Positions 1-64,000 of a stretch of 64,000 nt of DNA are shown here, piece after piece. Every line of letters starts with the position of its first letter. The first letter of the stretch is position 1. The stretch lies in contig JAICLZ010000013.1 of assembly GCA_025929535.1 (NCBI GenBank), positions 1-64,000 of the forward strand, read 5' to 3'. This stretch comes from Gemmatimonadaceae bacterium. Its GTDB lineage: Bacteria; Gemmatimonadota; Gemmatimonadetes; Gemmatimonadales; Gemmatimonadaceae. The translations under genes and the position numbers were made by a program. The notes below the pieces were generated by a model. It did no database searches, was not told the DNA's origin, and worked only from the letters and a program-made list of their open reading frames with translations.

Positions 1-320
<320 letters not shown>

Positions 321-417
321 GGAGCGATGAGTAGAGCTCTCCCTCAACAGGGAAGCTCGAAAATCCTCAAGAATCGTCGCGCCATTACACCGAATTGTCA
401 CGATCGATTGCCTGTTG

Positions 418-460
418 CAGCCCCCGGCGCGTCCAGCGTTCCGGGGGCTGTGTCGTTTCT
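418..460 (+). terminator. Putative intrinsic terminator of the 16S transcript
   Basis: A perfect 10-bp stem, CAGCCCCCGG at 418-427 and CCGGGGGCTG at 441-450, encloses a 13-base loop and is followed by the moderately T-rich TGTCGTTTCT. It lies 100 bases after the 16S end and before the stop of the convergent gene at 487. The T tract is poor, so it may be a processing stem or a terminator with protein help, but its strength and position fit the end of an isolated 16S transcript. Confidence 0.65.
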
Positions 461-486
461 GGCCGTCGTGCGCGCTAACGGCCAAC

Positions 487-1494
487 TCAACGACACTCCT
501 CCGGGCTCCATGGCTTGAGCACCAATACCGAGTCGACCTGGATAATCTCGGGATATGGGGCTTCCCATGCCTTGACGTGACCCGGCGACGCTTTCACTCC
601 GCGCACTTCGGCGTACGCGCTATGAAGAGTATCGGATACGGAGTCGCTCGTGCTGTTCCGAGGCATCGGAGGCGGAACGATCGACAGCGACAGCCCCCAC
701 GTCGTCGTGTCTCCGCAGTTGACGAACCGATAGTACTCGGGCGCCGGAGTGTAGCGGCCGCGAAAGATCCGGGTGTTCGCGTTGGGCGGGAGGAGCTTCC
801 CTATGAAGTGAAACGCAGCCGTAATCGCCGCAGCATGTTTGGCCGCTTCCTCTTTTCTCATCTCCGGATTGTTGTACGCGTACCTCCGATAGTTGGCGCC
901 ATCGCGCGCTTCCACAGTCATCTCGTAGCCGTCGTTAACGATCACTTGCATTCCGTTTGGGAGATGCTCCTTGGGAAGGGCTCCTCCACCTTGAAGCGTC
1001 CACACTCCTTCCGATTCGATCTTCCCGAGCAATGCTTTCCAGTCCGGCCGCTTCGCGAATCGAGCGAAGCAGACCGCCGTGCGGTCAAGCGTCCTGATCG
1101 CGTCGCACTGTCCCGCAAGATCGTATCGGATGACCGCAGGGAAGTCAGCATCTTCCGGTGGCATATCCGGATCGACCGCCACGGACCAGTAACGAATCCA
1201 CTGACCCTTGACCCCTCCGTTCTTGATCTGAAATCGAAACAGGTCCTGCGGCCACCCGATGCCACCGCCAAACCACAGCCGGAGCTCGCGACTGCCGGAG
1301 GGGAGCGGCGTGTCCCTCAAGGGACGCAGACCGGCGGTCGCGACTACTTCATCCATCGATGGAAAATGAGGATCGCGAATCGACCGCCGAAGGCTTGGCC
1401 TCGAGATCGAGGTGGTCGGCGAGCGAATGGTTCGCAGTGAAACCGGATCATCGGCGATGAACCCGGCCACGATCAGGAAAACCAACGCGCGCAT
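487..1494 (-). CDS. Secreted protein of unknown function
   Basis: Encodes about 335 residues. The ATG at 1494 was chosen because it begins a compact export signal (MRALVFLIVAGFIA), which an upstream start would bury. No catalytic motif is recognised. Around residue 210 there is a GANYRRYAYNNPE segment followed by an EEAAKHAAAI helix; this resembles a pattern in hypothetical exported proteins that describe a surface response to a substance, but no name can be given. The gene runs against the 16S and the tRNA-Ile that flank it, where a 23S gene would be expected. An open frame on the plus strand over the same bases has no signal peptide and is judged a shadow. Confidence 0.75.
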   Translation of the reverse strand: MRALVFLIVAGFIADDPVSLRTIRSPTTSISRPSLRRSIRDPHFPSMDEVVATAGLRPLRDTPLPSGSRELRLWFGGGIGWPQDLFRFQIKNGGVKGQWIRYWSVAVDPDMPPEDADFPAVIRYDLAGQCDAIRTLDRTAVCFARFAKRPDWKALLGKIESEGVWTLQGGGALPKEHLPNGMQVIVNDGYEMTVEARDGANYRRYAYNNPEMRKEEAAKHAAAITAAFHFIGKLLPPNANTRIFRGRYTPAPEYYRFVNCGDTTTWGLSLSIVPPPMPRNSTSDSVSDTLHSAYAEVRGVKASPGHVKAWEAPYPEIIQVDSVLVLKPWSPEECR

Positions 1495-1680
1495 GGATTC
1501 TCCAACCGCAATGAGACAATTCGCGAAGATAAGCCGATGTCGTCGCCAGTGCACCACACATCGTGTGCCTCGCGTAGGTGCAGCGATTGATTTCGAGGCG
1601 AGCGCGCCGTAAAATTCGAGGCTGCAAGCCTAGTGAAATTGCGAGTCGACAAGCAGTTACGTTGAGGGCAGGGAATAGCA

Positions 1681-1754
<74 letters not shown>

Positions 1755-1768
1755 TCATTACCAACACC

Positions 1769-1802
1769 GCGCCGCGCGGGCACTTACGATGCCCCGCGGC
1801 GC
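1769..1802 (+). terminator. Hairpin after tRNA-Ile
   Basis: A GC-rich stem pairs 1769-1781 with 1791-1802 (12 pairs, one bulged C) around a short loop, 14 bases after the tRNA. No T run follows, so it may be a terminator of a weak kind or a processing structure. It separates the tRNA from the lipoprotein gene downstream. Confidence 0.4.
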
Positions 1803-1943
1803 GTCGTGCATCCGGGAGGGCGCGTCCTGCTCTCCATTCGTGCTCTTCACCAAATAGAATGAGCTACTGCGTCGAACGACGTATGGTCGCTACGGGTGCG
1901 CAAGCCGATCGTGGACCTCCCCGATCGCCCACGGAGGCCGCCC

Positions 1944-2333
1944 ATGTTCCGCACCGCACGCCAACCACTTGGCACGTTCGCACTACTTCTGCTCCTCGCG
2001 CCATCCATCGCGGGCTGCATGACGACTCGCCAGGCTCCCTTCAGCGATGACGTCGTCGGGCTGAACCGAATTACCGGAGTCACCACGCGCTCAGGACGAG
2101 AGATTCGGTTTCGGCTGCCCGGTGCGTCCATCGTCAACGACACGATGTACGCCGTCGGATCCGGGGGTGAGGTGAGCCTGCCAACCGATAGTATCGGACG
2201 ACTGTCGACTCGACGAATCTCCGCCGTGCGCACCGCAGGACTGGTCGCGGCACTCGCGATCCTGGGAATTGCCATTGCCGGGGCCACGTCGTTCGCGAGT
2301 GGCTTTCATATCTCCGCCGCACCCTGCTGTTGA
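1944..2333 (+). CDS. Small lipoprotein with C-terminal membrane helix
   Basis: Encodes 129 residues. The ATG at 1944 follows a clear GGAGG at 1934-1938. The signal peptide ends in a lipobox, IAGC, so the mature protein should be lipid-anchored. The middle part (residues 30-90) is beta-rich and mentions no known motif. A hydrophobic stretch near the end (TAGLVAALAILGIAIAGA) could be a second membrane anchor or a glycine/alanine-rich hairpin. No family is recognised. It lies 126 bases before the M28 peptidase gene and may share its transcript. Confidence 0.7.
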   Translation: MFRTARQPLGTFALLLLLAPSIAGCMTTRQAPFSDDVVGLNRITGVTTRSGREIRFRLPGASIVNDTMYAVGSGGEVSLPTDSIGRLSTRRISAVRTAGLVAALAILGIAIAGATSFASGFHISAAPCC

Positions 2334-2459
2334 CATTGCGAAAGTCCCCGTCAAGGCATTACGCCGACCGCGTACGCGCTGCAACATCCAGCCGATTCGC
2401 TCGCAGTCGACTCGGCAGTCGATCTCCACCAACAACTTCAATTTCCGCGTGAGGGCTGG

Positions 2460-4697
2460 ATGCTGAAACGAATCGGAGTCGCGCTTGGCCTGCTCGCGCT
2501 CTGCGCATTCTCGATCGTCCGTAGCACGCGCCCACCGCGCCCCGTTCCAGCCACTGCTCCCGATACCGTCTTCTCCGCCGAGCGTGCGATGCGGTATCTC
2601 GAGCAGATCGCGCAGCGGCCGCACCCAATGGGCACCGCGGATCACGATCGCGTGCGCGACTACATCGTCGCTCAGCTCACGGATCTCGGGCTCCGGCCAC
2701 AGATCCAGAGAGCGACCGCGATCGGCACGCGCTATCGGGAAGCGGGGCGGGTACAGAACATTCTCGCGCGGGTGCCGGGGAGCGAGCCGGGCTCCAAGGC
2801 GGTGCTCATCATGTCACACTACGATGGCGTGGGCGCTGGTCCGGCGGCGGCCGACGATGGCGCCGGAGCAGCCGCGATCCTCGAGACGCTCCGCGCCCTT
2901 CGCGCACGCAAGCAGCCGTTGCGCCACGATGTCATCGCGCTCTTCACCGACGGCGAGGAGTCCGGGCTCCTGGGCGCGGCGGCCTTCGTTCGCGAGAATC
3001 CATGGGCGAAGGATGTCGCGGTCGTGCTCAACTTCGAGGCTCGCGGCACCACCGGGCGCTCGCTCATGTTCGAGACCGGACCGGGCAATCTCAATGTGGC
3101 GCGAGCGCTGCGTAACGATCGCGAGGCGAGTGCCGGCTCGGTCACCGCGGTCATCTATCGCACCCTGCCCAACGACACCGATCTCTCCGAGCTCGCCGTG
3201 CTCGGACTTCCCGCGCTCAACTTCGCCTTCGCCGATCGAGTCGAGCGCTATCACACGACGCAGGACGACGTCGCGCATCTGAATCCGGGCAGCCTGCAGC
3301 ATCACGGCTCGCAGATGCTCACGATGGTGCGCACGTTCGGCAACGAGACGCTGCCGCGCGCGCGCACCGGCGACGGAGTCTTCTTCGATCTGCCGCTCAT
3401 CGGCCTCGTGGTGTACTCGCAGAGCTTCGAGCTTCCGCTTGCCCTGCTGGCGCTCGTGCTCGTTGCGGTGCTCGTGTTCCGCGTTCGCAAGGGAGTGATC
3501 ACTGGAGTGCTCGCCTCGGTGGTCGCGCTCGCGCTGTCGGGCGTCGTTGGTTGGGCGATCGGCCGGCGCCTCGAGGGACCGGCGATGTGGAGCGGCCTGT
3601 ACGCCACGGCCCTCGTGCTCCTGGCGCTCTCGGTCACCGCTGCGTGCCGCGCGCTCGCGATGCGGTGGTCTACCCCGCGCGGGATGCACACGGGCGCGCT
3701 CATCATCTGGCTGCTGCTCGCGCTCGGTCTGAGCATCAAGGTCCCGGGAACCGGATACCTCTTCACGTGGCCGCTCCTGATTGCAGCGGCTGCGGCGCTC
3801 CTCGTGCGCGGCCGCGTCGTGGGCGAGTGGGTGGCTGCCGCGGTGACGCTCCTCATGCTCGCCGGGTTCGCCTACGGTGTTTCGGTCGTGCTGCTAGGTA
3901 TCTTCACTCCGGGTGCGATCGTGCTCTGCGTGATGGCATCGCTCGTGGCACTGCTGCTCGCACCGTTGCTCGAAGTGATCGTGGCCGGAGCGCGCTGGTG
4001 GTCCGCCGCGTGGCTCGCCCTGGCCGGCGCGTTGTGCCTGGTGATCGCCTGGGTGACGATTCATCCGAGCGCCGATCGTCCGCTGCGCAGTGGACTCGTG
4101 TACGCCGAGAATGCGGACTCGAGCGATGCGTGGCTCGGCGCGCTCGGTGCACTCGGAGGCTCGATCGATCCGTGGACGCGCGGCGTGATCGGAACGGATT
4201 CGACCGTGCACACTCCACAGTGGACGAGCAACCTGTCGGGCTACGGCGCCCACTTCACCGGCCGACGCGTGCCCCGCGTGGCACTCGGCGCTCCGGATGC
4301 CACCCTGATCGCCGACTCGATGATGAATGGAGCCAGGCGAATCGTGCTGCGCGTCAACGCGCCCCCGGGAACCACGGGATTGGTGATGCGAGCGCGGGGC
4401 GCAGGCGTGCTCACCGCGTCGATCGACGGACGGGTCGTCGACACCACGCGATATCGTTCCTTTGGCCGGCCCCGCGAGCGGGCACACGAGTGGGTCATGG
4501 AGTACTGGGCCGTTCCGGACAGCGGCGCGATCGTCGCGCTTTCGATTCCTGCGCAGGATCACATCACGCTCGATCTCGCGGCGCGACGACCGGGCATTCC
4601 GCCCATTCCTGGTGTGACGATCCCCGCACGACCATCGGATGTCGTGCCCAGTCAGACCGGTGACGTGAGCGTCGTGTACCGTGAGCGACGATTTTGA
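2460..4697 (+). CDS. M28-family zinc peptidase with multi-helix membrane domain
   Basis: Encodes 745 residues. An N-terminal signal anchor is followed by an M28 (aminopeptidase Y/Fxna-type) catalytic domain to about residue 300. The five metal ligands can be read in order: His120 in MSHYDG, Asp133 in ADDGAG, Glu157 next to the general base Glu156 in DGEES, Glu183 in NFEARG and His265 in RYHTTQ. Residues 315-535 hold about eight hydrophobic helices, and a soluble beta-rich tail ends the protein. This order matches the Fxna/ER-type M28 peptidases, with the catalytic domain likely in the periplasm. Substrates are unknown; peptide or aminoacyl release is the family role. The start has a GAGGG just upstream. 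Confidence 0.92.
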   Translation: MLKRIGVALGLLALCAFSIVRSTRPPRPVPATAPDTVFSAERAMRYLEQIAQRPHPMGTADHDRVRDYIVAQLTDLGLRPQIQRATAIGTRYREAGRVQNILARVPGSEPGSKAVLIMSHYDGVGAGPAAADDGAGAAAILETLRALRARKQPLRHDVIALFTDGEESGLLGAAAFVRENPWAKDVAVVLNFEARGTTGRSLMFETGPGNLNVARALRNDREASAGSVTAVIYRTLPNDTDLSELAVLGLPALNFAFADRVERYHTTQDDVAHLNPGSLQHHGSQMLTMVRTFGNETLPRARTGDGVFFDLPLIGLVVYSQSFELPLALLALVLVAVLVFRVRKGVITGVLASVVALALSGVVGWAIGRRLEGPAMWSGLYATALVLLALSVTAACRALAMRWSTPRGMHTGALIIWLLLALGLSIKVPGTGYLFTWPLLIAAAAALLVRGRVVGEWVAAAVTLLMLAGFAYGVSVVLLGIFTPGAIVLCVMASLVALLLAPLLEVIVAGARWWSAAWLALAGALCLVIAWVTIHPSADRPLRSGLVYAENADSSDAWLGALGALGGSIDPWTRGVIGTDSTVHTPQWTSNLSGYGAHFTGRRVPRVALGAPDATLIADSMMNGARRIVLRVNAPPGTTGLVMRARGAGVLTASIDGRVVDTTRYRSFGRPRERAHEWVMEYWAVPDSGAIVALSIPAQDHITLDLAARRPGIPPIPGVTIPARPSDVVPSQTGDVSVVYRERRF

Positions 4698-4720
4698 GGC
4701 GCGATCGCGTACACTCGTGA

Positions 4721-5014
4721 TTACAACGCGCCGGGCGCGATCATGCCGGAGTGCCACACGGGATCCCACACGAGCACGGTCTCGACGCCGCAGATGTCGT
4801 CCAGCTCCATCGCCGCTGCGCGAATTCCGTCCGTGATGATCCGCTCCATCGGGCAACCCGGCGTCGTCAACGTGTGCGTGATCCATGCGACGTCGTCGCG
4901 CACCTCGACGCCGTAGACGAGGCCCAGCGCAACGATGTCGATTCCGATCTCCGGATCGATGACCTTTGCCAGGTTGCGCCACAGCAGCTCGATGCGCGGA
5001 TCGGAGGAAGACAT
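4721..5014 (-). CDS. SufT/PaaD-like DUF59 (MIP18) protein
   Basis: Encodes 97 residues. It is a single MIP18/DUF59 domain: the VIDPEIG motif near residue 22 and TTPGCPM near residue 63, where the cysteine is the conserved one of this family. Members assist iron-sulfur cluster assembly or metal transfer. The ATG at 5014 starts at the natural domain boundary; an upstream start at 5098 would run through the regulatory palindrome. The gene is divergent from the Crp/Fnr gene, and the shared 117-base gap contains the palindrome at 5084-5099. A related N-terminal DUF59-like domain occurs in the Mrp protein at 5941, which supports one iron-sulfur theme. Confidence 0.85.
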   Translation of the reverse strand: MSSSDPRIELLWRNLAKVIDPEIGIDIVALGLVYGVEVRDDVAWITHTLTTPGCPMERIITDGIRAAAMELDDICGVETVLVWDPVWHSGMIAPGAL

Positions 5015-5083
5015 CGGGGACGGGTCGTGTAGGTTGCGTGTAGCTTTCACATGCGCAATCTCGCCTCGCAGAGATGCGATGCA

Positions 5084-5099
5084 CGTGACGGTTGTCACG
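5084..5099. promoter_or_regulatory. Crp/Fnr-type operator (perfect palindrome)
   Basis: CGTGAC-GGTT-GTCACG is a perfect inverted repeat with 6-base arms and the TGA-N6-TCA geometry of Crp/Fnr-family sites. It lies in the divergent gap between the SufT-like gene and the Crp/Fnr gene, 33 bases before the latter's start. A 14-of-16 match, read on the other strand, lies before the Mrp operon at 5870-5885. The binding protein is inferred to be the neighbouring regulator. Confidence 0.7.
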
Positions 5100-5131
5100 C
5101 GTCGCCGCTGTCTACCGGAAATGACCGCGCC

Positions 5132-5839
5132 ATGGACATCGACTCACTGCTCGCACAGGTTCCCCTCTTTTCCTCTTTCGGCGACAGTGCCCGGAGGCGT
5201 CTCGCCGAGCGGTCGAGCATGCGAAGCTACGGCGCGGGTCATGTTCTCTTCGTTGCCGGCGAGGCGTGCAAGGGACTGTACGTCGTGGAGTCCGGGCGAG
5301 TGCGCATCTTCCGCACCAGCCCTGCAGGGCGCGAGCAGGTGCTGCACACCGAGGGGCCCGGCCGCACCGTCGCCGAACTGCCGTTGTTCGACGGAGGAGT
5401 CTACCCGGCGTCCGCGATGACGGACGTGGAATCGCGGATCGCGTTCGTTCCGCGTGCGGAGTTCGAGGCACTCTATCGAGCCAACGCCGATGTCGCCGAT
5501 GCGATCATCCGCGACCTCGGCAGACGGCTGCGTCACCTCGTTCAGGTGACGGAAACGCTCGCATTCCGGGATGTCGCCGCGCGCCTCGCGAGCTTTCTCG
5601 CGCAGTTCGCCGATCAGCACGGCACGAGCACTCCGAACGGAACCGAGATTGTGCTCGACCGTACCCGCGAGGAGCTCTCGCAGGAGCTGGGCACCGCGCG
5701 GGAATCCGTCTCGCGCGCGCTCAAGCAGCTCACCGAAAAAGGACTGATCGAGCCGCTCGGGCGCACGCGCATGCGGATTCCGGATGTGTCCAGGCTGCGC
5801 ACGCTCGGCCGACCCGGCGAGCGCGCGCGATACGAGTAG
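5132..5839 (+). CDS. Crp/Fnr-family transcription regulator
   Basis: Encodes 235 residues. A cyclic-nucleotide-binding-type beta barrel (about 8-115), a long dimer helix (about 118-155) and a winged helix-turn-helix (about 178-210) follow one another. The recognition helix reads TARESVSRAL, combining the Arg-Glu pair that Crp uses on GTGA with the Glu-x-x-Ser-Arg pattern of Fnr. There is only one cysteine (Cys46), so an Fnr-style 4Fe-4S sensor is excluded; a heme/NO sensor of the Dnr/NnrR kind or a ligand-free form is possible. The palindrome at 5084 suggests autoregulation, and the related site at 5870 suggests control of the operon downstream. Confidence 0.93.
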   Translation: MDIDSLLAQVPLFSSFGDSARRRLAERSSMRSYGAGHVLFVAGEACKGLYVVESGRVRIFRTSPAGREQVLHTEGPGRTVAELPLFDGGVYPASAMTDVESRIAFVPRAEFEALYRANADVADAIIRDLGRRLRHLVQVTETLAFRDVAARLASFLAQFADQHGTSTPNGTEIVLDRTREELSQELGTARESVSRALKQLTEKGLIEPLGRTRMRIPDVSRLRTLGRPGERARYE

Positions 5840-5869
5840 AGCTCGCGCACGCAGCCGCGCGGACGCTGG

Positions 5870-5885
5870 TGAGACAACCGTCACG
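5870..5885. promoter_or_regulatory. Second, imperfect copy of the Crp/Fnr-type operator
   Basis: TGAGACAACCGTCACG matches the reverse complement of the 5084 operator at 14 of 16 positions, including 13 identical bases in a row (GACAACCGTCACG, 5873-5885). Its own symmetry is broken on the left arm (GAC-AACC-GTC core intact). It lies 55 bases before the Mrp start codon, where an activator site would be expected. Confidence 0.6.
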
Positions 5886-5940
5886 CCGCTGACCGCTGCT
5901 CGCGGCGATGCTTCCCTCGTGAGCCGAGGAGGATCGCCGC

Positions 5941-7041
5941 ATGCATCCACAGAACGATCGTACCGTTCGCAAATTGACGAGTGACTCCGTCATGGAGGCG
6001 CTGCGATGCGTGCCGTATCCCGGTCTCACTCGCGATCTGGTGTCGTTCGGCATGGTCGAGCACGTGGACGTGCGCGATCGGCACGTCACCGTGCGGCTCG
6101 GCGTGCACACGCGCAACGACGATGTGCGCGCCGCGCTCGACGAGCGCATCCGATCGGTGCTTCTGGAGCTCGGCGCCTCCACGGTGACCGTCGAATTGGT
6201 GGCGCCGAAGCCGTCGACCGGACTGCCGGTGCGCCACGGCACCGCGGATCCGTGGGCCGAGCAGGTACGACTCGCGTCCGTGCGCCACGTCATCGCGGTG
6301 GGCGCGGGGAAAGGCGGTGTTGGCAAGAGCACCGTGGCGGTGAATCTGGCGCTCGCGCTCGCGCGCGACGGACTTCGTGTGGGAGTGCTCGATGCCGACA
6401 TCTACGGCCCGAGTCTCCCGATTCTGCTCGGCATCGAGGACGGCAGGGAGCGCGTGCGCATGTCGCCCGAGAAGTACATTCTGCCGCTCGAGGCGCACGG
6501 CCTGCCGATGATCAGCTTCGGCTTTTTTCTCGGCGAGGGCTCTCCCGCGATCTGGCGCGGACCCAAGGTGTCGAAGGCGGTGAAGCAGTTCTCGCGTGGC
6601 GTCGCGTGGCCCGAGCTCGACGTTCTCGTGGTGGATCTGCCGCCAGGAACGGGCGACATCCCGATCAGTCTCGCGCAGGCGGTGACGGTGTCGGGCGCGG
6701 TGATCGTCACGCAGCCGCCGCGCGTCGCGGTGGCCGAGGCGCACAAGGCGGCGGAGATGTTCCGTACGCTCGAGGTGCCGGTGCTCGGCGTGGTCGAAAA
6801 CATGAGCGGGCCCTTCGGCAGTGGTGCTGGCCGCACCGTCGCCGATGATCTGAACGTGCCGTTTCTGGGTACGGTGCCGTTCGACGAGAGCGTAGTCGCC
6901 GAAGGCGACGCAGGCACGCCGACGATGATCGCGCGGCCGGACAGCGCGACGGCTCTCGCTTTCGAGCTCATTGGCCGCGGTGTCGCGGCCGGACTTGGTT
7001 GGCGCCATGTCGCGGTCGCGGATGCGGAGGTGCACGCGTGA
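5941..7041 (+). CDS. Mrp/NBP35-like P-loop ATPase without the C-terminal CxxC
   Basis: Encodes 366 residues. A DUF59-like domain (about 10-90) is joined to a Mrp/ApbC ATPase with the deviant Walker A GKGGVGKS at 123-130, the DADIYGPS switch and the DLPPGTGD motif. Mrp proteins carry iron-sulfur clusters and usually hold them with a CxxC shortly after ENMS; here the segment reads ENMSGPFGSGAG with no cysteine. The start has AGGAGG eight bases upstream. It opens an operon coupled by overlaps to the membrane protein and the DUF2249 protein. A role in metal or cluster delivery to this module is inferred, though bridging-cluster chemistry must differ from standard Mrp. Confidence 0.9.
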   Translation: MHPQNDRTVRKLTSDSVMEALRCVPYPGLTRDLVSFGMVEHVDVRDRHVTVRLGVHTRNDDVRAALDERIRSVLLELGASTVTVELVAPKPSTGLPVRHGTADPWAEQVRLASVRHVIAVGAGKGGVGKSTVAVNLALALARDGLRVGVLDADIYGPSLPILLGIEDGRERVRMSPEKYILPLEAHGLPMISFGFFLGEGSPAIWRGPKVSKAVKQFSRGVAWPELDVLVVDLPPGTGDIPISLAQAVTVSGAVIVTQPPRVAVAEAHKAAEMFRTLEVPVLGVVENMSGPFGSGAGRTVADDLNVPFLGTVPFDESVVAEGDAGTPTMIARPDSATALAFELIGRGVAAGLGWRHVAVADAEVHA

Positions 7042-8357
7042 CGGCTGCACTGCGAATTACCAGAGCGGGTGCCGCCGGCGCCCCGAGCGCCGCGCCGATG
7101 GGGGGAGCGCCCACACCGTCGCCGAGCTCCGTTCTTCTCGCGGGTGAGCACTTCGCGGCCGCGATGCTGTATCTGGCGGCCGGTGCGATCGGACTCGTGT
7201 GGATCGCTCCCGAGCTTGCCATCGGCGCGTTTGCCTCGCCGCACGTCGTGGGCGTCGCGCATCTGTTCACGCTCGGCTGGCTCACGACGACCATCTTCGG
7301 CGCGCTCTACCAGCTGCTGCCGGTGGCGCTCGGCGCGCCGCTACGCTCGGTGCGCGCGGGCCATGCGAGCTTCTGGACGTTCGTTCCGGGAGTCGCGCTC
7401 TTCGCGACGGGGATTGCCGCAAATCTCACCGTGCTGCACCACCTGGGAATCGCGCTGATCGCCACGGGCATCGTTCTCGCCGTGGGCAACGTCGCCAGCG
7501 CTCTGCCGCGCGCGCGTTCGCGCGACGTCACCTGGGCCGCGGTGGCCATCGCCCTGTGCTTTCTCTCGACCACGCTGGTACTCGGGGTGGTGCTGCTGCA
7601 CAACCTGCACACCGGCTTCATCGCGGAAGCCCGGATGCTCGTGCTCGCGGTACACATCCACGTCGCACTCGTGGGGTGGGCGCTGATCATGATTACCGGG
7701 GTTTCGCACCGCCTCCTGCCGATGTTCCTGCTCTCGCACGGCGCGAGCACGCAGTGGACGAAGCGCGCGCTCGCGCTGCTCGCCAGCGGTGTGCTCGCGC
7801 TGTGTGTGGGACTCGATGCGCGGGTGCCGGCGATCACGTGGACTGCCGTAGTGCTACTCCAGGCGGGAGTGGGTTGCTTCGTCTGGCAGGCGTGTTCGTT
7901 CTATCGTGCGCGCGTGCGCCGGAAGATCGATGTCGGAATGCGATTCGCGGGCTCTGCGCTCGGCTTTCTCGTGGCGAGCGCCCTCATTGGCCCCGCGGTG
8001 CTCGCGCGCGGGCTCGCGCATCCGCGGCTGGTGACGATCTATGTAATAGTCGGGCTGCTCGGCGGCATCGTGCTCTACGTCATCGGGTTCTTCTACAAGA
8101 TCGTGCCACTCCTCGCGTGGACCGTGCGATACAGAAACCGCCTCGGCAAGGGCACGGCCCCGACGGTGGCGGCCACCTTCTCGTCGAACGTGGCGCACGT
8201 CCAGCTCGCGTGCATGGCGCTCGGCGTGATCGCGCTCGCGGGCGGCACCGCTGCGGCCTCGGTGCACGTCGTGCGCGGGGGCGCCGCGATCTACCTAGCC
8301 GGCGTGCTGCTCTTCGTCTCGCAAATCGTTCGCGTTGCGGTGGGCAAGTCATCATGA
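7038..8357 (+). CDS. Heme-copper-oxidase subunit I-like membrane protein
   Basis: Encodes 439 residues from a GTG that overlaps the Mrp stop by four bases (GTGA). About twelve hydrophobic helices are visible. Histidines sit at helix positions typical of heme-copper oxidase subunit I and its relatives: HLFTLGW followed by TIFGALYQLLP near residue 75, VHIHVALVGW near 210 and GVSHRLLPMF soon after. It is shorter than respiratory oxidases, and the full set of copper-B ligands cannot be confirmed by eye. Orphan proteins of this type occur beside DUF2249 genes and denitrification or NO-response genes. A heme-binding role in NO or oxygen handling is inferred. Confidence 0.75.
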   Translation: MTAALRITRAGAAGAPSAAPMGGAPTPSPSSVLLAGEHFAAAMLYLAAGAIGLVWIAPELAIGAFASPHVVGVAHLFTLGWLTTTIFGALYQLLPVALGAPLRSVRAGHASFWTFVPGVALFATGIAANLTVLHHLGIALIATGIVLAVGNVASALPRARSRDVTWAAVAIALCFLSTTLVLGVVLLHNLHTGFIAEARMLVLAVHIHVALVGWALIMITGVSHRLLPMFLLSHGASTQWTKRALALLASGVLALCVGLDARVPAITWTAVVLLQAGVGCFVWQACSFYRARVRRKIDVGMRFAGSALGFLVASALIGPAVLARGLAHPRLVTIYVIVGLLGGIVLYVIGFFYKIVPLLAWTVRYRNRLGKGTAPTVAATFSSNVAHVQLACMALGVIALAGGTAAASVHVVRGGAAIYLAGVLLFVSQIVRVAVGKSS

Positions 8358-9166
8358 CCACGACGCGCTCGTCGACCCCTGTCGCATCCACGGACCGCGT
8401 GAGCGACGTGCTCGCGCGCGACGAGGCGCTGGTGGAGATCTTCGTTCGACACAGCGCACATTTCGAGAAGCTGCGCAGCGTGACGATGCGCCGAGTGATG
8501 GCGCGGCTCGTCACTGTGGCGCAGGCGGCGAGGATCGCCGGCGTGCACGTCGATACGCTCGTCCGCGATCTCAACGAGGCGCTGCAGCTCGACGCGGGCC
8601 ACGCGGCCGGGATCGAAGTAATCGAAGAAGACAACGGCGCTCGTCCCACGGCGCTCCGCGACGTGGAGCTCGATGTGCGCGAGGACATGCGCACGGGACG
8701 TGAGCCGTTCTCGCGGATCATGGCCGCGGTCGCGAAGCTCGGCGCCGACGAGGTGCTGCACCTCCGCACGATCTTCGAGCCGGTACCGCTGTTCGGGCTT
8801 CTCGAGAAGCGCGGTTTCAGCCATGAGGCATCGCGACACAGCGCGCACGACTGGTCGATATGGTTCTGGCGCACCGATCGCGAACTGCGGGAGCCGCTGG
8901 ACCCCGAAGCGCCCGCGCATGCGGGTACTCACGATATCGACAGGCCGACCGTGTGGCTGGATGTTCGTGGTCTCGAGCCGCCAGAGCCGCTCGTGCGCAC
9001 GCTCGCTGCGCTCGAGGCGCTGCCCGACGGCCACGAGCTCGTGCAGATCAACGCACGAGTGCCGCAGCTCCTGTTTCCCCTGCTGGCCGAGCGTGGATTT
9101 GCGTGCGAGATCGACGACTCGAGCGCCGATGTTCGCGTGCGCATCTGGCGCGCCGGCGGCGGCTGA
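8354..9166 (+). CDS. DUF1858 plus double DUF2249 protein
   Basis: Encodes 270 residues from an ATG that overlaps the previous stop (ATGA). Residues about 14-70 form a DUF1858 helix bundle as found in RIC/ScdA-type iron-sulfur repair proteins. Two DUF2249 domains follow: the first begins LDVREDMRTGREPF near 100, the second LDVRGLEPPEPL near 200, each ending in a WxW/RIWR strand. DUF2249 is a TusA-like fold often linked to denitrification and anaerobic respiration genes. No cysteine pair is visible. Together with the coupled Mrp-like and oxidase-like genes it probably serves one complex or pathway. Confidence 0.85.
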   Translation: MTTTRSSTPVASTDRVSDVLARDEALVEIFVRHSAHFEKLRSVTMRRVMARLVTVAQAARIAGVHVDTLVRDLNEALQLDAGHAAGIEVIEEDNGARPTALRDVELDVREDMRTGREPFSRIMAAVAKLGADEVLHLRTIFEPVPLFGLLEKRGFSHEASRHSAHDWSIWFWRTDRELREPLDPEAPAHAGTHDIDRPTVWLDVRGLEPPEPLVRTLAALEALPDGHELVQINARVPQLLFPLLAERGFACEIDDSSADVRVRIWRAGGG

Positions 9167-9214
9167 CAGGCGAATTGTTCTCCCACTCTTACCCATCCAT
9201 CAGGAGATTCATCA

Positions 9215-9448
9215 ATGTCACCACAGACGATCGAGCTCGACGTGCGTGTTCTCCCGCCGCGTGACAAGCATCCGGCTATCTTCCGCACCTTCGACGCGCT
9301 CACCAGCGGTCAGTCCATGCTGCTGCTCAACGACCACGATCCGAAGCCTCTGCGGTACCAGCTTGCGGCGGAGCGGCCGGAGAGCTTCGATTGGGAGTAC
9401 GAGGCACAGGGTCCGGAGGAGTGGCGAGTGCGCATCAGCCGTCGCTGA
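9215..9448 (+). CDS. Stand-alone DUF2249 protein
   Basis: Encodes 77 residues, one DUF2249 domain: LDVRVLPPRDKHPAIFRTFD near the start, then a LLLNDHDPKPLRYQL strand-helix and a final WRVRI strand. The start has AGGAG eight bases upstream. It is the third DUF2249 copy in two adjacent genes. Small proteins of this type bear histidines (here in NDHDP) that might bind metal or heme; this is not proven. It lies 48 bases after its larger relative and 21 before the cupin gene. Confidence 0.88.
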   Translation: MSPQTIELDVRVLPPRDKHPAIFRTFDALTSGQSMLLLNDHDPKPLRYQLAAERPESFDWEYEAQGPEEWRVRISRR

Positions 9449-9469
9449 ACCACACAGGAGGAGAGTGAG

Positions 9470-9829
9470 ATGTCGTCATTGCGTCGTACGCTCGACGGTG
9501 AGGTGCTCGTGCACCATCTGACGCGCGATGAGCGCATGCTCGATCAGAGCCTGCTCGCTCGTCATGGACGAACCGCGCGGACGCTCGTGAAGGAGGGGCC
9601 GCTGCGCCTGACCATGATCGGGCTCACGGCGGGCGGCACCATCCCCTCGCACAAGGCCGAGGGTCCCGTCACGATTCATCTGCTCGAGGGAGACGCGGCA
9701 TTCGACGTCGAGGGGCAGACCTATTCCTTAACCGCCGGCGACATACTCGTCCTGGCATCGGGTGTACAGCACAGCGTGCGCTCGAGTGCCGGATGCGTGC
9801 TGCTGCTCACCGTCGTGCATTTGCCTTGA
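9470..9829 (+). CDS. Small cupin-domain protein
   Basis: Encodes 119 residues. One cupin fold shows motif 1 as SHKAEGPVTIHLLEG and motif 2 as AGDILVLASGVQHSV; the histidines His-x-Lys, the second His in TIHLLEG and His in VQHSV could bind a metal. A strong AGGAGGA stands before the start. It closes the Crp/Fnr-linked operon, and its last 23 bases overlap the end of the convergent GlxA-type gene. Such cupins often sit beside DUF2249 genes; the substrate is unknown. Confidence 0.88.
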   Translation: MSSLRRTLDGEVLVHHLTRDERMLDQSLLARHGRTARTLVKEGPLRLTMIGLTAGGTIPSHKAEGPVTIHLLEGDAAFDVEGQTYSLTAGDILVLASGVQHSVRSSAGCVLLLTVVHLP

Positions 9830-10835
9830 TGCGCGGCGGCGCGGCTATGGGCCGAAACCGGGCGCGGTAGTCTTCCGGATTCACGCGCATCACACGAAGG
9901 AATGCCTGACGCATCACATCTGCTGACCCGTAGCCGCATTCGCTTGCGATGCGGTCCAGCCCGTGCGCGGACTCCGAGAGCCTGAAGCACGCGCCGTTGA
10001 CACGTAAGCGATCCAGATAGCGGGCCGGTGTGTATCCTGCTTCGCGTGCGAACACGCGTGCGAAATGACGGGCGCTCATCCCCGCTCTCGCGGCCATTGC
10101 GTCAATGCGTATTGGCGTGTGCCAATTGACGGAGAGCCACACCTGCAGCTCCCGGATGGGTGCTCGCTCACTGAGTTGCGCTGTCAACGGGGCACTGAAC
10201 TGCGATTGCGTTCCAGGCCGCCGCAAATACAGCACGAGCTCGCGAGCGATGCGGAGCGCTATCGACGGGCCGTAGTCTTCCTCGACGAGCGCCAGAGACA
10301 GATCCATTCCTGCCGTGACGCCAGCGGACGTGTAGACGTTATCGTCGCGAACGAAAATGGGATCCCCGTCGAGTGCAACGTCCGGGAATTGCTTTGCAAA
10401 GGCCTCGCACCACGCCCAATGTGTGGTGACGCTTCGACCGGCCAGCAGGCCCGCCTGCGCGAGCGCGAAGGCGCCGGTGCAGACCGAGCCGACTCGTCGT
10501 ACGCGCGGAGCACGTCGAGCGATCCAGCGGGGAAGCGGATCATCGGCTGTCATGGATTCCACTCCGCTCCCGCCCGCGACCAGCAACGTGTCAATGGCGC
10601 CTCGCCACTCGCCAATTCGTGCATCTGCTCGCAGGCGAATTCCTGCAGTGGTCCGCAGCATTCGCGAGGGCGTCGCCGAGAGTATTACGACTCTGTAGGG
10701 GCGCAAATCCGAAGTGCCCGATTGTTCGAGTACCCGGTGGCATCGTGAAAAAACCTCCGCGGGTCCCGAGATATCCAGAATCTGCGAACCGGCGCCACCG
10801 ATTATCGCGATCACGCGCGTGGACGAAGGAGGCAC
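9807..10835 (-). CDS. GlxA-family AraC-type transcription regulator
   Basis: Encodes 342 residues. The N-terminal half (about 8-190) is a DJ-1/PfpI-like domain with LDISGPAEVF near the start and Cys in VCTGAFALA at the nucleophile-elbow position. The C-terminal third holds the double AraC/XylS helix-turn-helix (about 225-325; RIDAMAARAGMSARHFARVF and the second helix pair in LDRIASECGYGSADVMRQAF). Proteins of this type regulate small-molecule catabolism; the effector is unknown. It converges on the cupin gene with a 23-base overlap, so the two genes may restrain each other by antisense transcription. Confidence 0.93.
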   Translation of the reverse strand: MPPSSTRVIAIIGGAGSQILDISGPAEVFSRCHRVLEQSGTSDLRPYRVVILSATPSRMLRTTAGIRLRADARIGEWRGAIDTLLVAGGSGVESMTADDPLPRWIARRAPRVRRVGSVCTGAFALAQAGLLAGRSVTTHWAWCEAFAKQFPDVALDGDPIFVRDDNVYTSAGVTAGMDLSLALVEEDYGPSIALRIARELVLYLRRPGTQSQFSAPLTAQLSERAPIRELQVWLSVNWHTPIRIDAMAARAGMSARHFARVFAREAGYTPARYLDRLRVNGACFRLSESAHGLDRIASECGYGSADVMRQAFLRVMRVNPEDYRARFRPIAAPPRIKANARR

Positions 10836-10860
10836 TGGATCACCAATTCATGGGCGCATT

Positions 10861-11685
10861 CTACCGCGTCGGTGGCCTCAACTCGCTCGGCTGGACCGGC
10901 ACGTCCAGCTCGATCGAACTCCATTGCAGCGTGTTCATGATCGCGCCGCTCGTCAAGTCGAACTCGACGCCGCTGAATGGTACGAGCAGTCCGTCCGTGA
11001 AGCGCCAGTCCGAATAGAGCGTGAGCGACTTCACTGGCGCGCCCTCGGCGTGGAGGGGCAATGCCTTCTGCAGGCCGACGAGCAGATGGCTGTGGACATC
11101 GAACAGGTAGTCGAGCGTCCAGTCATCGCGTCGTGTAATGCGCACGCGGTACACGTCGCGCCCGTGCACGGTGTCTCGACCGATGAGCGCCGCTGCCAAT
11201 CCGCGAGCCGCGTAGTCGACGAACGATTCATCGAACTCGACTCCGCGCAGGATTGCGAGCGCCGCTTCGCCCGTGACCCGCGACAGGTGTCCGGCCTTTC
11301 CCGAGTCTCGGTGAAATTCGTAGGGAGCGCCGTCGAATCCTTCATAATGGTCCCACGCCCCGCCATGCACGACGACGCGGCGAAGGTCGGGTCGCATCTG
11401 CACGATTTCAGTACGTGCCACGAGATTTCCCTCGCGGTACTCCCCCTGCATGCGGCGGGTTCGCACGGCTTTCAGCCGCTGATATCCGCCAATCGCCTCG
11501 TAATAGCTGCCGAGCACCGCATCGACGGCTGGAGACGCAGCATTCTCGCGAGTTTCGGGCGGCCGCGCGCGAGCGCTCACGTGCGCGCATCCGGCGATCA
11601 GCCACACGGCACCTGCCAGCAGCGAGCGCCGTGTGACGCGCCTCGTCACGCTCTGCATCGAGACCATTGCCGGGCAACGAGGCAT
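10861..11685 (-). CDS. Putative Tat-exported lipoprotein, LolA-like
   Basis: Encodes 274 residues. The ATG at 11685 has AGGAG six bases upstream, which decides the start. The signal region contains TRRSLLAG, a twin-arginine-like motif, and ends in the lipobox LIAGC, so export as a lipoprotein is likely. The mature part begins with a helix around YYEAIGGYQRLKAVRT and continues as beta strands ending in FSGVEFDLTSG, the pattern of outer-membrane lipoprotein-sorting (LolA/LolB-fold) relatives. It lies 25 bases after the start of the GlxA-type gene on the same strand, so it may be the first gene of a two-gene unit. Confidence 0.75.
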   Translation of the reverse strand: MPRCPAMVSMQSVTRRVTRRSLLAGAVWLIAGCAHVSARARPPETRENAASPAVDAVLGSYYEAIGGYQRLKAVRTRRMQGEYREGNLVARTEIVQMRPDLRRVVVHGGAWDHYEGFDGAPYEFHRDSGKAGHLSRVTGEAALAILRGVEFDESFVDYAARGLAAALIGRDTVHGRDVYRVRITRRDDWTLDYLFDVHSHLLVGLQKALPLHAEGAPVKSLTLYSDWRFTDGLLVPFSGVEFDLTSGAIMNTLQWSSIELDVPVQPSELRPPTR

Positions 11686-12013
11686 CCTGCGCTCCTGGTG
11701 ACAGACTCGCTCCAATGTGGGCGGTCATCGCGATATCCTCAACGACTATGTTCCGATGATTTCTGCCACGAAATCGCGTCACGCAGCGGATTGCGTGGCG
11801 CGCGATCACGCCGGCCCGATGATGCTCGAGCTGGGCGTGTCGATCAGGTCGTCGGCGGCCCGCTGCTTCACGAATTCTTGTCGGAGCAGAAGGCCGGAGT
11901 CCGTGCCGCCGCGGTGGGCACCCGATGTGCATTGGCTAGCGGGGAAGCCGAATTGGCCGTCCAATCGGTATACCCAGGCGGTGGCCCAATGCATATCCCA
12001 AACGAGGTGCTCG
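11686..12013. other. Divergent gap, no supported gene
   Basis: This 328-base gap separates two divergent lipoprotein genes and should contain both promoters. A minus-strand open frame crosses it (about 11806-12150) but has no ribosome-binding site, runs into the next gene, and has no recognised motif. No terminator or strong -35/-10 pair was found. Confidence 0.5.
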
Positions 12014-13105
12014 ATGCGTAGACAATTCGCCGGTGCGTGCGCCACGCTTCTCGCCATGGGCTGCGCCAGCCTTGGCGGGTCGGGCACCCCCTCATCGGAC
12101 ACCGCTCCCGCCGCGAGCAGCGCTCCCGTGAAACCATGGTCGGTGACCACGAGCTACGTGCTCGACCTCTGGCTGCACGGCTACGCGATGGTGCAGCGCG
12201 ACACGTCGCGCGTTCCGTACTTCCGGCGAGGGTATCGCGACATCGTCGCGGCGGCCAAGAGCAGCCGCGGCGTGACGACGCAGCTCGATGCCAATGCGTC
12301 CACGCTGCAACGCGGGCTCGACTCGAACCCCGGCCTCATCTCGGGCCAGTTCCTCGGGTTGCAGGAGCGCACCTGGGAGGAGATGCAGGCCGACATCACC
12401 GCATTCCTCCAGGCGGAAGGCGATCCGAATGCCGCGAGGGATTCGACCATGCGGCCGGCCATCGCCGCCTACGCGCAGAGCTATCGCACCAAAGCCGATC
12501 GCGACTGGCTGCGCCTGTTCGCGCAGTCGCTGGCCGACGAGCATACACGCTTCTACCAGCAGTACTGGAACGACCGCCAGCGTGAGCTCGCACCGGTGCT
12601 CGCCAGGGTGGACACGCTCTTTTCGAATCGCTATTACCCACTCCTGCGGGGCTACTTGAACAACTCGCAGCTCGAGAAGGGCGAGATCCTGTTGTCGCTC
12701 CCGCTCGACGGCGAGGGTCGAACGATTACGTCGGGCCAGCACTCGGTCGCGGTCGAATTTCCGGCGAGCAGCGACTCGGCGCTCGACGCGGTGTACGTCT
12801 TCGTTCATGAAGCTGCGGGGCTGGCATCGGGGCAAGCGGTGGCCGACAACACCACGCCTGCCGAGAAACAGACGGGCGTTGCCGCGCAATACGAGAGCCC
12901 CGCAGCCGTGCGTGCTGGCGCTCTCCTGCTGCACCGTACTGCTCCCGATCTGGTTGCCGGCTACGAGCGCTTCTACATCAGAGCGGCCGGAGGCCGTGCA
13001 GCGGCTTCGGATCTCGATGCCGAGCTGGCGCGCACGTTCCCGCTTCCGAAGGTGATGGTCGACGGGATCGGGAAGCAGGTGGACCGGCTGCTCTCGACTA
13101 TCTGA
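12014..13105 (+). CDS. Lipoprotein of unknown function
   Basis: Encodes 363 residues. The ATG at 12014 starts a signal peptide ending in LLAMGC, an acceptable lipobox, followed by a Ser/Thr/Ala/Pro-rich linker. The rest is mostly helical and rich in charged residues, with conserved-looking patches (YVLDLWLHGYAM near residue 55, VYVFVHEAAG near 255). The VHEAAG segment is not HExxH, so a zinc-peptidase call is not justified. Proteins of this length are seen as hypothetical exported proteins in this type of genome. No partner is evident; the next gene is 404 bases away. Confidence 0.75.
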   Translation: MRRQFAGACATLLAMGCASLGGSGTPSSDTAPAASSAPVKPWSVTTSYVLDLWLHGYAMVQRDTSRVPYFRRGYRDIVAAAKSSRGVTTQLDANASTLQRGLDSNPGLISGQFLGLQERTWEEMQADITAFLQAEGDPNAARDSTMRPAIAAYAQSYRTKADRDWLRLFAQSLADEHTRFYQQYWNDRQRELAPVLARVDTLFSNRYYPLLRGYLNNSQLEKGEILLSLPLDGEGRTITSGQHSVAVEFPASSDSALDAVYVFVHEAAGLASGQAVADNTTPAEKQTGVAAQYESPAAVRAGALLLHRTAPDLVAGYERFYIRAAGGRAAASDLDAELARTFPLPKVMVDGIGKQVDRLLSTI

Positions 13106-13509
13106 GCGACGCGGCGTGACGCGAGGCGTGACGCGAGGCGTGACGCGAGGACAATCACCGGGCACGACAGCTCACGATTCACCATCGGTCGCGACTCCGA
13201 CCAGCTCGCTTCGCTTGTCGCCTTCTGGCGCCGAGCAACCAGAACGGCACCGGCTATGCGTCGCGAAATGGCTGTCCTTCGCGGAGCACGATTGGTGCGG
13301 CACATCGCGCCGTTCCCCACAACATCGCGTGCCACCGTTCGCGCCCTGCAGTCTCGCATCGCGCGCGAACCGCCTTGCGCGCGTTCGCATTCGCCGCCTC
13401 CACACGCTCCGACTGCACCGCAGTGCGAGGTGCTCGTGCCATGCGCACCTCCCGTCCGCACCTCGCAATCCAGCAACGAAAAAATCCCGAAAACATGGAG
13501 GATGCCGTC
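13106..13509 (+). other. 404-base gap upstream of a TonB-dependent receptor
   Basis: No supported gene lies here. The left end holds a 12-base tandem repeat (13114-13149). Short open frames cross the rest, but none has a ribosome-binding site or motif. The right end supplies the GGAGG for the receptor gene. The receptor's promoter and possibly an untranslated leader should lie here. Confidence 0.5.
13114..13149. repeat. Three copies of a 12-base tandem repeat
   Basis: GCGTGACGCGAG is repeated exactly three times head to tail, starting nine bases after the stop codon of the lipoprotein gene. The unit contains overlapping TGACGCG/GCGTGACGC words with partial inverted symmetry. It may be a slippage product or a cluster of binding sites. 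Confidence 0.9.
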
Positions 13510-16236
13510 ATGAGATCGATGCGAAGTCTGGCTCGACGAAATTCGTGGACCGTGCTCGCCATTCCCACTGCCGCTGTGCTCATCGCCCTGTCCGCCTCGC
13601 CCTCGACTGCTCGCGCGCAGGGCACCGACCAAACCGGCAGCATCGCCGGCAAGGTGGTCGACGAGCACGGCGCGCCGGTGCCGAGTGCACAGGTATTCAT
13701 CGATCGAACCAATCTCGGAACGCTCTCGCGCCCCGATGGGTCGTACACGATCGGTCAGGTGCCAGCGGGCACGCACCTGGTTCGCACGCGTCTCATCGGA
13801 TTCCGTCCCGACTCGGCGAGCGTGACGGTCATGGCCGGCCAGCAGGCGACGCACGACTTCACGATTCGTCAGGATCCACTCCAGCTGCAGGCGATCGTCG
13901 TGACGGGAACGCCGGCACCGGTTGCGAATCTGAAGTCGAGCGTTGCGATCACGACGCTCAGCCCCGAACAGATCCAGCAGTCGCAACCCCGAAGCACGAC
14001 CGAGATGCTGCGCTACGTACCGGGCTTCACTCGCGTCGAGAGCTCGGGCGGCGAGGTCAACGAGAACATCAGCATGCGAGGAATTCTCGGTGTGGAATAC
14101 GTGATGTTCATGGAGGATGGTCTGCCCGTGTTTCCGACCATGCACACGTTCTTCATGAACGCCGACAATCTCTTTCGCGCCGACGAGAACATCGAGCGCA
14201 TGGAGGTCGTGCGCGGCGGGAGCTCATCATTGTTCGGCTCGAATACGCCGGGCGCGATCGTGAACTTCATCAACAAGACCGGTGGCGATCAGCTTCAGGG
14301 AAGCATGGTCGCGACGGGAGCGACGCAGGGACTTGCCCGCTATGATGTGGACCTGAATGGACCCATCGGCGATGACTGGCGCTTCAACGTCGGCGGCTTC
14401 TATCGCTACGATCACGGCGTGCGGGATCCCGGATTCCCCGGCATCCGCGGCGGTCAATTCAAGGGAAACATCACGCGCCTGCTGGACAACGGATACGTTC
14501 GCTTCTCGGCGAAAATCATCAACGATCGCAACCAGTTCATTCTCGACCTGCCGTTCGAGAACGCGAAGGATCCTCAGTTCGTACCGGGCTTTGGCCAGTA
14601 CGGCTCGATGAACACGAGCGAGGCGCTCGGACTGTCGGTGCCCACGCCGGACGGAACCGTGCAGCTTCCCCTGGAGAACGGATTGCGCACCGTCGCCTCG
14701 TGGTTCACGGCCGACGTTGCGTTCGATCTGAAGAACGACTGGCATCTGCGGAACAGCGCGCAGGTGATGAACGATCACCAGGAGTGGAACGCACTCGTTC
14801 CGTCCAACGCGATGAGCGTGAACGACTTCATCACCGGCCCCAAAGGGCAGGCGGCGCTGGGGCTGCCGGTCGGCAGCACGATTCAGCTCTTCTACACCAA
14901 TCACTTCGATGCGGCCGGCAATCCACTCCCGTTCAACACTCCGAACGGCCTGGTGGCTCCGGGACAGGACATCCACGTCGCCAAACCGCTCTCGGCGTTC
15001 CAGGATCAGCTGTCGGTGAACAAGGCCTTCGGAATCGTGAACGTGAACGCCGGTGCGTACTTCGCGAACTACACGCAGACGAACAACTGGTATTTCACGC
15101 AGGTGCTCACGGATGTCGGGGACAATGTGAAATTCCTCGACGCCATCGTGACGACTCCAGGTGGAACGCCCAAGAGGATCACGCAGAACGGCTTCCTGAA
15201 TCAGATGTCCGGATACGCGAACGGCACCGGCCAGACGACGGTGTTCTCCGGAGTGCTCGGTGGCAACGTTCAGCTCACGGACAAGCTGCGCGCGGATCTC
15301 GGTGGCCGCGTCGAGTACGACAACTACGTTCAGAGCGCGGAGAACACATCCACGTTCGATCTGGATGGAGATTCGACGACGACGTACAACAACGAGACGT
15401 TCGGCAACGGCAGCTTCCGGCACTTCAACCGCGGCATCACCGATTGGGCCGCTTCGCTGGGCCTCAACTACGCCGTGACCGACAACATCTCGATCTATGC
15501 GTCGGCTGCGCGCGGATACAAGATGCCGGCGCTCGATGAGTTCCTGAACGCCGCGGCGCAACAGCAGGTGGATCTGTTCGAGTCGCGGACCGTGAAGTCG
15601 ATCGAGGGAGGAGTGAAGGGAATCCTCGGGCCCTTAGGCTTTACGCTCAACGGATTTTACACGAAGCTCCAGAACATCGTTTCGCAGGGCCTCATCGTCG
15701 ACCCCGTCACCGGCGGATCGGTGTGGACGGTTCAATTCTCACCCGAGAACAACTCGAAGGGAGTGGAGCTGGAGCTACTCGCCAACCCGATTCAGGGGCT
15801 GGAGCTGCGAGGGAACGGCACCTTCCTGCGGGCAGAGCTCGGGACGGGCGCTGGTGCGGACATCGGGAGTCTGATCAATGGTGTGCCGAAGGCCATCGGG
15901 AATCTCTCGGCCGCCTACTCGTTCAGCCGGGTGCGCGCGGTGGCAGACTGGCACTATGTGGGATCGCGATTCGCCGATGTCACGGTGGGCACGACGCTTC
16001 CCGCGTACAGCTATTTCAATTTCGGAGCATCCTACATGTTTCCGAATTCGAACATCTCGGTCGACGCGAACCTGCTGAATGCCTTCCAGAACGACGGGCT
16101 CGAGGAAGGGAATCCCCGGCTGCTGAGCAATGGCGGTACCGGAATCTTTCTCGCACGCCCGATTCTGCCGCGCAGACTCATGGTCGCGATGCGCTACACT
16201 TTCGGATCGCAGGGAGCAACAGAGCCGCGGCCCTGA
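13510..16236 (+). CDS. TonB-dependent receptor with carboxypeptidase-regulatory-like domain
   Basis: Encodes 908 residues. The ATG at 13510 follows GGAGG by eight bases and opens a long signal peptide ending near ARAQ. A CarboxypepD_reg-like domain (GSIAGKVVDEHGAPVPSAQ, about 40-125) precedes the plug (VVTGTPAPVANLK, then MLRYVPGF, MRGI and MEVVRGGSSSLFGSNTPGAIVNFI) and a 22-strand-type barrel ending in MRYTFGS. It is an outer-membrane importer driven by TonB. No SusD partner follows. Instead two putative glycosidase genes come next, three bases and then overlapping, so an oligosaccharide is the likely ligand. Confidence 0.95.
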   Translation: MRSMRSLARRNSWTVLAIPTAAVLIALSASPSTARAQGTDQTGSIAGKVVDEHGAPVPSAQVFIDRTNLGTLSRPDGSYTIGQVPAGTHLVRTRLIGFRPDSASVTVMAGQQATHDFTIRQDPLQLQAIVVTGTPAPVANLKSSVAITTLSPEQIQQSQPRSTTEMLRYVPGFTRVESSGGEVNENISMRGILGVEYVMFMEDGLPVFPTMHTFFMNADNLFRADENIERMEVVRGGSSSLFGSNTPGAIVNFINKTGGDQLQGSMVATGATQGLARYDVDLNGPIGDDWRFNVGGFYRYDHGVRDPGFPGIRGGQFKGNITRLLDNGYVRFSAKIINDRNQFILDLPFENAKDPQFVPGFGQYGSMNTSEALGLSVPTPDGTVQLPLENGLRTVASWFTADVAFDLKNDWHLRNSAQVMNDHQEWNALVPSNAMSVNDFITGPKGQAALGLPVGSTIQLFYTNHFDAAGNPLPFNTPNGLVAPGQDIHVAKPLSAFQDQLSVNKAFGIVNVNAGAYFANYTQTNNWYFTQVLTDVGDNVKFLDAIVTTPGGTPKRITQNGFLNQMSGYANGTGQTTVFSGVLGGNVQLTDKLRADLGGRVEYDNYVQSAENTSTFDLDGDSTTTYNNETFGNGSFRHFNRGITDWAASLGLNYAVTDNISIYASAARGYKMPALDEFLNAAAQQQVDLFESRTVKSIEGGVKGILGPLGFTLNGFYTKLQNIVSQGLIVDPVTGGSVWTVQFSPENNSKGVELELLANPIQGLELRGNGTFLRAELGTGAGADIGSLINGVPKAIGNLSAAYSFSRVRAVADWHYVGSRFADVTVGTTLPAYSYFNFGASYMFPNSNISVDANLLNAFQNDGLEEGNPRLLSNGGTGIFLARPILPRRLMVAMRYTFGSQGATEPRP

Positions 16237-16239
16237 GCG

Positions 16240-18483
16240 GTGATCGTTGAATTCAATGGATGGCGGGTGAAGTGTGGCCCGCCGTCCCGCGCATCGGCGG
16301 CGGGCGTGCGCATCGTGCTGGCGATCGTGCTCGTCGCGGTCCCGCTCTTCGCGCAGAGCACGCCGCCGGACCCGGCACGCGATTCGACGTTTCTTCTTTC
16401 CACCAATGACCCCGCGCGCCATCCGTCGCCCTTCATCGGCAACGGGCACGTGGGGTTGGTGATCCCCGCACCGGGTGTGGGCGCCTCGATCTCGTTGATC
16501 GCCGGCCTCTACGAGAACGCTACGGGCGATGTTCCCCGCATCGCTGCCGCTCCCGCCTGGAATGCGATCGACGTCTTCGATGGCGAGCGATGGCTCAGCG
16601 CCGTCTCGCCGAGCGCGTTCGGCGTGTACAGGCAAGTCATCGACATGCGCAATGGCATCGCGCGCACGAGCTACGAGTGGCGGAACGGCTCGAGACGAAC
16701 CGCCGTGCACACCGAGACCTTCATCTCGCGCGCCGATCCGTACCAGGCGGCGATCCGGATCGCGCTGACTCCGCATGCGGCCACTCGCATGCGCGTGCGA
16801 TTCGCGCTGGCGAACTGGTCTCCGCCGCAGCGGCTCCCCCTCGCGACGCTGGAGAAGGTGAAGCGCGAGTGGGGACCGCGCGAGCTCTGGTATGCGGGTC
16901 ACATGGCCGTGCGCACGCGAAGCGCCGCACTCACGACGGGCGGCGGAACGCTCGTCATGAGCGCCATGCCGGACGGACGCACACAGACACTCGCTGAAGC
17001 GGCAGCGATCGGGTGGGCGCGCGACCTGAGCGGAGTGGCCACGCACACGACAGCGTCGGGCGACACCGCGATGCTCGAGATCGCCTTCGACGCGGCGCCC
17101 GGACGCACGTACACCTTTTCGGATCTCCTGAGCGTCGTCTCATCCCTCGAGGGAGCGCAGCCCGCATCGCAGGCGACGCGCCGAGCGGCCGCCGCGCGGA
17201 GGCTCGGCTACGATGCGATTGCCGCGCGCAGCGCAGCCTCATGGCGCAAGCGTTGGGAGACGGACATCGAGATCGATGGCGATCCGGCGCTGCAGCGAGT
17301 CGTGCGCTCCATGTTGTTTTATCTGCTCTGCAGCGCCGACTCGGGAACGGCACTCGCCATTCCGCCCATGGGGCTCTCGAGTGCCGGCTACTACGGGCAC
17401 GTGTTCTGGGATTCCGACAGCTGGATGTTTCCCGCACTCGTGCTCACGCATCCGGATGTCGCCCGCTCGCTGGTCGATTTTCGCGCGCGCACGATCGGCG
17501 CCGCACGGGCCAACGCGCGCGCGAACGGATTCCGCGGTGCGCAATACCCGTGGGAGGCGGATGATCGCGGCAACGAGACTACGCCGCACTTCGCTGCGCA
17601 GAACGCGCACTCGGAGATTCACGTGAATGGCGATGTCGCGGTCGCGCAGTGGCAGTACTATCTCGCGAGCGGCGATTCCGCGTGGCTCGCCCGCAAGGGC
17701 TTCCCGGTGATCCGCGCGACCGCCGACTTCTGGGTGAGCCGCGCGACGCACGACTCGTCGCGCGACCTCTATCACATCGACGACGTCGTATCGGTTGCCG
17801 AGGGACTCGTGGGCGTGAACGATGATGCCTACACGAACAGCGTGGCGAAACGGAATCTGGAGATCGCTTCCGCCGCAAGCGCCCGGCTCGGGGTGCGCGC
17901 GGACCCCCGCTGGGCCACGGTTGCGGCGAAGCTCCACATGCCCTTCGATTCGTCCACGCAGAGCTTTCGCACCTACGAGGGCGCGCCCGATTCCACGCTC
18001 GGCTGGATCACCCCCCTGCTGAGCTATCCGCTGGGCGTGCCGATGAGCGATCGCGCGAAACGCACGCACCTCATGCAGGCGACGAAGAACATCAAGGATG
18101 AGGAGCAGGGCGCGATGATGGGCGTCACGCTGCTCTCAGTGGACGCAGCGGAGCTCGGCGATCACGCGCTCGTGGATTCGCTGCTCCCGTACAGTTATCG
18201 TGCACATCTGCAGGGACCGTTTCTCATGCTGTCCGAAACGCCGACCAATCACGCGGTGAACTTTCTCACGGGCGCGGGTGGCTTCCTCCAGCAGGTGATC
18301 TTCGGCTACACGGGCCTGCGCCTTCGAAGCGGCGGACTCGAGCCGCAGTTTTCAGCCATTCTGCCGTCGCACATCCGGAGGCTCGTGCTCCACGACCTGC
18401 ACGTGAGAGGGAAGCGCTACGACGTGATCGTCGATGCCGCGGGGCGCCGCGTGATCCCGCACGCCCCGAGCACTGCTCGATGA
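16240..18483 (+). CDS. GH65-like glycoside hydrolase, exported
   Basis: Encodes up to 747 residues; the GTG at 16240, three bases after the receptor stop, is the longest start, and a GTG at 16306 would place the signal peptide (RIVLAIVLVAVPLFAQ) at the very N-terminus. The body shows the GH65 (alpha/alpha)6 features of acid-trehalase and ATHL1-type enzymes: GYYGHVFWDSDSWMFP near residue 385, SEIHVNGDVAVAQW near 460 and EGLVGVNDDAYTN near 525, where Glu is the likely general acid. It probably cleaves an alpha-glucoside outside the cytoplasm. It shares an operon with the TonB receptor and the gene overlapping its stop. Confidence 0.85.
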   Translation: MIVEFNGWRVKCGPPSRASAAGVRIVLAIVLVAVPLFAQSTPPDPARDSTFLLSTNDPARHPSPFIGNGHVGLVIPAPGVGASISLIAGLYENATGDVPRIAAAPAWNAIDVFDGERWLSAVSPSAFGVYRQVIDMRNGIARTSYEWRNGSRRTAVHTETFISRADPYQAAIRIALTPHAATRMRVRFALANWSPPQRLPLATLEKVKREWGPRELWYAGHMAVRTRSAALTTGGGTLVMSAMPDGRTQTLAEAAAIGWARDLSGVATHTTASGDTAMLEIAFDAAPGRTYTFSDLLSVVSSLEGAQPASQATRRAAAARRLGYDAIAARSAASWRKRWETDIEIDGDPALQRVVRSMLFYLLCSADSGTALAIPPMGLSSAGYYGHVFWDSDSWMFPALVLTHPDVARSLVDFRARTIGAARANARANGFRGAQYPWEADDRGNETTPHFAAQNAHSEIHVNGDVAVAQWQYYLASGDSAWLARKGFPVIRATADFWVSRATHDSSRDLYHIDDVVSVAEGLVGVNDDAYTNSVAKRNLEIASAASARLGVRADPRWATVAAKLHMPFDSSTQSFRTYEGAPDSTLGWITPLLSYPLGVPMSDRAKRTHLMQATKNIKDEEQGAMMGVTLLSVDAAELGDHALVDSLLPYSYRAHLQGPFLMLSETPTNHAVNFLTGAGGFLQQVIFGYTGLRLRSGGLEPQFSAILPSHIRRLVLHDLHVRGKRYDVIVDAAGRRVIPHAPSTAR

Positions 18484-20972
18484 CGCTCCCGCTGCTCGCG
18501 CTCGGATTCCTGTTGCAGGCGGTGGCGGTTCCGGCGCCTGCTCGCAGCTCTCCGAATTCGGCGCCGATCGACAGTGGCCGCAAAGTCGTCCCGGCGCTGT
18601 TCTTTCCCGAGCCCGGGATGGACGATACCGCCGCCTATCAGGGCTACGCAACGCGCTTCTATCGCGACTCCAAATCGAACACCGTCCAGATCTATCTCGA
18701 CCGCCGCAGCGGTCGCGAGGTGCTGCTCTGGGCCGATGCGCTCGACGAGAGCGCCGCATTCACCGCGCGCGATGCGGCGGGTCGTGCGGCGAGCCTCGAC
18801 TGGGATTCCGATGCCGCAACGGTCGGCGATGCGGGAAGTGCACGCTCGATCACGTACCATCTGAAGGCCGCAGCGCCGAGCGTGACGCTGGGCTGGTTCC
18901 TGCTGGGGACCATGCGCGTGGAGCGCGATTTCCAATACGCGCGCGGTCATCTGCGGCCATTCTCCGCGCCTCCATACATCGTCGCACCGGAATCGCTGCT
19001 CGTGGCGAACATTGCGCGCCTTCCCGATGCCGAACGGCGAGCGCAGCTCTCGCTGCTTGGCGCGAGCAGCGTCGCCGAGCTGAAGTCCCGCCTCACTCCC
19101 ACCATTACCTCGCGCCGTTCGGCGGCTTCGTGGACGGTTCGGATCGCGCGGGCGGCACTCGACGGCAAGAGCCATCTCTCGCTCGAGATCATCGGCACTC
19201 CGCGCGATGCCAGTGCCCGCGTGGTCGGCAGAACCGTGTCGGTTCGCGCGCGCACCGGGCGCACGATTCATCTCGGGATTCGCGTCACAACCGATGGCAC
19301 CGCGCTCACGCCGCTCGCGCGCAACGAGATCTTCAGCCCGGGATTTCTGTCCTTTCTCGCTGCCACGAGAACCACCGACAGCGCTGATCGTGCTCGCCGC
19401 CTCGAGCGCGAGGTGCGGAGCGTCGAGCTTCTGAGCTCGAGCGAGAAGCTCATGGCAGGGCTGCCCAACTACGCGACGTACTTCGGGCGTGATGGGATGA
19501 TGACTGCCCTCATGATGCGCTCGATCTGGACGCCGGCGATGTCCGAGCGCGTGATTGGCAGCGTGCTCGGCAAGCTCGCGCCCACCGGCGATGTGTCGCA
19601 CGAAGAGGCGCTCGGTGACCAGGCGATCCGCGAGCACGCCGATGAGTACAACGCGCGCATGCAGGGCTATTTCCGCGAGTCGCGCAGCGGCGACCGCGCG
19701 CGCGCGGACACCGATCTCGCGGCGGCGCGCGGGATTCTGCGGGAGCTCCGGCGCACGCGTGAGAACTACCACATGATGGACGATGAGTTTCAGCTGCCGG
19801 TGCTCGAGGCGCTGTATCTCGCGGACTCCATGGTGCCCGCGGAGCGCAAGCGTGCGTTTCTGCGCGAGACCGCGAGCAATGGCGAGCGACACCTCACGCT
19901 GATGCTGCGCGAGATGGCGCTCGTCGCCACGGAAACCCGGGCCTTTGCGCAGAATCCCGTCGCCACGAATCTCGTCAGCTTCGTCCGCCGCGACTCCACC
20001 CATTGGCAATCCGCGAGCTGGCGCGACAGCGACGTGGGCTACGCGAACGGGCGCTTCGCGATGGACATCAACGCGATCTGGGCACCTCGCGCGCTACAGG
20101 CGATCGCGAGCACGCTGACGTCGCTGCGCGCACTCGGGTTCTCGAGCCGGGCGCTGGAATCCGTCACTCCCGAGATCGCTCGCTCGCCGCTCGGAACGTG
20201 GCTCGATGATTCGATGCCGCTGCTTCGTGCGATCGAGAATTGGCAGCGCGCCCGGAAGCTGTTCGTGGTCGCGCTCGGCCCGCGCGAGGTCGAAGGGCGC
20301 ATTCGCGCCAAGCTCGCCTCGCTTCCAACATCCGAGCGACGCTACTGGGAAAAGACGATGGTGCAACACCACGCGCGTGAAGACTCCGTCGTGTTCCTCG
20401 CGCTTTCCCTCGATGCTCGCGGCGCGCCGATCCCCGTCGCCAACACCGATCCGGCGACGGATCTCTTTCTGCGAAATCACTCCGTTCGCGATGCGGGCGG
20501 GCGCGGCACGTCGGACGAGGTATTGCGCGAGGTCGAGCCGTTCGTGCGCTACTATCCCGTAGGGCTCTTCGTGGACACACTCGGCCCCGTGGTCGCGAAC
20601 GATGCCTATGCGTCGCCCGAGGTGTGGCGGATGTTCGAAAAGGATCTGTACCATTCACCGCGCGTCGTGTGGGGTCGCGAAGTGAATCTCTTCCTTCTCG
20701 GCACGGCCGAGCAGCTCTCGGCGGCGCTCGACTCCACGGGTCGCGTCAGAAATCCGATGCTCGAGCCGTACGTCCGCTCGCTCCGGACATCGCTCGAGCG
20801 CGTGCTCTCGGCCGTGACCGCCTCTCACCTTCAGCACAACGAGGTGTGGAGCTATCGAATCAGCGACGGGCGCCTGTTGCCCACGCGCTACGGCACGAGC
20901 TCGGACGTGCAGCTCTGGAGCACGACCGATCTCGCCGTGCAGTACGCGCTCTCCCGTCTGGGCCTCCGGTGA
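18480..20972 (+). CDS. Putative six-hairpin glycosidase, exported
   Basis: Encodes 830 residues from an ATG overlapping the GH65 stop (ATGA). A short signal peptide (LPLLALGFLLQAVAVPAPA) comes first. The middle holds NYATYFGRDGMMTALMM near residue 335, very like the YFGRDs of amylo-alpha-1,6-glucosidases and other six-hairpin enzymes, and NGRFAMDINAIWAPRAL near 525, which fits the same fold. The first 300 residues are beta-rich and unrecognised. The exact family and substrate cannot be named, but coupling to GH65 and a TonB receptor supports joint breakdown of an alpha-glucan-type or glucosylated substrate. Confidence 0.75.
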   Translation: MTLPLLALGFLLQAVAVPAPARSSPNSAPIDSGRKVVPALFFPEPGMDDTAAYQGYATRFYRDSKSNTVQIYLDRRSGREVLLWADALDESAAFTARDAAGRAASLDWDSDAATVGDAGSARSITYHLKAAAPSVTLGWFLLGTMRVERDFQYARGHLRPFSAPPYIVAPESLLVANIARLPDAERRAQLSLLGASSVAELKSRLTPTITSRRSAASWTVRIARAALDGKSHLSLEIIGTPRDASARVVGRTVSVRARTGRTIHLGIRVTTDGTALTPLARNEIFSPGFLSFLAATRTTDSADRARRLEREVRSVELLSSSEKLMAGLPNYATYFGRDGMMTALMMRSIWTPAMSERVIGSVLGKLAPTGDVSHEEALGDQAIREHADEYNARMQGYFRESRSGDRARADTDLAAARGILRELRRTRENYHMMDDEFQLPVLEALYLADSMVPAERKRAFLRETASNGERHLTLMLREMALVATETRAFAQNPVATNLVSFVRRDSTHWQSASWRDSDVGYANGRFAMDINAIWAPRALQAIASTLTSLRALGFSSRALESVTPEIARSPLGTWLDDSMPLLRAIENWQRARKLFVVALGPREVEGRIRAKLASLPTSERRYWEKTMVQHHAREDSVVFLALSLDARGAPIPVANTDPATDLFLRNHSVRDAGGRGTSDEVLREVEPFVRYYPVGLFVDTLGPVVANDAYASPEVWRMFEKDLYHSPRVVWGREVNLFLLGTAEQLSAALDSTGRVRNPMLEPYVRSLRTSLERVLSAVTASHLQHNEVWSYRISDGRLLPTRYGTSSDVQLWSTTDLAVQYALSRLGLR

Positions 20973-21265
20973 GTGCCGCGCGAGGCTGGAGGCAGCTCGT
21001 CGAGCCACTCCGTTATGTTTGAGCTGGTGGCCCGTAAGTCGCGTGTCAGCTCTCACAAGGCTGAGGGCCGTCACCGGGCACGTCCGCCAGGAAGCTCTGG
21101 TTTCGCCATTTCGGCCGTGCTACTCTAGCTGCCTGCCGCTCGATGCTGCAGATCGAGCGCCGGCTGCATTGCGTACATTCATCCTCGCTGCATGGCAAGG
21201 CTGGTGCGTTCCCAGTAGCTTTGCGGCGCCGGAGCCCGGACGCCGAACTCGACGAGGCCAACTAC
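20973..21265 (+). other. Gap before the gas-vesicle cluster
   Basis: These 293 bases separate the glycosidase operon from the first gvp gene. No gene was found. An open frame upstream of the GvpF/L start exists but lacks a ribosome-binding site. The gas-vesicle promoter should lie here; TACTCT near 21120 could be a -10 box, but no convincing -35 was seen. Confidence 0.4.
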
Positions 21266-22150
21266 ATGAGCGACATGCCGGACGCCATCGAAAACAGCCG
21301 CGCCACGACCGCTCCTGTCACGAGCTCACGCGGTGCCGACTACAGTCCGGGCCACGCTCCCAGTGGTGCTGCGCCCGGAGAACCGGGGAGCGCCGAGGAG
21401 GGCGGGAAGTACGTGTACTGCATCATTCGGCAGGAGCACGAACGCAGCTTCGGGGAGATCGGCATCGGCGGACATCGCCGCGTATACACCGTGCATCACA
21501 GCGATCTGGCGGCGGTGGTGAGCGACACTCCGATCGTGATCTACGATCCGACGCGCGAGAACGTGCTCGCCCACGAGTTCGTGAACGAGACGGTGATGCG
21601 CGAGTTCACGGTGATTCCGATGTCGTTCGGCACGGTGTTCCGCTCGGAAGAGGATGTGTCGGAGCTCCTGCGCTCCACTTACGAAGCATTCACCGACGTG
21701 CTCGACAAGATGCGCGACAAGATCGAGTTCGGTCTCAAGGTGCTGTGGGACCGCGACAAGGTCGTCGCGAACATCGAGAGCTCGAACGACGAGATCCGCC
21801 GGCTCAAGGACGAGATCACGCGCAATGCCGCGTCGTCCACGTACTTCGCGCGCATGCAGCTCGGCCGCCTGATCGAAGCCGCGCTGGAGGAGACGGGGAA
21901 CGGCTACGTCTCCGAGGTGCACGATGCGCTCAAGCCCGTTGCCGTCGCGAGCCGCAGCAACAAGGTCATCGGCGATCGCATGATCCTGAACGCCGCCTTC
22001 CTCGTGGATCGCGGCCGAAGCGAAGAGTTCGACGAGCGCGTGCGCGAGGTGAGCCGCAAGTACGAGGACCTGCTCACCTTCAAGTACACCGGGCCATGGC
22101 CGCCGTACAACTTCGTCAACATCAAGCTCAAGCTCGAAAAAGCCAGTTGA
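21266..22150 (+). CDS. gvpL: Gas-vesicle protein GvpF/GvpL, copy 1
   Basis: Encodes 294 residues. The ATG at 21266 has GAGG nine bases upstream. About 45 residues of Ser/Ala/Gly/Pro-rich linker precede the family's first strand, KYVYCIIR. Later landmarks are VIPMSFGTVFRSEEDV near 115 and the C-terminal FKYTGPWPPYNFV, a hallmark of GvpF/L. These proteins are accessory factors bound to gas-vesicle subunits during assembly. The long N-terminal linker is unusual. It heads a cluster of ten closely packed genes. Confidence 0.95.
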   Translation: MSDMPDAIENSRATTAPVTSSRGADYSPGHAPSGAAPGEPGSAEEGGKYVYCIIRQEHERSFGEIGIGGHRRVYTVHHSDLAAVVSDTPIVIYDPTRENVLAHEFVNETVMREFTVIPMSFGTVFRSEEDVSELLRSTYEAFTDVLDKMRDKIEFGLKVLWDRDKVVANIESSNDEIRRLKDEITRNAASSTYFARMQLGRLIEAALEETGNGYVSEVHDALKPVAVASRSNKVIGDRMILNAAFLVDRGRSEEFDERVREVSRKYEDLLTFKYTGPWPPYNFVNIKLKLEKAS

Positions 22151-22166
22151 GCGCGCGGGGGCGAGC

Positions 22167-22496
22167 GTGGGACTTCTGAGCACGATCGTCTTCTGGCCGG
22201 TCACCGGACCCGTGGCTGGAATCAAGTGGACGCTCGGGAAGGTGCAGCGAGTCGTCGAGGATGAGCTGGTGGATGATACGCCGGTGAAGGAGGCGCTGAT
22301 GGAGCTTCAGATGCGCCTCGAGCTCGGAGACATCGACGATGACGCCTACGTAGCGGAAGAGGCCGCGCTCATGCGCCAGCTGCGCGACATCCGCGAGTGG
22401 CGCGAGCGACTCGGCATGGGCACCGCTGGCGGGCCGGTACGCATGGCCCGCCCATCGGATGCCGACACCGAGAGCGGGGGCGACGAGGACACGTGA
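22167..22496 (+). CDS. gvpG: Gas-vesicle protein GvpG
   Basis: Encodes 109 residues from a GTG. It starts GLLSTIVFWPVTGPVAG, the typical hydrophobic GvpG opening, followed by a helix with KVQRVVEDEL and ELQMRLELGDIDDDAY. GvpG is a small accessory protein of gas-vesicle assembly that works with GvpF/L. Its stop overlaps the GTG of the ATPase gene by four bases. Confidence 0.93.
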   Translation: MGLLSTIVFWPVTGPVAGIKWTLGKVQRVVEDELVDDTPVKEALMELQMRLELGDIDDDAYVAEEAALMRQLRDIREWRERLGMGTAGGPVRMARPSDADTESGGDEDT

Positions 22497-24385
22497 GCGG
22501 CGCCGCCGCGCTCCTCGACCAGCTACCGCCTTGGGTGCTCGTGGTCGGGAAGGGTGGCGTTGGCAAGACGACGTGCGCTGCGGCGCTCGCGGTCGCGTCC
22601 GCGGATCGCGACACGAGCACGCTCGTGCTGTCCACCGACCCCGCGCGCGCACTCAGCGATGCGCTGGGCGCGCCTCTCGGACCCGACCCGCTGCCGATCG
22701 ACGGCAGCGCGCACCTCTCGGCATTTCAGCTCGACGCGCCGGTCGAGCGTGACCGATTTCTCGAGCGCTCGCGCGACGTGCTGGTCACGATCGTGGACCG
22801 CGGCACCTATCTCGCGCGCAGCGATGTCGCAGCGCTTGTGGACGGAGCGCTGCCGGGCGTGGACGAAACGATGGCGCTCTTTCGCCTCACGGAGCTCGCG
22901 ACGGATGATCGCTGGCAGCGCGTGATCATCGATACGGCGCCGACGGGGCACACCCTGCGGCTGCTCGACCTGCCGCGGAGCTTCACGCTCCTGCTGTCGC
23001 TGCTCGACGCGATGCAGGACAAGCACCGATTCATGGTGCGCACACTCATGCACCGCTATCGCACGGACGACGCGGATGCGTTTCTCGCGTCGATGCGCGC
23101 GCGCGTGGCCTCGCTCACGGAACTGCTCGGCGATCGCGCGCGGTGCGCGGCAGTTCTCGTGACGCGCGACGAGCCGGTGGTGCTGGCCGAGAGTGTGCGC
23201 TACGCGCGCGCGCTCGCGGAACGCGGCATCGCCGTGGGGGCGGTGATCGTCAACGCGAGTGCCGATGAGCATCGGTCGAGCGACTCGTCGTCCGAGCTGC
23301 GCAGCGTGGCGTCGGGCGCCGCGTGGCGTACCGCAAAGCGTGGAGCGGTGACGCTGGGACTGGATGGTGCGCGCGAGTGGGGCGCGCGGTTGGCCGATGA
23401 ACCCCGGGGACGCGACGTAGCGAGTGCGTCACGTGCGTCCGCACGGGAGGCATCACCGCGCGAGCCCGGAGCCGCTCGCGCGCGCGGCATCGCGCGGCTC
23501 TCTCCACTGAGCGCGCTCACGATCGTCGGCGGCAAGGGAGGCGTGGGCAAGACCACAGTCGCCTGCGCGCTTGCGCTCACAGCGGCACAGCCGGGCAGCG
23601 ACTCTCGCGTGCTCCTCGTTTCGACCGATCCTGCGCCGTCGCTGGCGGATGCGCTCGCACTGCCGATTGGCGATGACGAGGTGGAGGTGGCGGGCGTTCC
23701 GGGACTCTTCGCTCGCCAGGCCGACGCGGGCGCCGCGTTCGCGCGCCTGCGCGCCGGATACGCGGAGCGCATCGACGCGCTGTTCGATGCGCTGTCCGCG
23801 CACGCGATCGACGCGAGCGCGGATCGGCGCATCGTGCGCGACCTGTTCGCGCTCGCGCCGCCAGGCATCGATGAGCTCCATGCGCTCGCGGCCATAGCCG
23901 ATGCGGTCGGGAAGCAGCGCTTCGCACGAGTGATCGTCGATCCCGCTCCCACCGGGCACCTGCTCCGCCTGCTCGAGATGCCCGCGATCGCGCTCGACTG
24001 GACGCATCAGCTGATGCGGCTCGTGCTCCGCTACCGGGAGCTCGGTGCGCTGGGCGACGCGGGGGCGGATCTGCTCGCGCTCGCGAAGCGGATTCGAGCG
24101 GTGAGCGCCTTGTTGAGTGATCCCGCCCGCACGTCGCTGATCGTAGTCGCGCTGGACGAGCCGCTGGTGCACCGCGAAACGCGCCGGCTCACGGACGCCG
24201 TCGGCGTGCTCGGCGTCGAGATACGCGCGGTCATCTGGAATCGTATCGCAGCGGGCGAATCACCACCGCGGATCCCCCTTCCTGCGACGGCTACGGCTGC
24301 GCAGCTTGTTGCATTCGAGACAGAGCCGTCGCCGCGCGGGATCAGCGCGATCCGGCGATGGGCAGAGAGCTGGTGCGTCGCGTGA
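22493..24385 (+). CDS. Tandem ArsA/GET3-like ATPase in the gas-vesicle cluster
   Basis: Encodes 630 residues from a GTG overlapping the gvpG stop. Two complete ArsA-type halves are joined by a charged linker: Walker A GKGGVGKTT near residues 18 and 346, STDPA switch I motifs, and DTAPTGHTLRLL and DPAPTGHLLRLL signatures. ArsA is the arsenite pump ATPase and GET3 targets tail-anchored proteins; here no ArsB or arsenite regulator is near. Relatives occur in gas-vesicle clusters, where they may chaperone hydrophobic subunits. That role is inferred. The first half ends in a low-complexity linker (Ala/Arg/Ser). Confidence 0.9.
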   Translation: MSGAAALLDQLPPWVLVVGKGGVGKTTCAAALAVASADRDTSTLVLSTDPARALSDALGAPLGPDPLPIDGSAHLSAFQLDAPVERDRFLERSRDVLVTIVDRGTYLARSDVAALVDGALPGVDETMALFRLTELATDDRWQRVIIDTAPTGHTLRLLDLPRSFTLLLSLLDAMQDKHRFMVRTLMHRYRTDDADAFLASMRARVASLTELLGDRARCAAVLVTRDEPVVLAESVRYARALAERGIAVGAVIVNASADEHRSSDSSSELRSVASGAAWRTAKRGAVTLGLDGAREWGARLADEPRGRDVASASRASAREASPREPGAARARGIARLSPLSALTIVGGKGGVGKTTVACALALTAAQPGSDSRVLLVSTDPAPSLADALALPIGDDEVEVAGVPGLFARQADAGAAFARLRAGYAERIDALFDALSAHAIDASADRRIVRDLFALAPPGIDELHALAAIADAVGKQRFARVIVDPAPTGHLLRLLEMPAIALDWTHQLMRLVLRYRELGALGDAGADLLALAKRIRAVSALLSDPARTSLIVVALDEPLVHRETRRLTDAVGVLGVEIRAVIWNRIAAGESPPRIPLPATATAAQLVAFETEPSPRGISAIRRWAESWCVA

Positions 24386-24463
24386 CCAGCCGGCTCATGA
24401 CGCCGGGCACCCGATCCGCGCACACGGCAGCATCACCTCGTCGTTGAGTCGCACCGTGCAATC

Positions 24464-25330
24464 ATGACCGTGTCGCCGCTGCTGTACGCGTATGCCATCG
24501 TGCTGCTCCCCGAAGAGAGGGAGCTCGTGACGAATCACCTGCATCGCATGGTGGGCATCGATGCCATGCCCGTCACCCTCGCGGGTGACAGCGCAAGCGT
24601 GCGCCGGCAGCCGATGGCCGTTCTCGTGTCGGAGGTCGACGGTGCGACGTACGCACCGGGGGAGGTGGAGTCGCGAGTCGGCGAGCTGGCGTGGCTCGCG
24701 CCACGAGCGGAGGCGCACGATCGGGTGGTGACGGCGGCGGCGGACGCCGCGCCCGTCATTCCGCTCCCGATCTTCTCGCTCTTTCGCGATGAGGCGGCAA
24801 TTCGCGCGATGGTCGGCGAGCGTCGCGATGAGCTGAGCCGGCTGTTCGCGCGACTGCTTGGCGCGCGCGAGTATACCGTGCGGGTCTATCGCGACGATGC
24901 GATGCTCGATGCCGCACTCCCGGATCTGAGCCCGCACATTCGAGAGCTGGAGAGCGGCGCCGAGCGTGCATCGCCGGGGCAGCGATATCTGTTGCAGCGC
25001 AAGCTCGATGAGGCGCGACGCACGGAGCTGCGTCGTGTGAGCAGTGACATCGCGCAGGCGATGTACGGTGCGCTTTCGCCGCTCGCGCGCGCAGCGGTGC
25101 GCGAGCCGCTGCCTGCCGCGATCGCAAGTGCGGAATCGCGGGGCGCGAGCACGCAACCCGCCATTCTCAACGCCAGCTTTCTCGTGGACGACGAACGACT
25201 GGACCAGTTCCGGCGCGCGCTTTCGGAGCTCATCGCGCTGCGCGCGCCCGCGGGCTTCCGCGTCGATTTCACCGGCCCGTGGCCGGCGTATCACTTCGCG
25301 CGCGAGACCGGAGATGCGCAACGTGGATGA
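24464..25330 (+). CDS. Gas-vesicle protein GvpF/GvpL, copy 2
   Basis: Encodes 288 residues. It begins LLYAYAIVLLPEER, has IPLPIFSLFRDEAAI near 100 in place of the usual PMRFG block, and ends VDFTGPWPAYHFA, the GvpF/L C-terminal hallmark. It follows the ATPase by 78 bases. Its last 17 bases overlap the next small gvp gene. It differs clearly from copies 1 and 3, so the three probably have separate roles in assembly. Confidence 0.92.
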   Translation: MTVSPLLYAYAIVLLPEERELVTNHLHRMVGIDAMPVTLAGDSASVRRQPMAVLVSEVDGATYAPGEVESRVGELAWLAPRAEAHDRVVTAAADAAPVIPLPIFSLFRDEAAIRAMVGERRDELSRLFARLLGAREYTVRVYRDDAMLDAALPDLSPHIRELESGAERASPGQRYLLQRKLDEARRTELRRVSSDIAQAMYGALSPLARAAVREPLPAAIASAESRGASTQPAILNASFLVDDERLDQFRRALSELIALRAPAGFRVDFTGPWPAYHFARETGDAQRG

Positions 25331-25547
25331 GCTGGCGCGTGCGGAGACCGACTCGATGCTCGAGGAAGAAGGGGACGAGCCTCTCATCCTGAGCGACCTG
25401 CTCAACCGCGTGCTCGACAAGGGTGTGGTGATCAGCGGCGAGGTGACGATCGCGGTCGCCGGCGTCGACCTCGTGCGGCTCGATCTGCGCCTCTTGCTCG
25501 TTGCGGTGGAGCGGCTCGCGCGAAAATCGATCGAGCCGCCAGCGTGA
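25314..25547 (+). CDS. GvpA-family small protein (GvpS/J-like)
   Basis: Encodes 77 residues. The GvpA-family core is LLNRVLDKGVVISGEVTIAVAG, here with an acidic N-terminal extension (MLEEEGDEP). The ISGEVTIAVAGVDLV version is closer to the minor members GvpS/J than to the major shell protein. It overlaps the preceding GvpF/L by 17 bases and the next by four, which indicates translational coupling. Confidence 0.88.
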   Translation: MRNVDELARAETDSMLEEEGDEPLILSDLLNRVLDKGVVISGEVTIAVAGVDLVRLDLRLLLVAVERLARKSIEPPA

Positions 25548-26251
25548 TGCCGGTGCACCTGTACGGTGTGCTGGAAGGGGGGGTTCTGCCTGCGGCATCC
25601 GCGCGAGGGCTGGATGGTCGGCCCGTGCGCGCGCTGTCGCTTGGCGCGCGTTGCGCCTGGGTGTCGGACATTTCCGAATCGGCGCTCGAAGCAACTCCGC
25701 AGCGGCTGCGCGAGCACGATGCGGTGCTGCGCGAAGCGATCAGCGCTGAGTACTCCGTCGTACCATCGCTCTTCGGGCAGCTGCACGCAGACGAGGCAGC
25801 GCTCGCTGCGGCGCTCCAGAGAAGTGCGGAGTCGCTGGACGAGGCGATGGCGAGGGTTGAGGGGCGCGTCGAGATGAGCTTTCTGGTGGCTGCGTCAGGG
25901 GTTGCGCCCGAGGAGAATTCCGCCGCACCTCGCGAAAGCGGGAGCTCGGGACGGGAGCATCTGCTCCGCGTGAGGAACCGGATTCATGCGGAACGAATAT
26001 TGCGCGACAGCGCCGCCGAACTGGCGCAATCCACGACTCGCCTGTTGAACGAGCTCGTCGTCGCGGAGCGAGTGGTGGAAAGTCCGGCGCCTCCGGTCTT
26101 GGCAGCTCGCGCGCATCTCGTTGCGCGCGAGAATGTTGCGCGTTATGTACGGGTGGTAAGTTTGCAGGCCGCTTCTGCCATCCCTGAATTGCGCGTCGTG
26201 GTGCGGGGACCCGGAGCGGCCTACTCATTCGCGGCGGTACGGATTGGCTGA
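25544..26251 (+). CDS. Gas-vesicle protein GvpF/GvpL, copy 3
   Basis: Encodes 235 residues, starting at GTG 25544 or the ATG directly after. It opens VHLYGVLEGG, has VVPSLFGQLHADEAAL near 70, and ends RGPGAAYSFA, a reduced version of the GvpF/L ending GPWPxYxF. It is the shortest and most diverged of the three copies. Overlaps on both sides place it firmly in the gvp operon. Confidence 0.88.
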   Translation: MMPVHLYGVLEGGVLPAASARGLDGRPVRALSLGARCAWVSDISESALEATPQRLREHDAVLREAISAEYSVVPSLFGQLHADEAALAAALQRSAESLDEAMARVEGRVEMSFLVAASGVAPEENSAAPRESGSSGREHLLRVRNRIHAERILRDSAAELAQSTTRLLNELVVAERVVESPAPPVLAARAHLVARENVARYVRVVSLQAASAIPELRVVVRGPGAAYSFAAVRIG

Positions 26252-26573
26252 GAACGCGTCCGACGATGGAACGCTCGACGTCGATCTGCGAGCGATCGCG
26301 AGCGCGCTCCCGGCGAGAATCGATGCGACACCAGAAGGCGTCGAGCAGGGGTTGGCGAAGCTCGTCTTGACCATCATCGAAGTGCTTCGTAAGGTCCTTG
26401 AACATCAGGCGGTCAGACGAATGGACGGCGGCTCGCTGAGCGACGAGGAAGTCGAACGGCTCGGCTTGGCCCTGCTCTCGCTCGACGGACGGTTGCGCGA
26501 GCTGAAGACCGTGTTCGGACTCTCGGATGAAGAGCTGGAAATCGATCTCGGACCGTTGGGCCGCGTACGTTAA
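26244..26573 (+). CDS. gvpK: Gas-vesicle protein GvpK
   Basis: Encodes 109 residues from a TTG that overlaps the preceding stop by eight bases. GvpK hallmarks are visible: GLAKLVLTIIEVLRKVLEHQAVRRMDGG and SLSDEEVERLGLALLSLDGRLRELK, split here only by neighbouring helices, and the ending LEIDLGPLGRV. GvpK is needed for vesicle formation in known systems. The TTG start is odd but the only one that gives the full family length. Confidence 0.95.
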   Translation: MAENASDDGTLDVDLRAIASALPARIDATPEGVEQGLAKLVLTIIEVLRKVLEHQAVRRMDGGSLSDEEVERLGLALLSLDGRLRELKTVFGLSDEELEIDLGPLGRVR

Positions 26574-26602
26574 CGCGCTTGAGGCGCAGCACGGAGCATT
26601 GA

Positions 26603-26941
26603 TTGGCAGACCTCGTCTCTCCCACGCGCAGCCACGGACTCGTCGACATCCTGGACCGAGTGCTCGACAAGGGCCTCGTGATTGCAGGCGACATCAAGAT
26701 CAACCTTGCGAACGTCGAGCTGCTCACGATCCAGATTCGTCTGCTCGTGTGCTCGATCGACAAGGCGGAGGAGATCGGCCTGAACTGGTGGCGTCACGAC
26801 CCACGTCTCACATCGAACGTGGCGGTAATGATCTCGCCGGCACTGGACGATCGGCTGGCGCACATCGAGCGCCAACTGGAACGACTCGTTGGCGGCCCCG
26901 AAGTGTCCGCCCCCACAACCTCTTCCACGGAGCCAGCTTAA
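26603..26941 (+). CDS. GvpA-family protein (GvpJ-like)
   Basis: Encodes 112 residues from a TTG preceded by CGGAG. The core reads [20 protein letters not shown] followed by a NLANVELLTIQIRLLVCSID strand, and the AEEIGLNWW segment near 75 is typical of GvpJ-type minor subunits. The C-terminal third is charged and extends past the shell-protein length. It stops directly before the gvpA start. Confidence 0.9.
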   Translation: MADLVSPTRSHGLVDILDRVLDKGLVIAGDIKINLANVELLTIQIRLLVCSIDKAEEIGLNWWRHDPRLTSNVAVMISPALDDRLAHIERQLERLVGGPEVSAPTTSSTEPA

Positions 26942-27244
26942 ATGGCCGTTGAGCGTTCTCCGAGCGGCAGCTCGCTCATCGACGTCCTCGATCGAGTTCT
27001 CGATAAGGGCATCGTCATCGACGCATGGGTGCGCGTCTCGCTCGTTGGCATCGACCTCGTGACGGTGGAGGCGCGCATCGTCGTCGCGTCCATCGACACG
27101 TATCTGAAGTATTCCGAAGCGGTCGGCATCACCGGACCTGTTTCGCGACCGCGCGAGGTCGCGTCCGGCTTCGAAATGGAGCTCGCACGAATGCAGGTCG
27201 AGAACGCAGAGCTGAAGCGTCGCATTGTCGAGCTCAGCGCGTGA
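26942..27244 (+). CDS. gvpA: Major gas-vesicle shell protein GvpA
   Basis: Encodes 100 residues. The sequence is close to canonical Gvp[19 protein letters not shown], then [19 protein letters not shown] and [14 protein letters not shown]. Extra residues after the usual end form a short charged helix ([15 protein letters not shown]), as in the longer GvpA/C-type shells of some bacteria. It begins on the base after the previous stop. Its end overlaps the start of the sensor kinase by 20 bases. Confidence 0.97.
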
Positions 27245-29594
27245 TCTGACCCCGGCCGCGGCCGCCGTGACACTCGGCGGCGACAGCGTGGCCGAATTTC
27301 TGTCCGTGATCGCGGAGGCTCCCGACTTCGCGACTGCCGCGCAGTTCGTGTGCGAGCAGCTCGCGAAATTCGCGGGCGCATCGCGTGCGCTGCTCTTCAC
27401 GCTCGACGACGACGACTCCGCGCTCGCGCTCGCGGCGTGCACGGGGTACGGCACGGACGACGCGCCCGCGTTGCGGTTCACCGTGGAGCACGAATCACAT
27501 CCACTCTCGTATTCGGTGCTCTCGCTCACGCCGCTCCTGTGCGAGCGGGGCGGACGCGAGGTCGCGCTGCCGTTCGACGATTGCCTGATCCTCCCCTTTC
27601 CGCAGCCGCAGCAGAAGGGATCGCCCCCGATCATGACGGAGCAGCGCCTGCGCTCCGCGGTGCCCACGCCCTGTCGCCAGCTGCCGCAGCTCACCGCCCC
27701 GGAGGGACGCCGCCGCATCGGGCACGCGCCTTTCGCCGCGATCCTGCTCGAGGGCGCGAGCCTGCACATCAACGCGGATGCCCTGGCGGGCGCCGCACTG
27801 CTGGCCGGACCCGTGCTGGCGCGCACGCAACACATGGAGCGATATCGCCAATCGGCCGAGCGTCTGGATGAGCAGCGCGATCTGCTGACGACGATCATCA
27901 ACTCGCTTCCGGATCCGATCGTCATCACCGATGCCGCCACCGACATCGTGGTGCAGAACCGGCGCGCGGAGCACCTGCTCTCCACGAGCGATCTGGATTC
28001 CGAGGGGCGGCGCCGGGCCGTCGAGATCAACAATCTGCTCTTCACATCGTACCTCTCTCGCTCCGTGATCGGCGGCCCGCGCGCGCAGGGCGGCGCGCGC
28101 GAGCTGAACCTCGTCGATCCCGACGAGGGGAACGATCTGCTCTTCGAGGTGCTGGCGCATCCGCTGCACGAGTCCTCGCGACAGGGCGCATTCGTCTCCG
28201 TGCTTCGCGACGTCACCGATCTCCGGCGCGCCGTGGCGGAGCTCGAGCGCCAGGTGCAGCGCGGCCGGCTGGCGGAGATCGATGCCACGCGCGAGCGCGA
28301 TCGGCTCAATTTGATTCTCGAGAACGTGGCCGATCCGATCCTGGTGACGGACGACCGGTCGAACATCATCCTCATGAACCCGCAGGCGGAGGAGCTCTTC
28401 CAGTTCGACACGCACGCGGACAACCACGCGCGGGCCGCTGCGGTGCGCGGCAACGACACCAAGTTCACGACGTTCATCTCCGACTTCACCATCGGGCTCG
28501 CGAACGCGCGGCGCGAGCAGATGCGGCTCGCGCAGCCCGCCACGGGGGCGGTGCTGCCGGTGGAAGTGGTGTCGGGAAAGATCATGAACGCGCGCGGCGA
28601 GCCGATGGCGATCGTTTCCGTGCTGCACGATCTCACCAAGCAGGTGGAGAACGAGCGGTTGTACGAGGAGCTCAAGCGCTTCAGCTCCCAGCTGGAGGCG
28701 CGCATCCGCGCCGCCACCGCCGATCTCGGCGAGCAGAACAAGCGACTGCAGTGGTCGTCGCGCGAGCTCCAGAAGGCCAACCGGCTCAAGAGCGAGTTCC
28801 TCGCCAGCATGTCGCACGAGCTGCGCACTCCGCTCAACGCGATCATGGGCTACGCGGCGCTGCTCGCGGATCGCATCTACGGCGATGTGAACGACCGCCA
28901 GGAAGAGGGACTGCGGCGCATTCACGTGTCGGCGCAGCATCTGCTGGCGCTCATCAACGACATTCTCGATCTCGCCAAGATCGAAGCCGGCAAAATGCCG
29001 CTGCATCTCGCTCCGGTGTCCGTGGCGCTCGTGGTCGCGGAGATCTCGCAGCAGGTGGAGCCCACCGTCCGTCGCAAGAGGCTGACGTTCTCCACGGATT
29101 TGCCCGGCGATCTGCCGGTGATGATCAGCGATGAGACCAAGATCAAGCAGGTGTTGCTGAATCTTCTCAGCAACGCGGTGAAGTTCACGAATACCGGTGG
29201 CGTGGTCGTGCGCGTGCGCATCGAGGGCAACGTCGTGCGCGTGGACATCGAGGACACGGGCATCGGTATTCGCCCGGAGGACATGGAAGCGATCTGGGAG
29301 GACTTCCGCCAGGTCGATCAGTCGCGCACGCGGGAGTTCGGCGGCACGGGCCTCGGCTTGAGCATCACGCGCAAGCTGATCCAGGCACTCGGCGGCTCCG
29401 TGCGCGTCGAGAGCGAGTACGGCAAGGGCTCGACGTTCTCCGTGGCGCTGCCACTGCAACTCTCTCCACGACTCGCCAGCGACGTGCTGCACACCGAGCC
29501 GCTCCCGCTGGGCGAGAGCGAGGCCGAGAGCGACGATGCCTGGGCGGGGGTGGCGGCGTCGCGGCTGAATCTGGGAGCGTCCGAGCCGGGTTAG
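27225..29594 (+). CDS. Sensor histidine kinase with GAF and two PAS domains
   Basis: Encodes 789 residues from TTG 27225; a GTG at 27267 is an alternative. A GAF-like domain (about 25-205), two PAS domains (about 220-345 and 350-485; [10 protein letters not shown] and [10 protein letters not shown]), a coiled coil and a HisKA domain with His531 in [11 protein letters not shown] come first. HATPase_c follows ([25 protein letters not shown]). No membrane helix is present, so it senses a cytoplasmic cue. No response regulator is adjacent. It begins inside gvpA and is thus likely co-translated with the vesicle genes; its stop overlaps the convergent GMC gene by four bases. Confidence 0.93.
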
Positions 29595-31102
29595 CCCGTG
29601 GCGCTCAGGTGCCGCGCGAGTCGCACGCTCGAGGCCACGATCGTCAGCACTGGATTGACGAATCCCGCGGTTGGAAATGTGGAGGCTCCGGCCACGTAGA
29701 GGTTGTCCGTCGCGTGGACGCGGCCGTGTGCGTCCGCTACTCCCTGGCGCGGATCGTCGTGCATGCGCGTAGTCCCCGCGTGGTGGTGCGCATTCGGATC
29801 GGGGCATGCAGCGTGGTCGACCGTCACCGTGCCCAGTGCCTCGAGCTCCGTGCCAAACAGCGCGCGCAGACGCTCGAGACGGTCGTGATCGTCGGCGCGC
29901 CAGCTCCAGTGCAGCGCAGGGATCGGCACACCGAGCGAGTCGCGGCGCGTGCTCAGCGTCACGCGATTGTCGCGATGCGGCGTCTGCTCGACGTTGAGCA
30001 GCACGGTGAATCCATCGTATGCGCGCGCGGGATGACGGGTGCGGGACCAGCCGTGGCCCTCCCTCCGCATCCAGCCCGCGGCGAACGGCGGCAATCCGGC
30101 CGTCAATCGAAGACGCCGAGTGATTGGGCGTGGTATCAGCGTCGCCGACGCATTGAGCAGATCCTCCCGCGCAATCATCGCCCGATCGAGCGCGAGCCGG
30201 CCGACGATCCACGTCCCGTCGCCGGCGCGCCACTGATCGTAGAACGCCGAACGCGCGTACAGATCGGTGCTTCGCGGATGCAGTGTGAGCGCGCGGTCGC
30301 GAGGGTGCTCCAAGAATCCGCGCCCCACCCACCCGGAGCCGTTGCCCATCGCGCCGGTCCCGTCGTTGGTAAGCAGCAGCAGGCGGGCGTTCTCCACCGC
30401 GCCGGCGGCGAGCACGACGCGCTTTGCACGCACGGTCCAGCGCGCACCTCCCGGTGTCGCAACGGAGATGTGCGTGATGCTTCGCTGCGATGAATTGGCG
30501 TGCAGCGCCACCGCGGTCGCATGCGTGCACAGGCGCACGTTGGTCGCGCGAGCGACGCGTGCTCGAAGCGGCGACAGGAGAGCGTCTCGCGTGCCCATCT
30601 GGTACACCCGGGATACAATCGCGGGACCGAGCGTGCTCCATGGCTGGTGGCGCGCATCGGCCCACGCGCCTCCGTCGTACGAGAACGGACCGAGGCCGCA
30701 GATCCGCTGCGCGCGCTCGTAGTCGGCGCGGAGATCGTCGAGCGTGAAGGGCCAGCCAGCGTGCTCGCGGCCGGGGCGACGCTCGAAGTCTGCCGCATCG
30801 AGAGGCGCGTACTTGGCTCCGATCATGCCCGCGGTTGCCGAATTCCAGATCTGCGCTGTGCCACCGATGCCCCGACTGCGGGTCGCACCGAGGCCGGCAT
30901 AGACATCTCCGCTGGTTTCACCAACATTGAGCGCGAGAATGTCGGCTTCCGATCGATGACTCCCACTTTCGATCACGATCACATCGCACCGCTTGTCCAC
31001 GAGCTCCGCCGCGAGTACCAGCCCTGCCGGACCCGCGCCGACGATACATGTGTCGGTGTCGAGCGTCGCGCCCTCACGGAATCGCCTTGCGTCGAGCTCC
31101 AT
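29591..31102 (-). CDS. GMC-type FAD-dependent oxidoreductase
   Basis: Encodes 503 residues. FAD is bound by the N-terminal Rossmann motif CIVGAGPAGLV (about 19-29) with GGTAQIWN a little later. The C-terminal GMC signature is clear: HHAGTTRMHDDPRQGV, then NLYVAGASTFPTAGFVNPVL. The His in HHAGTTRM is in the catalytic His position of this family. Substrate alcohol or sugar is unknown. The gene is divergent from a glycosyltransferase gene only 26 bases away, which hints at a shared promoter region and a common carbohydrate pathway. Confidence 0.93.
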   Translation of the reverse strand: MELDARRFREGATLDTDTCIVGAGPAGLVLAAELVDKRCDVIVIESGSHRSEADILALNVGETSGDVYAGLGATRSRGIGGTAQIWNSATAGMIGAKYAPLDAADFERRPGREHAGWPFTLDDLRADYERAQRICGLGPFSYDGGAWADARHQPWSTLGPAIVSRVYQMGTRDALLSPLRARVARATNVRLCTHATAVALHANSSQRSITHISVATPGGARWTVRAKRVVLAAGAVENARLLLLTNDGTGAMGNGSGWVGRGFLEHPRDRALTLHPRSTDLYARSAFYDQWRAGDGTWIVGRLALDRAMIAREDLLNASATLIPRPITRRLRLTAGLPPFAAGWMRREGHGWSRTRHPARAYDGFTVLLNVEQTPHRDNRVTLSTRRDSLGVPIPALHWSWRADDHDRLERLRALFGTELEALGTVTVDHAACPDPNAHHHAGTTRMHDDPRQGVADAHGRVHATDNLYVAGASTFPTAGFVNPVLTIVASSVRLARHLSATG

Positions 31103-31128
31103 GCTCCTCCACTTCCGGTGACGCGCGC

Positions 31129-32028
31129 ATGACCGTGGCCGATCGCGCCGTGACGATCATCATCCCGACGCTCGGGTTGCGCGAGCGCGCGGCCTCGCTT
31201 CAGGCCGCGATCGCGAGCGCGCTCGCGCAGGACGGCGTGTGCCCGACCGTGCTCATCGTGCTCAATGGGCCACGTCGCGATGCTGCCGTCGAGCGCGAGC
31301 TCAGTGAAGATCGCCGCGTAATGCTGTTGGTGCGAGAGGCGCCGGGCCTTCCCGCCGCACTCGCCGCCGGACGCGCGATGGTGAAGACGCCATGGTTCAC
31401 CGCGCTCGATGATGACGACTTTCTTCTGCCCGGCGCGCTCCTGCTCCGTGTTCGGGCGCTCGAGGAGCGTGCGGATTGCGCGGCCGTGATCACCAATGGC
31501 TTCCGGCGGAACGGCTCCGGCGATGAGCTGCACGTGAAGGCCGACAACCGGGTGCATGCGGATCCACTTCGCACGATGCTCGAGGGCAACTGGTTCCTGC
31601 CCGGGTCGTGGCTGTGCCGAACGGAGGCCGTCGGCCTGCACGTCTTCGAGGAGATGCCGAGCTATCTCGAGTGTACGTATCTGGCGCTGCGGATTGCCGC
31701 GGAGCATCCGGTCATCTGGCGAGACACGCCTACGGTCGTGTACAGCGTGGGCAGTCCGGAGGCGGAATCGCTCTCGCGTGCGTACGTGCTCGGCCAGGTG
31801 GCCGGGCTGCGCCGCATCATCGCGCTGAATCTCCCCGACGATGTGCGTCGCGCACTGCGCTCGCGCATCGCGGGCGCCTATCACGCGGCCGCCGACCACG
31901 AGCTCGTCGCGGGCGCACGCCTCGCGGCGTGGCGCTGGCACGTGGCATCGCTGATGCAGCCGTCCGGGTGGCGATATCTCCCGTTCACACGGCACCTGCT
32001 GCGCGACGCCCTGCGCCGGCGCTCGTGA
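31129..32028 (+). CDS. Family 2-type glycosyltransferase
   Basis: Encodes 299 residues. The ATG at 31129 begins VTIIIPTLGLRERAASL, the GT-A opening. The nucleotide-sugar/metal site reads ALDDDDFLLPGALLL near residue 92. No membrane helix is seen, so it acts on a soluble or membrane-surface acceptor. Its stop overlaps the GTG of the phosphodiesterase-like gene by four bases. The divergent GMC oxidoreductase is 26 bases away. Confidence 0.92.
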   Translation: MTVADRAVTIIIPTLGLRERAASLQAAIASALAQDGVCPTVLIVLNGPRRDAAVERELSEDRRVMLLVREAPGLPAALAAGRAMVKTPWFTALDDDDFLLPGALLLRVRALEERADCAAVITNGFRRNGSGDELHVKADNRVHADPLRTMLEGNWFLPGSWLCRTEAVGLHVFEEMPSYLECTYLALRIAAEHPVIWRDTPTVVYSVGSPEAESLSRAYVLGQVAGLRRIIALNLPDDVRRALRSRIAGAYHAAADHELVAGARLAAWRWHVASLMQPSGWRYLPFTRHLLRDALRRRS

Positions 32029-33599
32029 GCGCGCCGTCTGCACGCCTGCTCGTGATCGGCATCGACGCGGCGAGCCCCGATCTGCTCGACGCATGGACGG
32101 CGGATGGGACGCTCCCGAATCTCGCGTCGCTCGCGCAGCGAGGACTCGTGGCGCGGATGCGCGGCATCGAAGGATTTTTCGTGGGATCGACGTGGGCGTC
32201 GATGTACACCGGCACCAACCCCGCACGGCACGGGCTGCACTATCAGATGCAGCTCGTGCCCGGAAGCTACCGGCTGGAGGATCGCGCGGCCGGCGCGTTC
32301 GTCGAGCGCGATCCGTTCTGGCGCGTCTTGAGTCGCGCGGGGAAGCGAGTGGCTGTGCTCGATGTGCCGCTGAGCAGGATCGAGCACGAGCTCAATGGTG
32401 TGCAGGTGGTGGAGTGGGGCGGCCACGACGCGTTCTTCGGATACTCGACGTTGCCTCCCGGGCTCGCGTCGGACATTGAGGCTCGCTTCGGCACGCATCC
32501 CGCCGGAGTATCGTGCGATGCCGAGCGACGAGGGGCCGAGGACTATCGACGGTTCATTTCGTCGCTCGAGCGCGGCGTCGCGCGCAAGGGCGCGTGGAGC
32601 GCGGAGCTTCTCGCGCGCGGAGGGTGGGACCTGTTCATGGAGGTGTTCACCGAGTCGCACTGTGTCGGGCATCAGTGTTGGCACCTGCACGATTCCGCCC
32701 ACCCGGCGCACGACGCGACGGTCGCGGCCATCACGGGAGATCCGCTTCGCACCGTGTACAGGGCAATCGATCGGGAGATCGGGACGCTCGTGGAGGCGGC
32801 GGGTGATGCGCAGGTGATCGTGTTTGCCGCGCACGGGATGGCGAGTCGCTACGGCGCGCAATTTCTTCTGCGCGACGTGCTCTGTGCACTCGGCGTTGCG
32901 GCGCCGATTCCGCGCTCCTTTCGTGGGCGGGTGCGCGACGCCGCCGGGCGCGCGTGGCGCGCGATGCCCGAGCGTGTGCGCGCGCTGGCTGGCCCGCTGC
33001 GCCGTCGCGTGCTTCCCGATTCCGCGGCGCACCTGCCCCCGTCCGGAATCGGCGTCGATCCGCACCGGAGCTTCTGCTTCCCGCTCGCCAACGGCCTGGC
33101 CGTCAGTGGTATTCGCCTCAACCTCGAAGGGCGCGAGCCGCGAGGCCTGCTGGCGCCAGGCGAACGGGCCGATCGCTTCGTCGAGCAACTCGAACGGGAC
33201 CTGCTCGCGATCGTCGACGGCGTGAGTGATGCGCCGCTCGTGAAGCGAGTGGTGCGCACGCGAGAGCTGTACGATGGCGAGCATCTGAACGCCCTGCCGG
33301 ACGTGCTGGTCGAGTGGAACGAAGCGGTCGCGAACGGGAGCACGGCGCTCGGCGACGGTGCCGGTGCACGCGTGAGCGCGGGGTCCGCCAGGATCGGCAC
33401 GATCGTGGGAGCGAACGACTACGGGCGGAGTGGCGAGCATCGGCCCGGCGGGTGGCTCGTAGCCGCCGGGCCCGGGGTGGAGCACGGTACGCTCGCGCAT
33501 CCACCATCGCTGCTCGATCTCGCACCGACGATTGCGCGCATCCTCGGCGTCGAGCTGCCTGGCGCAGACGGCGCCCCGATTCCCGAGATCGTGGCATAG
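32025..33599 (+). CDS. Type I phosphodiesterase/alkaline-phosphatase-superfamily protein
   Basis: Encodes 524 residues from a GTG overlapping the glycosyltransferase stop. The metal-site opening LLVIGIDAASPDLLDAW and the nucleophile region GSTWASMYTGTNPARHG are those of type I phosphodiesterases/nucleotide pyrophosphatases. Later, VFAAHGMASRYG replaces the usual SDHG and DLAPTIARILG ends the core. The missing Asp before His in AAHG is noteworthy and may weaken metal binding. No signal peptide is visible, so it is probably cytoplasmic. Coupling suggests a sugar-phosphate or lipid-linked substrate. Confidence 0.88.
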   Translation: MSAPSARLLVIGIDAASPDLLDAWTADGTLPNLASLAQRGLVARMRGIEGFFVGSTWASMYTGTNPARHGLHYQMQLVPGSYRLEDRAAGAFVERDPFWRVLSRAGKRVAVLDVPLSRIEHELNGVQVVEWGGHDAFFGYSTLPPGLASDIEARFGTHPAGVSCDAERRGAEDYRRFISSLERGVARKGAWSAELLARGGWDLFMEVFTESHCVGHQCWHLHDSAHPAHDATVAAITGDPLRTVYRAIDREIGTLVEAAGDAQVIVFAAHGMASRYGAQFLLRDVLCALGVAAPIPRSFRGRVRDAAGRAWRAMPERVRALAGPLRRRVLPDSAAHLPPSGIGVDPHRSFCFPLANGLAVSGIRLNLEGREPRGLLAPGERADRFVEQLERDLLAIVDGVSDAPLVKRVVRTRELYDGEHLNALPDVLVEWNEAVANGSTALGDGAGARVSAGSARIGTIVGANDYGRSGEHRPGGWLVAAGPGVEHGTLAHPPSLLDLAPTIARILGVELPGADGAPIPEIVA

Positions 33600-33676
33600 C
33601 GCGCAGCGCCCCTGCAGATTTGCTCAGCCATGGTCGCACACAGCCGCGCGGCGTGGAATCCCAAAGGATAAGACGA

Positions 33677-34126
33677 ATGCCTGATTCGACGATTCGCATG
33701 CGCGATGCGGCCGCAAGCGATGCCGATGCGATCGCCGCCTTGCTCGCGGAGCTCGGCCACGCTGTCCCGAGCACCGAGATTCCCTCGCGTGTCTCCGCGG
33801 TGTTGAGCGACCATGGCGCAGCACTGGTCGCGGTCGACGATGCGGACCAGCCACTCGGCGTGATCTCTCTGTCGCGCCACGTGGTGTTGCACGCGCCGGG
33901 TCCGATCGCCTACATCACCGCGCTCGTGACCGCGAGCACGGCACGACGGCGCGGCGTAGGGCAGCTTCTCGTGGAGGCGGCCAAGACGTGGGCAGTGGAG
34001 CACGGATGCGTGCGCCTCTCGGTCACGAGTGCGGAGCGACGGGCGGACGCGCACGCGTTCTATCCCGCCTGCGGCTTGCCGTACACGGGGCGTCGCTTTT
34101 CGATGGAGATTCCTCGAGGGAGTTGA
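33677..34126 (+). CDS. GNAT-family N-acetyltransferase
   Basis: Encodes 149 residues with a GGATAAG before the start. GNAT motifs: IRMRDAAASDADAIAALL at the start, TARRRGVGQLLVEAA (acetyl-CoA loop RRxGxG, near 90) and ADAHAFYPACGLPYTGRR at the end. The acceptor is unknown. It stands alone, 78 bases after the phosphodiesterase gene, and converges on the DUF4242 gene with a hairpin between them. Confidence 0.93.
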   Translation: MPDSTIRMRDAAASDADAIAALLAELGHAVPSTEIPSRVSAVLSDHGAALVAVDDADQPLGVISLSRHVVLHAPGPIAYITALVTASTARRRGVGQLLVEAAKTWAVEHGCVRLSVTSAERRADAHAFYPACGLPYTGRRFSMEIPRGS

Positions 34127-34191
34127 CTCGTACGTGCCATTCGCGCCTCTCCCGCTTCGCGGATCGATCGGATCATAGCCCATGAAAATGC

Positions 34192-34229
34192 GCGAGTCCC
34201 GCACTGAGCCATCTCAGCACCGGACTCGC
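34192..34229 (-). terminator. Long hairpin between convergent genes
   Basis: GCGAGTCC (34192-34199) pairs with GGACTCGC (34222-34229), and an inner CTGAG/CTCAG stem (34204-34208, 34213-34217) closes a CCAT loop, with small unpaired bulges between. Read on the minus strand it is followed by GCATTTTCATGG, so it fits as an intrinsic terminator for the lipoprotein/DUF4242 unit; it may also stop transcripts of the GNAT gene from the other side. Confidence 0.7.
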
Positions 34230-34252
34230 ACCTCTTCACTCCGCTCGGCTCC

Positions 34253-34555
34253 CTAGGCTGCGGAAGCGGCCGCCAACGTGTTCTCGTCGGCAGTGGTCGG
34301 ATCGATGGTCGTTGCGATCTCGAGCACGCGGTCGGCCGGGAATCCTCCGCGTCGCGCATGTTCGCGGATGATCTCCGCATCGCTCGCGATGTAGACGCAG
34401 GTGACCTTGTCCTCCGTCACGTAGCTCTGCACCCACTGAATGTCGGCGCCGAGCTCTCGCAGCACTGCGCACGATTTCTTCGCGATGTTTCTCAGGTCTG
34501 TCGCGGACAGGGCGCCCGCGTTCGGGATCTCGCGTTCGATCAGGAATTTCGGCAT
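34253..34555 (-). CDS. DUF4242 (SCO4226-like) protein
   Basis: Encodes 100 residues. The ATG at 34555 has GGAGAA eight bases upstream. The sequence MPKFLIEREIPNAG followed by LGADIQWVQSYVTEDKVTCVYIA (here split by helices) is typical of DUF4242, a ferredoxin-like small fold. One family member in Streptomyces is reported to bind nickel; function here is unknown. It follows the lipoprotein gene by 29 bases on the same strand, so the two form an operon. Confidence 0.92.
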   Translation of the reverse strand: MPKFLIEREIPNAGALSATDLRNIAKKSCAVLRELGADIQWVQSYVTEDKVTCVYIASDAEIIREHARRGGFPADRVLEIATTIDPTTADENTLAAASAA

Positions 34556-34584
34556 TGTCGTTCTCCGGCTGTGGGTGGCGGGCG

Positions 34585-35097
34585 TCAGTGCGCGACCATG
34601 GCTTGGATGTCCGTCGTGTTGCTGCAGTTCACCTGCGGATTCCAGTCCGCATACAGACCGCTCGGATTCGCCTTCCAGGCCCAGACGTGCAGTCCCCACA
34701 GCTGGAAGGTGTCGTTCTGCTTGAACTGTTGACCGAAGAGCACGGGCGGCGCGTCGCTTCGGGCGTGAGCGGTGTAGGGGATGATGTACTCCACGGCGAC
34801 CAGCAGCTCGCTTCCATCCGCCTGCGGCTCGTACAGCAGCAGCTCCGGCTTGTCCACCTGCACCGTTCCATCGATCAGTGCCGTGTTGCCGTAGTGAAAG
34901 CCCATGCCGCCCAGCGTCTGATCCGCCATGCACGAAGTGATCTTCGTGGACCAGCCCGCGGTCGTGGCGGCACTGAAGGTGCGAAATGGTGAGGTGACGC
35001 GCTTGAGCGTCGCCAGGTCCGCGTTCTGGCTGGACGTGGAATCGCTGCACGCTGCCAGAAGCATCGAACAGGTGAGTAGCTGTGCGGCTCGTATCAT
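34585..35097 (-). CDS. Small lipoprotein of unknown function
   Basis: Encodes 170 residues. The signal peptide ends in LLAAC, a clear lipobox, followed by a short Ser/Thr-rich linker. The mature part is beta-rich with many aromatic residues (LHVWAWKANPSGLYADWNP near 145), and two cysteines (near 57 and 159) could form a disulfide. No family is recognised. It is the first gene of a two-gene unit with DUF4242 and is divergent from the SARP-like regulator, with a palindrome and direct repeats between them. Confidence 0.8.
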   Translation of the reverse strand: MIRAAQLLTCSMLLAACSDSTSSQNADLATLKRVTSPFRTFSAATTAGWSTKITSCMADQTLGGMGFHYGNTALIDGTVQVDKPELLLYEPQADGSELLVAVEYIIPYTAHARSDAPPVLFGQQFKQNDTFQLWGLHVWAWKANPSGLYADWNPQVNCSNTTDIQAMVAH

Positions 35098-35134
35098 CCG
35101 TGCCTCGTATGGTTAGGTTATCGTGTACTTGCGC

Positions 35135-35194
35135 GATCATGATGATCCGGCGTCCTTAGCCACTCATTGCGCTCGGAATTAGCCACGAATTAGC
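35135..35194. promoter_or_regulatory. Palindrome and 11-base-spaced direct repeats in a divergent promoter
   Basis: Two features lie in the 113-base divergent gap. GATCAT-G-ATGATC (35135-35147) is a perfect 13-base palindrome. GAATTAGC occurs at 35176-35183 and again at 35187-35194, exactly 11 bases apart, and a further TTAGC lies 23 bases upstream at 35156-35160. SARP/BTAD regulators typically bind direct repeats spaced by one helical turn, and the next gene encodes such a protein. The assignment is inferred. Confidence 0.55.
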
Positions 35195-35210
35195 TGGTGA
35201 ACGGGAAACG

Positions 35211-37334
35211 ATGATCACGGTTCAGCTCCTCGGGGGCGCAAGCCTTCGCTCGGGGAATACGGCTCTCACGGGTCCGCCCGCGCAGCGTCACCGCATCGCG
35301 CTGTTGGCGCTGATCGTGGCTGCGTGGCCGCAGCCGTTGTCGCGCGATCGTGCGATGGCGCTGCTGTGGCCCGAGCGCGATCTGGCCAACGCGCGCCGAT
35401 TGCTCAACCTCGCCGTGCACGTGTTGCGCGCAGCGCTCGGCGAAGGCGCAATCGCCTCGGCCGGTGATGGGCTGCTGCTCGATCCCTCGCTCGTGAGCTG
35501 CGATCTTCACGCGATGCGTGCGGCAATCGCAGCCGGCGCGCCCGACCGCATCGTGCGCCTCTATTCAGGTCCGCTCCTCGACGGATTTCATCTGGACGAC
35601 TCGAACGAGTTCATGTACTGGCTCGACGAGCGCCGAAGTGAGATGTCGCACGCGTACGTCGGCGCGTTGCTCGCGATCGCCGAGCGGCAGAAGCGCAGCG
35701 GCGATGTGCACGGCAGGGTGGGAACGTGCCGCAAGCTCGCTGCACTCGATCCGCACTCCGGGGTTTACGCCCAGGCGCTGATGCGCGCGCTCGACGCGGC
35801 GGGCGAGCGCACGGCGGCGATGCAGCACGCGAACGAGCACGCGCAGCGTCTGCGTGTGGACCTCGAGGTCGATCCCGATTCCGGAGTCGCCGCGCTCGCG
35901 GCGCAGCTGGCCCACGCGCCCGCGCGCCCGGATCCCGTGCTGACGCCGCGCGCGGGGATTCGCTCGTGCGTTGTGGCGGTGTTGCCATTTCTCAACCTGA
36001 GCACGGATCGCGAGAACGAGTATTTCGCCGACGGCATCACGGAGGATGTCATTGCGCATCTGTCGAAGATTCGCGCGATGGAGGTCATCTCCCGAGCCTC
36101 GGTCGTGCAGTTCAAGCCGCGGCAACAGAGCATCAAGGAAATCGCGACGGCGCTCGGCGCCACGTCGGTGCTCGATGGAAGCGTTCGGCGCGCGGGCGAC
36201 CGCGTCCGGATCGTCGCGACGCTGATCGACGCCGCGACGGACCAGCATCTCTGGGCGGACACGTACGACCGGGAGATGACGGACATCTTCGCGATTCAGA
36301 CGGATGTTGCGCTGCACATCGCTGCGGCGCTCAAGACGCAGCTGACGTCGGACGAGCAGACGCGCGTACACCGGAAACCAACGAAGGATCTGCAGGCGTA
36401 TCATCTCTTCCTGCAGGGCCGGCGATGTCTGTCGAAGTGGACGATCGCCGCGGTCGATGATGCCATCGACTGCTTCGAGCGAGCCATCGCGCGCGATCCG
36501 TCATTCGCTCTCGCCTACGCGAATCTGTCGATGGCGCACATCGAGTCTGCGGAGAGCGGCGCACGGCCACCGGGTGCGGTCTACGCGAGAGCGGAGGAGA
36601 CGATTCGCGTCGCGCTGAAGCTCGATCCCGAGCTGAGCGCGGCGCATTGCACGCTGGGCCACATGAAGATGGTGCGCGAGCTCGATTGGGCCGGCGCCGA
36701 ACAGGAGTTCAAGCGGGCGCTGGAGCTCAGTCCGAGCAACGCGGATGCGCTGGATCTGTACGGGCGACTCTGTTCCGCGCTCGGGCGGCACGACGAGGCG
36801 ATCGGACTCGTGGAGCGCGCCCGCGAGCTGGATCCGCTGGAGCATCGCATGGATCTCGCCACGGTGCTCCTGCGCGCGGGTCGCTACGACGCGGCCGTGG
36901 CGCTGTCGCGAGACGCCGTCGAGCTGGATCCGGTACACGATCGATCGGTTGCCACGCTCGGCTGGTCGTACTTGCTGAGTGGCCGCAAGGACGACGGACT
37001 CGCCCAGCTGGAGCTCGCGGTCTCGCTGTCTCCGGGGAACACGATGTGGCTCGGACAGTTGGGCGCTGCGTACGGGCTCGCTGGCGAAGCGGCAAAGGCA
37101 AAGACGATCCTGCGGGAGGTCCAGACGCGCGCGAAGAGCGTCTATGTCTCCCAGTATCATCTCGCGTATGCGCACATGGGGGCGGGCGAAATGGAGCAGG
37201 CGCTGGACATTCTCGAGCGAGCGGTGCACGAGCGCGGCGGACCGACGTATGGTATCAAGACGTCGTTTCTGTACATGCCGTTGCGCGGACATCCGCGATT
37301 TCGCGCGCTGCTGCGAACGATGAAGCTGGAATAG
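35211..37334 (+). CDS. SARP-like regulator with TolB-like and TPR domains
   Basis: Encodes 707 residues. An N-terminal winged-helix segment (about 1-90; ITVQLLGGASLRSG) and a BTAD domain (about 95-235) resemble SARP-type activators. A FlgO/TolB-like domain follows (VAVLPFLNLSTDRENEYFAD at about 258, then ITEDVIAHLSKI). From about 390 to the end there are at least seven TPR repeats. This order is known from class III cyclase-like regulators that lack the cyclase domain. It should be a cytoplasmic transcription factor tuned by protein contacts. Its own promoter region holds 11-base-spaced repeats. Confidence 0.9.
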   Translation: MITVQLLGGASLRSGNTALTGPPAQRHRIALLALIVAAWPQPLSRDRAMALLWPERDLANARRLLNLAVHVLRAALGEGAIASAGDGLLLDPSLVSCDLHAMRAAIAAGAPDRIVRLYSGPLLDGFHLDDSNEFMYWLDERRSEMSHAYVGALLAIAERQKRSGDVHGRVGTCRKLAALDPHSGVYAQALMRALDAAGERTAAMQHANEHAQRLRVDLEVDPDSGVAALAAQLAHAPARPDPVLTPRAGIRSCVVAVLPFLNLSTDRENEYFADGITEDVIAHLSKIRAMEVISRASVVQFKPRQQSIKEIATALGATSVLDGSVRRAGDRVRIVATLIDAATDQHLWADTYDREMTDIFAIQTDVALHIAAALKTQLTSDEQTRVHRKPTKDLQAYHLFLQGRRCLSKWTIAAVDDAIDCFERAIARDPSFALAYANLSMAHIESAESGARPPGAVYARAEETIRVALKLDPELSAAHCTLGHMKMVRELDWAGAEQEFKRALELSPSNADALDLYGRLCSALGRHDEAIGLVERARELDPLEHRMDLATVLLRAGRYDAAVALSRDAVELDPVHDRSVATLGWSYLLSGRKDDGLAQLELAVSLSPGNTMWLGQLGAAYGLAGEAAKAKTILREVQTRAKSVYVSQYHLAYAHMGAGEMEQALDILERAVHERGGPTYGIKTSFLYMPLRGHPRFRALLRTMKLE

Positions 37335-37403
37335 TCAGCGCTCGTGCATCGAGACTCCATGGCGGAACGCTGGACGTGCACGCCGGGCAGGCGGTAGGTG
37401 GCA

Positions 37404-37799
37404 ATGAGAGATCGACCCCGCTGGCGATCACTATTCGCGTGGGCTGCGGCATTCGGACTCGCTGGCTTGACGCTGATCACTGCCATGTCCATCGGCGTAT
37501 TCGTGCTCCCGGTGGCCGCCGTCGCGCTCGTGCTCGTCGCGCGTCGGAGCCATGCCTGGCCCGAAGCCGCGCTTGGTGGCCTCATCGGTGTGGGTGCTCT
37601 GTGCTGCTTTGTCGCGTACCGGAATCGCGTGTACGCTCCGTGCCTGCAAGCCGGAACACCGATTCAACTCGCTGCCGGTGAGCGGTTGACGTGCGGTGGG
37701 TTCGCTCCCGTGCCGTGGCTTGCCTTCGGCGCCCTGCTGCTCCTCGTGGGGCTGGCAGCGTATCTGATCGTTTCGCTTCGTACGTCACGTGGCGCCTAG
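37404..37799 (+). CDS. Small four-helix membrane protein
   Basis: Encodes 131 residues from ATG 37404 (GTG 37398 is possible). Four hydrophobic stretches are visible (about 14-33, 36-52, 61-78 and 103-124), with a loop carrying Cys in YAPCLQAG and LTCGG that might form a disulfide outside the membrane. No family is recognised. It lies 69 bases after the SARP-like gene and may be co-transcribed. Confidence 0.65.
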   Translation: MRDRPRWRSLFAWAAAFGLAGLTLITAMSIGVFVLPVAAVALVLVARRSHAWPEAALGGLIGVGALCCFVAYRNRVYAPCLQAGTPIQLAAGERLTCGGFAPVPWLAFGALLLLVGLAAYLIVSLRTSRGA

Positions 37800-37899
37800 G
37801 CGGGCAGCCGTTGCAGCGGGCGAAGTCGCCCAACATCCTGTCGGCGCCACCCGGCTGATTCGACGGCTGCTGCGATCATCGCGCAATCGTCCCGAGCGA

Positions 37900-38139
37900 A
37901 GAGATACGAAGCTCAAATTGGAGTCGGGCAACGGACTGCTCGTGGGAGGCGTGACGCTCCCGCTGCCATTGGCAGAGCTGGGATTGATCGATGAGTACGA
38001 GTTTCTGGTGCAGCCCGCGCCGGCCGGTCATGGGCCTAGATTGTTTGAGGGACTATCGAAGCGTGTCGGCCTGACGCTCGTGAGTTGGCTGGAGCTCGGC
38101 TCGGGGGTGGTGGCTATGCGATATGAGCCCACGGCGTGA
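37900..38139 (+). pseudogene. DHFR-like (RibD C-terminal domain) remnant
   Basis: Only the C-terminal third of a dihydrofolate-reductase-like protein is left: LLVGGVTLPLPLAELGLIDE, then QPAPAGHGPRLFEGLSKRV and VAMRYEP at the end, a series typical of the family. The part in front (before about 37900) has no homology and no plausible start. The remnant ends in TGA overlapping the next remnant. An intact family member lies at 56673. This is a decayed copy, possibly still transcribed. Confidence 0.75.
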
Positions 38140-38264
38140 CCTTTCGCAATGCGATCATCGACGGAGTCGGTGGCCGCCAGATCACCGCGAACGATCCGTC
38201 CGGAAATCCCGTCGAGCTGTTCCAGCCCACGCGCGCCGAGGCACGATTCGACGCGGCGCACTAG
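38136..38264 (+). pseudogene. VOC/glyoxalase C-terminal remnant
   Basis: The frame from GTG 38136 to TAG 38264 reads VTFRNAIIDGVGGRQI and then DPSGNPVELFQP, the last quarter of a glyoxalase/bleomycin-resistance (VOC) protein. The first three quarters are missing: the junction falls on the end of the DHFR-like remnant. Two family ends fused at one point suggest a deletion that joined the tails of neighbouring genes. Confidence 0.75.
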
Positions 38265-38358
38265 TCACGAAGGCCGAACACCACAGGCAGGGTATTCGAT
38301 TGCAGCATCGCACGGGGTGTCATTGCTGCGTCACGAATTCTGATTTCCTTCGGTGAGC

Positions 38359-38787
38359 ATGGACGATACATCATCTCCTCGGGTGACCGGAATTCTGGAG
38401 ACGGCGCTGTACGTGGGTGACCTGCCACGCGCGCAGAAATTCTATGTGAGCGTCTTCGGCTGCGAGCTGTTGCTCGAGACGCCGCGGCTCGTGGCGTTGA
38501 GCGTCGCGGGCCGCAGCGTCCTGCTCCTCTTTCAGCGCGGTGCGACCGAGGCCCCGCTACCGACCGCCGGCGGCGTCGTTCCTGGGCACGGAGGCTCCGG
38601 GGTGCAGCACGTGGCATTTTCCATCGAGACCCAGGCGCTCGACGAGTGGTTGGAGCGGCTCGCGGTGGCCGGAGTGCCGGTGGAGAGTCGCGTCCGCTGG
38701 CCTCGCGGGGGTGAGAGCGTGTACGTGCGTGACCCGGAAGGGCACTCCATCGAGCTCGTGACGCCGGGGCTTTGGGCGATATACTGA
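38359..38787 (+). CDS. VOC-superfamily (glyoxalase-like) protein
   Basis: Encodes 142 residues from ATG 38359 (a GTG six bases upstream is possible). It is a complete VOC domain: ALYVGDLPRAQKFYVSVFG at the start, HVAFSIETQALDEWLERL in the middle and VYVRDPEGHSIELVTPG at the end. The metal-site residues His (in QHVAF) and Glu (in IELVTP) are present. Substrate is unknown. It sits directly after two decayed remnants of similar families. Confidence 0.92.
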   Translation: MDDTSSPRVTGILETALYVGDLPRAQKFYVSVFGCELLLETPRLVALSVAGRSVLLLFQRGATEAPLPTAGGVVPGHGGSGVQHVAFSIETQALDEWLERLAVAGVPVESRVRWPRGGESVYVRDPEGHSIELVTPGLWAIY

Positions 38788-38833
38788 TGCATCGGCACAG
38801 ACACGAGCGAGCTCCTCACTTGGCGCAACTGTG

Positions 38834-38864
38834 CTCTCGCCGTTACTGAACGCGTAAGCGAGAG
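38834..38864. terminator. Hairpin between convergent genes
   Basis: CTCTCGC (38834-38840) pairs with GCGAGAG (38858-38864), and an inner TTAC/GTAA stem (38843-38846, 38854-38857) extends it. No T run follows on either strand, so its ending efficiency is doubtful. It lies between the convergent VOC and TPR genes. Confidence 0.4.
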
Positions 38865-38898
38865 GCTCTCCGGCAATGCGAGATCGAATCACTGCCTG

Positions 38899-39672
38899 CT
38901 AGGGCGTCGTGAGGGCTGCCATCGCATCCGCCGCGTCCGCGCGGTAGTGCACATCGTTGAAGTCGCGACTGGGCGCGTCCATGGCCGCCTGGAGCTCCGC
39001 GCGCGCGGAATCTTTCTTCCCCTGATCGCTCAGCATCCGCGCGAGATCGAGATGATGGATCGCGCGCTGTGGCTCGAGCTCGATCGCCTTCCTGAGATTG
39101 CGCTCGGCCCCCTCCCACGTCGCGGTCGCGAAAAGCGTCCCACCGGTCATGGTGTTGGCCATTTCACGCGAGAATGAGCCGAGCCGTGAGTACTCCGCCG
39201 CCCAGAGAGCGAGAACGTGCAGGCACCCCGCATGCTTCGCGTCGAGTGTGAGGCACGCGCCGGCCTCCTGGTGAATCTCGGTGGCGTACGGCAGTCGTTC
39301 GACGATCGGAAGCGTGAGCGCGATGCGGCCGAGCGCTGCGGCGAGTGCGAAGTGCGCCTGCGCGTTCGTCGGCGCTTTCTTTACGGCGGCTCTCGCGTGG
39401 CGCTCGGCACCCTCTCGTAGTCGGGCCGCGTCCGTGAGTACAGAGTCGTACTCGGCGAGCTCGGACTCGGTGCGTGCGGCGCGCCAGAGCGCATCTCCGT
39501 TCAATGAGTCGGCGGCGAGCGCGTCGAGATAGTGCCGCAGCGCGTCGGGGGCACGGAGCGCGGCGTAGGCAGAATCGCCGGCTGCGACGTGCGCGGCTAC
39601 GCTCTGCGCGGGAAGAGCGAAGGTGGTGGACGCGCAGAGAGTCATGACGAGCGGCGTGATGATGCGACGCAT
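38899..39672 (-). CDS. Exported TPR-repeat protein
   Basis: Encodes 257 residues. A signal peptide (to about FALPAQS) is followed by helical repeats; clear TPR-type helices are ALWRAARTESELAEYD near 60, NAQAHFALAAALGRIAL near 100 and IHHLDLARMLSDQGKKDSA near 210. The layout resembles RMD-type TPR proteins described for other exported bacterial proteins. It is likely a periplasmic scaffold. It is divergent from the sigma-factor gene across 264 bases that hold no other gene. Confidence 0.85.
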   Translation of the reverse strand: MRRIITPLVMTLCASTTFALPAQSVAAHVAAGDSAYAALRAPDALRHYLDALAADSLNGDALWRAARTESELAEYDSVLTDAARLREGAERHARAAVKKAPTNAQAHFALAAALGRIALTLPIVERLPYATEIHQEAGACLTLDAKHAGCLHVLALWAAEYSRLGSFSREMANTMTGGTLFATATWEGAERNLRKAIELEPQRAIHHLDLARMLSDQGKKDSARAELQAAMDAPSRDFNDVHYRADAADAMAALTTP

Positions 39673-39936
39673 GCGTAGTGTTTGCGGAGGAGTTGGAGGG
39701 AAGAGTCGTCGCGGTGCGAATGCCGTCGATGCAGGACACGCCGGCTGCTCCCGCTCCCCTACCGAGCCCTCGCGCGCACCGAGGCGGGACTCCTCCGCGG
39801 ACTACGGATGTTCCGCTTGTGGCGTTGCAACGGTGGTGTAAGGGTATCGCGGGATTTGTTTGCCTTGCGATGCATGGGCTACCTCAATCGAGGCGGCTCC
39901 CCTCATCACACGAATCGCTCTCCTCCGGAGCTCGCG

Positions 39937-40524
39937 ATGTCGCTGTCGAAGCCGCAGGTCGAGTCACAACCCGGATCGAATGCGCAATCGTCGGCGATGA
40001 CGATCGGCAACGATGCCGAGTTCGAGGCGCTCTTCCGAGCGCACCATGCGTCACTCTGCGCGTTCGCGAGTCGCATGGTGGGCTCGCGCGCGGTCGCCGA
40101 GGAGCTGGTTCAAGAGGTGTTCCTCTATCTGTGGGAACACCGCGCCACATGGAGTGCCCATACCTCCGTTAGAACCTATTTGTTCACGGCCACCCGTAAC
40201 GTCACGCTCAACTATCTCCGTCGCGAGAAGCTGGCGGAGCGGGCGACCCTGAGCGACGAAGGAACGATTGCACTCTTCACGCGCACGCAACTCGAGATCG
40301 AGCGCGAAGTCGCCCTCGCCGAATTCGAGCGCGCGGTGAAGCGCGCGATCGCGCAGCTACCGCCGCGATGCGGCGAGGTCTACGCGTTGAGTCGCGAGCA
40401 ATACCTCAGCTACGCCGAGATCGGCGAGGTGATGGGGATCTCCACGAAAACGGTGGAGGTCCACATGGGTCGAGCGTTCAAGCTGCTGCGCAAGCATCTC
40501 GCACCTTACCTCCGAGACATGTAA
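39937..40524 (+). CDS. ECF-type RNA polymerase sigma factor (FecI-like)
   Basis: Encodes 195 residues. The ATG at 39937 follows CCGGAG; a long upstream frame is ignored as it lacks sigma homology. Region 2 reads ELVQEVFLYLWEHR near 70 and TYLFTATRNVTLNYLRRE near 90; region 4 reads LPPRCGEVYALSREQYLSYAEIG and ISTKTVEVHMGRAFKLLRK (each split here at helix turns). It should direct transcription of its neighbours, controlled by the FecR protein encoded 53 bases downstream. Similar pairs control SusC/SusD genes. Confidence 0.95.
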   Translation: MSLSKPQVESQPGSNAQSSAMTIGNDAEFEALFRAHHASLCAFASRMVGSRAVAEELVQEVFLYLWEHRATWSAHTSVRTYLFTATRNVTLNYLRREKLAERATLSDEGTIALFTRTQLEIEREVALAEFERAVKRAIAQLPPRCGEVYALSREQYLSYAEIGEVMGISTKTVEVHMGRAFKLLRKHLAPYLRDM

Positions 40525-40577
40525 GGGTCGGTTTCCTCCCGCGTTCCTCTCACATCGTAGGCTGACCTGAGCATCCC

Positions 40578-41660
40578 ATGACCAACGACGACAGCGAGTG
40601 GATGGCCCTGGCACGATACGCCGCCGGCGAATGCTCGCCCGAGGAGCGCGACACGATCCGGCGCTGGATCGCCGAGAACGAGGAGCGAGCGCGACTCGCC
40701 TTCGAGCTCGGACTGATCGGCCGCGCATCGGTGCTCGATCGCTCGGAGTGGAACACCAATGCCGCGTGGGAGCGGCTCGCCGTGCGCGCAGGCGCCCCGC
40801 GGCCTTCTCCGGTGCGTTCGCGTTCCGGACGTACGCCGAATATTCTCCAGACGCGATCGAGCGTGCGCGAGAAGCTGGCACTGTGGGGAATTGCCGCTGC
40901 GATTCTGTTCACGATAGGCGCTTTCGCGCTGCGAGACGGGCTCACGAAGTCCCGCACGATTGCCGCCGGGAATGCGGCACCCGAGCGCGAATTCGTTACC
41001 CAGCGCGCTCAGGTGACCGAAGTCCGGCTTCGCGACGGGACGACTGTCGCTCTCGCGCCCGAGAGCCGCCTGACCGTCATTCCGGGCTACGGCACGACCG
41101 AGCGGGCCGTGCGCCTGAACGGGGAAGGGTATTTCCGCGTGGCGCACGATACGCTGCGTCCATTCAGCGTGCACACCGCCAGAGGCGTTGTGCGCGACCT
41201 CGGGACTTCGTTCGCGGTGACGGACTATCCGGGCGACAGCACGTTGCGCGTGGTCGTGTCCGAGGGACGCGTGCGCGTATCGATGGCCGGTCAGCCGGCG
41301 ACGACCGGGTCGGTGCTCGAGCGGGGCGACGTCGCACATGTTGGGAATGCAGCGATTCCGAGTGTGGAGCACGGTGTCGACGTCGGGCAATACCTCGGCT
41401 GGACGCAGGGACGGCTCTCCTTCTATCGCGCGCCGCTCTCCGACGTGGTCGTGCAGCTCGGCCGCTGGTACGATCTGCGATTCGTGCTCGAGGATTCCTC
41501 GCTGCGCGCGCGCCGAGTCACGATGTCCGTGTCGACGACGTCAGCCGATGCACTCGTGGACGCCATGAGTGCGGCGCTCGGTCTGCGTGCGCTCCGACAT
41601 GGGGACACCATCACGCTGCGGGCTGACGCCCACACCCACAGCGCGGGAGAGCAACGGTGA
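40578..41660 (+). CDS. FecR-type anti-sigma factor
   Basis: Encodes 360 residues. A cytoplasmic N-terminal domain (MALARYAAGECSPEERDTI, DUF4880-like) binds the sigma factor, one membrane helix lies near 95-115 (LWGIAAAILFTIGAFAL), and a periplasmic FecR domain (LRDGTTVALAPESRLTV, then GEGYFRVAHD) is followed by the FecR C-terminal, STN-contacting domain (LSFYRAPLSDVVVQLGRWYD). This is the standard surface-signalling design: the SusC-type receptor passes the signal, FecR frees the sigma factor. Its stop overlaps the receptor's start codon by four bases. Confidence 0.94.
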   Translation: MTNDDSEWMALARYAAGECSPEERDTIRRWIAENEERARLAFELGLIGRASVLDRSEWNTNAAWERLAVRAGAPRPSPVRSRSGRTPNILQTRSSVREKLALWGIAAAILFTIGAFALRDGLTKSRTIAAGNAAPEREFVTQRAQVTEVRLRDGTTVALAPESRLTVIPGYGTTERAVRLNGEGYFRVAHDTLRPFSVHTARGVVRDLGTSFAVTDYPGDSTLRVVVSEGRVRVSMAGQPATTGSVLERGDVAHVGNAAIPSVEHGVDVGQYLGWTQGRLSFYRAPLSDVVVQLGRWYDLRFVLEDSSLRARRVTMSVSTTSADALVDAMSAALGLRALRHGDTITLRADAHTHSAGEQR

Positions 41661-44600
41661 CGGTGAACGGCCGCTCGCGCGCGCGCAGACGAAAGCGCGT
41701 GAAAGACGTTCGTGGTGTGATGCGGTTCGCCGCCGCGCTCGCGCTGCTCGCGTTCGCGCTGGCGAGCAGCACGCGCGCCCTGCTTGCGCAGACGCAGGAC
41801 AGCATGACGCGGCAGGCTTCAGCCCCGGCCGACTCGGCTCCGGCATCGCCGGGCAAGGATGAGGACGCGCGGGGAGTCTCGGTGATGAAGCGGCGCATCA
41901 CCATCGACCTCCGGCGGGCGTCGCTCGCCGATGCGCTTCTGGCGGTGGCACAGAGCGGCGGCGTGGGACTCGTTCACGGTGATGACGTCGCGTCCGACAC
42001 CGCGCTCGTCACGGTGCACTTGGTCGACATCGAGCTGGGGAAGGCATTCGAGCAGGTGCTGCGGGGCACGGGCTTCGTGGCCAGAGAGAAGTCGGGCGTC
42101 GTCGTGATCATCCGCGACGCGAGGCCACGTGCCGATGCGGCGAGCGACACCGTGTGGGGAGGTGTCTGGGGACAGGTAACAGACTCCGCAACATCGAAAC
42201 CGCTCGGCGGAGTAGAGGTGACGATTCGCGGCTTGCGCGCGCGAGCGACAACGAATGACAGCGGCTACTACATCATGCGCACGCCACTCGGCGCCTACAT
42301 CGCCGTCGCGCGGCTCCTCGGCTACGATCCCGTGGAGCGCAACTTTCTCGTGCGCGAGGATCCGCAGACGAATAACGGCACGCGACTCGACCTCGTCATG
42401 CGCGTCCACGCGCAGAAGATGCAGGAAGTGATCGTCACCGCGAGCGGCCCGCAGCGAAGGCTCGAGCTTCCGAACGACATCGTGACGATCAATGCCGACT
42501 CGGTGATGAAGATCGCGCCGGTCACCAATGTCACCCAGCTGCTCGAGGGTCGCGTGCCTGGGTTGGACATCCAGCACACGTCGGGTGTGCCCGGAGATCC
42601 GTCGAGATTGCGATTGCGCGGAATCGGCAGCATCACGCGCGACAATGCGCCGATCGTCATCGTCGATGGAATTCGACTCGACGTTTCGGAGGCGCGGACG
42701 CAGAACTTCGCGTCGTCGAGCTCGATCAGAGGCTATCTCGCTCCCTCGCGGCTCGATCAGATCGATCCCAACAGCATCGCGACGATCGAGATCTTCAAGG
42801 GTCCATCCGCCGCATCACTCTACGGTTCCGATGCGGCGAACGGCGTCATCGTCATCACGACGAAGAAGGGGCGCGCCGGTCCTCCGCAGTGGCAGGCCTC
42901 GTCGACACAGGGCATCTCGACGCTTCCCGGATCATACCCGGTTTCTCTGTACCGATGGGGTCACCTCGTGGAAGGCGGTGGGCCCATTCAGTGTCCGCGC
43001 ACGAACTACCAGTGCATCCAGGACAGTCTCGTCGCATTTCAGGCGCTGAACGACCCTCAGCTCAGGCCGTTCGCACTGGGACATCGTTCCGACGCGACGC
43101 TCTCCGTAAGCGGCGGCTCGCAGTCGCTGACGTATTCGCTGACGGGAAGCGGAAGCCACGACGTCGGACTCTTTCGACTCCCGGACGTGGATGTCCAGCG
43201 CTACCAGCTCATTCAAGGGACGCCGGCGCCGAGCTGGATGAGGCGCCCCGACCAGCTCACGACTTGGGCCGGATCCAGCCAGATCACGACGACCATCGGT
43301 TCATCGGCCTCGGTCTCGCTCCTCTCCTCTCTTACTTCACAAGAGCAGCAACGCTCGAGCATCGAATCGGCCATCGGCGAACTGGAAGGAGAGTTTGTCG
43401 ACCGGTCGCAGCTTGGCGTCCAGCCGCTCATCCTCGGAGGCTTCGAACGGGCGCGCTCGAAGTCACTCAACTTCACCAACTCGGCAAATCTCAGCTGGAA
43501 TCCGTGGACGTGGCTTCCTGTCACCGCCACCCTGGGCGTGAGTGTCGACAACAGGGATGATGAGTCGCTGCTTCCCCACGGTCTGACCGAAGACATCGAC
43601 AGTGCGGGACACTTCGGGGCGGCGTCGCAGCACATCGTGACCGAGACGGTGGATGTCGGAACCAACATCGTGAGCAAGCTCCCGTGGGGGATGCGGCTGA
43701 CGACGGGAGTGGGGATGAATCTCTACACGACCTCCGGTACGGTCCAGTCGGGATCGACCTTCTTCGTTCCCGTCGGCGTGGAGACACCGCAGCATTTGGG
43801 CGATGCATCGGAGAGCACCACACATACCACGACCATCGGCTGGAGAGTCGCGCCGACACTCGCAATCACGCCACGACTTCTGCTCTCGCCTGGATTCCGC
43901 ATCGATGGGGGCAGCACCTCCGGCCGTCACGCGGCTTTCAGCGGCTTCCCCAAAATGGGAGCATCGTGGCTTCTCTCCGACGAGAAGTTCTTTCCGTACA
44001 AGAAGATCTTCAACACGATGCGCCTTCGCCTGGCTTACGGGCACGCGGGCGTGCAGCCCGGACTCACCGATCGCCTTCGTCTGTACGAATCCGGTACGCT
44101 GGTTCCGATCACCGGGGATACGGTGCTCGACGGACTCGTACTGACCTCGCTCGGGAATACGCTGCTTCGTCCCGAGCGCGCGAGGGATCTCGAGGGAGGA
44201 TTCGATGCGGACCTGTTCGACAGCCGCATCACGCTCACGTACAGCGGGTACTCGAAGCTCGTCAAGGACGAGATCGTGCAGATTCCCGTGGCACCGTCAG
44301 TGAATGGCGGCGGCTTGCGGTTCGTGAACATCGGGGAGGTGAGCGACCGTGGGGCGGAGTTGAGCCTGGGCTTCGAGCCGTTGCGGTCACCGACGGTGAC
44401 CTGGAGTGTGAACGTCACCTTCAGCACGAACGCGAACAAGCTCGAGCACCTCGCCGCGGACCAGCTGCCAATCGATCTCGGCGATGGGCGACGCATCGCG
44501 CCCGGATACCCGCTGTTCGGGCAGTGGGCCAAGCCGGTGGTCGGATGGGTGGACCGCAACGTCGATGGAATCATCGACTCCTCCGAGGTGTTGCTCGGCG

Positions 44601-45079
44601 ACTCCGCCACTTTCCTGGGGCAGCCGCAACCCAAGTACAACGCGGCGCTGTCCACCACGATCGGACTGTTTCACGGACGCCTCACGCTGAACGCGGGCTT
44701 CACCTACCAGGATGGCGCGTCGCAGTTCAATCAGGGCGCGTCGCAGGCGCTCCTGCAGGCTGCCAATGACCCGAACGCATCGCCCGGCACGCAGGCAGCC
44801 GTCGCCGTTGCGAACCTGACGCCCTACGGTCTGATCCAAACCGTGAACACCCTGCGCTTCAATTCGTTCTCCGTGGGCGTAGCAATGCCATCGCGATTTG
44901 CGGCGGCGTTCCGTGCGCGCACGATGTCGCTGGCGTTGCTCGGCTCCAACCTCGCACTGCACACGAACTACCGCGGGCTCGATCCCAACGTGAATGCGTT
45001 CGTGGGCGATGGAAATCTGGACAACGGAGTACTGCCGCAGCCGCGCACCTTCTCGCTCAGCATCCGTCTCAGCAACTGA
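41657..45079 (+). CDS. SusC/RagA-type TonB-dependent transporter with STN domain
   Basis: Encodes 1140 residues from GTG 41657; ATG 41720 would put the signal peptide (FAAALALLAFALAS) at the N-terminus. A secretin/TonB N-terminal (STN) domain (about 80-155) is the contact for FecR. A CarboxypepD_reg-like domain (about 170-255) and the plug with SusC signatures (LRLRGIGSITRDNAPIVIVDG near 315, then KGPSAASLYGSDAANGVIVI) precede the barrel. It imports substrates handed over by SusD. The operon carries peptidases and no glycosidase, so peptides rather than glycans are the likely cargo. Confidence 0.95.
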   Translation: MTVNGRSRARRRKRVKDVRGVMRFAAALALLAFALASSTRALLAQTQDSMTRQASAPADSAPASPGKDEDARGVSVMKRRITIDLRRASLADALLAVAQSGGVGLVHGDDVASDTALVTVHLVDIELGKAFEQVLRGTGFVAREKSGVVVIIRDARPRADAASDTVWGGVWGQVTDSATSKPLGGVEVTIRGLRARATTNDSGYYIMRTPLGAYIAVARLLGYDPVERNFLVREDPQTNNGTRLDLVMRVHAQKMQEVIVTASGPQRRLELPNDIVTINADSVMKIAPVTNVTQLLEGRVPGLDIQHTSGVPGDPSRLRLRGIGSITRDNAPIVIVDGIRLDVSEARTQNFASSSSIRGYLAPSRLDQIDPNSIATIEIFKGPSAASLYGSDAANGVIVITTKKGRAGPPQWQASSTQGISTLPGSYPVSLYRWGHLVEGGGPIQCPRTNYQCIQDSLVAFQALNDPQLRPFALGHRSDATLSVSGGSQSLTYSLTGSGSHDVGLFRLPDVDVQRYQLIQGTPAPSWMRRPDQLTTWAGSSQITTTIGSSASVSLLSSLTSQEQQRSSIESAIGELEGEFVDRSQLGVQPLILGGFERARSKSLNFTNSANLSWNPWTWLPVTATLGVSVDNRDDESLLPHGLTEDIDSAGHFGAASQHIVTETVDVGTNIVSKLPWGMRLTTGVGMNLYTTSGTVQSGSTFFVPVGVETPQHLGDASESTTHTTTIGWRVAPTLAITPRLLLSPGFRIDGGSTSGRHAAFSGFPKMGASWLLSDEKFFPYKKIFNTMRLRLAYGHAGVQPGLTDRLRLYESGTLVPITGDTVLDGLVLTSLGNTLLRPERARDLEGGFDADLFDSRITLTYSGYSKLVKDEIVQIPVAPSVNGGGLRFVNIGEVSDRGAELSLGFEPLRSPTVTWSVNVTFSTNANKLEHLAADQLPIDLGDGRRIAPGYPLFGQWAKPVVGWVDRNVDGIIDSSEVLLGDSATFLGQPQPKYNAALSTTIGLFHGRLTLNAGFTYQDGASQFNQGASQALLQAANDPNASPGTQAAVAVANLTPYGLIQTVNTLRFNSFSVGVAMPSRFAAAFRARTMSLALLGSNLALHTNYRGLDPNVNAFVGDGNLDNGVLPQPRTFSLSIRLSN

Positions 45080-45095
45080 GCGCCAGGAGATCACC

Positions 45096-46520
45096 GTGAA
45101 GATCACTGCAATGCGAACATCTGAACCGCGACGCACGGCACGGCATGTGACGGGCGCGTCGTTCCTCGCGTTGGTCGTGGCGCTCGCGGCCTGCCGCGAT
45201 CTGCTGAACCCACCGCTCCCGGCCGGAACGCAGGACCCCAGCTCGTTCAACAACGAGGCTGGCGCGATGGCGCGATACGGCGATGCCGTCGGCAGTGCGT
45301 GGGACGCGTTCGTCCAGTACGCGCGCGCGAGCGGCTCCATGACCGACGAGCTGCGCGTCGCGACGGTTCCCCCGTCCGGCGTGGTGGGGGACCCATTCGA
45401 TGAGCGGATTCTTTCCGAGTTCGCTTCCACGCCTTTCAACATTCCGGCGAACGACTCGGTAGCGCGGATCTACGAGGTGCTGCACGTAAGTCGGGGGGCG
45501 GACAACGAGGCCATCGGCGCTCTCGCCAAGTATGCGCCCAACAAGCCGGCATCGCTCCGCGCCGAGCTCTACGCATACACCGCGTTCGATGAGATCGAGT
45601 TGGCCGATCTCTTCTGCTCCGGAATTCCACTCAGCACCCTCGATTTCGAGGGCGACTTCACGTACAAGCCGGGAAGCCCGACCGTCGATGTGTATCGGCA
45701 CGCAATCGCGCTGCTCGATACGGCGCGCACGGTCGGCGCGGACGATGCGAACATCGTGCGCCTTGCCGCGGTGGGCACTGGACGCGCCCTGCTGGCTCTC
45801 GGGGATTACGCCAACGCGGCGCAGGCGGTCGCCGGCGTTCCGGATGACTTCCGTTTCGATCACCCGGTTCACTGGCAGGGAACCACGCTGGGGTTCGGAG
45901 GAGTTCTTCCGATTCTGGCGACCTACACTGTCGCGAACGGTGAGGGGCGGAACGGGCTTGCGTATCTCGACAGTCATGATCCTCGCTCGGCGTCGGAGCA
46001 GATTGGAACGAGTCAGTCGGGCGAGGCGGTCTTCACACCGACCGCGTACATCGGCATAACCCCATTCGTCCTCGCGAGCGGTGTGGAGGCCCGACTCATC
46101 GAGGCCGAGGCCGCGCTCCAGGCGACGGATGCGAGCTGGCTCAACACGCTCAACACGCTCCGCACCGACGGCACCTTCGACACACAACCGAACGCGCAGA
46201 ATCCGGCGCAGACGGACACGCTGTGGCACGCAGGAACCGCAGGTGTGTCTGGACTCGCGCCGCTCGATGACCCCGGGTCCGCGGACGCGCGAGTCGATCT
46301 GCTCTTCAGGGAGCGCGCCTTCTGGCTGTTCATCACCGGGCACCGCCAGGGCGACCTCCGGCGGCTGGTCCGCCAGTATCACCGCCGGCAGGAAGACGTG
46401 TATCCCACCGGCTTCTATCAGGGTGGACTCAGCGCATATGGTACCGACGTGACCGCGCCGATCCCACCGCTGGAGCGCCTGAATCCCAACTTCACCGGCT
46501 GCATCAACCGTGATCCGTGA
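45096..46520 (+). CDS. SusD/RagB-type nutrient-binding lipoprotein
   Basis: Encodes 474 residues from a GTG with AGGAG eight bases upstream. The signal peptide ends in ALAAC, a lipobox. Helical TPR-like segments are visible (LRAELYAYTAFDEIELADLF near 155, RALLALGDYANAAQAVAG near 235), and the C-terminal part has the SusD-typical LLFRERAFWLFITGHRQGD LRRL region near 415-435. It forms the lid over the SusC barrel and selects the ligand. The start lies 16 bases after the SusC stop. Confidence 0.92.
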   Translation: MKITAMRTSEPRRTARHVTGASFLALVVALAACRDLLNPPLPAGTQDPSSFNNEAGAMARYGDAVGSAWDAFVQYARASGSMTDELRVATVPPSGVVGDPFDERILSEFASTPFNIPANDSVARIYEVLHVSRGADNEAIGALAKYAPNKPASLRAELYAYTAFDEIELADLFCSGIPLSTLDFEGDFTYKPGSPTVDVYRHAIALLDTARTVGADDANIVRLAAVGTGRALLALGDYANAAQAVAGVPDDFRFDHPVHWQGTTLGFGGVLPILATYTVANGEGRNGLAYLDSHDPRSASEQIGTSQSGEAVFTPTAYIGITPFVLASGVEARLIEAEAALQATDASWLNTLNTLRTDGTFDTQPNAQNPAQTDTLWHAGTAGVSGLAPLDDPGSADARVDLLFRERAFWLFITGHRQGDLRRLVRQYHRRQEDVYPTGFYQGGLSAYGTDVTAPIPPLERLNPNFTGCINRDP

Positions 46521-46530
46521 GGACCGACTC

Positions 46531-47583
46531 GTGATGTCATCTGGACGTCGCGCGCGAACGCACGCTCGCGTGAGCGCGAAGTTCATGGGAGCCGTGTTCA
46601 CCATCCTGACACTGGGGTGTGGAACCGATTACGTCACCACCCCGCCTCCAACGGGGTCGGGCGACTTGTTCGCGTCGCTCGTGCTCGATCATCACGCCAT
46701 CGCGCTGTCGACGACAGCTCCGAACAACACCATCCAGCTCACCGCCAACGCGATCAACGCGCAGGGCCAGCCGCTTCCCGGGGCGGGGCAGGCGACGTTC
46801 AGCCTGAGCGATACCGGTAGCGTGTCCATCACATCGGACGGCATGCTCACGGCGAAGTCGCCCGCGACCGGAGTGCTGGTGGTCGCCACGCTCAGCAACA
46901 GGAATCTCACACACAAGGACACCGCGTACGTGAACGTGAACGACGTCGCGACGCCGCCCATCCTTGCCAACTTCTCGATCCAGCCGAGTCAGGGAGACAG
47001 TGCAAAAACGGCGGCGCTCGATCAATTCGGCTTGTTCGGCCTGAAGCAGATCCTCCCTCAGGAGAACGATGCCGGCGGGACGCCGATCGACGGCATCCCC
47101 GTCTTCTTCTCCACAGCCGATCCGACCGTCGCGAGAGTGGAGCCCGCCACCGGCGTGGTGACTGGTCTCCGCCCCGGAACGGTGAAGATCCGGGCCAACA
47201 CTACGGCGTACGGCGTGACGATGAGCGACTCGGTCGTGTTCACGATCACGCCTCCGCTCATCGGCGCCGTCGTGGCGCTTCCGTTCACGCCCGCGGGTGC
47301 GACGTCACCGACGCTTCGGTGGGAGCCCGGAACGATCGAGGTGAGTGCCGGAGCGACGGTGCTCTTCATCGTTCTGACTCCGCACAAGGACATCGATGTC
47401 GTGTTCGATGATCCAACAGACGTGGGGGAGTCGCCGCTCGCGCCGAGCGGCGGCGGTGACATCCCGCTGTTCAACGCGCCCGATGAGAATGGCATTTTCA
47501 TAGCGCGCAGTTTCCCGGTGCCCGGGAGCTACAACTACCACAGCACGACCTTCGACACCCACGGGACGATCATCGTCCGGTGA
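46531..47583 (+). CDS. Lipoprotein with Ig-like domains and a cupredoxin-like end
   Basis: Encodes 350 residues from GTG 46531, with GAGGA seven bases upstream. The signal peptide ends in TLGC. Two BIG2-like Ig domains follow (about 40-130; and DPTVARVEPATGVVTGLRPG near 200). The last 100 residues read like a cupredoxin fold: WEPGTIEVSAGATVLFIVL and PGSYNYHS, then THGTIIV. The usual C-x-H-x-M copper motif is not complete: Ser stands where Cys is expected. It probably sits at the cell surface beside SusD. The role, binding or electron transfer, is open. Confidence 0.8.
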   Translation: MMSSGRRARTHARVSAKFMGAVFTILTLGCGTDYVTTPPPTGSGDLFASLVLDHHAIALSTTAPNNTIQLTANAINAQGQPLPGAGQATFSLSDTGSVSITSDGMLTAKSPATGVLVVATLSNRNLTHKDTAYVNVNDVATPPILANFSIQPSQGDSAKTAALDQFGLFGLKQILPQENDAGGTPIDGIPVFFSTADPTVARVEPATGVVTGLRPGTVKIRANTTAYGVTMSDSVVFTITPPLIGAVVALPFTPAGATSPTLRWEPGTIEVSAGATVLFIVLTPHKDIDVVFDDPTDVGESPLAPSGGGDIPLFNAPDENGIFIARSFPVPGSYNYHSTTFDTHGTIIVR

Positions 47584-47635
47584 CCCGGAGCGCCGTTCGT
47601 AATGCGCCCGCGTGCACTTTCATCTCTGTGAATTC

Positions 47636-49270
47636 ATGCTGATCACACGACGCAGTCTGTTGCACTCTGGTCTCAAGGTCGGCGTCGCAACGGCCGCGGT
47701 GGCCGCACTCCCGCGTCCGTTGCTCGCACAACTCGGCCGGACGCTCGAGCCGCTCCCGCCGATCGAGGATCCGAGACTCAAGGCGCTCACCGCCCGCGCA
47801 CTCGAAGCGGCCCGCAGCGCCGGCGCCAGCTACGCCGATGTTCGTCTCACCCATGAGCGGGTGCGCGTGTTCTCCGTCAGCACTCGCGTCGATGACAGCG
47901 AGAGCATGCTCGCGGGCGTGCGCGCGCTGGTGGATGGGTACTGGGGCTTTGCATCGAGCCCCGTGTGGTCGCCCGATGAGATGGCGCGGCTCGCGCGTGA
48001 GGCGGTGCATCAGGCCAAAACGAACACGCTCGGCAAACCGCGTGCGGTAGACCTCGCGCCCACGCCCGTTGTCGCTGAGGGACACTGGGAAATGCCGCTC
48101 GCGATCGATCCTTTCGAGACGTCTCCCTTCGAGATAAGCGATTTCCTCGACAGCCTGATCGTCTACCTGAACCGTACTCCGAACGCGAAGATCAACTCGG
48201 ATTCCTGCACCGCGGTCGTGCAGGAGCGCGCATTCGCATCGACCCTGGGAAGCTACTGCACGCAGCGATGCTATCGCACGGCGGGTGCATTCTCCTTCGA
48301 GCGCGAGCTCGAGCACGGACAGCGTGGCTCGACTTACCTGGATTGTCTCACCGCCGCCGGGATGGGCTGGGAGCTCTACACGGCCGAGCGCATTCCGCGC
48401 GTCCGAGACCACACGCTGTACGAGGAGATCGACCGCGCGCTCGAGGAGCTGAAGCAGGACCTGCTGCTCCCTGTGAAGGCGGTGGAGGTCGGGCGCTACC
48501 AAGCCGTCTTCGATCCCGTCACGGTTGCCGGCATCCTCGACGAGACCATAGGCCGCGCCACCGAGCTCGATCGCGCGCTGGGGTACGAGGCAAATGCGGG
48601 CGGCACCAGCTATCTGAACGATCCCATCGCCATGCTCGGGAGCTATCAGGCCGGCGCGCCCACGCTCACCGTCACCGCCGAGCGCAGCGAGGCAGGCGCA
48701 GTTGGCACGGTCAAGTGGGATGATGAAGGAGTTGCGCCAGATGCGTTCCCGCTCGTGAAGAACGGCGTGCTCGCCGACTTCCAGACCACGCGCGAGAGTG
48801 CGCGATGGCTCGAGGCTGCGTACACGAAGCACGGCATTCCCATGCGCTCGCATGGCTGCGCGGCGGCGCCTTCGGCGGTATTCGCTCCGCTGCAGCACAC
48901 GCCAAACCTCACGCTTGCCCCGGGGCATGACGCCAGGGACTTCGACTCGCTCGTGAGTGGAATCGTACGCGGCATCGCCGTGAAGAGCGGCTCTGTCGAT
49001 CTCGACTTCCAGCACTCGAGCGGACTCGGGTCGGGACGGCTCTACGAGGTGAAACAGGGCAAGCGGGTGGCGCGACTGGCCGGTGGCTTTCTGTTTCGAG
49101 CAACGGACCTGTGGAAATCACTCCAGGCACTCGGCGGCGAGGGAGGGCTGCGCCGCTACGGGCTGAGCGCGATGAAGGGCGAGCCGGCGCAGGAGCACTA
49201 CCACAGCGTGACGGCGCCCGCCGCCGTGGTGAAGGACCTGACGATCATCGATCCGCTGAGGAAAGCATGA
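47636..49270 (+). CDS. TldD-like protein with lost HExxxH, Tat-exported
   Basis: Encodes 544 residues. The ATG at 47636 begins a Tat-type signal (ITRRSLLHSGLKVGVATAAV). TldD/PmbA N-terminal features follow (ASYADVRLTHERVRVF). In active TldD proteases a HExxxH motif binds zinc; here the same site reads DETIGRATELDRALGYEANA at residues 302-321. Both histidines are replaced (His to Asp302, His to Arg307), while Glu303 and the following TELDRALGYEAN, which is typical of such exported relatives, remain. Each change needs only one base. It is either a pseudoenzyme or works without zinc. Its stop overlaps the next gene. Confidence 0.9.
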   Translation: MLITRRSLLHSGLKVGVATAAVAALPRPLLAQLGRTLEPLPPIEDPRLKALTARALEAARSAGASYADVRLTHERVRVFSVSTRVDDSESMLAGVRALVDGYWGFASSPVWSPDEMARLAREAVHQAKTNTLGKPRAVDLAPTPVVAEGHWEMPLAIDPFETSPFEISDFLDSLIVYLNRTPNAKINSDSCTAVVQERAFASTLGSYCTQRCYRTAGAFSFERELEHGQRGSTYLDCLTAAGMGWELYTAERIPRVRDHTLYEEIDRALEELKQDLLLPVKAVEVGRYQAVFDPVTVAGILDETIGRATELDRALGYEANAGGTSYLNDPIAMLGSYQAGAPTLTVTAERSEAGAVGTVKWDDEGVAPDAFPLVKNGVLADFQTTRESARWLEAAYTKHGIPMRSHGCAAAPSAVFAPLQHTPNLTLAPGHDARDFDSLVSGIVRGIAVKSGSVDLDFQHSSGLGSGRLYEVKQGKRVARLAGGFLFRATDLWKSLQALGGEGGLRRYGLSAMKGEPAQEHYHSVTAPAAVVKDLTIIDPLRKA

Positions 49271-50766
49271 GAGCTCGCACGACGAGTGGCGGCAGCGCGC
49301 TGGACCGACGCGCCGAACCGAGGCGTCTCCTCGCTGCTGAGGAGCGTATTCTCACCAAGGACACGTGCGAGGCCATCGCGCGCCGCGTCTTCGCGTTGGC
49401 CCGCGGCGGGGGCGAGACATTCGTTCAGATCGGGAGCTGGACGAGGGGAGAGCTTCGCTGGGCACGCAATCGTGTCAGCCTCGCGAGTGACCGAAGGGAT
49501 GTGGAGATCGGGATTCGGAGGTTCATCCCCAGCGCAGGGGAAGGGGATGTAACCACCAATCAGTTCGACGATGAATCGCTCGAGGCCGCGGTGCGCGCGG
49601 CCGAGCGGATGGCGGCGTCCGCGCACGCGCCCGTGCGGCCGACGCCGGGACTGCCGCCTCAGCCTGTGGGCACCTGGCCGAAGACCGCGATCTGGAGCGA
49701 CTCCACCTACACGATGTCCGCAGATACGCGTGGAGAGATCGCCCGTTCGCTGATCGACCCCGCCGAGGCCAAGGGGTATCTCTCGGCCGGGTACATCGAG
49801 ATGCACGCGGGGACGTCCATGCGCGTGAGCTCCGAGCGCCCGGCGGGTCCGTACGCCGTTGTCGATGTTCCGTACGTCCAGTGGACGCAGGCGCAGTGCT
49901 CGATGACCGTCCGCGACCAACAGGGCGCAGGCTCCGGCTGGGCGGGCCTCTCGAGCTACGACTGGCAAAGCATCGACCCCGCCAGCCTCGGCGCACGCGC
50001 GCTCCAGAAATGCGAGGCGTCGAGGAGCCCGGTCGTTCTCGAGCCGGGACGCTACACCGTGATCCTCGAGCCGCAGGCGGTGGCCGACCTGATGCGGGTC
50101 ATCGTCGGATCGATGCGGAGGATCGATGCGGAGAGCGGAGGCGGCCCGTGGGCACTCGCGATGGACGACGCGCTGCGCATCGGCGACTCGCCAGTTTGGC
50201 GAACGAAGCTGGGACTCAAGGTGATCGATGAGCGAATCACGATCGATCACGATCCCGCCGATCCGCGGCTCGGCATCCTCCCCGAGCCGTGGATGGAGCC
50301 CGTTACGTTCTTCGACAAGGGCGTCCTGACGAATCTCTTCTACGCCCGCGACTACGCGCTTGCATCTCTCAGCAGGAACGCGCCGCGTCGAGGGATGTGG
50401 GGATACCGCATGAGCGGCGGCACCACGTCCGTCGACGAGATGATTGCCAGCACGCAGCGCGGGCTTCTCGTGACGCGCTTCTCGGATATCCGCGAGCTGG
50501 ACGCGGGCACCTTGCTCTCCACTGGGCTCACCCGGGATGGCCTGTGGCTCGTCGAGCACGGAAAGATCTCGAAGGCGGTGAAGAATCTTCGCTTCACCGA
50601 ATCACCGCTCTTCATGCTCAACAGCATCGAGCAGCTCGGCGTACCGGTGCCGGTATTTCGGCCCGTGCGAGACGCATACGAGCAGCAGATTCCGCTCACA
50701 CCGGCGATCGTGCCGCCTCTCAAGGCCCGCGACTTCAGCTTCACCTCCACCATCGATGCGATCTGA
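49267..50766 (+). CDS. PmbA/TldE-like protein
   Basis: Encodes 499 residues from an ATG overlapping the TldD-like stop. TldE-type landmarks: FVQIGSWTRGELRWARNRVS near 55, RYTVILEPQAVADLMRVIVG near 265, and the C-terminal KAVKNLRFTESPLFMLNSIE near 435. TldE normally lacks HExxxH and acts as partner to catalytic TldD; the paired TldD here is itself altered. No signal peptide is visible at the start, so either it is carried out with the Tat-exported partner (hitch-hiking) or the two meet elsewhere. Confidence 0.9.
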   Translation: MRARTTSGGSALDRRAEPRRLLAAEERILTKDTCEAIARRVFALARGGGETFVQIGSWTRGELRWARNRVSLASDRRDVEIGIRRFIPSAGEGDVTTNQFDDESLEAAVRAAERMAASAHAPVRPTPGLPPQPVGTWPKTAIWSDSTYTMSADTRGEIARSLIDPAEAKGYLSAGYIEMHAGTSMRVSSERPAGPYAVVDVPYVQWTQAQCSMTVRDQQGAGSGWAGLSSYDWQSIDPASLGARALQKCEASRSPVVLEPGRYTVILEPQAVADLMRVIVGSMRRIDAESGGGPWALAMDDALRIGDSPVWRTKLGLKVIDERITIDHDPADPRLGILPEPWMEPVTFFDKGVLTNLFYARDYALASLSRNAPRRGMWGYRMSGGTTSVDEMIASTQRGLLVTRFSDIRELDAGTLLSTGLTRDGLWLVEHGKISKAVKNLRFTESPLFMLNSIEQLGVPVPVFRPVRDAYEQQIPLTPAIVPPLKARDFSFTSTIDAI

Positions 50767-50768
50767 CC

Positions 50769-52244
50769 GTGCCCACCTCCATTCGTCGACCGATCGGCTG
50801 GACGCCACGCCGGCTCGCACCCATCGCTGCGCTGTGCATGGCGCTCGCGTTCCCATTGTCCGCCGCCGCGCAGACGCGCTTCACGTGGCCCGATACGACG
50901 GTGGACCTCAGCAAGTACACGAGAGTCGACCAGTGTCGTGCTGCGCTCGTTCGGATCCAGCAGGGGCAGATTGCCCTTCGCAGGCAGACCGAATGGAGCG
51001 ACACCATGACATACGACGTGCAGGAGAACTTGAAGCCTCTTCCCGTGCCGGTGAGGCAGGCGGCCGCTCGCTGCTCTGCGCGATTTGAACCGGCTACCGC
51101 GAAGCTGAGCGACTTCACGCTCCTCATGGAGCTCTTTCTCCTCGCCGATCGCGACGCGGACGCGAAGGCGCTGCTCGAGCGGCGGCAGTCGGCGATCACC
51201 GCAAAGGGTTCGCTCGAGCGTATCGCCGTCGAGGACTCGGCGATTCTCATCTATCTCAAGGTGCTTCCACGACGCCTCGATGCCGCCGAGCAGCTGCTGG
51301 TCACTCGCGCGCACGGTGGCGTGGATCGGCTGGACAGGCTGGAGCTGTACGATCGCTTGATGGAAGCAGCGCGCGAAGCCGGCGACACCACACGTTCACG
51401 CAGGGTGGCTCAGTGGATGCTCGCCGTGGCGGACTCCCTCACGCCGGCGGAGCGGGAATCCGAGAAGTTCACGAAGATGGGTGCGAACCGCGGCAACCTC
51501 GTCGTCTTCTCGGCGATGTTCGAGATCGTGGGAGTGAAGACGCTCACCGACAGCCTTCGCCACAGCACGATGGCGATGGCCAACCTGATGCGCAGCATGT
51601 GGGCCCGGTTCACGAAGGAGCGTCCGGAAGCGCTCCCCTATCCCCTGGGAGAGCATGCTCCGGCGATCACGGGTGATTTCTGGTATCCGCGTCAGGCGGC
51701 GGGAGACAAACACCCGGCACCCGGTCGCGTATCCATCGTCGAGTTCGTCGACAATTCTCGCCTCTACGGCAGTTGCATGAACGATGCTCCCTGGTCGGCG
51801 ATCGCCGACTTTTGCGCGCCCAACTATTACATGCTGCGACGGCTGGGCGATCGCTTCCCCGGGATCGACATCACGTTCGTCGTGGGAACCAGAGGCAACT
51901 TCCTGCACGCACCACCGCCCACGCCCGCGGAGGAAGCGGAGCTGTACCACAACTGGATCGATCCGTATCGCATCAAGGGTGCGGTAATGTCGGTGACGAC
52001 TCGCCCGTTCTGGAATCTTCCGGCGCCGGACGGACGGCGCCTGGAGAAGCCCTCGGCGAACTCGGTTGCCTACAGCTTCGGGAAGAGCTGGAGTCCCGAC
52101 CAGGGGGCAGGAGGCGGCGGCAGGTATCTCGTCGACCAGGATGGGCTCGTCGTCGACGTGTTCTTCAACGAGCAGGCGACGATTCAGTTCATCGACGTTC
52201 TCATGCATCGCCAGAAGGCGGGAGGCGATCGTGCGGAAAGGTAG
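50769..52244 (+). CDS. Exported protein with thioredoxin-fold C-terminus
   Basis: Encodes 491 residues from GTG 50769. A signal peptide ending AAAQ is followed by a helical part (about 40-300). From about 315 the sequence (RVSIVEFVDNSRLYGSCMN, then FPGIDITFVVGTRG, and YLVDQDGLVVDVFF) follows the thioredoxin/AhpC pattern. The active-site CxxC is absent: cysteines stand apart in GSCMND and ADFCAP. It may bind rather than oxidise. The gene lies two bases after the TldE-like stop and overlaps the M16 gene by 14 bases. Confidence 0.75.
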   Translation: MPTSIRRPIGWTPRRLAPIAALCMALAFPLSAAAQTRFTWPDTTVDLSKYTRVDQCRAALVRIQQGQIALRRQTEWSDTMTYDVQENLKPLPVPVRQAAARCSARFEPATAKLSDFTLLMELFLLADRDADAKALLERRQSAITAKGSLERIAVEDSAILIYLKVLPRRLDAAEQLLVTRAHGGVDRLDRLELYDRLMEAAREAGDTTRSRRVAQWMLAVADSLTPAERESEKFTKMGANRGNLVVFSAMFEIVGVKTLTDSLRHSTMAMANLMRSMWARFTKERPEALPYPLGEHAPAITGDFWYPRQAAGDKHPAPGRVSIVEFVDNSRLYGSCMNDAPWSAIADFCAPNYYMLRRLGDRFPGIDITFVVGTRGNFLHAPPPTPAEEAELYHNWIDPYRIKGAVMSVTTRPFWNLPAPDGRRLEKPSANSVAYSFGKSWSPDQGAGGGGRYLVDQDGLVVDVFFNEQATIQFIDVLMHRQKAGGDRAER

Positions 52245-55134
52245 AATCGTACGGCGCATCGCCGTGAGCGCGCTGGGGCTGACGATGCTCGCCGTCGCTG
52301 GCGCGGCTGCAGCCACCGTTGGAGATGACGCGACCACCGGGAGCATCGCGCAGTCATCCGGGGAAGTCCTCCGCGACTCATCGCTCGTGATCGGCACGCT
52401 CCCAAACGGGTTGCGCTACTACCTCCGCGCCAACCGTGCGCCAGCGCACCGCGTCGAGCTGCGGCTCGCTGTGAACGCCGGTTCCGTGCTCGAGGACAAG
52501 GATCAGCAGGGGTTCGCGCACTTTCTCGAGCACATGGCGTTCAACGGCACAACGCACTTCCCGCACAATGAGCTCGAGGACTTCATCGAGACTGCCGGGA
52601 TGCGCTTCGGGGCGGACCTGAACGCGTTCACGTCGCCGGATGAGACGGTGTACATGCTCACCCTGCCCTCCGACGATGCGACAATTCTCTCGCAGGGGCT
52701 CGACGTCGTGCAAGACTGGGCGGGCGGCGGGATCCTGATCGACTCGAACGAGGTCGTGGCCGAGCGCGGCGTGGTGATGGGAGAGTGGCGAACGCGACTC
52801 CAGGATACCGTCACCCAGCGCGTGACGCTGCACTTCGACACGCTTCTGTACGGCGGCTCGCCGTACCTCGACCGACAGCCGATCGGCGACACGACGCTGC
52901 TCGAGCACGCACAGCCGAGCCCCATTCGCCGATTCTATCATGACTGGTACCGTCCGGATCTGATGGCGGTGGTGGTCGTCGGCGACTTCGATCCCGCGGT
53001 GATGCAGACAGAGATCGTGCGGCGCTTCGGGGCAATTCCCGCGGCCAAGAGCCCGCGGCACAGGCTCACGCCGACGCTGCGGTCCGTCTCCGGAACGCTG
53101 GTGCACGATTATCTGGGACCCGTCACTCCCAGCGCGGAGGTGGTGTGGCCCGTGCCTCCGACTCCGAGCGATCCGCGACTGGCGTTTCGCCAGGAGATCG
53201 TGCAGGCGCTCCTGACTGATGAGCTGCAGAAGCAGCTTCTCGGAATCGGCACTCGCCCGTCACGACCCTTCATCATCGCGCAGCTCGAGCAGGGGCGTGT
53301 CGTGCGCCCGTACAACGTAGCGGGATTTCAGCTCATCGCCTGGCCGGACAGCCTCGAGCGCGGTCTCGCGACCGTCATCGGCGAATACGAGCGTATTGCG
53401 CGCGGCGGGATTCCAGCGGCGACGCTCGAGCGGCGGAAGGCCGTACTGCTGAAGCGCTACGAGCATGCGGCGGCGAGTGAGCGCGCGCTCACCTCGGGTG
53501 CATATGCGGACGAGTACGTGCAGCACTTCCTCACTGCGGATGTCTCGCTCCTGAGCGCCACGCAGGAGCTCGCGCTCGCTCGGCCCATTCTCGAGACGGT
53601 CACTCCGCAGGTGCTCGCCCAGGCGGCTCGCGTATGGCGCCAGTCGGCTGGGCGCCGCGTGACGATCAACATCCCCGAGTTCTCGCACGTGCGTCCAGCC
53701 ACGAAGGAGCGCGTGCTCGCGCTCTTCGACTCGGTCCAGCGCGCGCCGATCTCTCCGCTCATCGACAGTGTGGCCGCGAGTCTGGGTGGTCCGCTCCTCG
53801 CGAGCGCGCCGAAGCCCGGCACCATCGTGCAGGAGAGCGTGGACAGTGCGTCGGGGATAACCGAGTGGACATTGTCCAACGGCGCGCATGTACTCGTCAA
53901 GCCGACGCAGAACGATCCGGACGAGCTCCTCCTGAATGCGTGGGGTCCGGGCGGATTCTCCACGATGCCGGATTCGCTTTTCTTCACCCCCGGCCGCATG
54001 GTGGCGCGCCTGATGACCGATGTCGCGAACCTCGGTTCCTTTGGGCATCCGACGCTCTCCGACAATCTGGAGCTCAGCGGACTCCGTTCCTTCAACGCGA
54101 ACATCGGCTTCACCGATCAGACGATGGCGGTGAACGGCTCGCCCAAGTCGCTCGAGACGCTCTTCCAGCTCCTGCACGTGCAATTCACCGCGCCCATCAT
54201 CGACTCGGCGACGCTTGCCAGCTGGAAGACGGTGGCCAAGTACCAGTTCGCGGGATACTCGATCGACGACCAGCTCAATCAACAGCTGGCCGGCGACAAT
54301 CCGCGCATGCAGCCGGTGCAGACGAATCTCGCGGAGCTGGCGTCGGTGCGGCAGCTCCGCGCGGTGCATCACGATCGCTTCGGGAACGCGAGCAATTTCA
54401 CGTTCACGGTGGTGGGTGCGATCTCGCCCGCAGAAGTGAAGCCGTTCGTGGAACGCTACGTCGCGAGTCTGCCGAGCACGGGACAGCACGAGACGCCGAA
54501 GGGCGAGGATGTGAAGCCGTTTCTGCACCGGTTGAACCGGATCGTCAACACGATCCCTCTTCCCAAGGCGCAGACCTTCCTGATTTTCGACGGACCCTTC
54601 ACGACAAAACCCGACGAGTACCTGCTGGAGCGACAGCGGCTGAGCGCACTCACGACGGTGTTCCAGGATCGCCTGCGCATGCGCGTGCGCGAGCAGCTGT
54701 CGGGCACGTATTCCCCCTTCGTCATGAGCGAGACCCTCGCCATTCCCGACGAACATTTCCGTGTCATCGCCACGTTCGATGCGGCACCGGAGCGCATGCA
54801 CCGGTTGAACGTCGCGCTCGAGCATCTCGTGGACACGCTGCGAACGCAGAGCGTGACCGAGGCCGAGGCGTCGAGGGTGGCGACCGTGCAGCGGCGACAG
54901 CTCGAGACGCGGCTCCAGAGCAATGCGTACTGGGCACAGACGATGATGCTCTACCACCGCATCGGAATTCCCCTGGATCGCATCCCGTCGCCGTTTCCCG
55001 AGCGGGAGGTGCCCGCTGTGCAGCTACAGGCTGCCGCGCAGCGCTATCTGCCGGACGACGTGTTCATGCACGTCACGTTCATGCCGCAGGACAGCACCAG
55101 CTACGCACAGGGCGATTCGACGCGCACGCGCTGA
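52231..55134 (+). CDS. M16-family (pitrilysin-like) zinc peptidase, two-domain, exported
   Basis: Encodes 967 residues from GTG 52231, overlapping the preceding gene by 14 bases. The signal peptide is LTMLAVAGAAAATVG-like. The inverted zinc motif HxxEH is intact (HFLEHMAFNGT, His97, Glu100, His101), and the third ligand lies in NEVVAERGVVMGEW about 75 residues later. The C-terminal M16 half (about 510-967) includes LSGTYSPFV typical of the family. M16 enzymes cleave peptides of about 5-70 residues, including leader peptides of modified peptides and PQQ precursors. In this operon it is the only peptidase with complete catalytic residues. Confidence 0.95.
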   Translation: MRKGRIVRRIAVSALGLTMLAVAGAAAATVGDDATTGSIAQSSGEVLRDSSLVIGTLPNGLRYYLRANRAPAHRVELRLAVNAGSVLEDKDQQGFAHFLEHMAFNGTTHFPHNELEDFIETAGMRFGADLNAFTSPDETVYMLTLPSDDATILSQGLDVVQDWAGGGILIDSNEVVAERGVVMGEWRTRLQDTVTQRVTLHFDTLLYGGSPYLDRQPIGDTTLLEHAQPSPIRRFYHDWYRPDLMAVVVVGDFDPAVMQTEIVRRFGAIPAAKSPRHRLTPTLRSVSGTLVHDYLGPVTPSAEVVWPVPPTPSDPRLAFRQEIVQALLTDELQKQLLGIGTRPSRPFIIAQLEQGRVVRPYNVAGFQLIAWPDSLERGLATVIGEYERIARGGIPAATLERRKAVLLKRYEHAAASERALTSGAYADEYVQHFLTADVSLLSATQELALARPILETVTPQVLAQAARVWRQSAGRRVTINIPEFSHVRPATKERVLALFDSVQRAPISPLIDSVAASLGGPLLASAPKPGTIVQESVDSASGITEWTLSNGAHVLVKPTQNDPDELLLNAWGPGGFSTMPDSLFFTPGRMVARLMTDVANLGSFGHPTLSDNLELSGLRSFNANIGFTDQTMAVNGSPKSLETLFQLLHVQFTAPIIDSATLASWKTVAKYQFAGYSIDDQLNQQLAGDNPRMQPVQTNLAELASVRQLRAVHHDRFGNASNFTFTVVGAISPAEVKPFVERYVASLPSTGQHETPKGEDVKPFLHRLNRIVNTIPLPKAQTFLIFDGPFTTKPDEYLLERQRLSALTTVFQDRLRMRVREQLSGTYSPFVMSETLAIPDEHFRVIATFDAAPERMHRLNVALEHLVDTLRTQSVTEAEASRVATVQRRQLETRLQSNAYWAQTMMLYHRIGIPLDRIPSPFPEREVPAVQLQAAAQRYLPDDVFMHVTFMPQDSTSYAQGDSTRTR

Positions 55135-55173
55135 CGCAGCACGAATACGAACTCCTCACTCGAGGTTCTGCCA

Positions 55174-55599
55174 ATGTCTGCCGCACAAAAAATGGGACGC
55201 CGCGTAGCAATGATTGCACTCGCATCGGCCGGAGCGCTCGTGATGGCTTGCGCGACCGGAGGAAATGGAAGCACTGCTGCCGCCTCGGCAACATCGGACA
55301 GCGCCTCCAGCTCACGCACGTCGAGCCGGGACATGCTCACGGGCGATCAGCTGATGAACACCGCGGGGGCGAACGCCTACGACGCTATCCAGACACTTAG
55401 GCCGGAGATGCTCACGGGTCACGGGCTCGGTGCTCCCGATGTCTACATCCGCGAGCTCCGGGAGCCGAAGGGAGTCGAGCGGCTCAAGGAGATTCCGCTC
55501 GCCCAGGTGCAGCAGGTGCAGTATCTAAAGCCGGAGGATGCGCGCAGCCTCAGAGGCCAGCAGTCGCAGGGCGGCGCGCTGCTGGTGACGCTGCGCTAG
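55174..55599 (+). CDS. Small lipoprotein of the AYDAIQTLRP type
   Basis: Encodes 141 residues. The lipobox is VMAC, followed by a Ser/Thr/Ala linker. The mature part has LTGDQLMNTAGANAYDAIQT and RPEMLTGHG, then IREL and LKEIPLAQVQQVQYLKPEDA, a pattern repeated in many small lipoproteins of Gemmatimonadota-like genomes, seemingly a plug-like beta-alpha domain. No enzyme motif. It stands 39 bases after the M16 stop and may close that operon; a terminator follows at 55793. Confidence 0.8.
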   Translation: MSAAQKMGRRVAMIALASAGALVMACATGGNGSTAAASATSDSASSSRTSSRDMLTGDQLMNTAGANAYDAIQTLRPEMLTGHGLGAPDVYIRELREPKGVERLKEIPLAQVQQVQYLKPEDARSLRGQQSQGGALLVTLR

Positions 55600-55792
55600 C
55601 ACTCGGGAGCTCGAAGCGCGTATCTACATCGACGATGAGCGAGCGATGAGGATAGGGGTTTTGGCGCGTGCACGTGTCTGATGAGCAGGGCGGCAGGGGA
55701 GCCACCTTCGTGCGGAAGTCGTAATCAACATTGCGAAAGCATCAGCGGCTCACGCGCGGTATCAGTGATCGAGAAAAGAAGTGAGGAGCACT

Positions 55793-55826
55793 GGCCTTCG
55801 GTTTGTCCGAAGGCCTTTGCTTTGTT
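55793..55826 (+). terminator. Intrinsic terminator
   Basis: GGCCTTCGG (55793-55801) and CCGAAGGCC (55807-55815) form a perfect 9-bp stem with a TTTGT loop, followed by TTTGCTTTGTT. It is the best placed end for the long SusCD-peptidase transcript and its last lipoprotein gene. A T-rich flank on the other strand means it could act in both directions. Confidence 0.85.
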
Positions 55827-55889
55827 CCACCGCTGCGTGCAGCGATGCGCAGAAGCGGCGCGGAGTAGGGGATGGCGGTGCCTGGACTG

Positions 55890-55985
55890 TAAAATAGTCG
55901 TCACCTCCTGACGAGCAGTAACGCAGCAGACTCCTTGCAGACTTCCACGCGAAGAGCCCCGTCACTGGGGCTCTTCGTGTTTCCG
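55890..55985 (+). ncRNA. Candidate small RNA with an anti-Shine-Dalgarno loop
   Basis: TCGTCA (55898-55903) and TGACGA (55909-55914) form a 6-bp stem exposing a CCTCC loop, identical to the core of the 16S 3' tail, and 35 bases later a strong terminator hairpin (55950-55984) ends in TGTTTCC. TAAAAT at 55890-55895 resembles a -10 box but sits too close to the hairpin to be its own promoter, so the 5' end is unknown. C-rich loops of this kind block ribosome-binding sites in known regulatory RNAs. On the other strand the loop reads as AGGAGG, but no usable start codon follows. Confidence 0.35.
55950..55985 (+). terminator. Strong intrinsic terminator
   Basis: CGAAGAGCCCC (55950-55960) and GGGGCTCTTCG (55967-55977) form a perfect 11-bp stem around GTCACT, followed by TGTTTCC. 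No gene ends just before it on the plus strand, as the previous terminator is 124 bases upstream; it therefore suggests a separate short transcript. Confidence 0.8.
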
Positions 55986-56156
55986 GCGGTCAGTGGGGAG
56001 CGCGCCTCGGTGCCTCGATCGCAGCGCAACACGAAAGTGAGGCTGTTCGAATTGCGCCTTGAGCTCACTGGCTCCGATCGCAAGACTGGCTCAATGCGGC
56101 GGCCCTTCGAGTAAATTTCGAGCTCGCCGTACATCCGACTTCAACGTGAACTGCTC

Positions 56157-56573
56157 ATGCTCAATAATACCCAGGCGCCTTCAATCGACCTCCTCGTCGC
56201 CCGTAGTCTCGAAGCGTCGCTGACCGTGCGCGATCTCTCGACGAGTGTGGAGTGGTATCGAGGCGTGCTTGGATTCACCGTCGCGCGAGAATACCGCCGG
56301 GAGGAGCGGTTGGTAGCGGTCGCTCTCGAGTCCGGAGGCGTGGAGCTCCTCCTCGTTCAGGACGACGGTGCCAAAGGCTCGGACAGGGCCAAGGGCGAGG
56401 GCTTCTCGCTGCAGATCACGACGGTTCAGGACATCGACGAGCTCGCAGCGCGCATCAAAGCACGCGGCGGCGTGCTCGAGACAGAGCCGATTACCATGGC
56501 GGGCAAGCGCGGCTTCCGGACTCGCGACCCCGATGGCTTCCGTTTCGCGATCTCCTCGCCGCGGGCAGCCTGA
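56157..56573 (+). CDS. VOC-superfamily (glyoxalase-like) protein
   Basis: Encodes 138 residues. VOC landmarks: LTVRDLSTSVEWYRGVLGF at the start, VELLLVQDDG in the middle and GFRTRDPDGFRFAISSP at the end. Typical members bind a metal through His/Glu pairs; here the first-strand ligand position is not a histidine, so it may be one of the binding-only (bleomycin-resistance-like) members. It is 99 bases before the DHFR-like gene. Confidence 0.9.
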   Translation: MLNNTQAPSIDLLVARSLEASLTVRDLSTSVEWYRGVLGFTVAREYRREERLVAVALESGGVELLLVQDDGAKGSDRAKGEGFSLQITTVQDIDELAARIKARGGVLETEPITMAGKRGFRTRDPDGFRFAISSPRAA

Positions 56574-56672
56574 TGAATCGCTGCTGATGACTGCCAAGGA
56601 TGACCCGTTGATCGGTTGCACCGAACGGCGCCGAGCTGCATCCTCTGAGCGCAATTCAACATCGGTACGATC

Positions 56673-57269
56673 ATGGAACAGCCGGAGTCCTGCGTAACGA
56701 TCCACATGGCCGCGAGTCTCGATGGTTTCATCGCGAGACGAGATGGACGCGTGGATTGGCTCGAGACATCCGACCTCTTCGAGGGCGGCGAGGTGATGGC
56801 GCCGGAGTCCGTCGCAGAGTTCCTTCGCACCATCGACTGTTATGTCATGGGCTCGCGAACCTATGAGACCGCGTTGAATTTCGAGGCCAAGGGACTGGGT
56901 TGGTCCTACGGTGACAAACCGATTTTCGTGCTCACGCATCGCGAGCTGCCCAGGACGAGAAATACCGTCGAGTTCTACGCGGGCGATCTTCAGCGTCTCG
57001 TGAAAGAGCGATTGAGGCCGAATTTTCGCAGCATCTGGTTCGTCGGCGGAGGTGCAGTTTCGGGCGAGTGCCTGCGTCGCGGGCTTGCCGACGAGCTTCG
57101 CTATTCCATCCTGCCGGTCCTGATCGGTGACGGCATCCCGTTCTTCGAGAGGCTCGACCGGGATGTTGCCCTGCATCTGCTCGAGGTGAAGGGATACCGG
57201 AGCGGAATGGTAGCGCTTCGGTACCAAGTGAAGCAGGCAGCCGCCGAATCGAGCACACGCCATGGCTGA
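56673..57269 (+). CDS. Dihydrofolate-reductase-like (RibD C-terminal) protein
   Basis: Encodes 198 residues. The family opening IHMAASLDGFIARRDGRVDW is followed by CYVMGSRTYE near 55, IFVLTHRELP near 90, WFVGGGAVSGECLRRGLADE near 128 and the SILPVLIGDGIPFF end. NADPH-dependent reduction of a pterin-like or other small substrate is the usual assumption; the substrate is unknown. It overlaps the hydrolase gene by eight bases, so the two are coupled. Confidence 0.93.
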   Translation: MEQPESCVTIHMAASLDGFIARRDGRVDWLETSDLFEGGEVMAPESVAEFLRTIDCYVMGSRTYETALNFEAKGLGWSYGDKPIFVLTHRELPRTRNTVEFYAGDLQRLVKERLRPNFRSIWFVGGGAVSGECLRRGLADELRYSILPVLIGDGIPFFERLDRDVALHLLEVKGYRSGMVALRYQVKQAAAESSTRHG

Positions 57270-58584
57270 AGATCAGTACGACTACGACGCGAACTGCCGT
57301 CACTGGCCCCATGTGCGCGGCCACTTTCCCGCGGGCACGCTCGATTTCGAGCTCACCGATCCGCTTCGAAGCTCTCAATACGCACCAACGCCGACCCTCA
57401 CGCGCCGCCTGTACGTAAGAGCATGGTATCCGGCGGGGGACGTGACCGGCTGCCATCGCCGGCCGTACTTCACGAAGGCAGAGATCGGCACCGTGCCCGT
57501 CAAATCTTTGGAGCTGCTTCGCCAGCCCCCGGAGGCGCTGCGGAACGCCACTCGGCTCCTGACGAACAGTTGGGTCGACGCGCCGCCCGCCTCCGGCCGC
57601 TTTCCGATTGTGGTGTTCAACCACGGATACCTGTCGTACCCCGCCCAGCACACGGCGCTCTTCGAGAATCTCGCGGCCAACGGCTACGTCGTGCTCAGCG
57701 TCGGGCACCCGTGGGAGAGCGGCGGGATCGTCTATCCGAACGGGGATGCTGCGACGGGGTCGCCGCGCATCCTCGAGGACATGATGAAGATCGGACAGGC
57801 GTTGGGCGCGATGTCCGCGTACGCAGCGCCGACACTCACCGAGCAGCTCGCGGCACTGCAGGAGTACACGAAGGTCTTGCGCACCACCTCGGCGGGGCGG
57901 CTCGCTCCGGTCTGGCGGGACGACGTGTATTTCGTGCTCGACCGCCTCGAGGAGGACGCGGTCCCGAGCGCATCGGCGGTGGCAGCGGTCATCGATCACG
58001 AGCGCCGCGGATACATGGGAAAATCCTTCGGCGCGTACATCGCGGGAATGCTCGCGCAGGGTGATGCACGCTCTCGAGGCGTGGTCCACCTCGACGGCGG
58101 GCTGTGGTCCCACGAGCTCGCCGACACCGAGCTACGCACACCGTTTCTGACGTTAGGCTCCGATGTTTGGGAGGATTTCCGCAAGATGCCCGAGTTGCCG
58201 CGCGGCATGGATCCCGCCGTTCGCGAGCCTCTCGGTCCACGGACGCCAGCAGCTGCGGACCTGGCGTACGAGCGAATCTCGCAAGCCGGACTGCGCTCCG
58301 ATGGATACCGCTTCGTGGTGCCGGGAATCCGACACAGCGGCATCTCGGATCTCCCCGAGCTCGCGGGAGCTCCGCCGTTACGAGTCAAGCTGGGGACGGA
58401 ACATGCACTCGCGACCTTCACCGCGATCCAGAACGACTTGGTGCGTGGCTTCCTCGACTGTCACGTGAAGGGAGTGCCTTCCGACTACCCGGCGGCCGCT
58501 CTCGCGGCGCATCCGGAGTTGATCGTGCAGGACCTGAGCTGGCTCCGCGAGCGCGCGCAGGCGGAGAGTTATCAGTCACAGTAG
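57262..58584 (+). CDS. Alpha/beta hydrolase (PAF-acetylhydrolase-like)
   Basis: Encodes 440 residues. The oxyanion region FPIVVFNHGYLSYPAQHTAL near 115 and the nucleophile elbow RGYMGKSFGAYIAGM near 253 (GxSxG with Ser in GKSFG) are clear, and His in PGIRHSGISDLP near 356 fits the catalytic His. The Asp is probably LTLGSD near 300. No signal peptide is seen. Relatives hydrolyse short acyl esters or oxidised lipids. The start overlaps the DHFR-like gene. Confidence 0.9.
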   Translation: MAEDQYDYDANCRHWPHVRGHFPAGTLDFELTDPLRSSQYAPTPTLTRRLYVRAWYPAGDVTGCHRRPYFTKAEIGTVPVKSLELLRQPPEALRNATRLLTNSWVDAPPASGRFPIVVFNHGYLSYPAQHTALFENLAANGYVVLSVGHPWESGGIVYPNGDAATGSPRILEDMMKIGQALGAMSAYAAPTLTEQLAALQEYTKVLRTTSAGRLAPVWRDDVYFVLDRLEEDAVPSASAVAAVIDHERRGYMGKSFGAYIAGMLAQGDARSRGVVHLDGGLWSHELADTELRTPFLTLGSDVWEDFRKMPELPRGMDPAVREPLGPRTPAAADLAYERISQAGLRSDGYRFVVPGIRHSGISDLPELAGAPPLRVKLGTEHALATFTAIQNDLVRGFLDCHVKGVPSDYPAAALAAHPELIVQDLSWLRERAQAESYQSQ

Positions 58585-58824
58585 AGAAGACGCGCTCGCG
58601 ATGCTCGCGGGCGTTGAGGAACCGATGCTAGTTTCCAGGGCTAAAGCGGCAAACCGTCGAACCGCGCAAGCAGGCGCAGCGCGGTGAGCGGCAATCAGTT
58701 CTCGATTGCGCCCGCAAATTTCGTCTGTAGACGTTGCGACGTAGGGCGCGGTTGCAGCGGACCTTCGGACCTCGCATCATCCGTTGATCCGAGAATATCG
58801 CTATCACTCTCACGAGGAAGTCCA

Positions 58825-59145
58825 ATGCCGAAGTATTTCATGCAAGCAACGTATACCGCGGATGGTGCGAAGGGACTTGCCAAGGAAGGTGGGTCCAGCA
58901 GACGGAAGACGGTCGAAGCGATGGTCAAGAGTCTTCAGGGCAGCCTCGAGTCTTTCTACTACGCATTTGGATCGTCCGATGTGATTCTGATCGTCGATCT
59001 ACCGGACGCAGTCACGGCCGCGGCCGTGAGTCTGGCCATCAACCAGACCGGCGCCGTGCAATTGAGGTCGACCGTTCTGATTACCGCGGACGAGATGGAT
59101 CAGGCGGCGAAGAAAGCCGTGAGCTATCGCGCGCCGGGGAAGTAA
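58825..59145 (+). CDS. GYD-domain protein
   Basis: Encodes 106 residues. The ATG at 58825 follows GAGGAAG. The domain reads MPKYFMQATYTADGAKGLAK at the start and FYYAFGSSDVILIVDLPDAV in the middle, the GYD pattern (ferredoxin-like small fold, function unknown). It stands alone; 240 bases upstream hold nothing recognised except a promoter-sized gap. Confidence 0.92.
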   Translation: MPKYFMQATYTADGAKGLAKEGGSSRRKTVEAMVKSLQGSLESFYYAFGSSDVILIVDLPDAVTAAAVSLAINQTGAVQLRSTVLITADEMDQAAKKAVSYRAPGK

Positions 59146-59158
59146 GACGGACGGGCGA

Positions 59159-59671
59159 GTGCGAGTAATTCTCACTATCGCTGCCCTCGCCTTGCCCACG
59201 GCTCACGTGCTGCCAGCGCAGAGCGCGGCGCGCGCTTCGCCCAATCCGGGATCAGCCCCTGCCCTCGATACGTCTGGCATCCTCGCGAGCGCGCGCCCCG
59301 ACATCGATGCCGCGAACGCCGCATGGCTTCCCGGTCTTCGGAAGCACGACGCGCAGGCGATCGCAGCGGCGTACTCGGATGATGGCTTGTTCATCGCGCG
59401 CGACGGAACCGTGACGCGTGGCCGTTCCGCCATCGCGCGCATGTATTCCGCGCGTTTCCCGCAATTGCACGACATTCGCGCTGGTGCAGTGGTGCAGGGC
59501 GGACTCACCGTCCTCGGCCCGATGCGAATCGCCGAATGGGGGAACGCCTGGCTCGAGGTCGCGCCGGAGACGAAAGGCGGGGTGCCGGTGCGAAGCGGAG
59601 GCACGTACCTCACCATCTGGCAACGCGAGACCGATGGGCATTGGCGAATCGTTCGCAATCTGGCTTTCTAG
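59159..59671 (+). CDS. Exported SnoaL/DUF4440-like protein
   Basis: Encodes 170 residues from GTG 59159, 13 bases after the GYD stop. A signal peptide (ILTIAALALPTAHVLPAQS) precedes an NTF2-like domain: IDAANAAWLPGLRKHDAQAI, then AYSDDGLFIARDGTVTRGRS near 75 and GGTYLTIWQRETDGHWRIVR at the end. Proteins of this type are isomerases or binding proteins; no catalytic set is identifiable. It probably forms a two-gene unit with the GYD gene. Confidence 0.85.
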   Translation: MRVILTIAALALPTAHVLPAQSAARASPNPGSAPALDTSGILASARPDIDAANAAWLPGLRKHDAQAIAAAYSDDGLFIARDGTVTRGRSAIARMYSARFPQLHDIRAGAVVQGGLTVLGPMRIAEWGNAWLEVAPETKGGVPVRSGGTYLTIWQRETDGHWRIVRNLAF

Positions 59672-59879
59672 GGTGCGACGGCGGCGCTCTGATCCGTTAC
59701 CTAGAACGTCCGGCAGGCAGAAGTTCCCGAGCATGTGAGCACAATCGAGGCGTTGCCAAACGACGCTGGGCATTGGCGGGAACTACGCGCCGATCAGACG
59801 ACTATACAATTGTTCGCAGCCGATTCGACTCGCACGCGACGGCGTCGGCCTTGTTGTCACACTATTGTACGAAGAGATC

Positions 59880-60464
59880 ATGGAGACGCTCACACCACTC
59901 GCACTACTCGAGGCACGTCCCGCCGCGGTACAGAGGTACACGATCGCTCTCGCGCGACCGCAGGATCTCGACAGGCTTCCTTCAATCGAGCTCGCCGCTC
60001 TCACACTGTTCGACGGGCACGGCCTGGACGAGATCCCTGCAGTCGTTACAGGCGAAGCGGAGCTCAGAAAGGCACAGGAAACGGGACACCTCTGGGTGGC
60101 GCTCGCCGACGATGTCCCCGTGGGATTCGCACGGATCAAGGTGATCGAGGCAAGCGCCGTGCACCTCGGGGAGCTCGATGTGCATCCCGATCATGGTCGT
60201 CGTGGACTCGGCAGCACGCTCGTGATGGCGGTCTGCGATTGGGCTGCAGCGAAGGGCCATGAAGCGATCACGCTAACCACATTCCGCGACATCCCCTGGA
60301 ACATGCCTTTCTACGCATCGCTCGGATTCACCGTGGTTCCACCCGAGGCTCTCACGCTTGCGCTGGCATCGCTCGTGTACGAGGAGAGTCGTCGCGGCCT
60401 CGATCCAGCGCTACGCGTAGTCATGCGTCGCGTCCTCGACGCCCGACTCTCGCGCGCAGGATAG
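59880..60464 (+). CDS. GNAT-family N-acetyltransferase
   Basis: Encodes 194 residues from ATG 59880 (TTG 59865 is possible). GNAT landmarks: YTIALARPQDLDRLPSIE at the start, ELDVHPDHGRRGLGSTLVMA near 107 with the acetyl-CoA loop GRRGLGS, and NMPFYASLGFTVVPPEAL near 148. The acceptor is unknown. A decayed relative follows at 60473. Confidence 0.9.
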   Translation: METLTPLALLEARPAAVQRYTIALARPQDLDRLPSIELAALTLFDGHGLDEIPAVVTGEAELRKAQETGHLWVALADDVPVGFARIKVIEASAVHLGELDVHPDHGRRGLGSTLVMAVCDWAAAKGHEAITLTTFRDIPWNMPFYASLGFTVVPPEALTLALASLVYEESRRGLDPALRVVMRRVLDARLSRAG

Positions 60465-60472
60465 ACATCCGC

Positions 60473-60902
60473 ATGCTCACAGACAGCACAATACGGCCGG
60501 TACGCGATTCGGATCGAGCCTCCCTGGTGTCGATTTGGGAGCGCTCGGTGCGAGCGACGCATCACTTTCTCACCGGTGCGGACATCGAGCATCTCCGTCC
60601 ACTCGCGGCGGAGGAGCTGCACAACGGCTCCATCGACCTGTGGGTATTGGTGAATGCCGGCGACGTACCGCTCGGCTTCATCGGAATCGCCAGCGACCGG
60701 ATCGCAAAACGAGGCGGCGCGCGCCTTCTACCAGAGCCTCGGGTTCAGCGTGATCGGCCGTTCGGACCTCGATGACGCGGGACGCCCATTTCCGATGCTG
60801 CATCTGCGGCGCCCATCACCTTCAGAATTACAGCTTCAGGTACGCGCGAGTCGCCCGCTTCCGTGCGGCGCGGAGAGGATCGGTAAGTCGCCACGGTACT
60901 GA
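60473..60902 (+). pseudogene. GNAT acetyltransferase with internal deletion and frameshift
   Basis: The first frame (from ATG 60473) reads STIRPVRDSDRASLVSIWER, then ATHHFLTGADIEHLRPLA and LGFIGIAS, and then leaves homology near 60700. A second frame picks up with NEAARAFYQSLGFSVIGRSD and DDAGRPFPMLHLR, the family's ending. The central segment that should hold the acetyl-CoA loop is missing (about 35-40 residues) and the frame is shifted, so no active enzyme can be made. It starts nine bases after the intact GNAT gene. Confidence 0.85.
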
Positions 60903-60918
60903 GACTTTCGTGTAATCC

Positions 60919-61575
60919 ATGATCAAGGCGATCATCTTCGACCTGGACAACTGCCTGGCCGCGGCGGACGAGACCGGGCGTCAGCTGCTCGCTCCGACGT
61001 TCGACGCCATCAGACGCGCGAATCATGGCACGCTCACCGAGGAGGCGCTCGAACGCGCCTTCGAGGCGTGCTGGGGGCACTCGCTCGACAGTGTCGCACG
61101 AAAGTACGGATTCTCCGACGAGATGCCCGCCGCCGGCTGGGCGGAGAACGCGCGCGCCGAAGTGAAGGTGCCGATGCGCGGCTATCCCGATATCGGCGCG
61201 ATACGCGGGCTGCCCGCAAAGCTCTTCCTCGTGACGTCGGGATTCAGACGGCTGCAGGAGAGCAAGGTGCGCGCACTGGCGGTGAAGTCGCTCTTCGAAC
61301 GGATCTACATCGATGCGATCGACGAGCCCGATCGGAAAGGAAAACAAGGGATCTTCGCGGAGATACTCCGCGCCAACGGTCTCGACCCTGGTGAGGTGCT
61401 CGTGGTCGGCGACGACGCGGACTCGGAGATTGCGGCCGGGAATCGCCTGGGCATTCCGACAATGCAGATACGCCGAGCGGGAATTCCGCGTGCCGCGAAT
61501 GCGACACGCCACATCGAATCGCTCACGGAGCTCACCGGGATCCTGAGGGAATACCAGGCTGGATCCGAGGATTAG
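60919..61575 (+). CDS. HAD-superfamily hydrolase
   Basis: Encodes 218 residues. HAD motifs are in order: IIFDLDNCLA (Asp nucleophile near 8-10), FLVTSGFRR near 104, RKGKQG near 138 (Lys), and VVGDDADSEIAAGN near 162. The cap is helical, as in phosphoglycolate-phosphatase-type members. It should remove phosphate from a small metabolite. A weak GC-rich hairpin (about 61614-61645) follows. Confidence 0.93.
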   Translation: MIKAIIFDLDNCLAAADETGRQLLAPTFDAIRRANHGTLTEEALERAFEACWGHSLDSVARKYGFSDEMPAAGWAENARAEVKVPMRGYPDIGAIRGLPAKLFLVTSGFRRLQESKVRALAVKSLFERIYIDAIDEPDRKGKQGIFAEILRANGLDPGEVLVVGDDADSEIAAGNRLGIPTMQIRRAGIPRAANATRHIESLTELTGILREYQAGSED

Positions 61576-61707
61576 CGCGTCACATCTCCTCCCGGGGGAC
61601 ACGAGATCATCGGGCCGCCGACCAACGGCCGGTGGCGGCGGCTCTGTCGCAGCGTTCTATTTGGAGCGCGCGGATGGCCCGAACGTCCTCCCCACACTCG
61701 AGACACC

Positions 61708-61833
61708 ATGCGCTGCGCTGCGATCGTGCTCGCCCTCGTGCTCCTCGACCCGTCGATCCTCCGTGCACGGGATCGGGCACCGGGTCAACGGCCAGCGTTT
61801 GCGAGTCGAGCCGTGTGGCGGGTGAACACGTGA
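61708..61833 (+). CDS. Possible small exported peptide upstream of the kinase
   Basis: An ATG frame of 41 codons, CAAIVLALVLLDPSILRA-type hydrophobic start after MR, ends in TGA that overlaps the kinase GTG start by four bases (GTGA). The coupling and the signal-like start support a real short gene or a leader peptide; there is no good ribosome-binding site. It could also be a chance frame. Confidence 0.3.
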   Translation: MRCAAIVLALVLLDPSILRARDRAPGQRPAFASRAVWRVNT

Positions 61834-64000
61834 ACGACGACCTCTCGCGACTGAGCGCCAGTCTCGCCGATCGCTATCGCATCGAGCGTGAGCTGGGCGC
61901 CGGAGGAATGGCGACGGTCTATCTCGCCCACGATCTCAAGCACGATCGCAACGTCGCGATCAAGGTGCTTCGCCCCGAGCTCGCGGCCGTCATCGGCGCC
62001 GAGCGATTCCTGAGCGAGATCAAGACGACGGCGAATCTGCAGCACCCGCACATCCTGTCGCTCTTCGATTCGGGGACCGTCGACGGGACCGTGTTCTACG
62101 TCATGCCATTCGTCGATGGTGAATCGCTGCGCGACCGGCTCACTCGCGAGAAGCAGCTGCCGGTTCGCGACGCGCTCGGCATCACACGCGAGATCGCGGA
62201 CGCACTGCAGTACGCGCACGCGCACGGCGTCATCCACCGCGACATCAAGCCCGAGAACATTCTGCTGCAGGGCGGACACGCGCTCGTGGCGGATTTCGGG
62301 ATCGCGCTCGCCGCGTCGAAGGTGGGCGGCAATCGCATGACGGAAACCGGAATGTCGCTCGGGACGCCGCAATACATGAGTCCCGAGCAGGCGATGGGTG
62401 AGCGCGAGCTCGACGCGCGCACGGACGTCTATGCACTCGGATGCGTGGCCTTCGAGATGCTCGCCGGCGAGCCTCCGTTCACCGGGCCCACTGCGCAGTC
62501 GATCGTGGCAAAGGTAATCACGGCAGCCGCGCCGCCGTTGCGGGACAAGCGCGACACGGTGCCGGAGCACGTGAGTGAGGCGATTCATACCGCGCTGCAG
62601 AAGACTCCCGCCGATCGCTTCGGGAGTGCCGCCGAATTCGCCGCCGCGCTCGAGACGCCCGGTGCGACTGCGAGCCGCCGAGCGCCGGCCGGCGTACCGC
62701 GTTCGTCGACACGTCTGCGTGCCGGCATGGTCGGCGCGATGGTATTCCTTGCCGTCGCCGCGTTTCTTCTCGGCGGGAAGCTCCTCGGCGGCAGCGGCGC
62801 GCCACCGCTCGTATTCGGCCGAGCGACGCATGCGACGTGGGAGACCGGACTCGAGATCACGGCTGCACTCTCGCCGGATGGGCGATCGGTTGCGTATGCC
62901 GCCGGGCCGCTGGTCGCGATGCACGTGATGGTGAAGCCGGTAGGCGAGGGGCGCGCAATCCTGCTGACCGGCGACACGACATCATCGGAGACCGATCCAC
63001 AGTGGTCGGCGGATGGATCGCGCATTCTCTACCTCGCGCACAGCGGCGTCTCGAGCGCGCCGGCGTCCGGTGGCGCCGGGCGGCCGGAGATCCCCGGCGA
63101 CACGGCATCGCCCGTCATGTCCGCGGTGTGGTCGGCCGACAACAGAATCGCGTTCACGCGCGCGGACTCGCTGTTCGTGCGCGCGAGCGACGGAACGGTG
63201 CGCGCGGTCGCGCGCATCCCGCAGGCAACGCGTTGCGCGTGGTCTCCGAACGCACGGTTCGTGGCCTGTGCCGCAGGCGATCCCTACTATGCCAGCGCCG
63301 GCACGCTCTTCGGAAATCAGTCGCCCTCGTGGATCGTCGTCGCACGGGTGAGCGATGGACGACTGACGACGGTCACCGACACGTTGTCGCTGAATCACTC
63401 GCCGGCCTGGTCGGCCGATGGGCGATGGCTCTACTTCGTCTCCAATCGCGACGGTCCAAACGACATCTACGGCGTGCCGCTGAAGTCGAACGGCGAGGCC
63501 GAAGGCGCGGTTGAACGACTGAGCACCGGACTCGGGGCGCACACCATCTCGGTCTCGAACGTCGGCAACCGCGTCGCGTATTCCCGGTACAGTGCCCGCA
63601 CGACTCTGTGGTCGATTCCCGTACCCGCCAATCCGCCGGTCGCGACGACTGCGGCCACGCGCATCACGAATGCGAACGAGACCATCGAGGCGATGAGCGT
63701 TTCAGCCGACGGCAAATGGCTGTACTACGATTCGAATCTCTCCGGCAACGTGGACATCTTCCGGGTGCCCGCGGGCGGCGGCGAGCCGGAGCAGCTGACC
63801 ACGGATCCCGCTGATGATTTCGCTCCGGATCCGTCGCCCGATGGACGCGAGATCGCCTTTCACTCGTGGCGTGGCGGATCGCGCGACATCTACGTCATGC
63901 GCCTCGATGGCGGGGGAGTGCAGCGCGTTACCGACTCGCCACAGCAGGAGGCGCTGGCGCGATGGACGCCGGATGGCAAAGGACTCGTGTACACGGACAT
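61830..64000 (+). CDS. Ser/Thr protein kinase with membrane helix and TolB-like propeller (3' cut by window edge)
   Basis: From GTG 61830 the frame stays open to the window edge (723 codons). The kinase domain shows LGAGGMATVYLAHD (P loop), VAIKVLRPE (Lys), HGVIHRDIKPENILL (catalytic loop) and VADFGIAL (DFG), then GTPQYMSPEQ. A membrane helix (MVGAMVFLAVAAFLLGG) near 300 is followed by WD40/TolB-type repeats (ALSPDGRSVAYAAG, SPAWSADGRWLYFVSNRDG, DPSPDGREIAFHSWRGG). This Hanks-type kinase is thus a membrane sensor with an outside propeller. The end is missing. Confidence 0.95.
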   Translation, partial: MNDDLSRLSASLADRYRIERELGAGGMATVYLAHDLKHDRNVAIKVLRPELAAVIGAERFLSEIKTTANLQHPHILSLFDSGTVDGTVFYVMPFVDGESLRDRLTREKQLPVRDALGITREIADALQYAHAHGVIHRDIKPENILLQGGHALVADFGIALAASKVGGNRMTETGMSLGTPQYMSPEQAMGERELDARTDVYALGCVAFEMLAGEPPFTGPTAQSIVAKVITAAAPPLRDKRDTVPEHVSEAIHTALQKTPADRFGSAAEFAAALETPGATASRRAPAGVPRSSTRLRAGMVGAMVFLAVAAFLLGGKLLGGSGAPPLVFGRATHATWETGLEITAALSPDGRSVAYAAGPLVAMHVMVKPVGEGRAILLTGDTTSSETDPQWSADGSRILYLAHSGVSSAPASGGAGRPEIPGDTASPVMSAVWSADNRIAFTRADSLFVRASDGTVRAVARIPQATRCAWSPNARFVACAAGDPYYASAGTLFGNQSPSWIVVARVSDGRLTTVTDTLSLNHSPAWSADGRWLYFVSNRDGPNDIYGVPLKSNGEAEGAVERLSTGLGAHTISVSNVGNRVAYSRYSARTTLWSIPVPANPPVATTAATRITNANETIEAMSVSADGKWLYYDSNLSGNVDIFRVPAGGGEPEQLTTDPADDFAPDPSPDGREIAFHSWRGGSRDIYVMRLDGGGVQRVTDSPQQEALARWTPDGKGLVYTD

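Follow-up and report, generated by a model that had tools for sequence, protein, structure and literature searches.

A conserved SusCD-linked gene module of Gemmatimonadota carries a TldD-like protein stripped of its metal site

The window, a stretch of 64,000 nucleotides from a Gemmatimonadaceae bacterium, contains ten co-directional genes between positions 39937 and 55599 of the forward strand, running from an ECF sigma factor to a small lipoprotein (Table 1). Every gene that a first-pass annotation had named in this interval was found where it had been placed. Neighbouring genes overlap or lie no more than about 55 bp apart, and some of the start codons were chosen among alternatives. The hairpin past the last gene is the strongest forward terminator-like hairpin, and the region holds just as many such sites as shuffled sequences do on average; its support is therefore modest. 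Upstream of the locus, positions 35211–37334 encode a large protein that, by eye, looks like a regulator at its N-terminus with TPR-like repeats after it.

Table 1. Features of the locus, with positions in the window.
Feature	Position	Strand	Evidence
ECF sigma factor, TIGR02985 type	39937..40524	+	TIGR02985, 156 bits
FecR-type anti-sigma/sigma regulator	40578..41660	+	FecR and FecR_C both above cut-off
SusC-type TonB-dependent transporter, N-terminal STN-like domain	41657..45079	+	TIGR04056/TIGR04057; STN 24.7 bits
SusD-type surface lipoprotein, lipobox LAAC	45111..46520	+	predicted fold matches SusD family
Lipoprotein, Ig-like part and cupredoxin-like C-terminus without conserved copper ligands	46534..47583	+	weak family matches, alignment
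TldD-like protein, twin-arginine (Tat) signal, D-E-T-I-G-R at HExxxH, third ligand gone	47636..49270	+	
TldE/PmbA-like partner, own signal peptide not evident	49267..50766	+	
TPR-like and thioredoxin-fold protein, signal-like N-terminus, two conserved Cys, variable spacing	50763..52244	+	alignment, model, fold search
M16 peptidase, signal-like N-terminus, both M16 halves, HFLEH intact	52243..55134	+	PqqL, FusC among nearest solved structures
Small lipoprotein, lipobox VMAC	55174..55599	+	relatives at two further loci
Terminator-like hairpin (9 pairs, 7 G-C, T-rich tail) past last gene	55793..55815	+	

The SusC-type protein scores 346 bits against TIGR04056, slightly under the cut-off of 368, and lies above the cut-off of the SusC signature TIGR04057. 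Its STN domain is weak, below the cut-off of 28.4 bits. The ECF sigma factor and FecR adjoin this STN-bearing TonB-dependent receptor, as they do in other loci whose contigs extend far enough. The SusD-type protein has no match in Pfam and no sequence match in the PDB; it was assigned by its predicted fold, from a structure model of modest quality (pLDDT 57.7). SusD-family proteins top the matches of this fold (BF3747, E=2e-6), and RagB, the RagAB peptide transporter and BT2263 are also listed. On the basis of the model, the SusC-type protein and the adjoining SusD-type lipoprotein probably constitute a SusCD import pair. The SusD label of the first-pass annotation thus holds at the level of fold, while its Ig/cupredoxin label is weak: Big_2 gives 19 bits, below the cut-off, plastocyanin gives 17 bits, and the alignment of the cupredoxin-like part shows no conserved Cys/His/Met copper pattern.

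The protein annotated as thioredoxin-like keeps that label, to which an N-terminal TPR-like helical domain has to be added according to the model and the fold search. It was also assigned by predicted fold and not by sequence, and its fold matches are weak, none reaching E≤0.001. In the M16 peptidase, Pfam and NCBIfam models match both halves, and the HxxEH motif is intact across the M16 copies with a readable N-terminal half. Among its nearest solved relatives are PqqL and FusC, both encoded within clusters for TonB-dependent import (PMC6793856). Several loci yielded no M16 (that of G113, those seen in G328, and L182), although many loci lie on short contigs, where an absent M16 or ECF gene at the contig end means little. 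Because several loci were found without it, cutting by M16 is not core to the module. No glycosidase or other carbohydrate enzyme was found among the ten genes with Pfam and NCBIfam, so the locus does not qualify as a polysaccharide utilization locus; no iron-handling gene is present among the ten either. The proposal that a sigma/anti-sigma-linked SusCD module carries peptidase-family proteins instead of glycosidases is supported, and this arrangement is conserved.

The TldD-like and TldE-like proteins both exceed the cut-off of PF19289 (PmbA_TldD_3rd), with 60.6 and 74.3 bits, respectively, which places them in the PmbA/TldD family as a TldD with its TldE partner. In E. coli TldD, the metal is bound by His262 and His267 of the HExxxH motif together with Cys454, and Glu263 is the catalyst; Gemmatimonas TldD has Asp instead of Cys as the third ligand (PMC5810440). 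The window TldD reads DETIGR at this position and lacks the metallopeptidase motif. All 27 TldD-like proteins of the module type, the window copy included, lack both HExxxH and the third metal ligand, and the earlier claim that TldD/E acts here as a trimming peptidase is not supported. The motif is kept in all 62 other exported TldD proteins sampled in the phylum (HE-type), none of which has SusD nearby. The same division was seen in the first sample, whose loci mostly have wide flanks: 60 of 60 exported TldD proteins of the HExx[A/G]H type lacked SusD nearby, one having a SusC match 8.3 kb away, and 8 of 8 motif-less proteins lay in this module. Adding copies from G229 and G328 brought the totals to 62 HE-type and 27 motif-less proteins, the window included; those from G328 were found through the Pfam family and thus regardless of SusCD linkage.

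The first-pass annotation had named separation of the peptidase genes from SusCD as a refuting outcome; this was tested, and the genes proved to be retained together. SusC or SusD lies on the same contig piece for 25 of the 27 motif-less TldD proteins. One of the two exceptions (L041) is at a contig edge with the thioredoxin and M16 genes adjoining, and the other (L216) has only ECF/FecR nearby.

The ligands have been lost as a set. The first His is kept in 2 of the 27 proteins, in one of them together with Glu (LLHETLGA), the second His is kept in one other, and no protein keeps all three residues. Asp506, the likely third ligand in the phylum, is found in 60 of the 62 HE-type proteins (the other 2 are gaps) and in none of the motif-less group (4 gaps). 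His519 is likewise a feature of the HE-type that is absent from the motif-less group. In every alignable HE-type exported TldD of the phylum, the Asp at the third-ligand position is accompanied by this extra His near the C-terminus. Equivalents of the structural salt-bridge residues of E. coli TldD persist in the motif-less group (Glu270 in 22/27, Asp272 in 25/27 and Lys456 in 19/27), and the Tat Arg pair is kept in 26/27. The metal site is gone while much of the TldD scaffold remains.

In the phylogenetic tree, the motif-less TldD proteins form one clade with a support of 100/100, all of them set apart from the rest by a fully supported branch. The simplest account is a single loss of the motif that was then inherited, and the 27 copies are not 27 independent events. 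Because a single long branch separates the motif-less from the HE-type TldD, linkage to SusCD and loss of the motif may go back to one ancestral event and have been inherited jointly, rather than reflecting repeated selection. The split is also seen within single genomes. In the genome of the window, the window copy and its paralogue L042 are motif-less and L043 is of the HE-type; in G328, L204 and L215 are of the HE-type and nine SusCD-linked copies are motif-less. L043 (contig C131) consists of two tandem HE-type TldD/TldE pairs with Tat signals outside the SusCD module, and its second TldE has an in-frame TAG.

The gene set recurs in a paralogous locus of the same genome (L042, on contig C17) and in five other Gemmatimonadota genomes (G229, G073, G006, G113 and G328). 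This recurrence is far beyond chance and marks the genes as a genuine module. To establish gene order, HMMs were made from the window together with as many as eight seed loci, and the other loci were scanned only for relatives of the ten genes. The order of the window is the same in L042 and G073 and partly kept in G229, G113 and G328; G006 has nearly the same set in a different order, and its small lipoprotein was not recognised. Two layouts can be distinguished. One includes the Ig/cupredoxin lipoprotein and often M16 (the genome of the window, G229, G073, G006 and G113). The other, in most G328 loci, reads SusC-SusD-Trx-TldD-TldE, with low thioredoxin scores and no recognised M16.

The module is rare and patchy, yet multiplied where it is present. 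The thioredoxin profile matches 14 of the 395 genomes sampled in the phylum. The profile of module-type TldD passes 1e-150 in six of the 179 genomes of the family; five of these score 739–911 bits, and the sixth (G196, 512 bits) is of the HE-type, as read from the motif in L050. Two genomes show large expansions: G229 has 18 places that match the TldE profile, some of them fragments, and G328 has 27 PF19289 places, counting both subunits. Loci L206–L214 of G328 are a large expansion of units of SusCD and motif-less TldD/E; a thioredoxin-like gene often precedes TldD, M16 was not recognised, and some units adjoin further ECF/FecR genes. When the window copy is compared with L042, L039 and L040, its receptor half (41657–47583) is far more divergent than its TldD/E half (SusC 41–44% identity, TldD 63–69%), unlike other paralogue pairs (SusC 51–69%, TldD 58–73%). 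From these identities, a module swap in the window copy is possible. Faster divergence of the receptor half than of the processing half was considered as a general rule and rejected, since it fails among the other paralogues.

The in-depth searches covered Gemmatimonadota. A contig scan for the module outside the phylum gave only two loci, both from a single Gemmatimonadaceae MAG. Searches of plasmids gave only distant TldD matches, one weak SusD match in Gemmatirosa, and generic SusC or M16 matches. The M16 neighbourhoods examined in Bacteroides and Massilia contain no annotated SusCD pair, and TldD, SusC and SusD occur together in none of the papers searched.

Among the closest known systems are the protease-associated Fus ferredoxin import and Ydd/PqqL clusters, described in Proteobacteria, which likewise combine a TonB-dependent transporter with a related M16 peptidase (PMC6793856). 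In contrast to these, the window has SusC/SusD and no FusA-type receptor, its module adds the motif-less TldD/E and the TPR-thioredoxin protein, and M16 is not constant; TldD and SusD are unmentioned in the paper on the Fus clusters (PMC6793856). RagAB and other SusCD peptide transporters share the SusC barrel and the SusD lid with the module, which differs from RagAB in its ECF/FecR control. We know of no TldD/E, thioredoxin or M16 partner of RagAB. E. coli TldD/E is a pair of the same Pfam families (PMC5810440); unlike it, the module TldD carries a Tat signal, lacks the metal ligands and is tied to SusCD.

We propose that the module is an inducible outer-membrane SusCD importer of a peptide or small protein, in which a catalytically dead, Tat-exported TldD/E holds the cargo. 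We give this reading a probability of about 50%. That the substrate is a peptide is suggested by analogy, from the PqqL/FusC-like M16 and the TldD/E family. Most characterised SusCD pairs import glycans, which counts against a peptide cargo. Cargo bound at SusCD would induce the operon by way of STN, FecR and the ECF sigma factor, as in systems of the FecA/FecR type, and its uptake into the periplasm through SusCD would be powered by TonB. The TldD/E-like heterodimer would be exported folded by the Tat system, TldE riding on the signal of TldD. With the metal site of TldD gone, the inner cleft of the heterodimer would hold an extended chain without cutting it. The TPR-thioredoxin protein may act on disulfides or bind the chain, and M16, with its intact motif, would cut the chain where it is present. 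A holder role is plausible because the catalytically inactive E263A mutant of E. coli TldD held a hexapeptide, hydrogen-bonded via its backbone atoms only (PMC5810440). However, one side chain of that peptide also touched the zinc (PMC5810440), which is absent from the motif-less TldD, and this counts against the analogy.

Other explanations have to be weighed against the holder role. The motif-less TldD/E might be a factor that assembles SusCD or the lipoproteins in the periplasm, or controls their quality, the substrate being something else, such as a glycan, a cofactor or a siderophore-like compound. In favour of such a factor, TldD/E accompanies SusCD constantly whereas M16 comes and goes, and nothing in the sequence fixes the substrate. 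However, the ten genes include no glycosidase, and M16 and TldD/E are peptide-handling families; to our knowledge, characterised SusCD systems also function without TldD/E. We therefore regard this explanation as unlikely, though with a real share of the probability. Piracy of iron or a cofactor in the style of Fus, in which a metal-bearing protein is imported and its metal released through cleavage by M16, would account for the kinship of M16 with PqqL and FusC, and iron systems are often under ECF/FecR control. The SusCD receptor in place of a FusA-type one, the loci that lack M16 and the absence of iron-handling genes among the ten make it rather improbable.

Two further explanations would leave TldD/E an enzyme. 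A different catalytic chemistry may have replaced the metal site of TldD; in favour of this, the clade is old and conserved and 53 alignment columns are near-invariant in it. In nearly all of these columns the residue is shared with the HE-type group, however, and the residues new to the clade (Ala298, Val519 in most copies and Asp533 in the first eight) make no evident catalytic set. The HExxxH positions themselves vary freely among the copies. New chemistry thus seems quite improbable. The first-pass annotation had instead pictured an active TldD/E that trims an imported or self-made modified peptide, including RiPP leaders. Although the family membership of TldD/E and the intact M16 motif fit this picture, the loss of the ligands already contradicts TldD catalysis, and no YcaO or LanC-like gene was found in any of the six genomes carrying the module, which leaves the RiPP-leader idea unsupported. 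Trimming of peptides could fall to the genome's separate HE-type pairs, but these lie outside the locus. We give active trimming hardly any credence.

The holder reading can be extended to a class of Gemmatimonadota SusCD importers in which the dead, Tat-exported TldD/E shell is the cargo holder, expanded in single genomes to about ten or more copies, each copy presumably serving a peptide or protein of its own. This extension is tentative, and we place it a little below even odds. SusCD systems are usually taken as glycan importers, and a conserved SusCD family tied to peptide-handling proteins widens this view. If the holder role is correct, the module would clearly exemplify a protease turned carrier: a pseudopeptidase that has retained its partner and its structural residues but lacks the metal site in every copy. 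The function of TldD/E as a binding chamber would also become directly testable.
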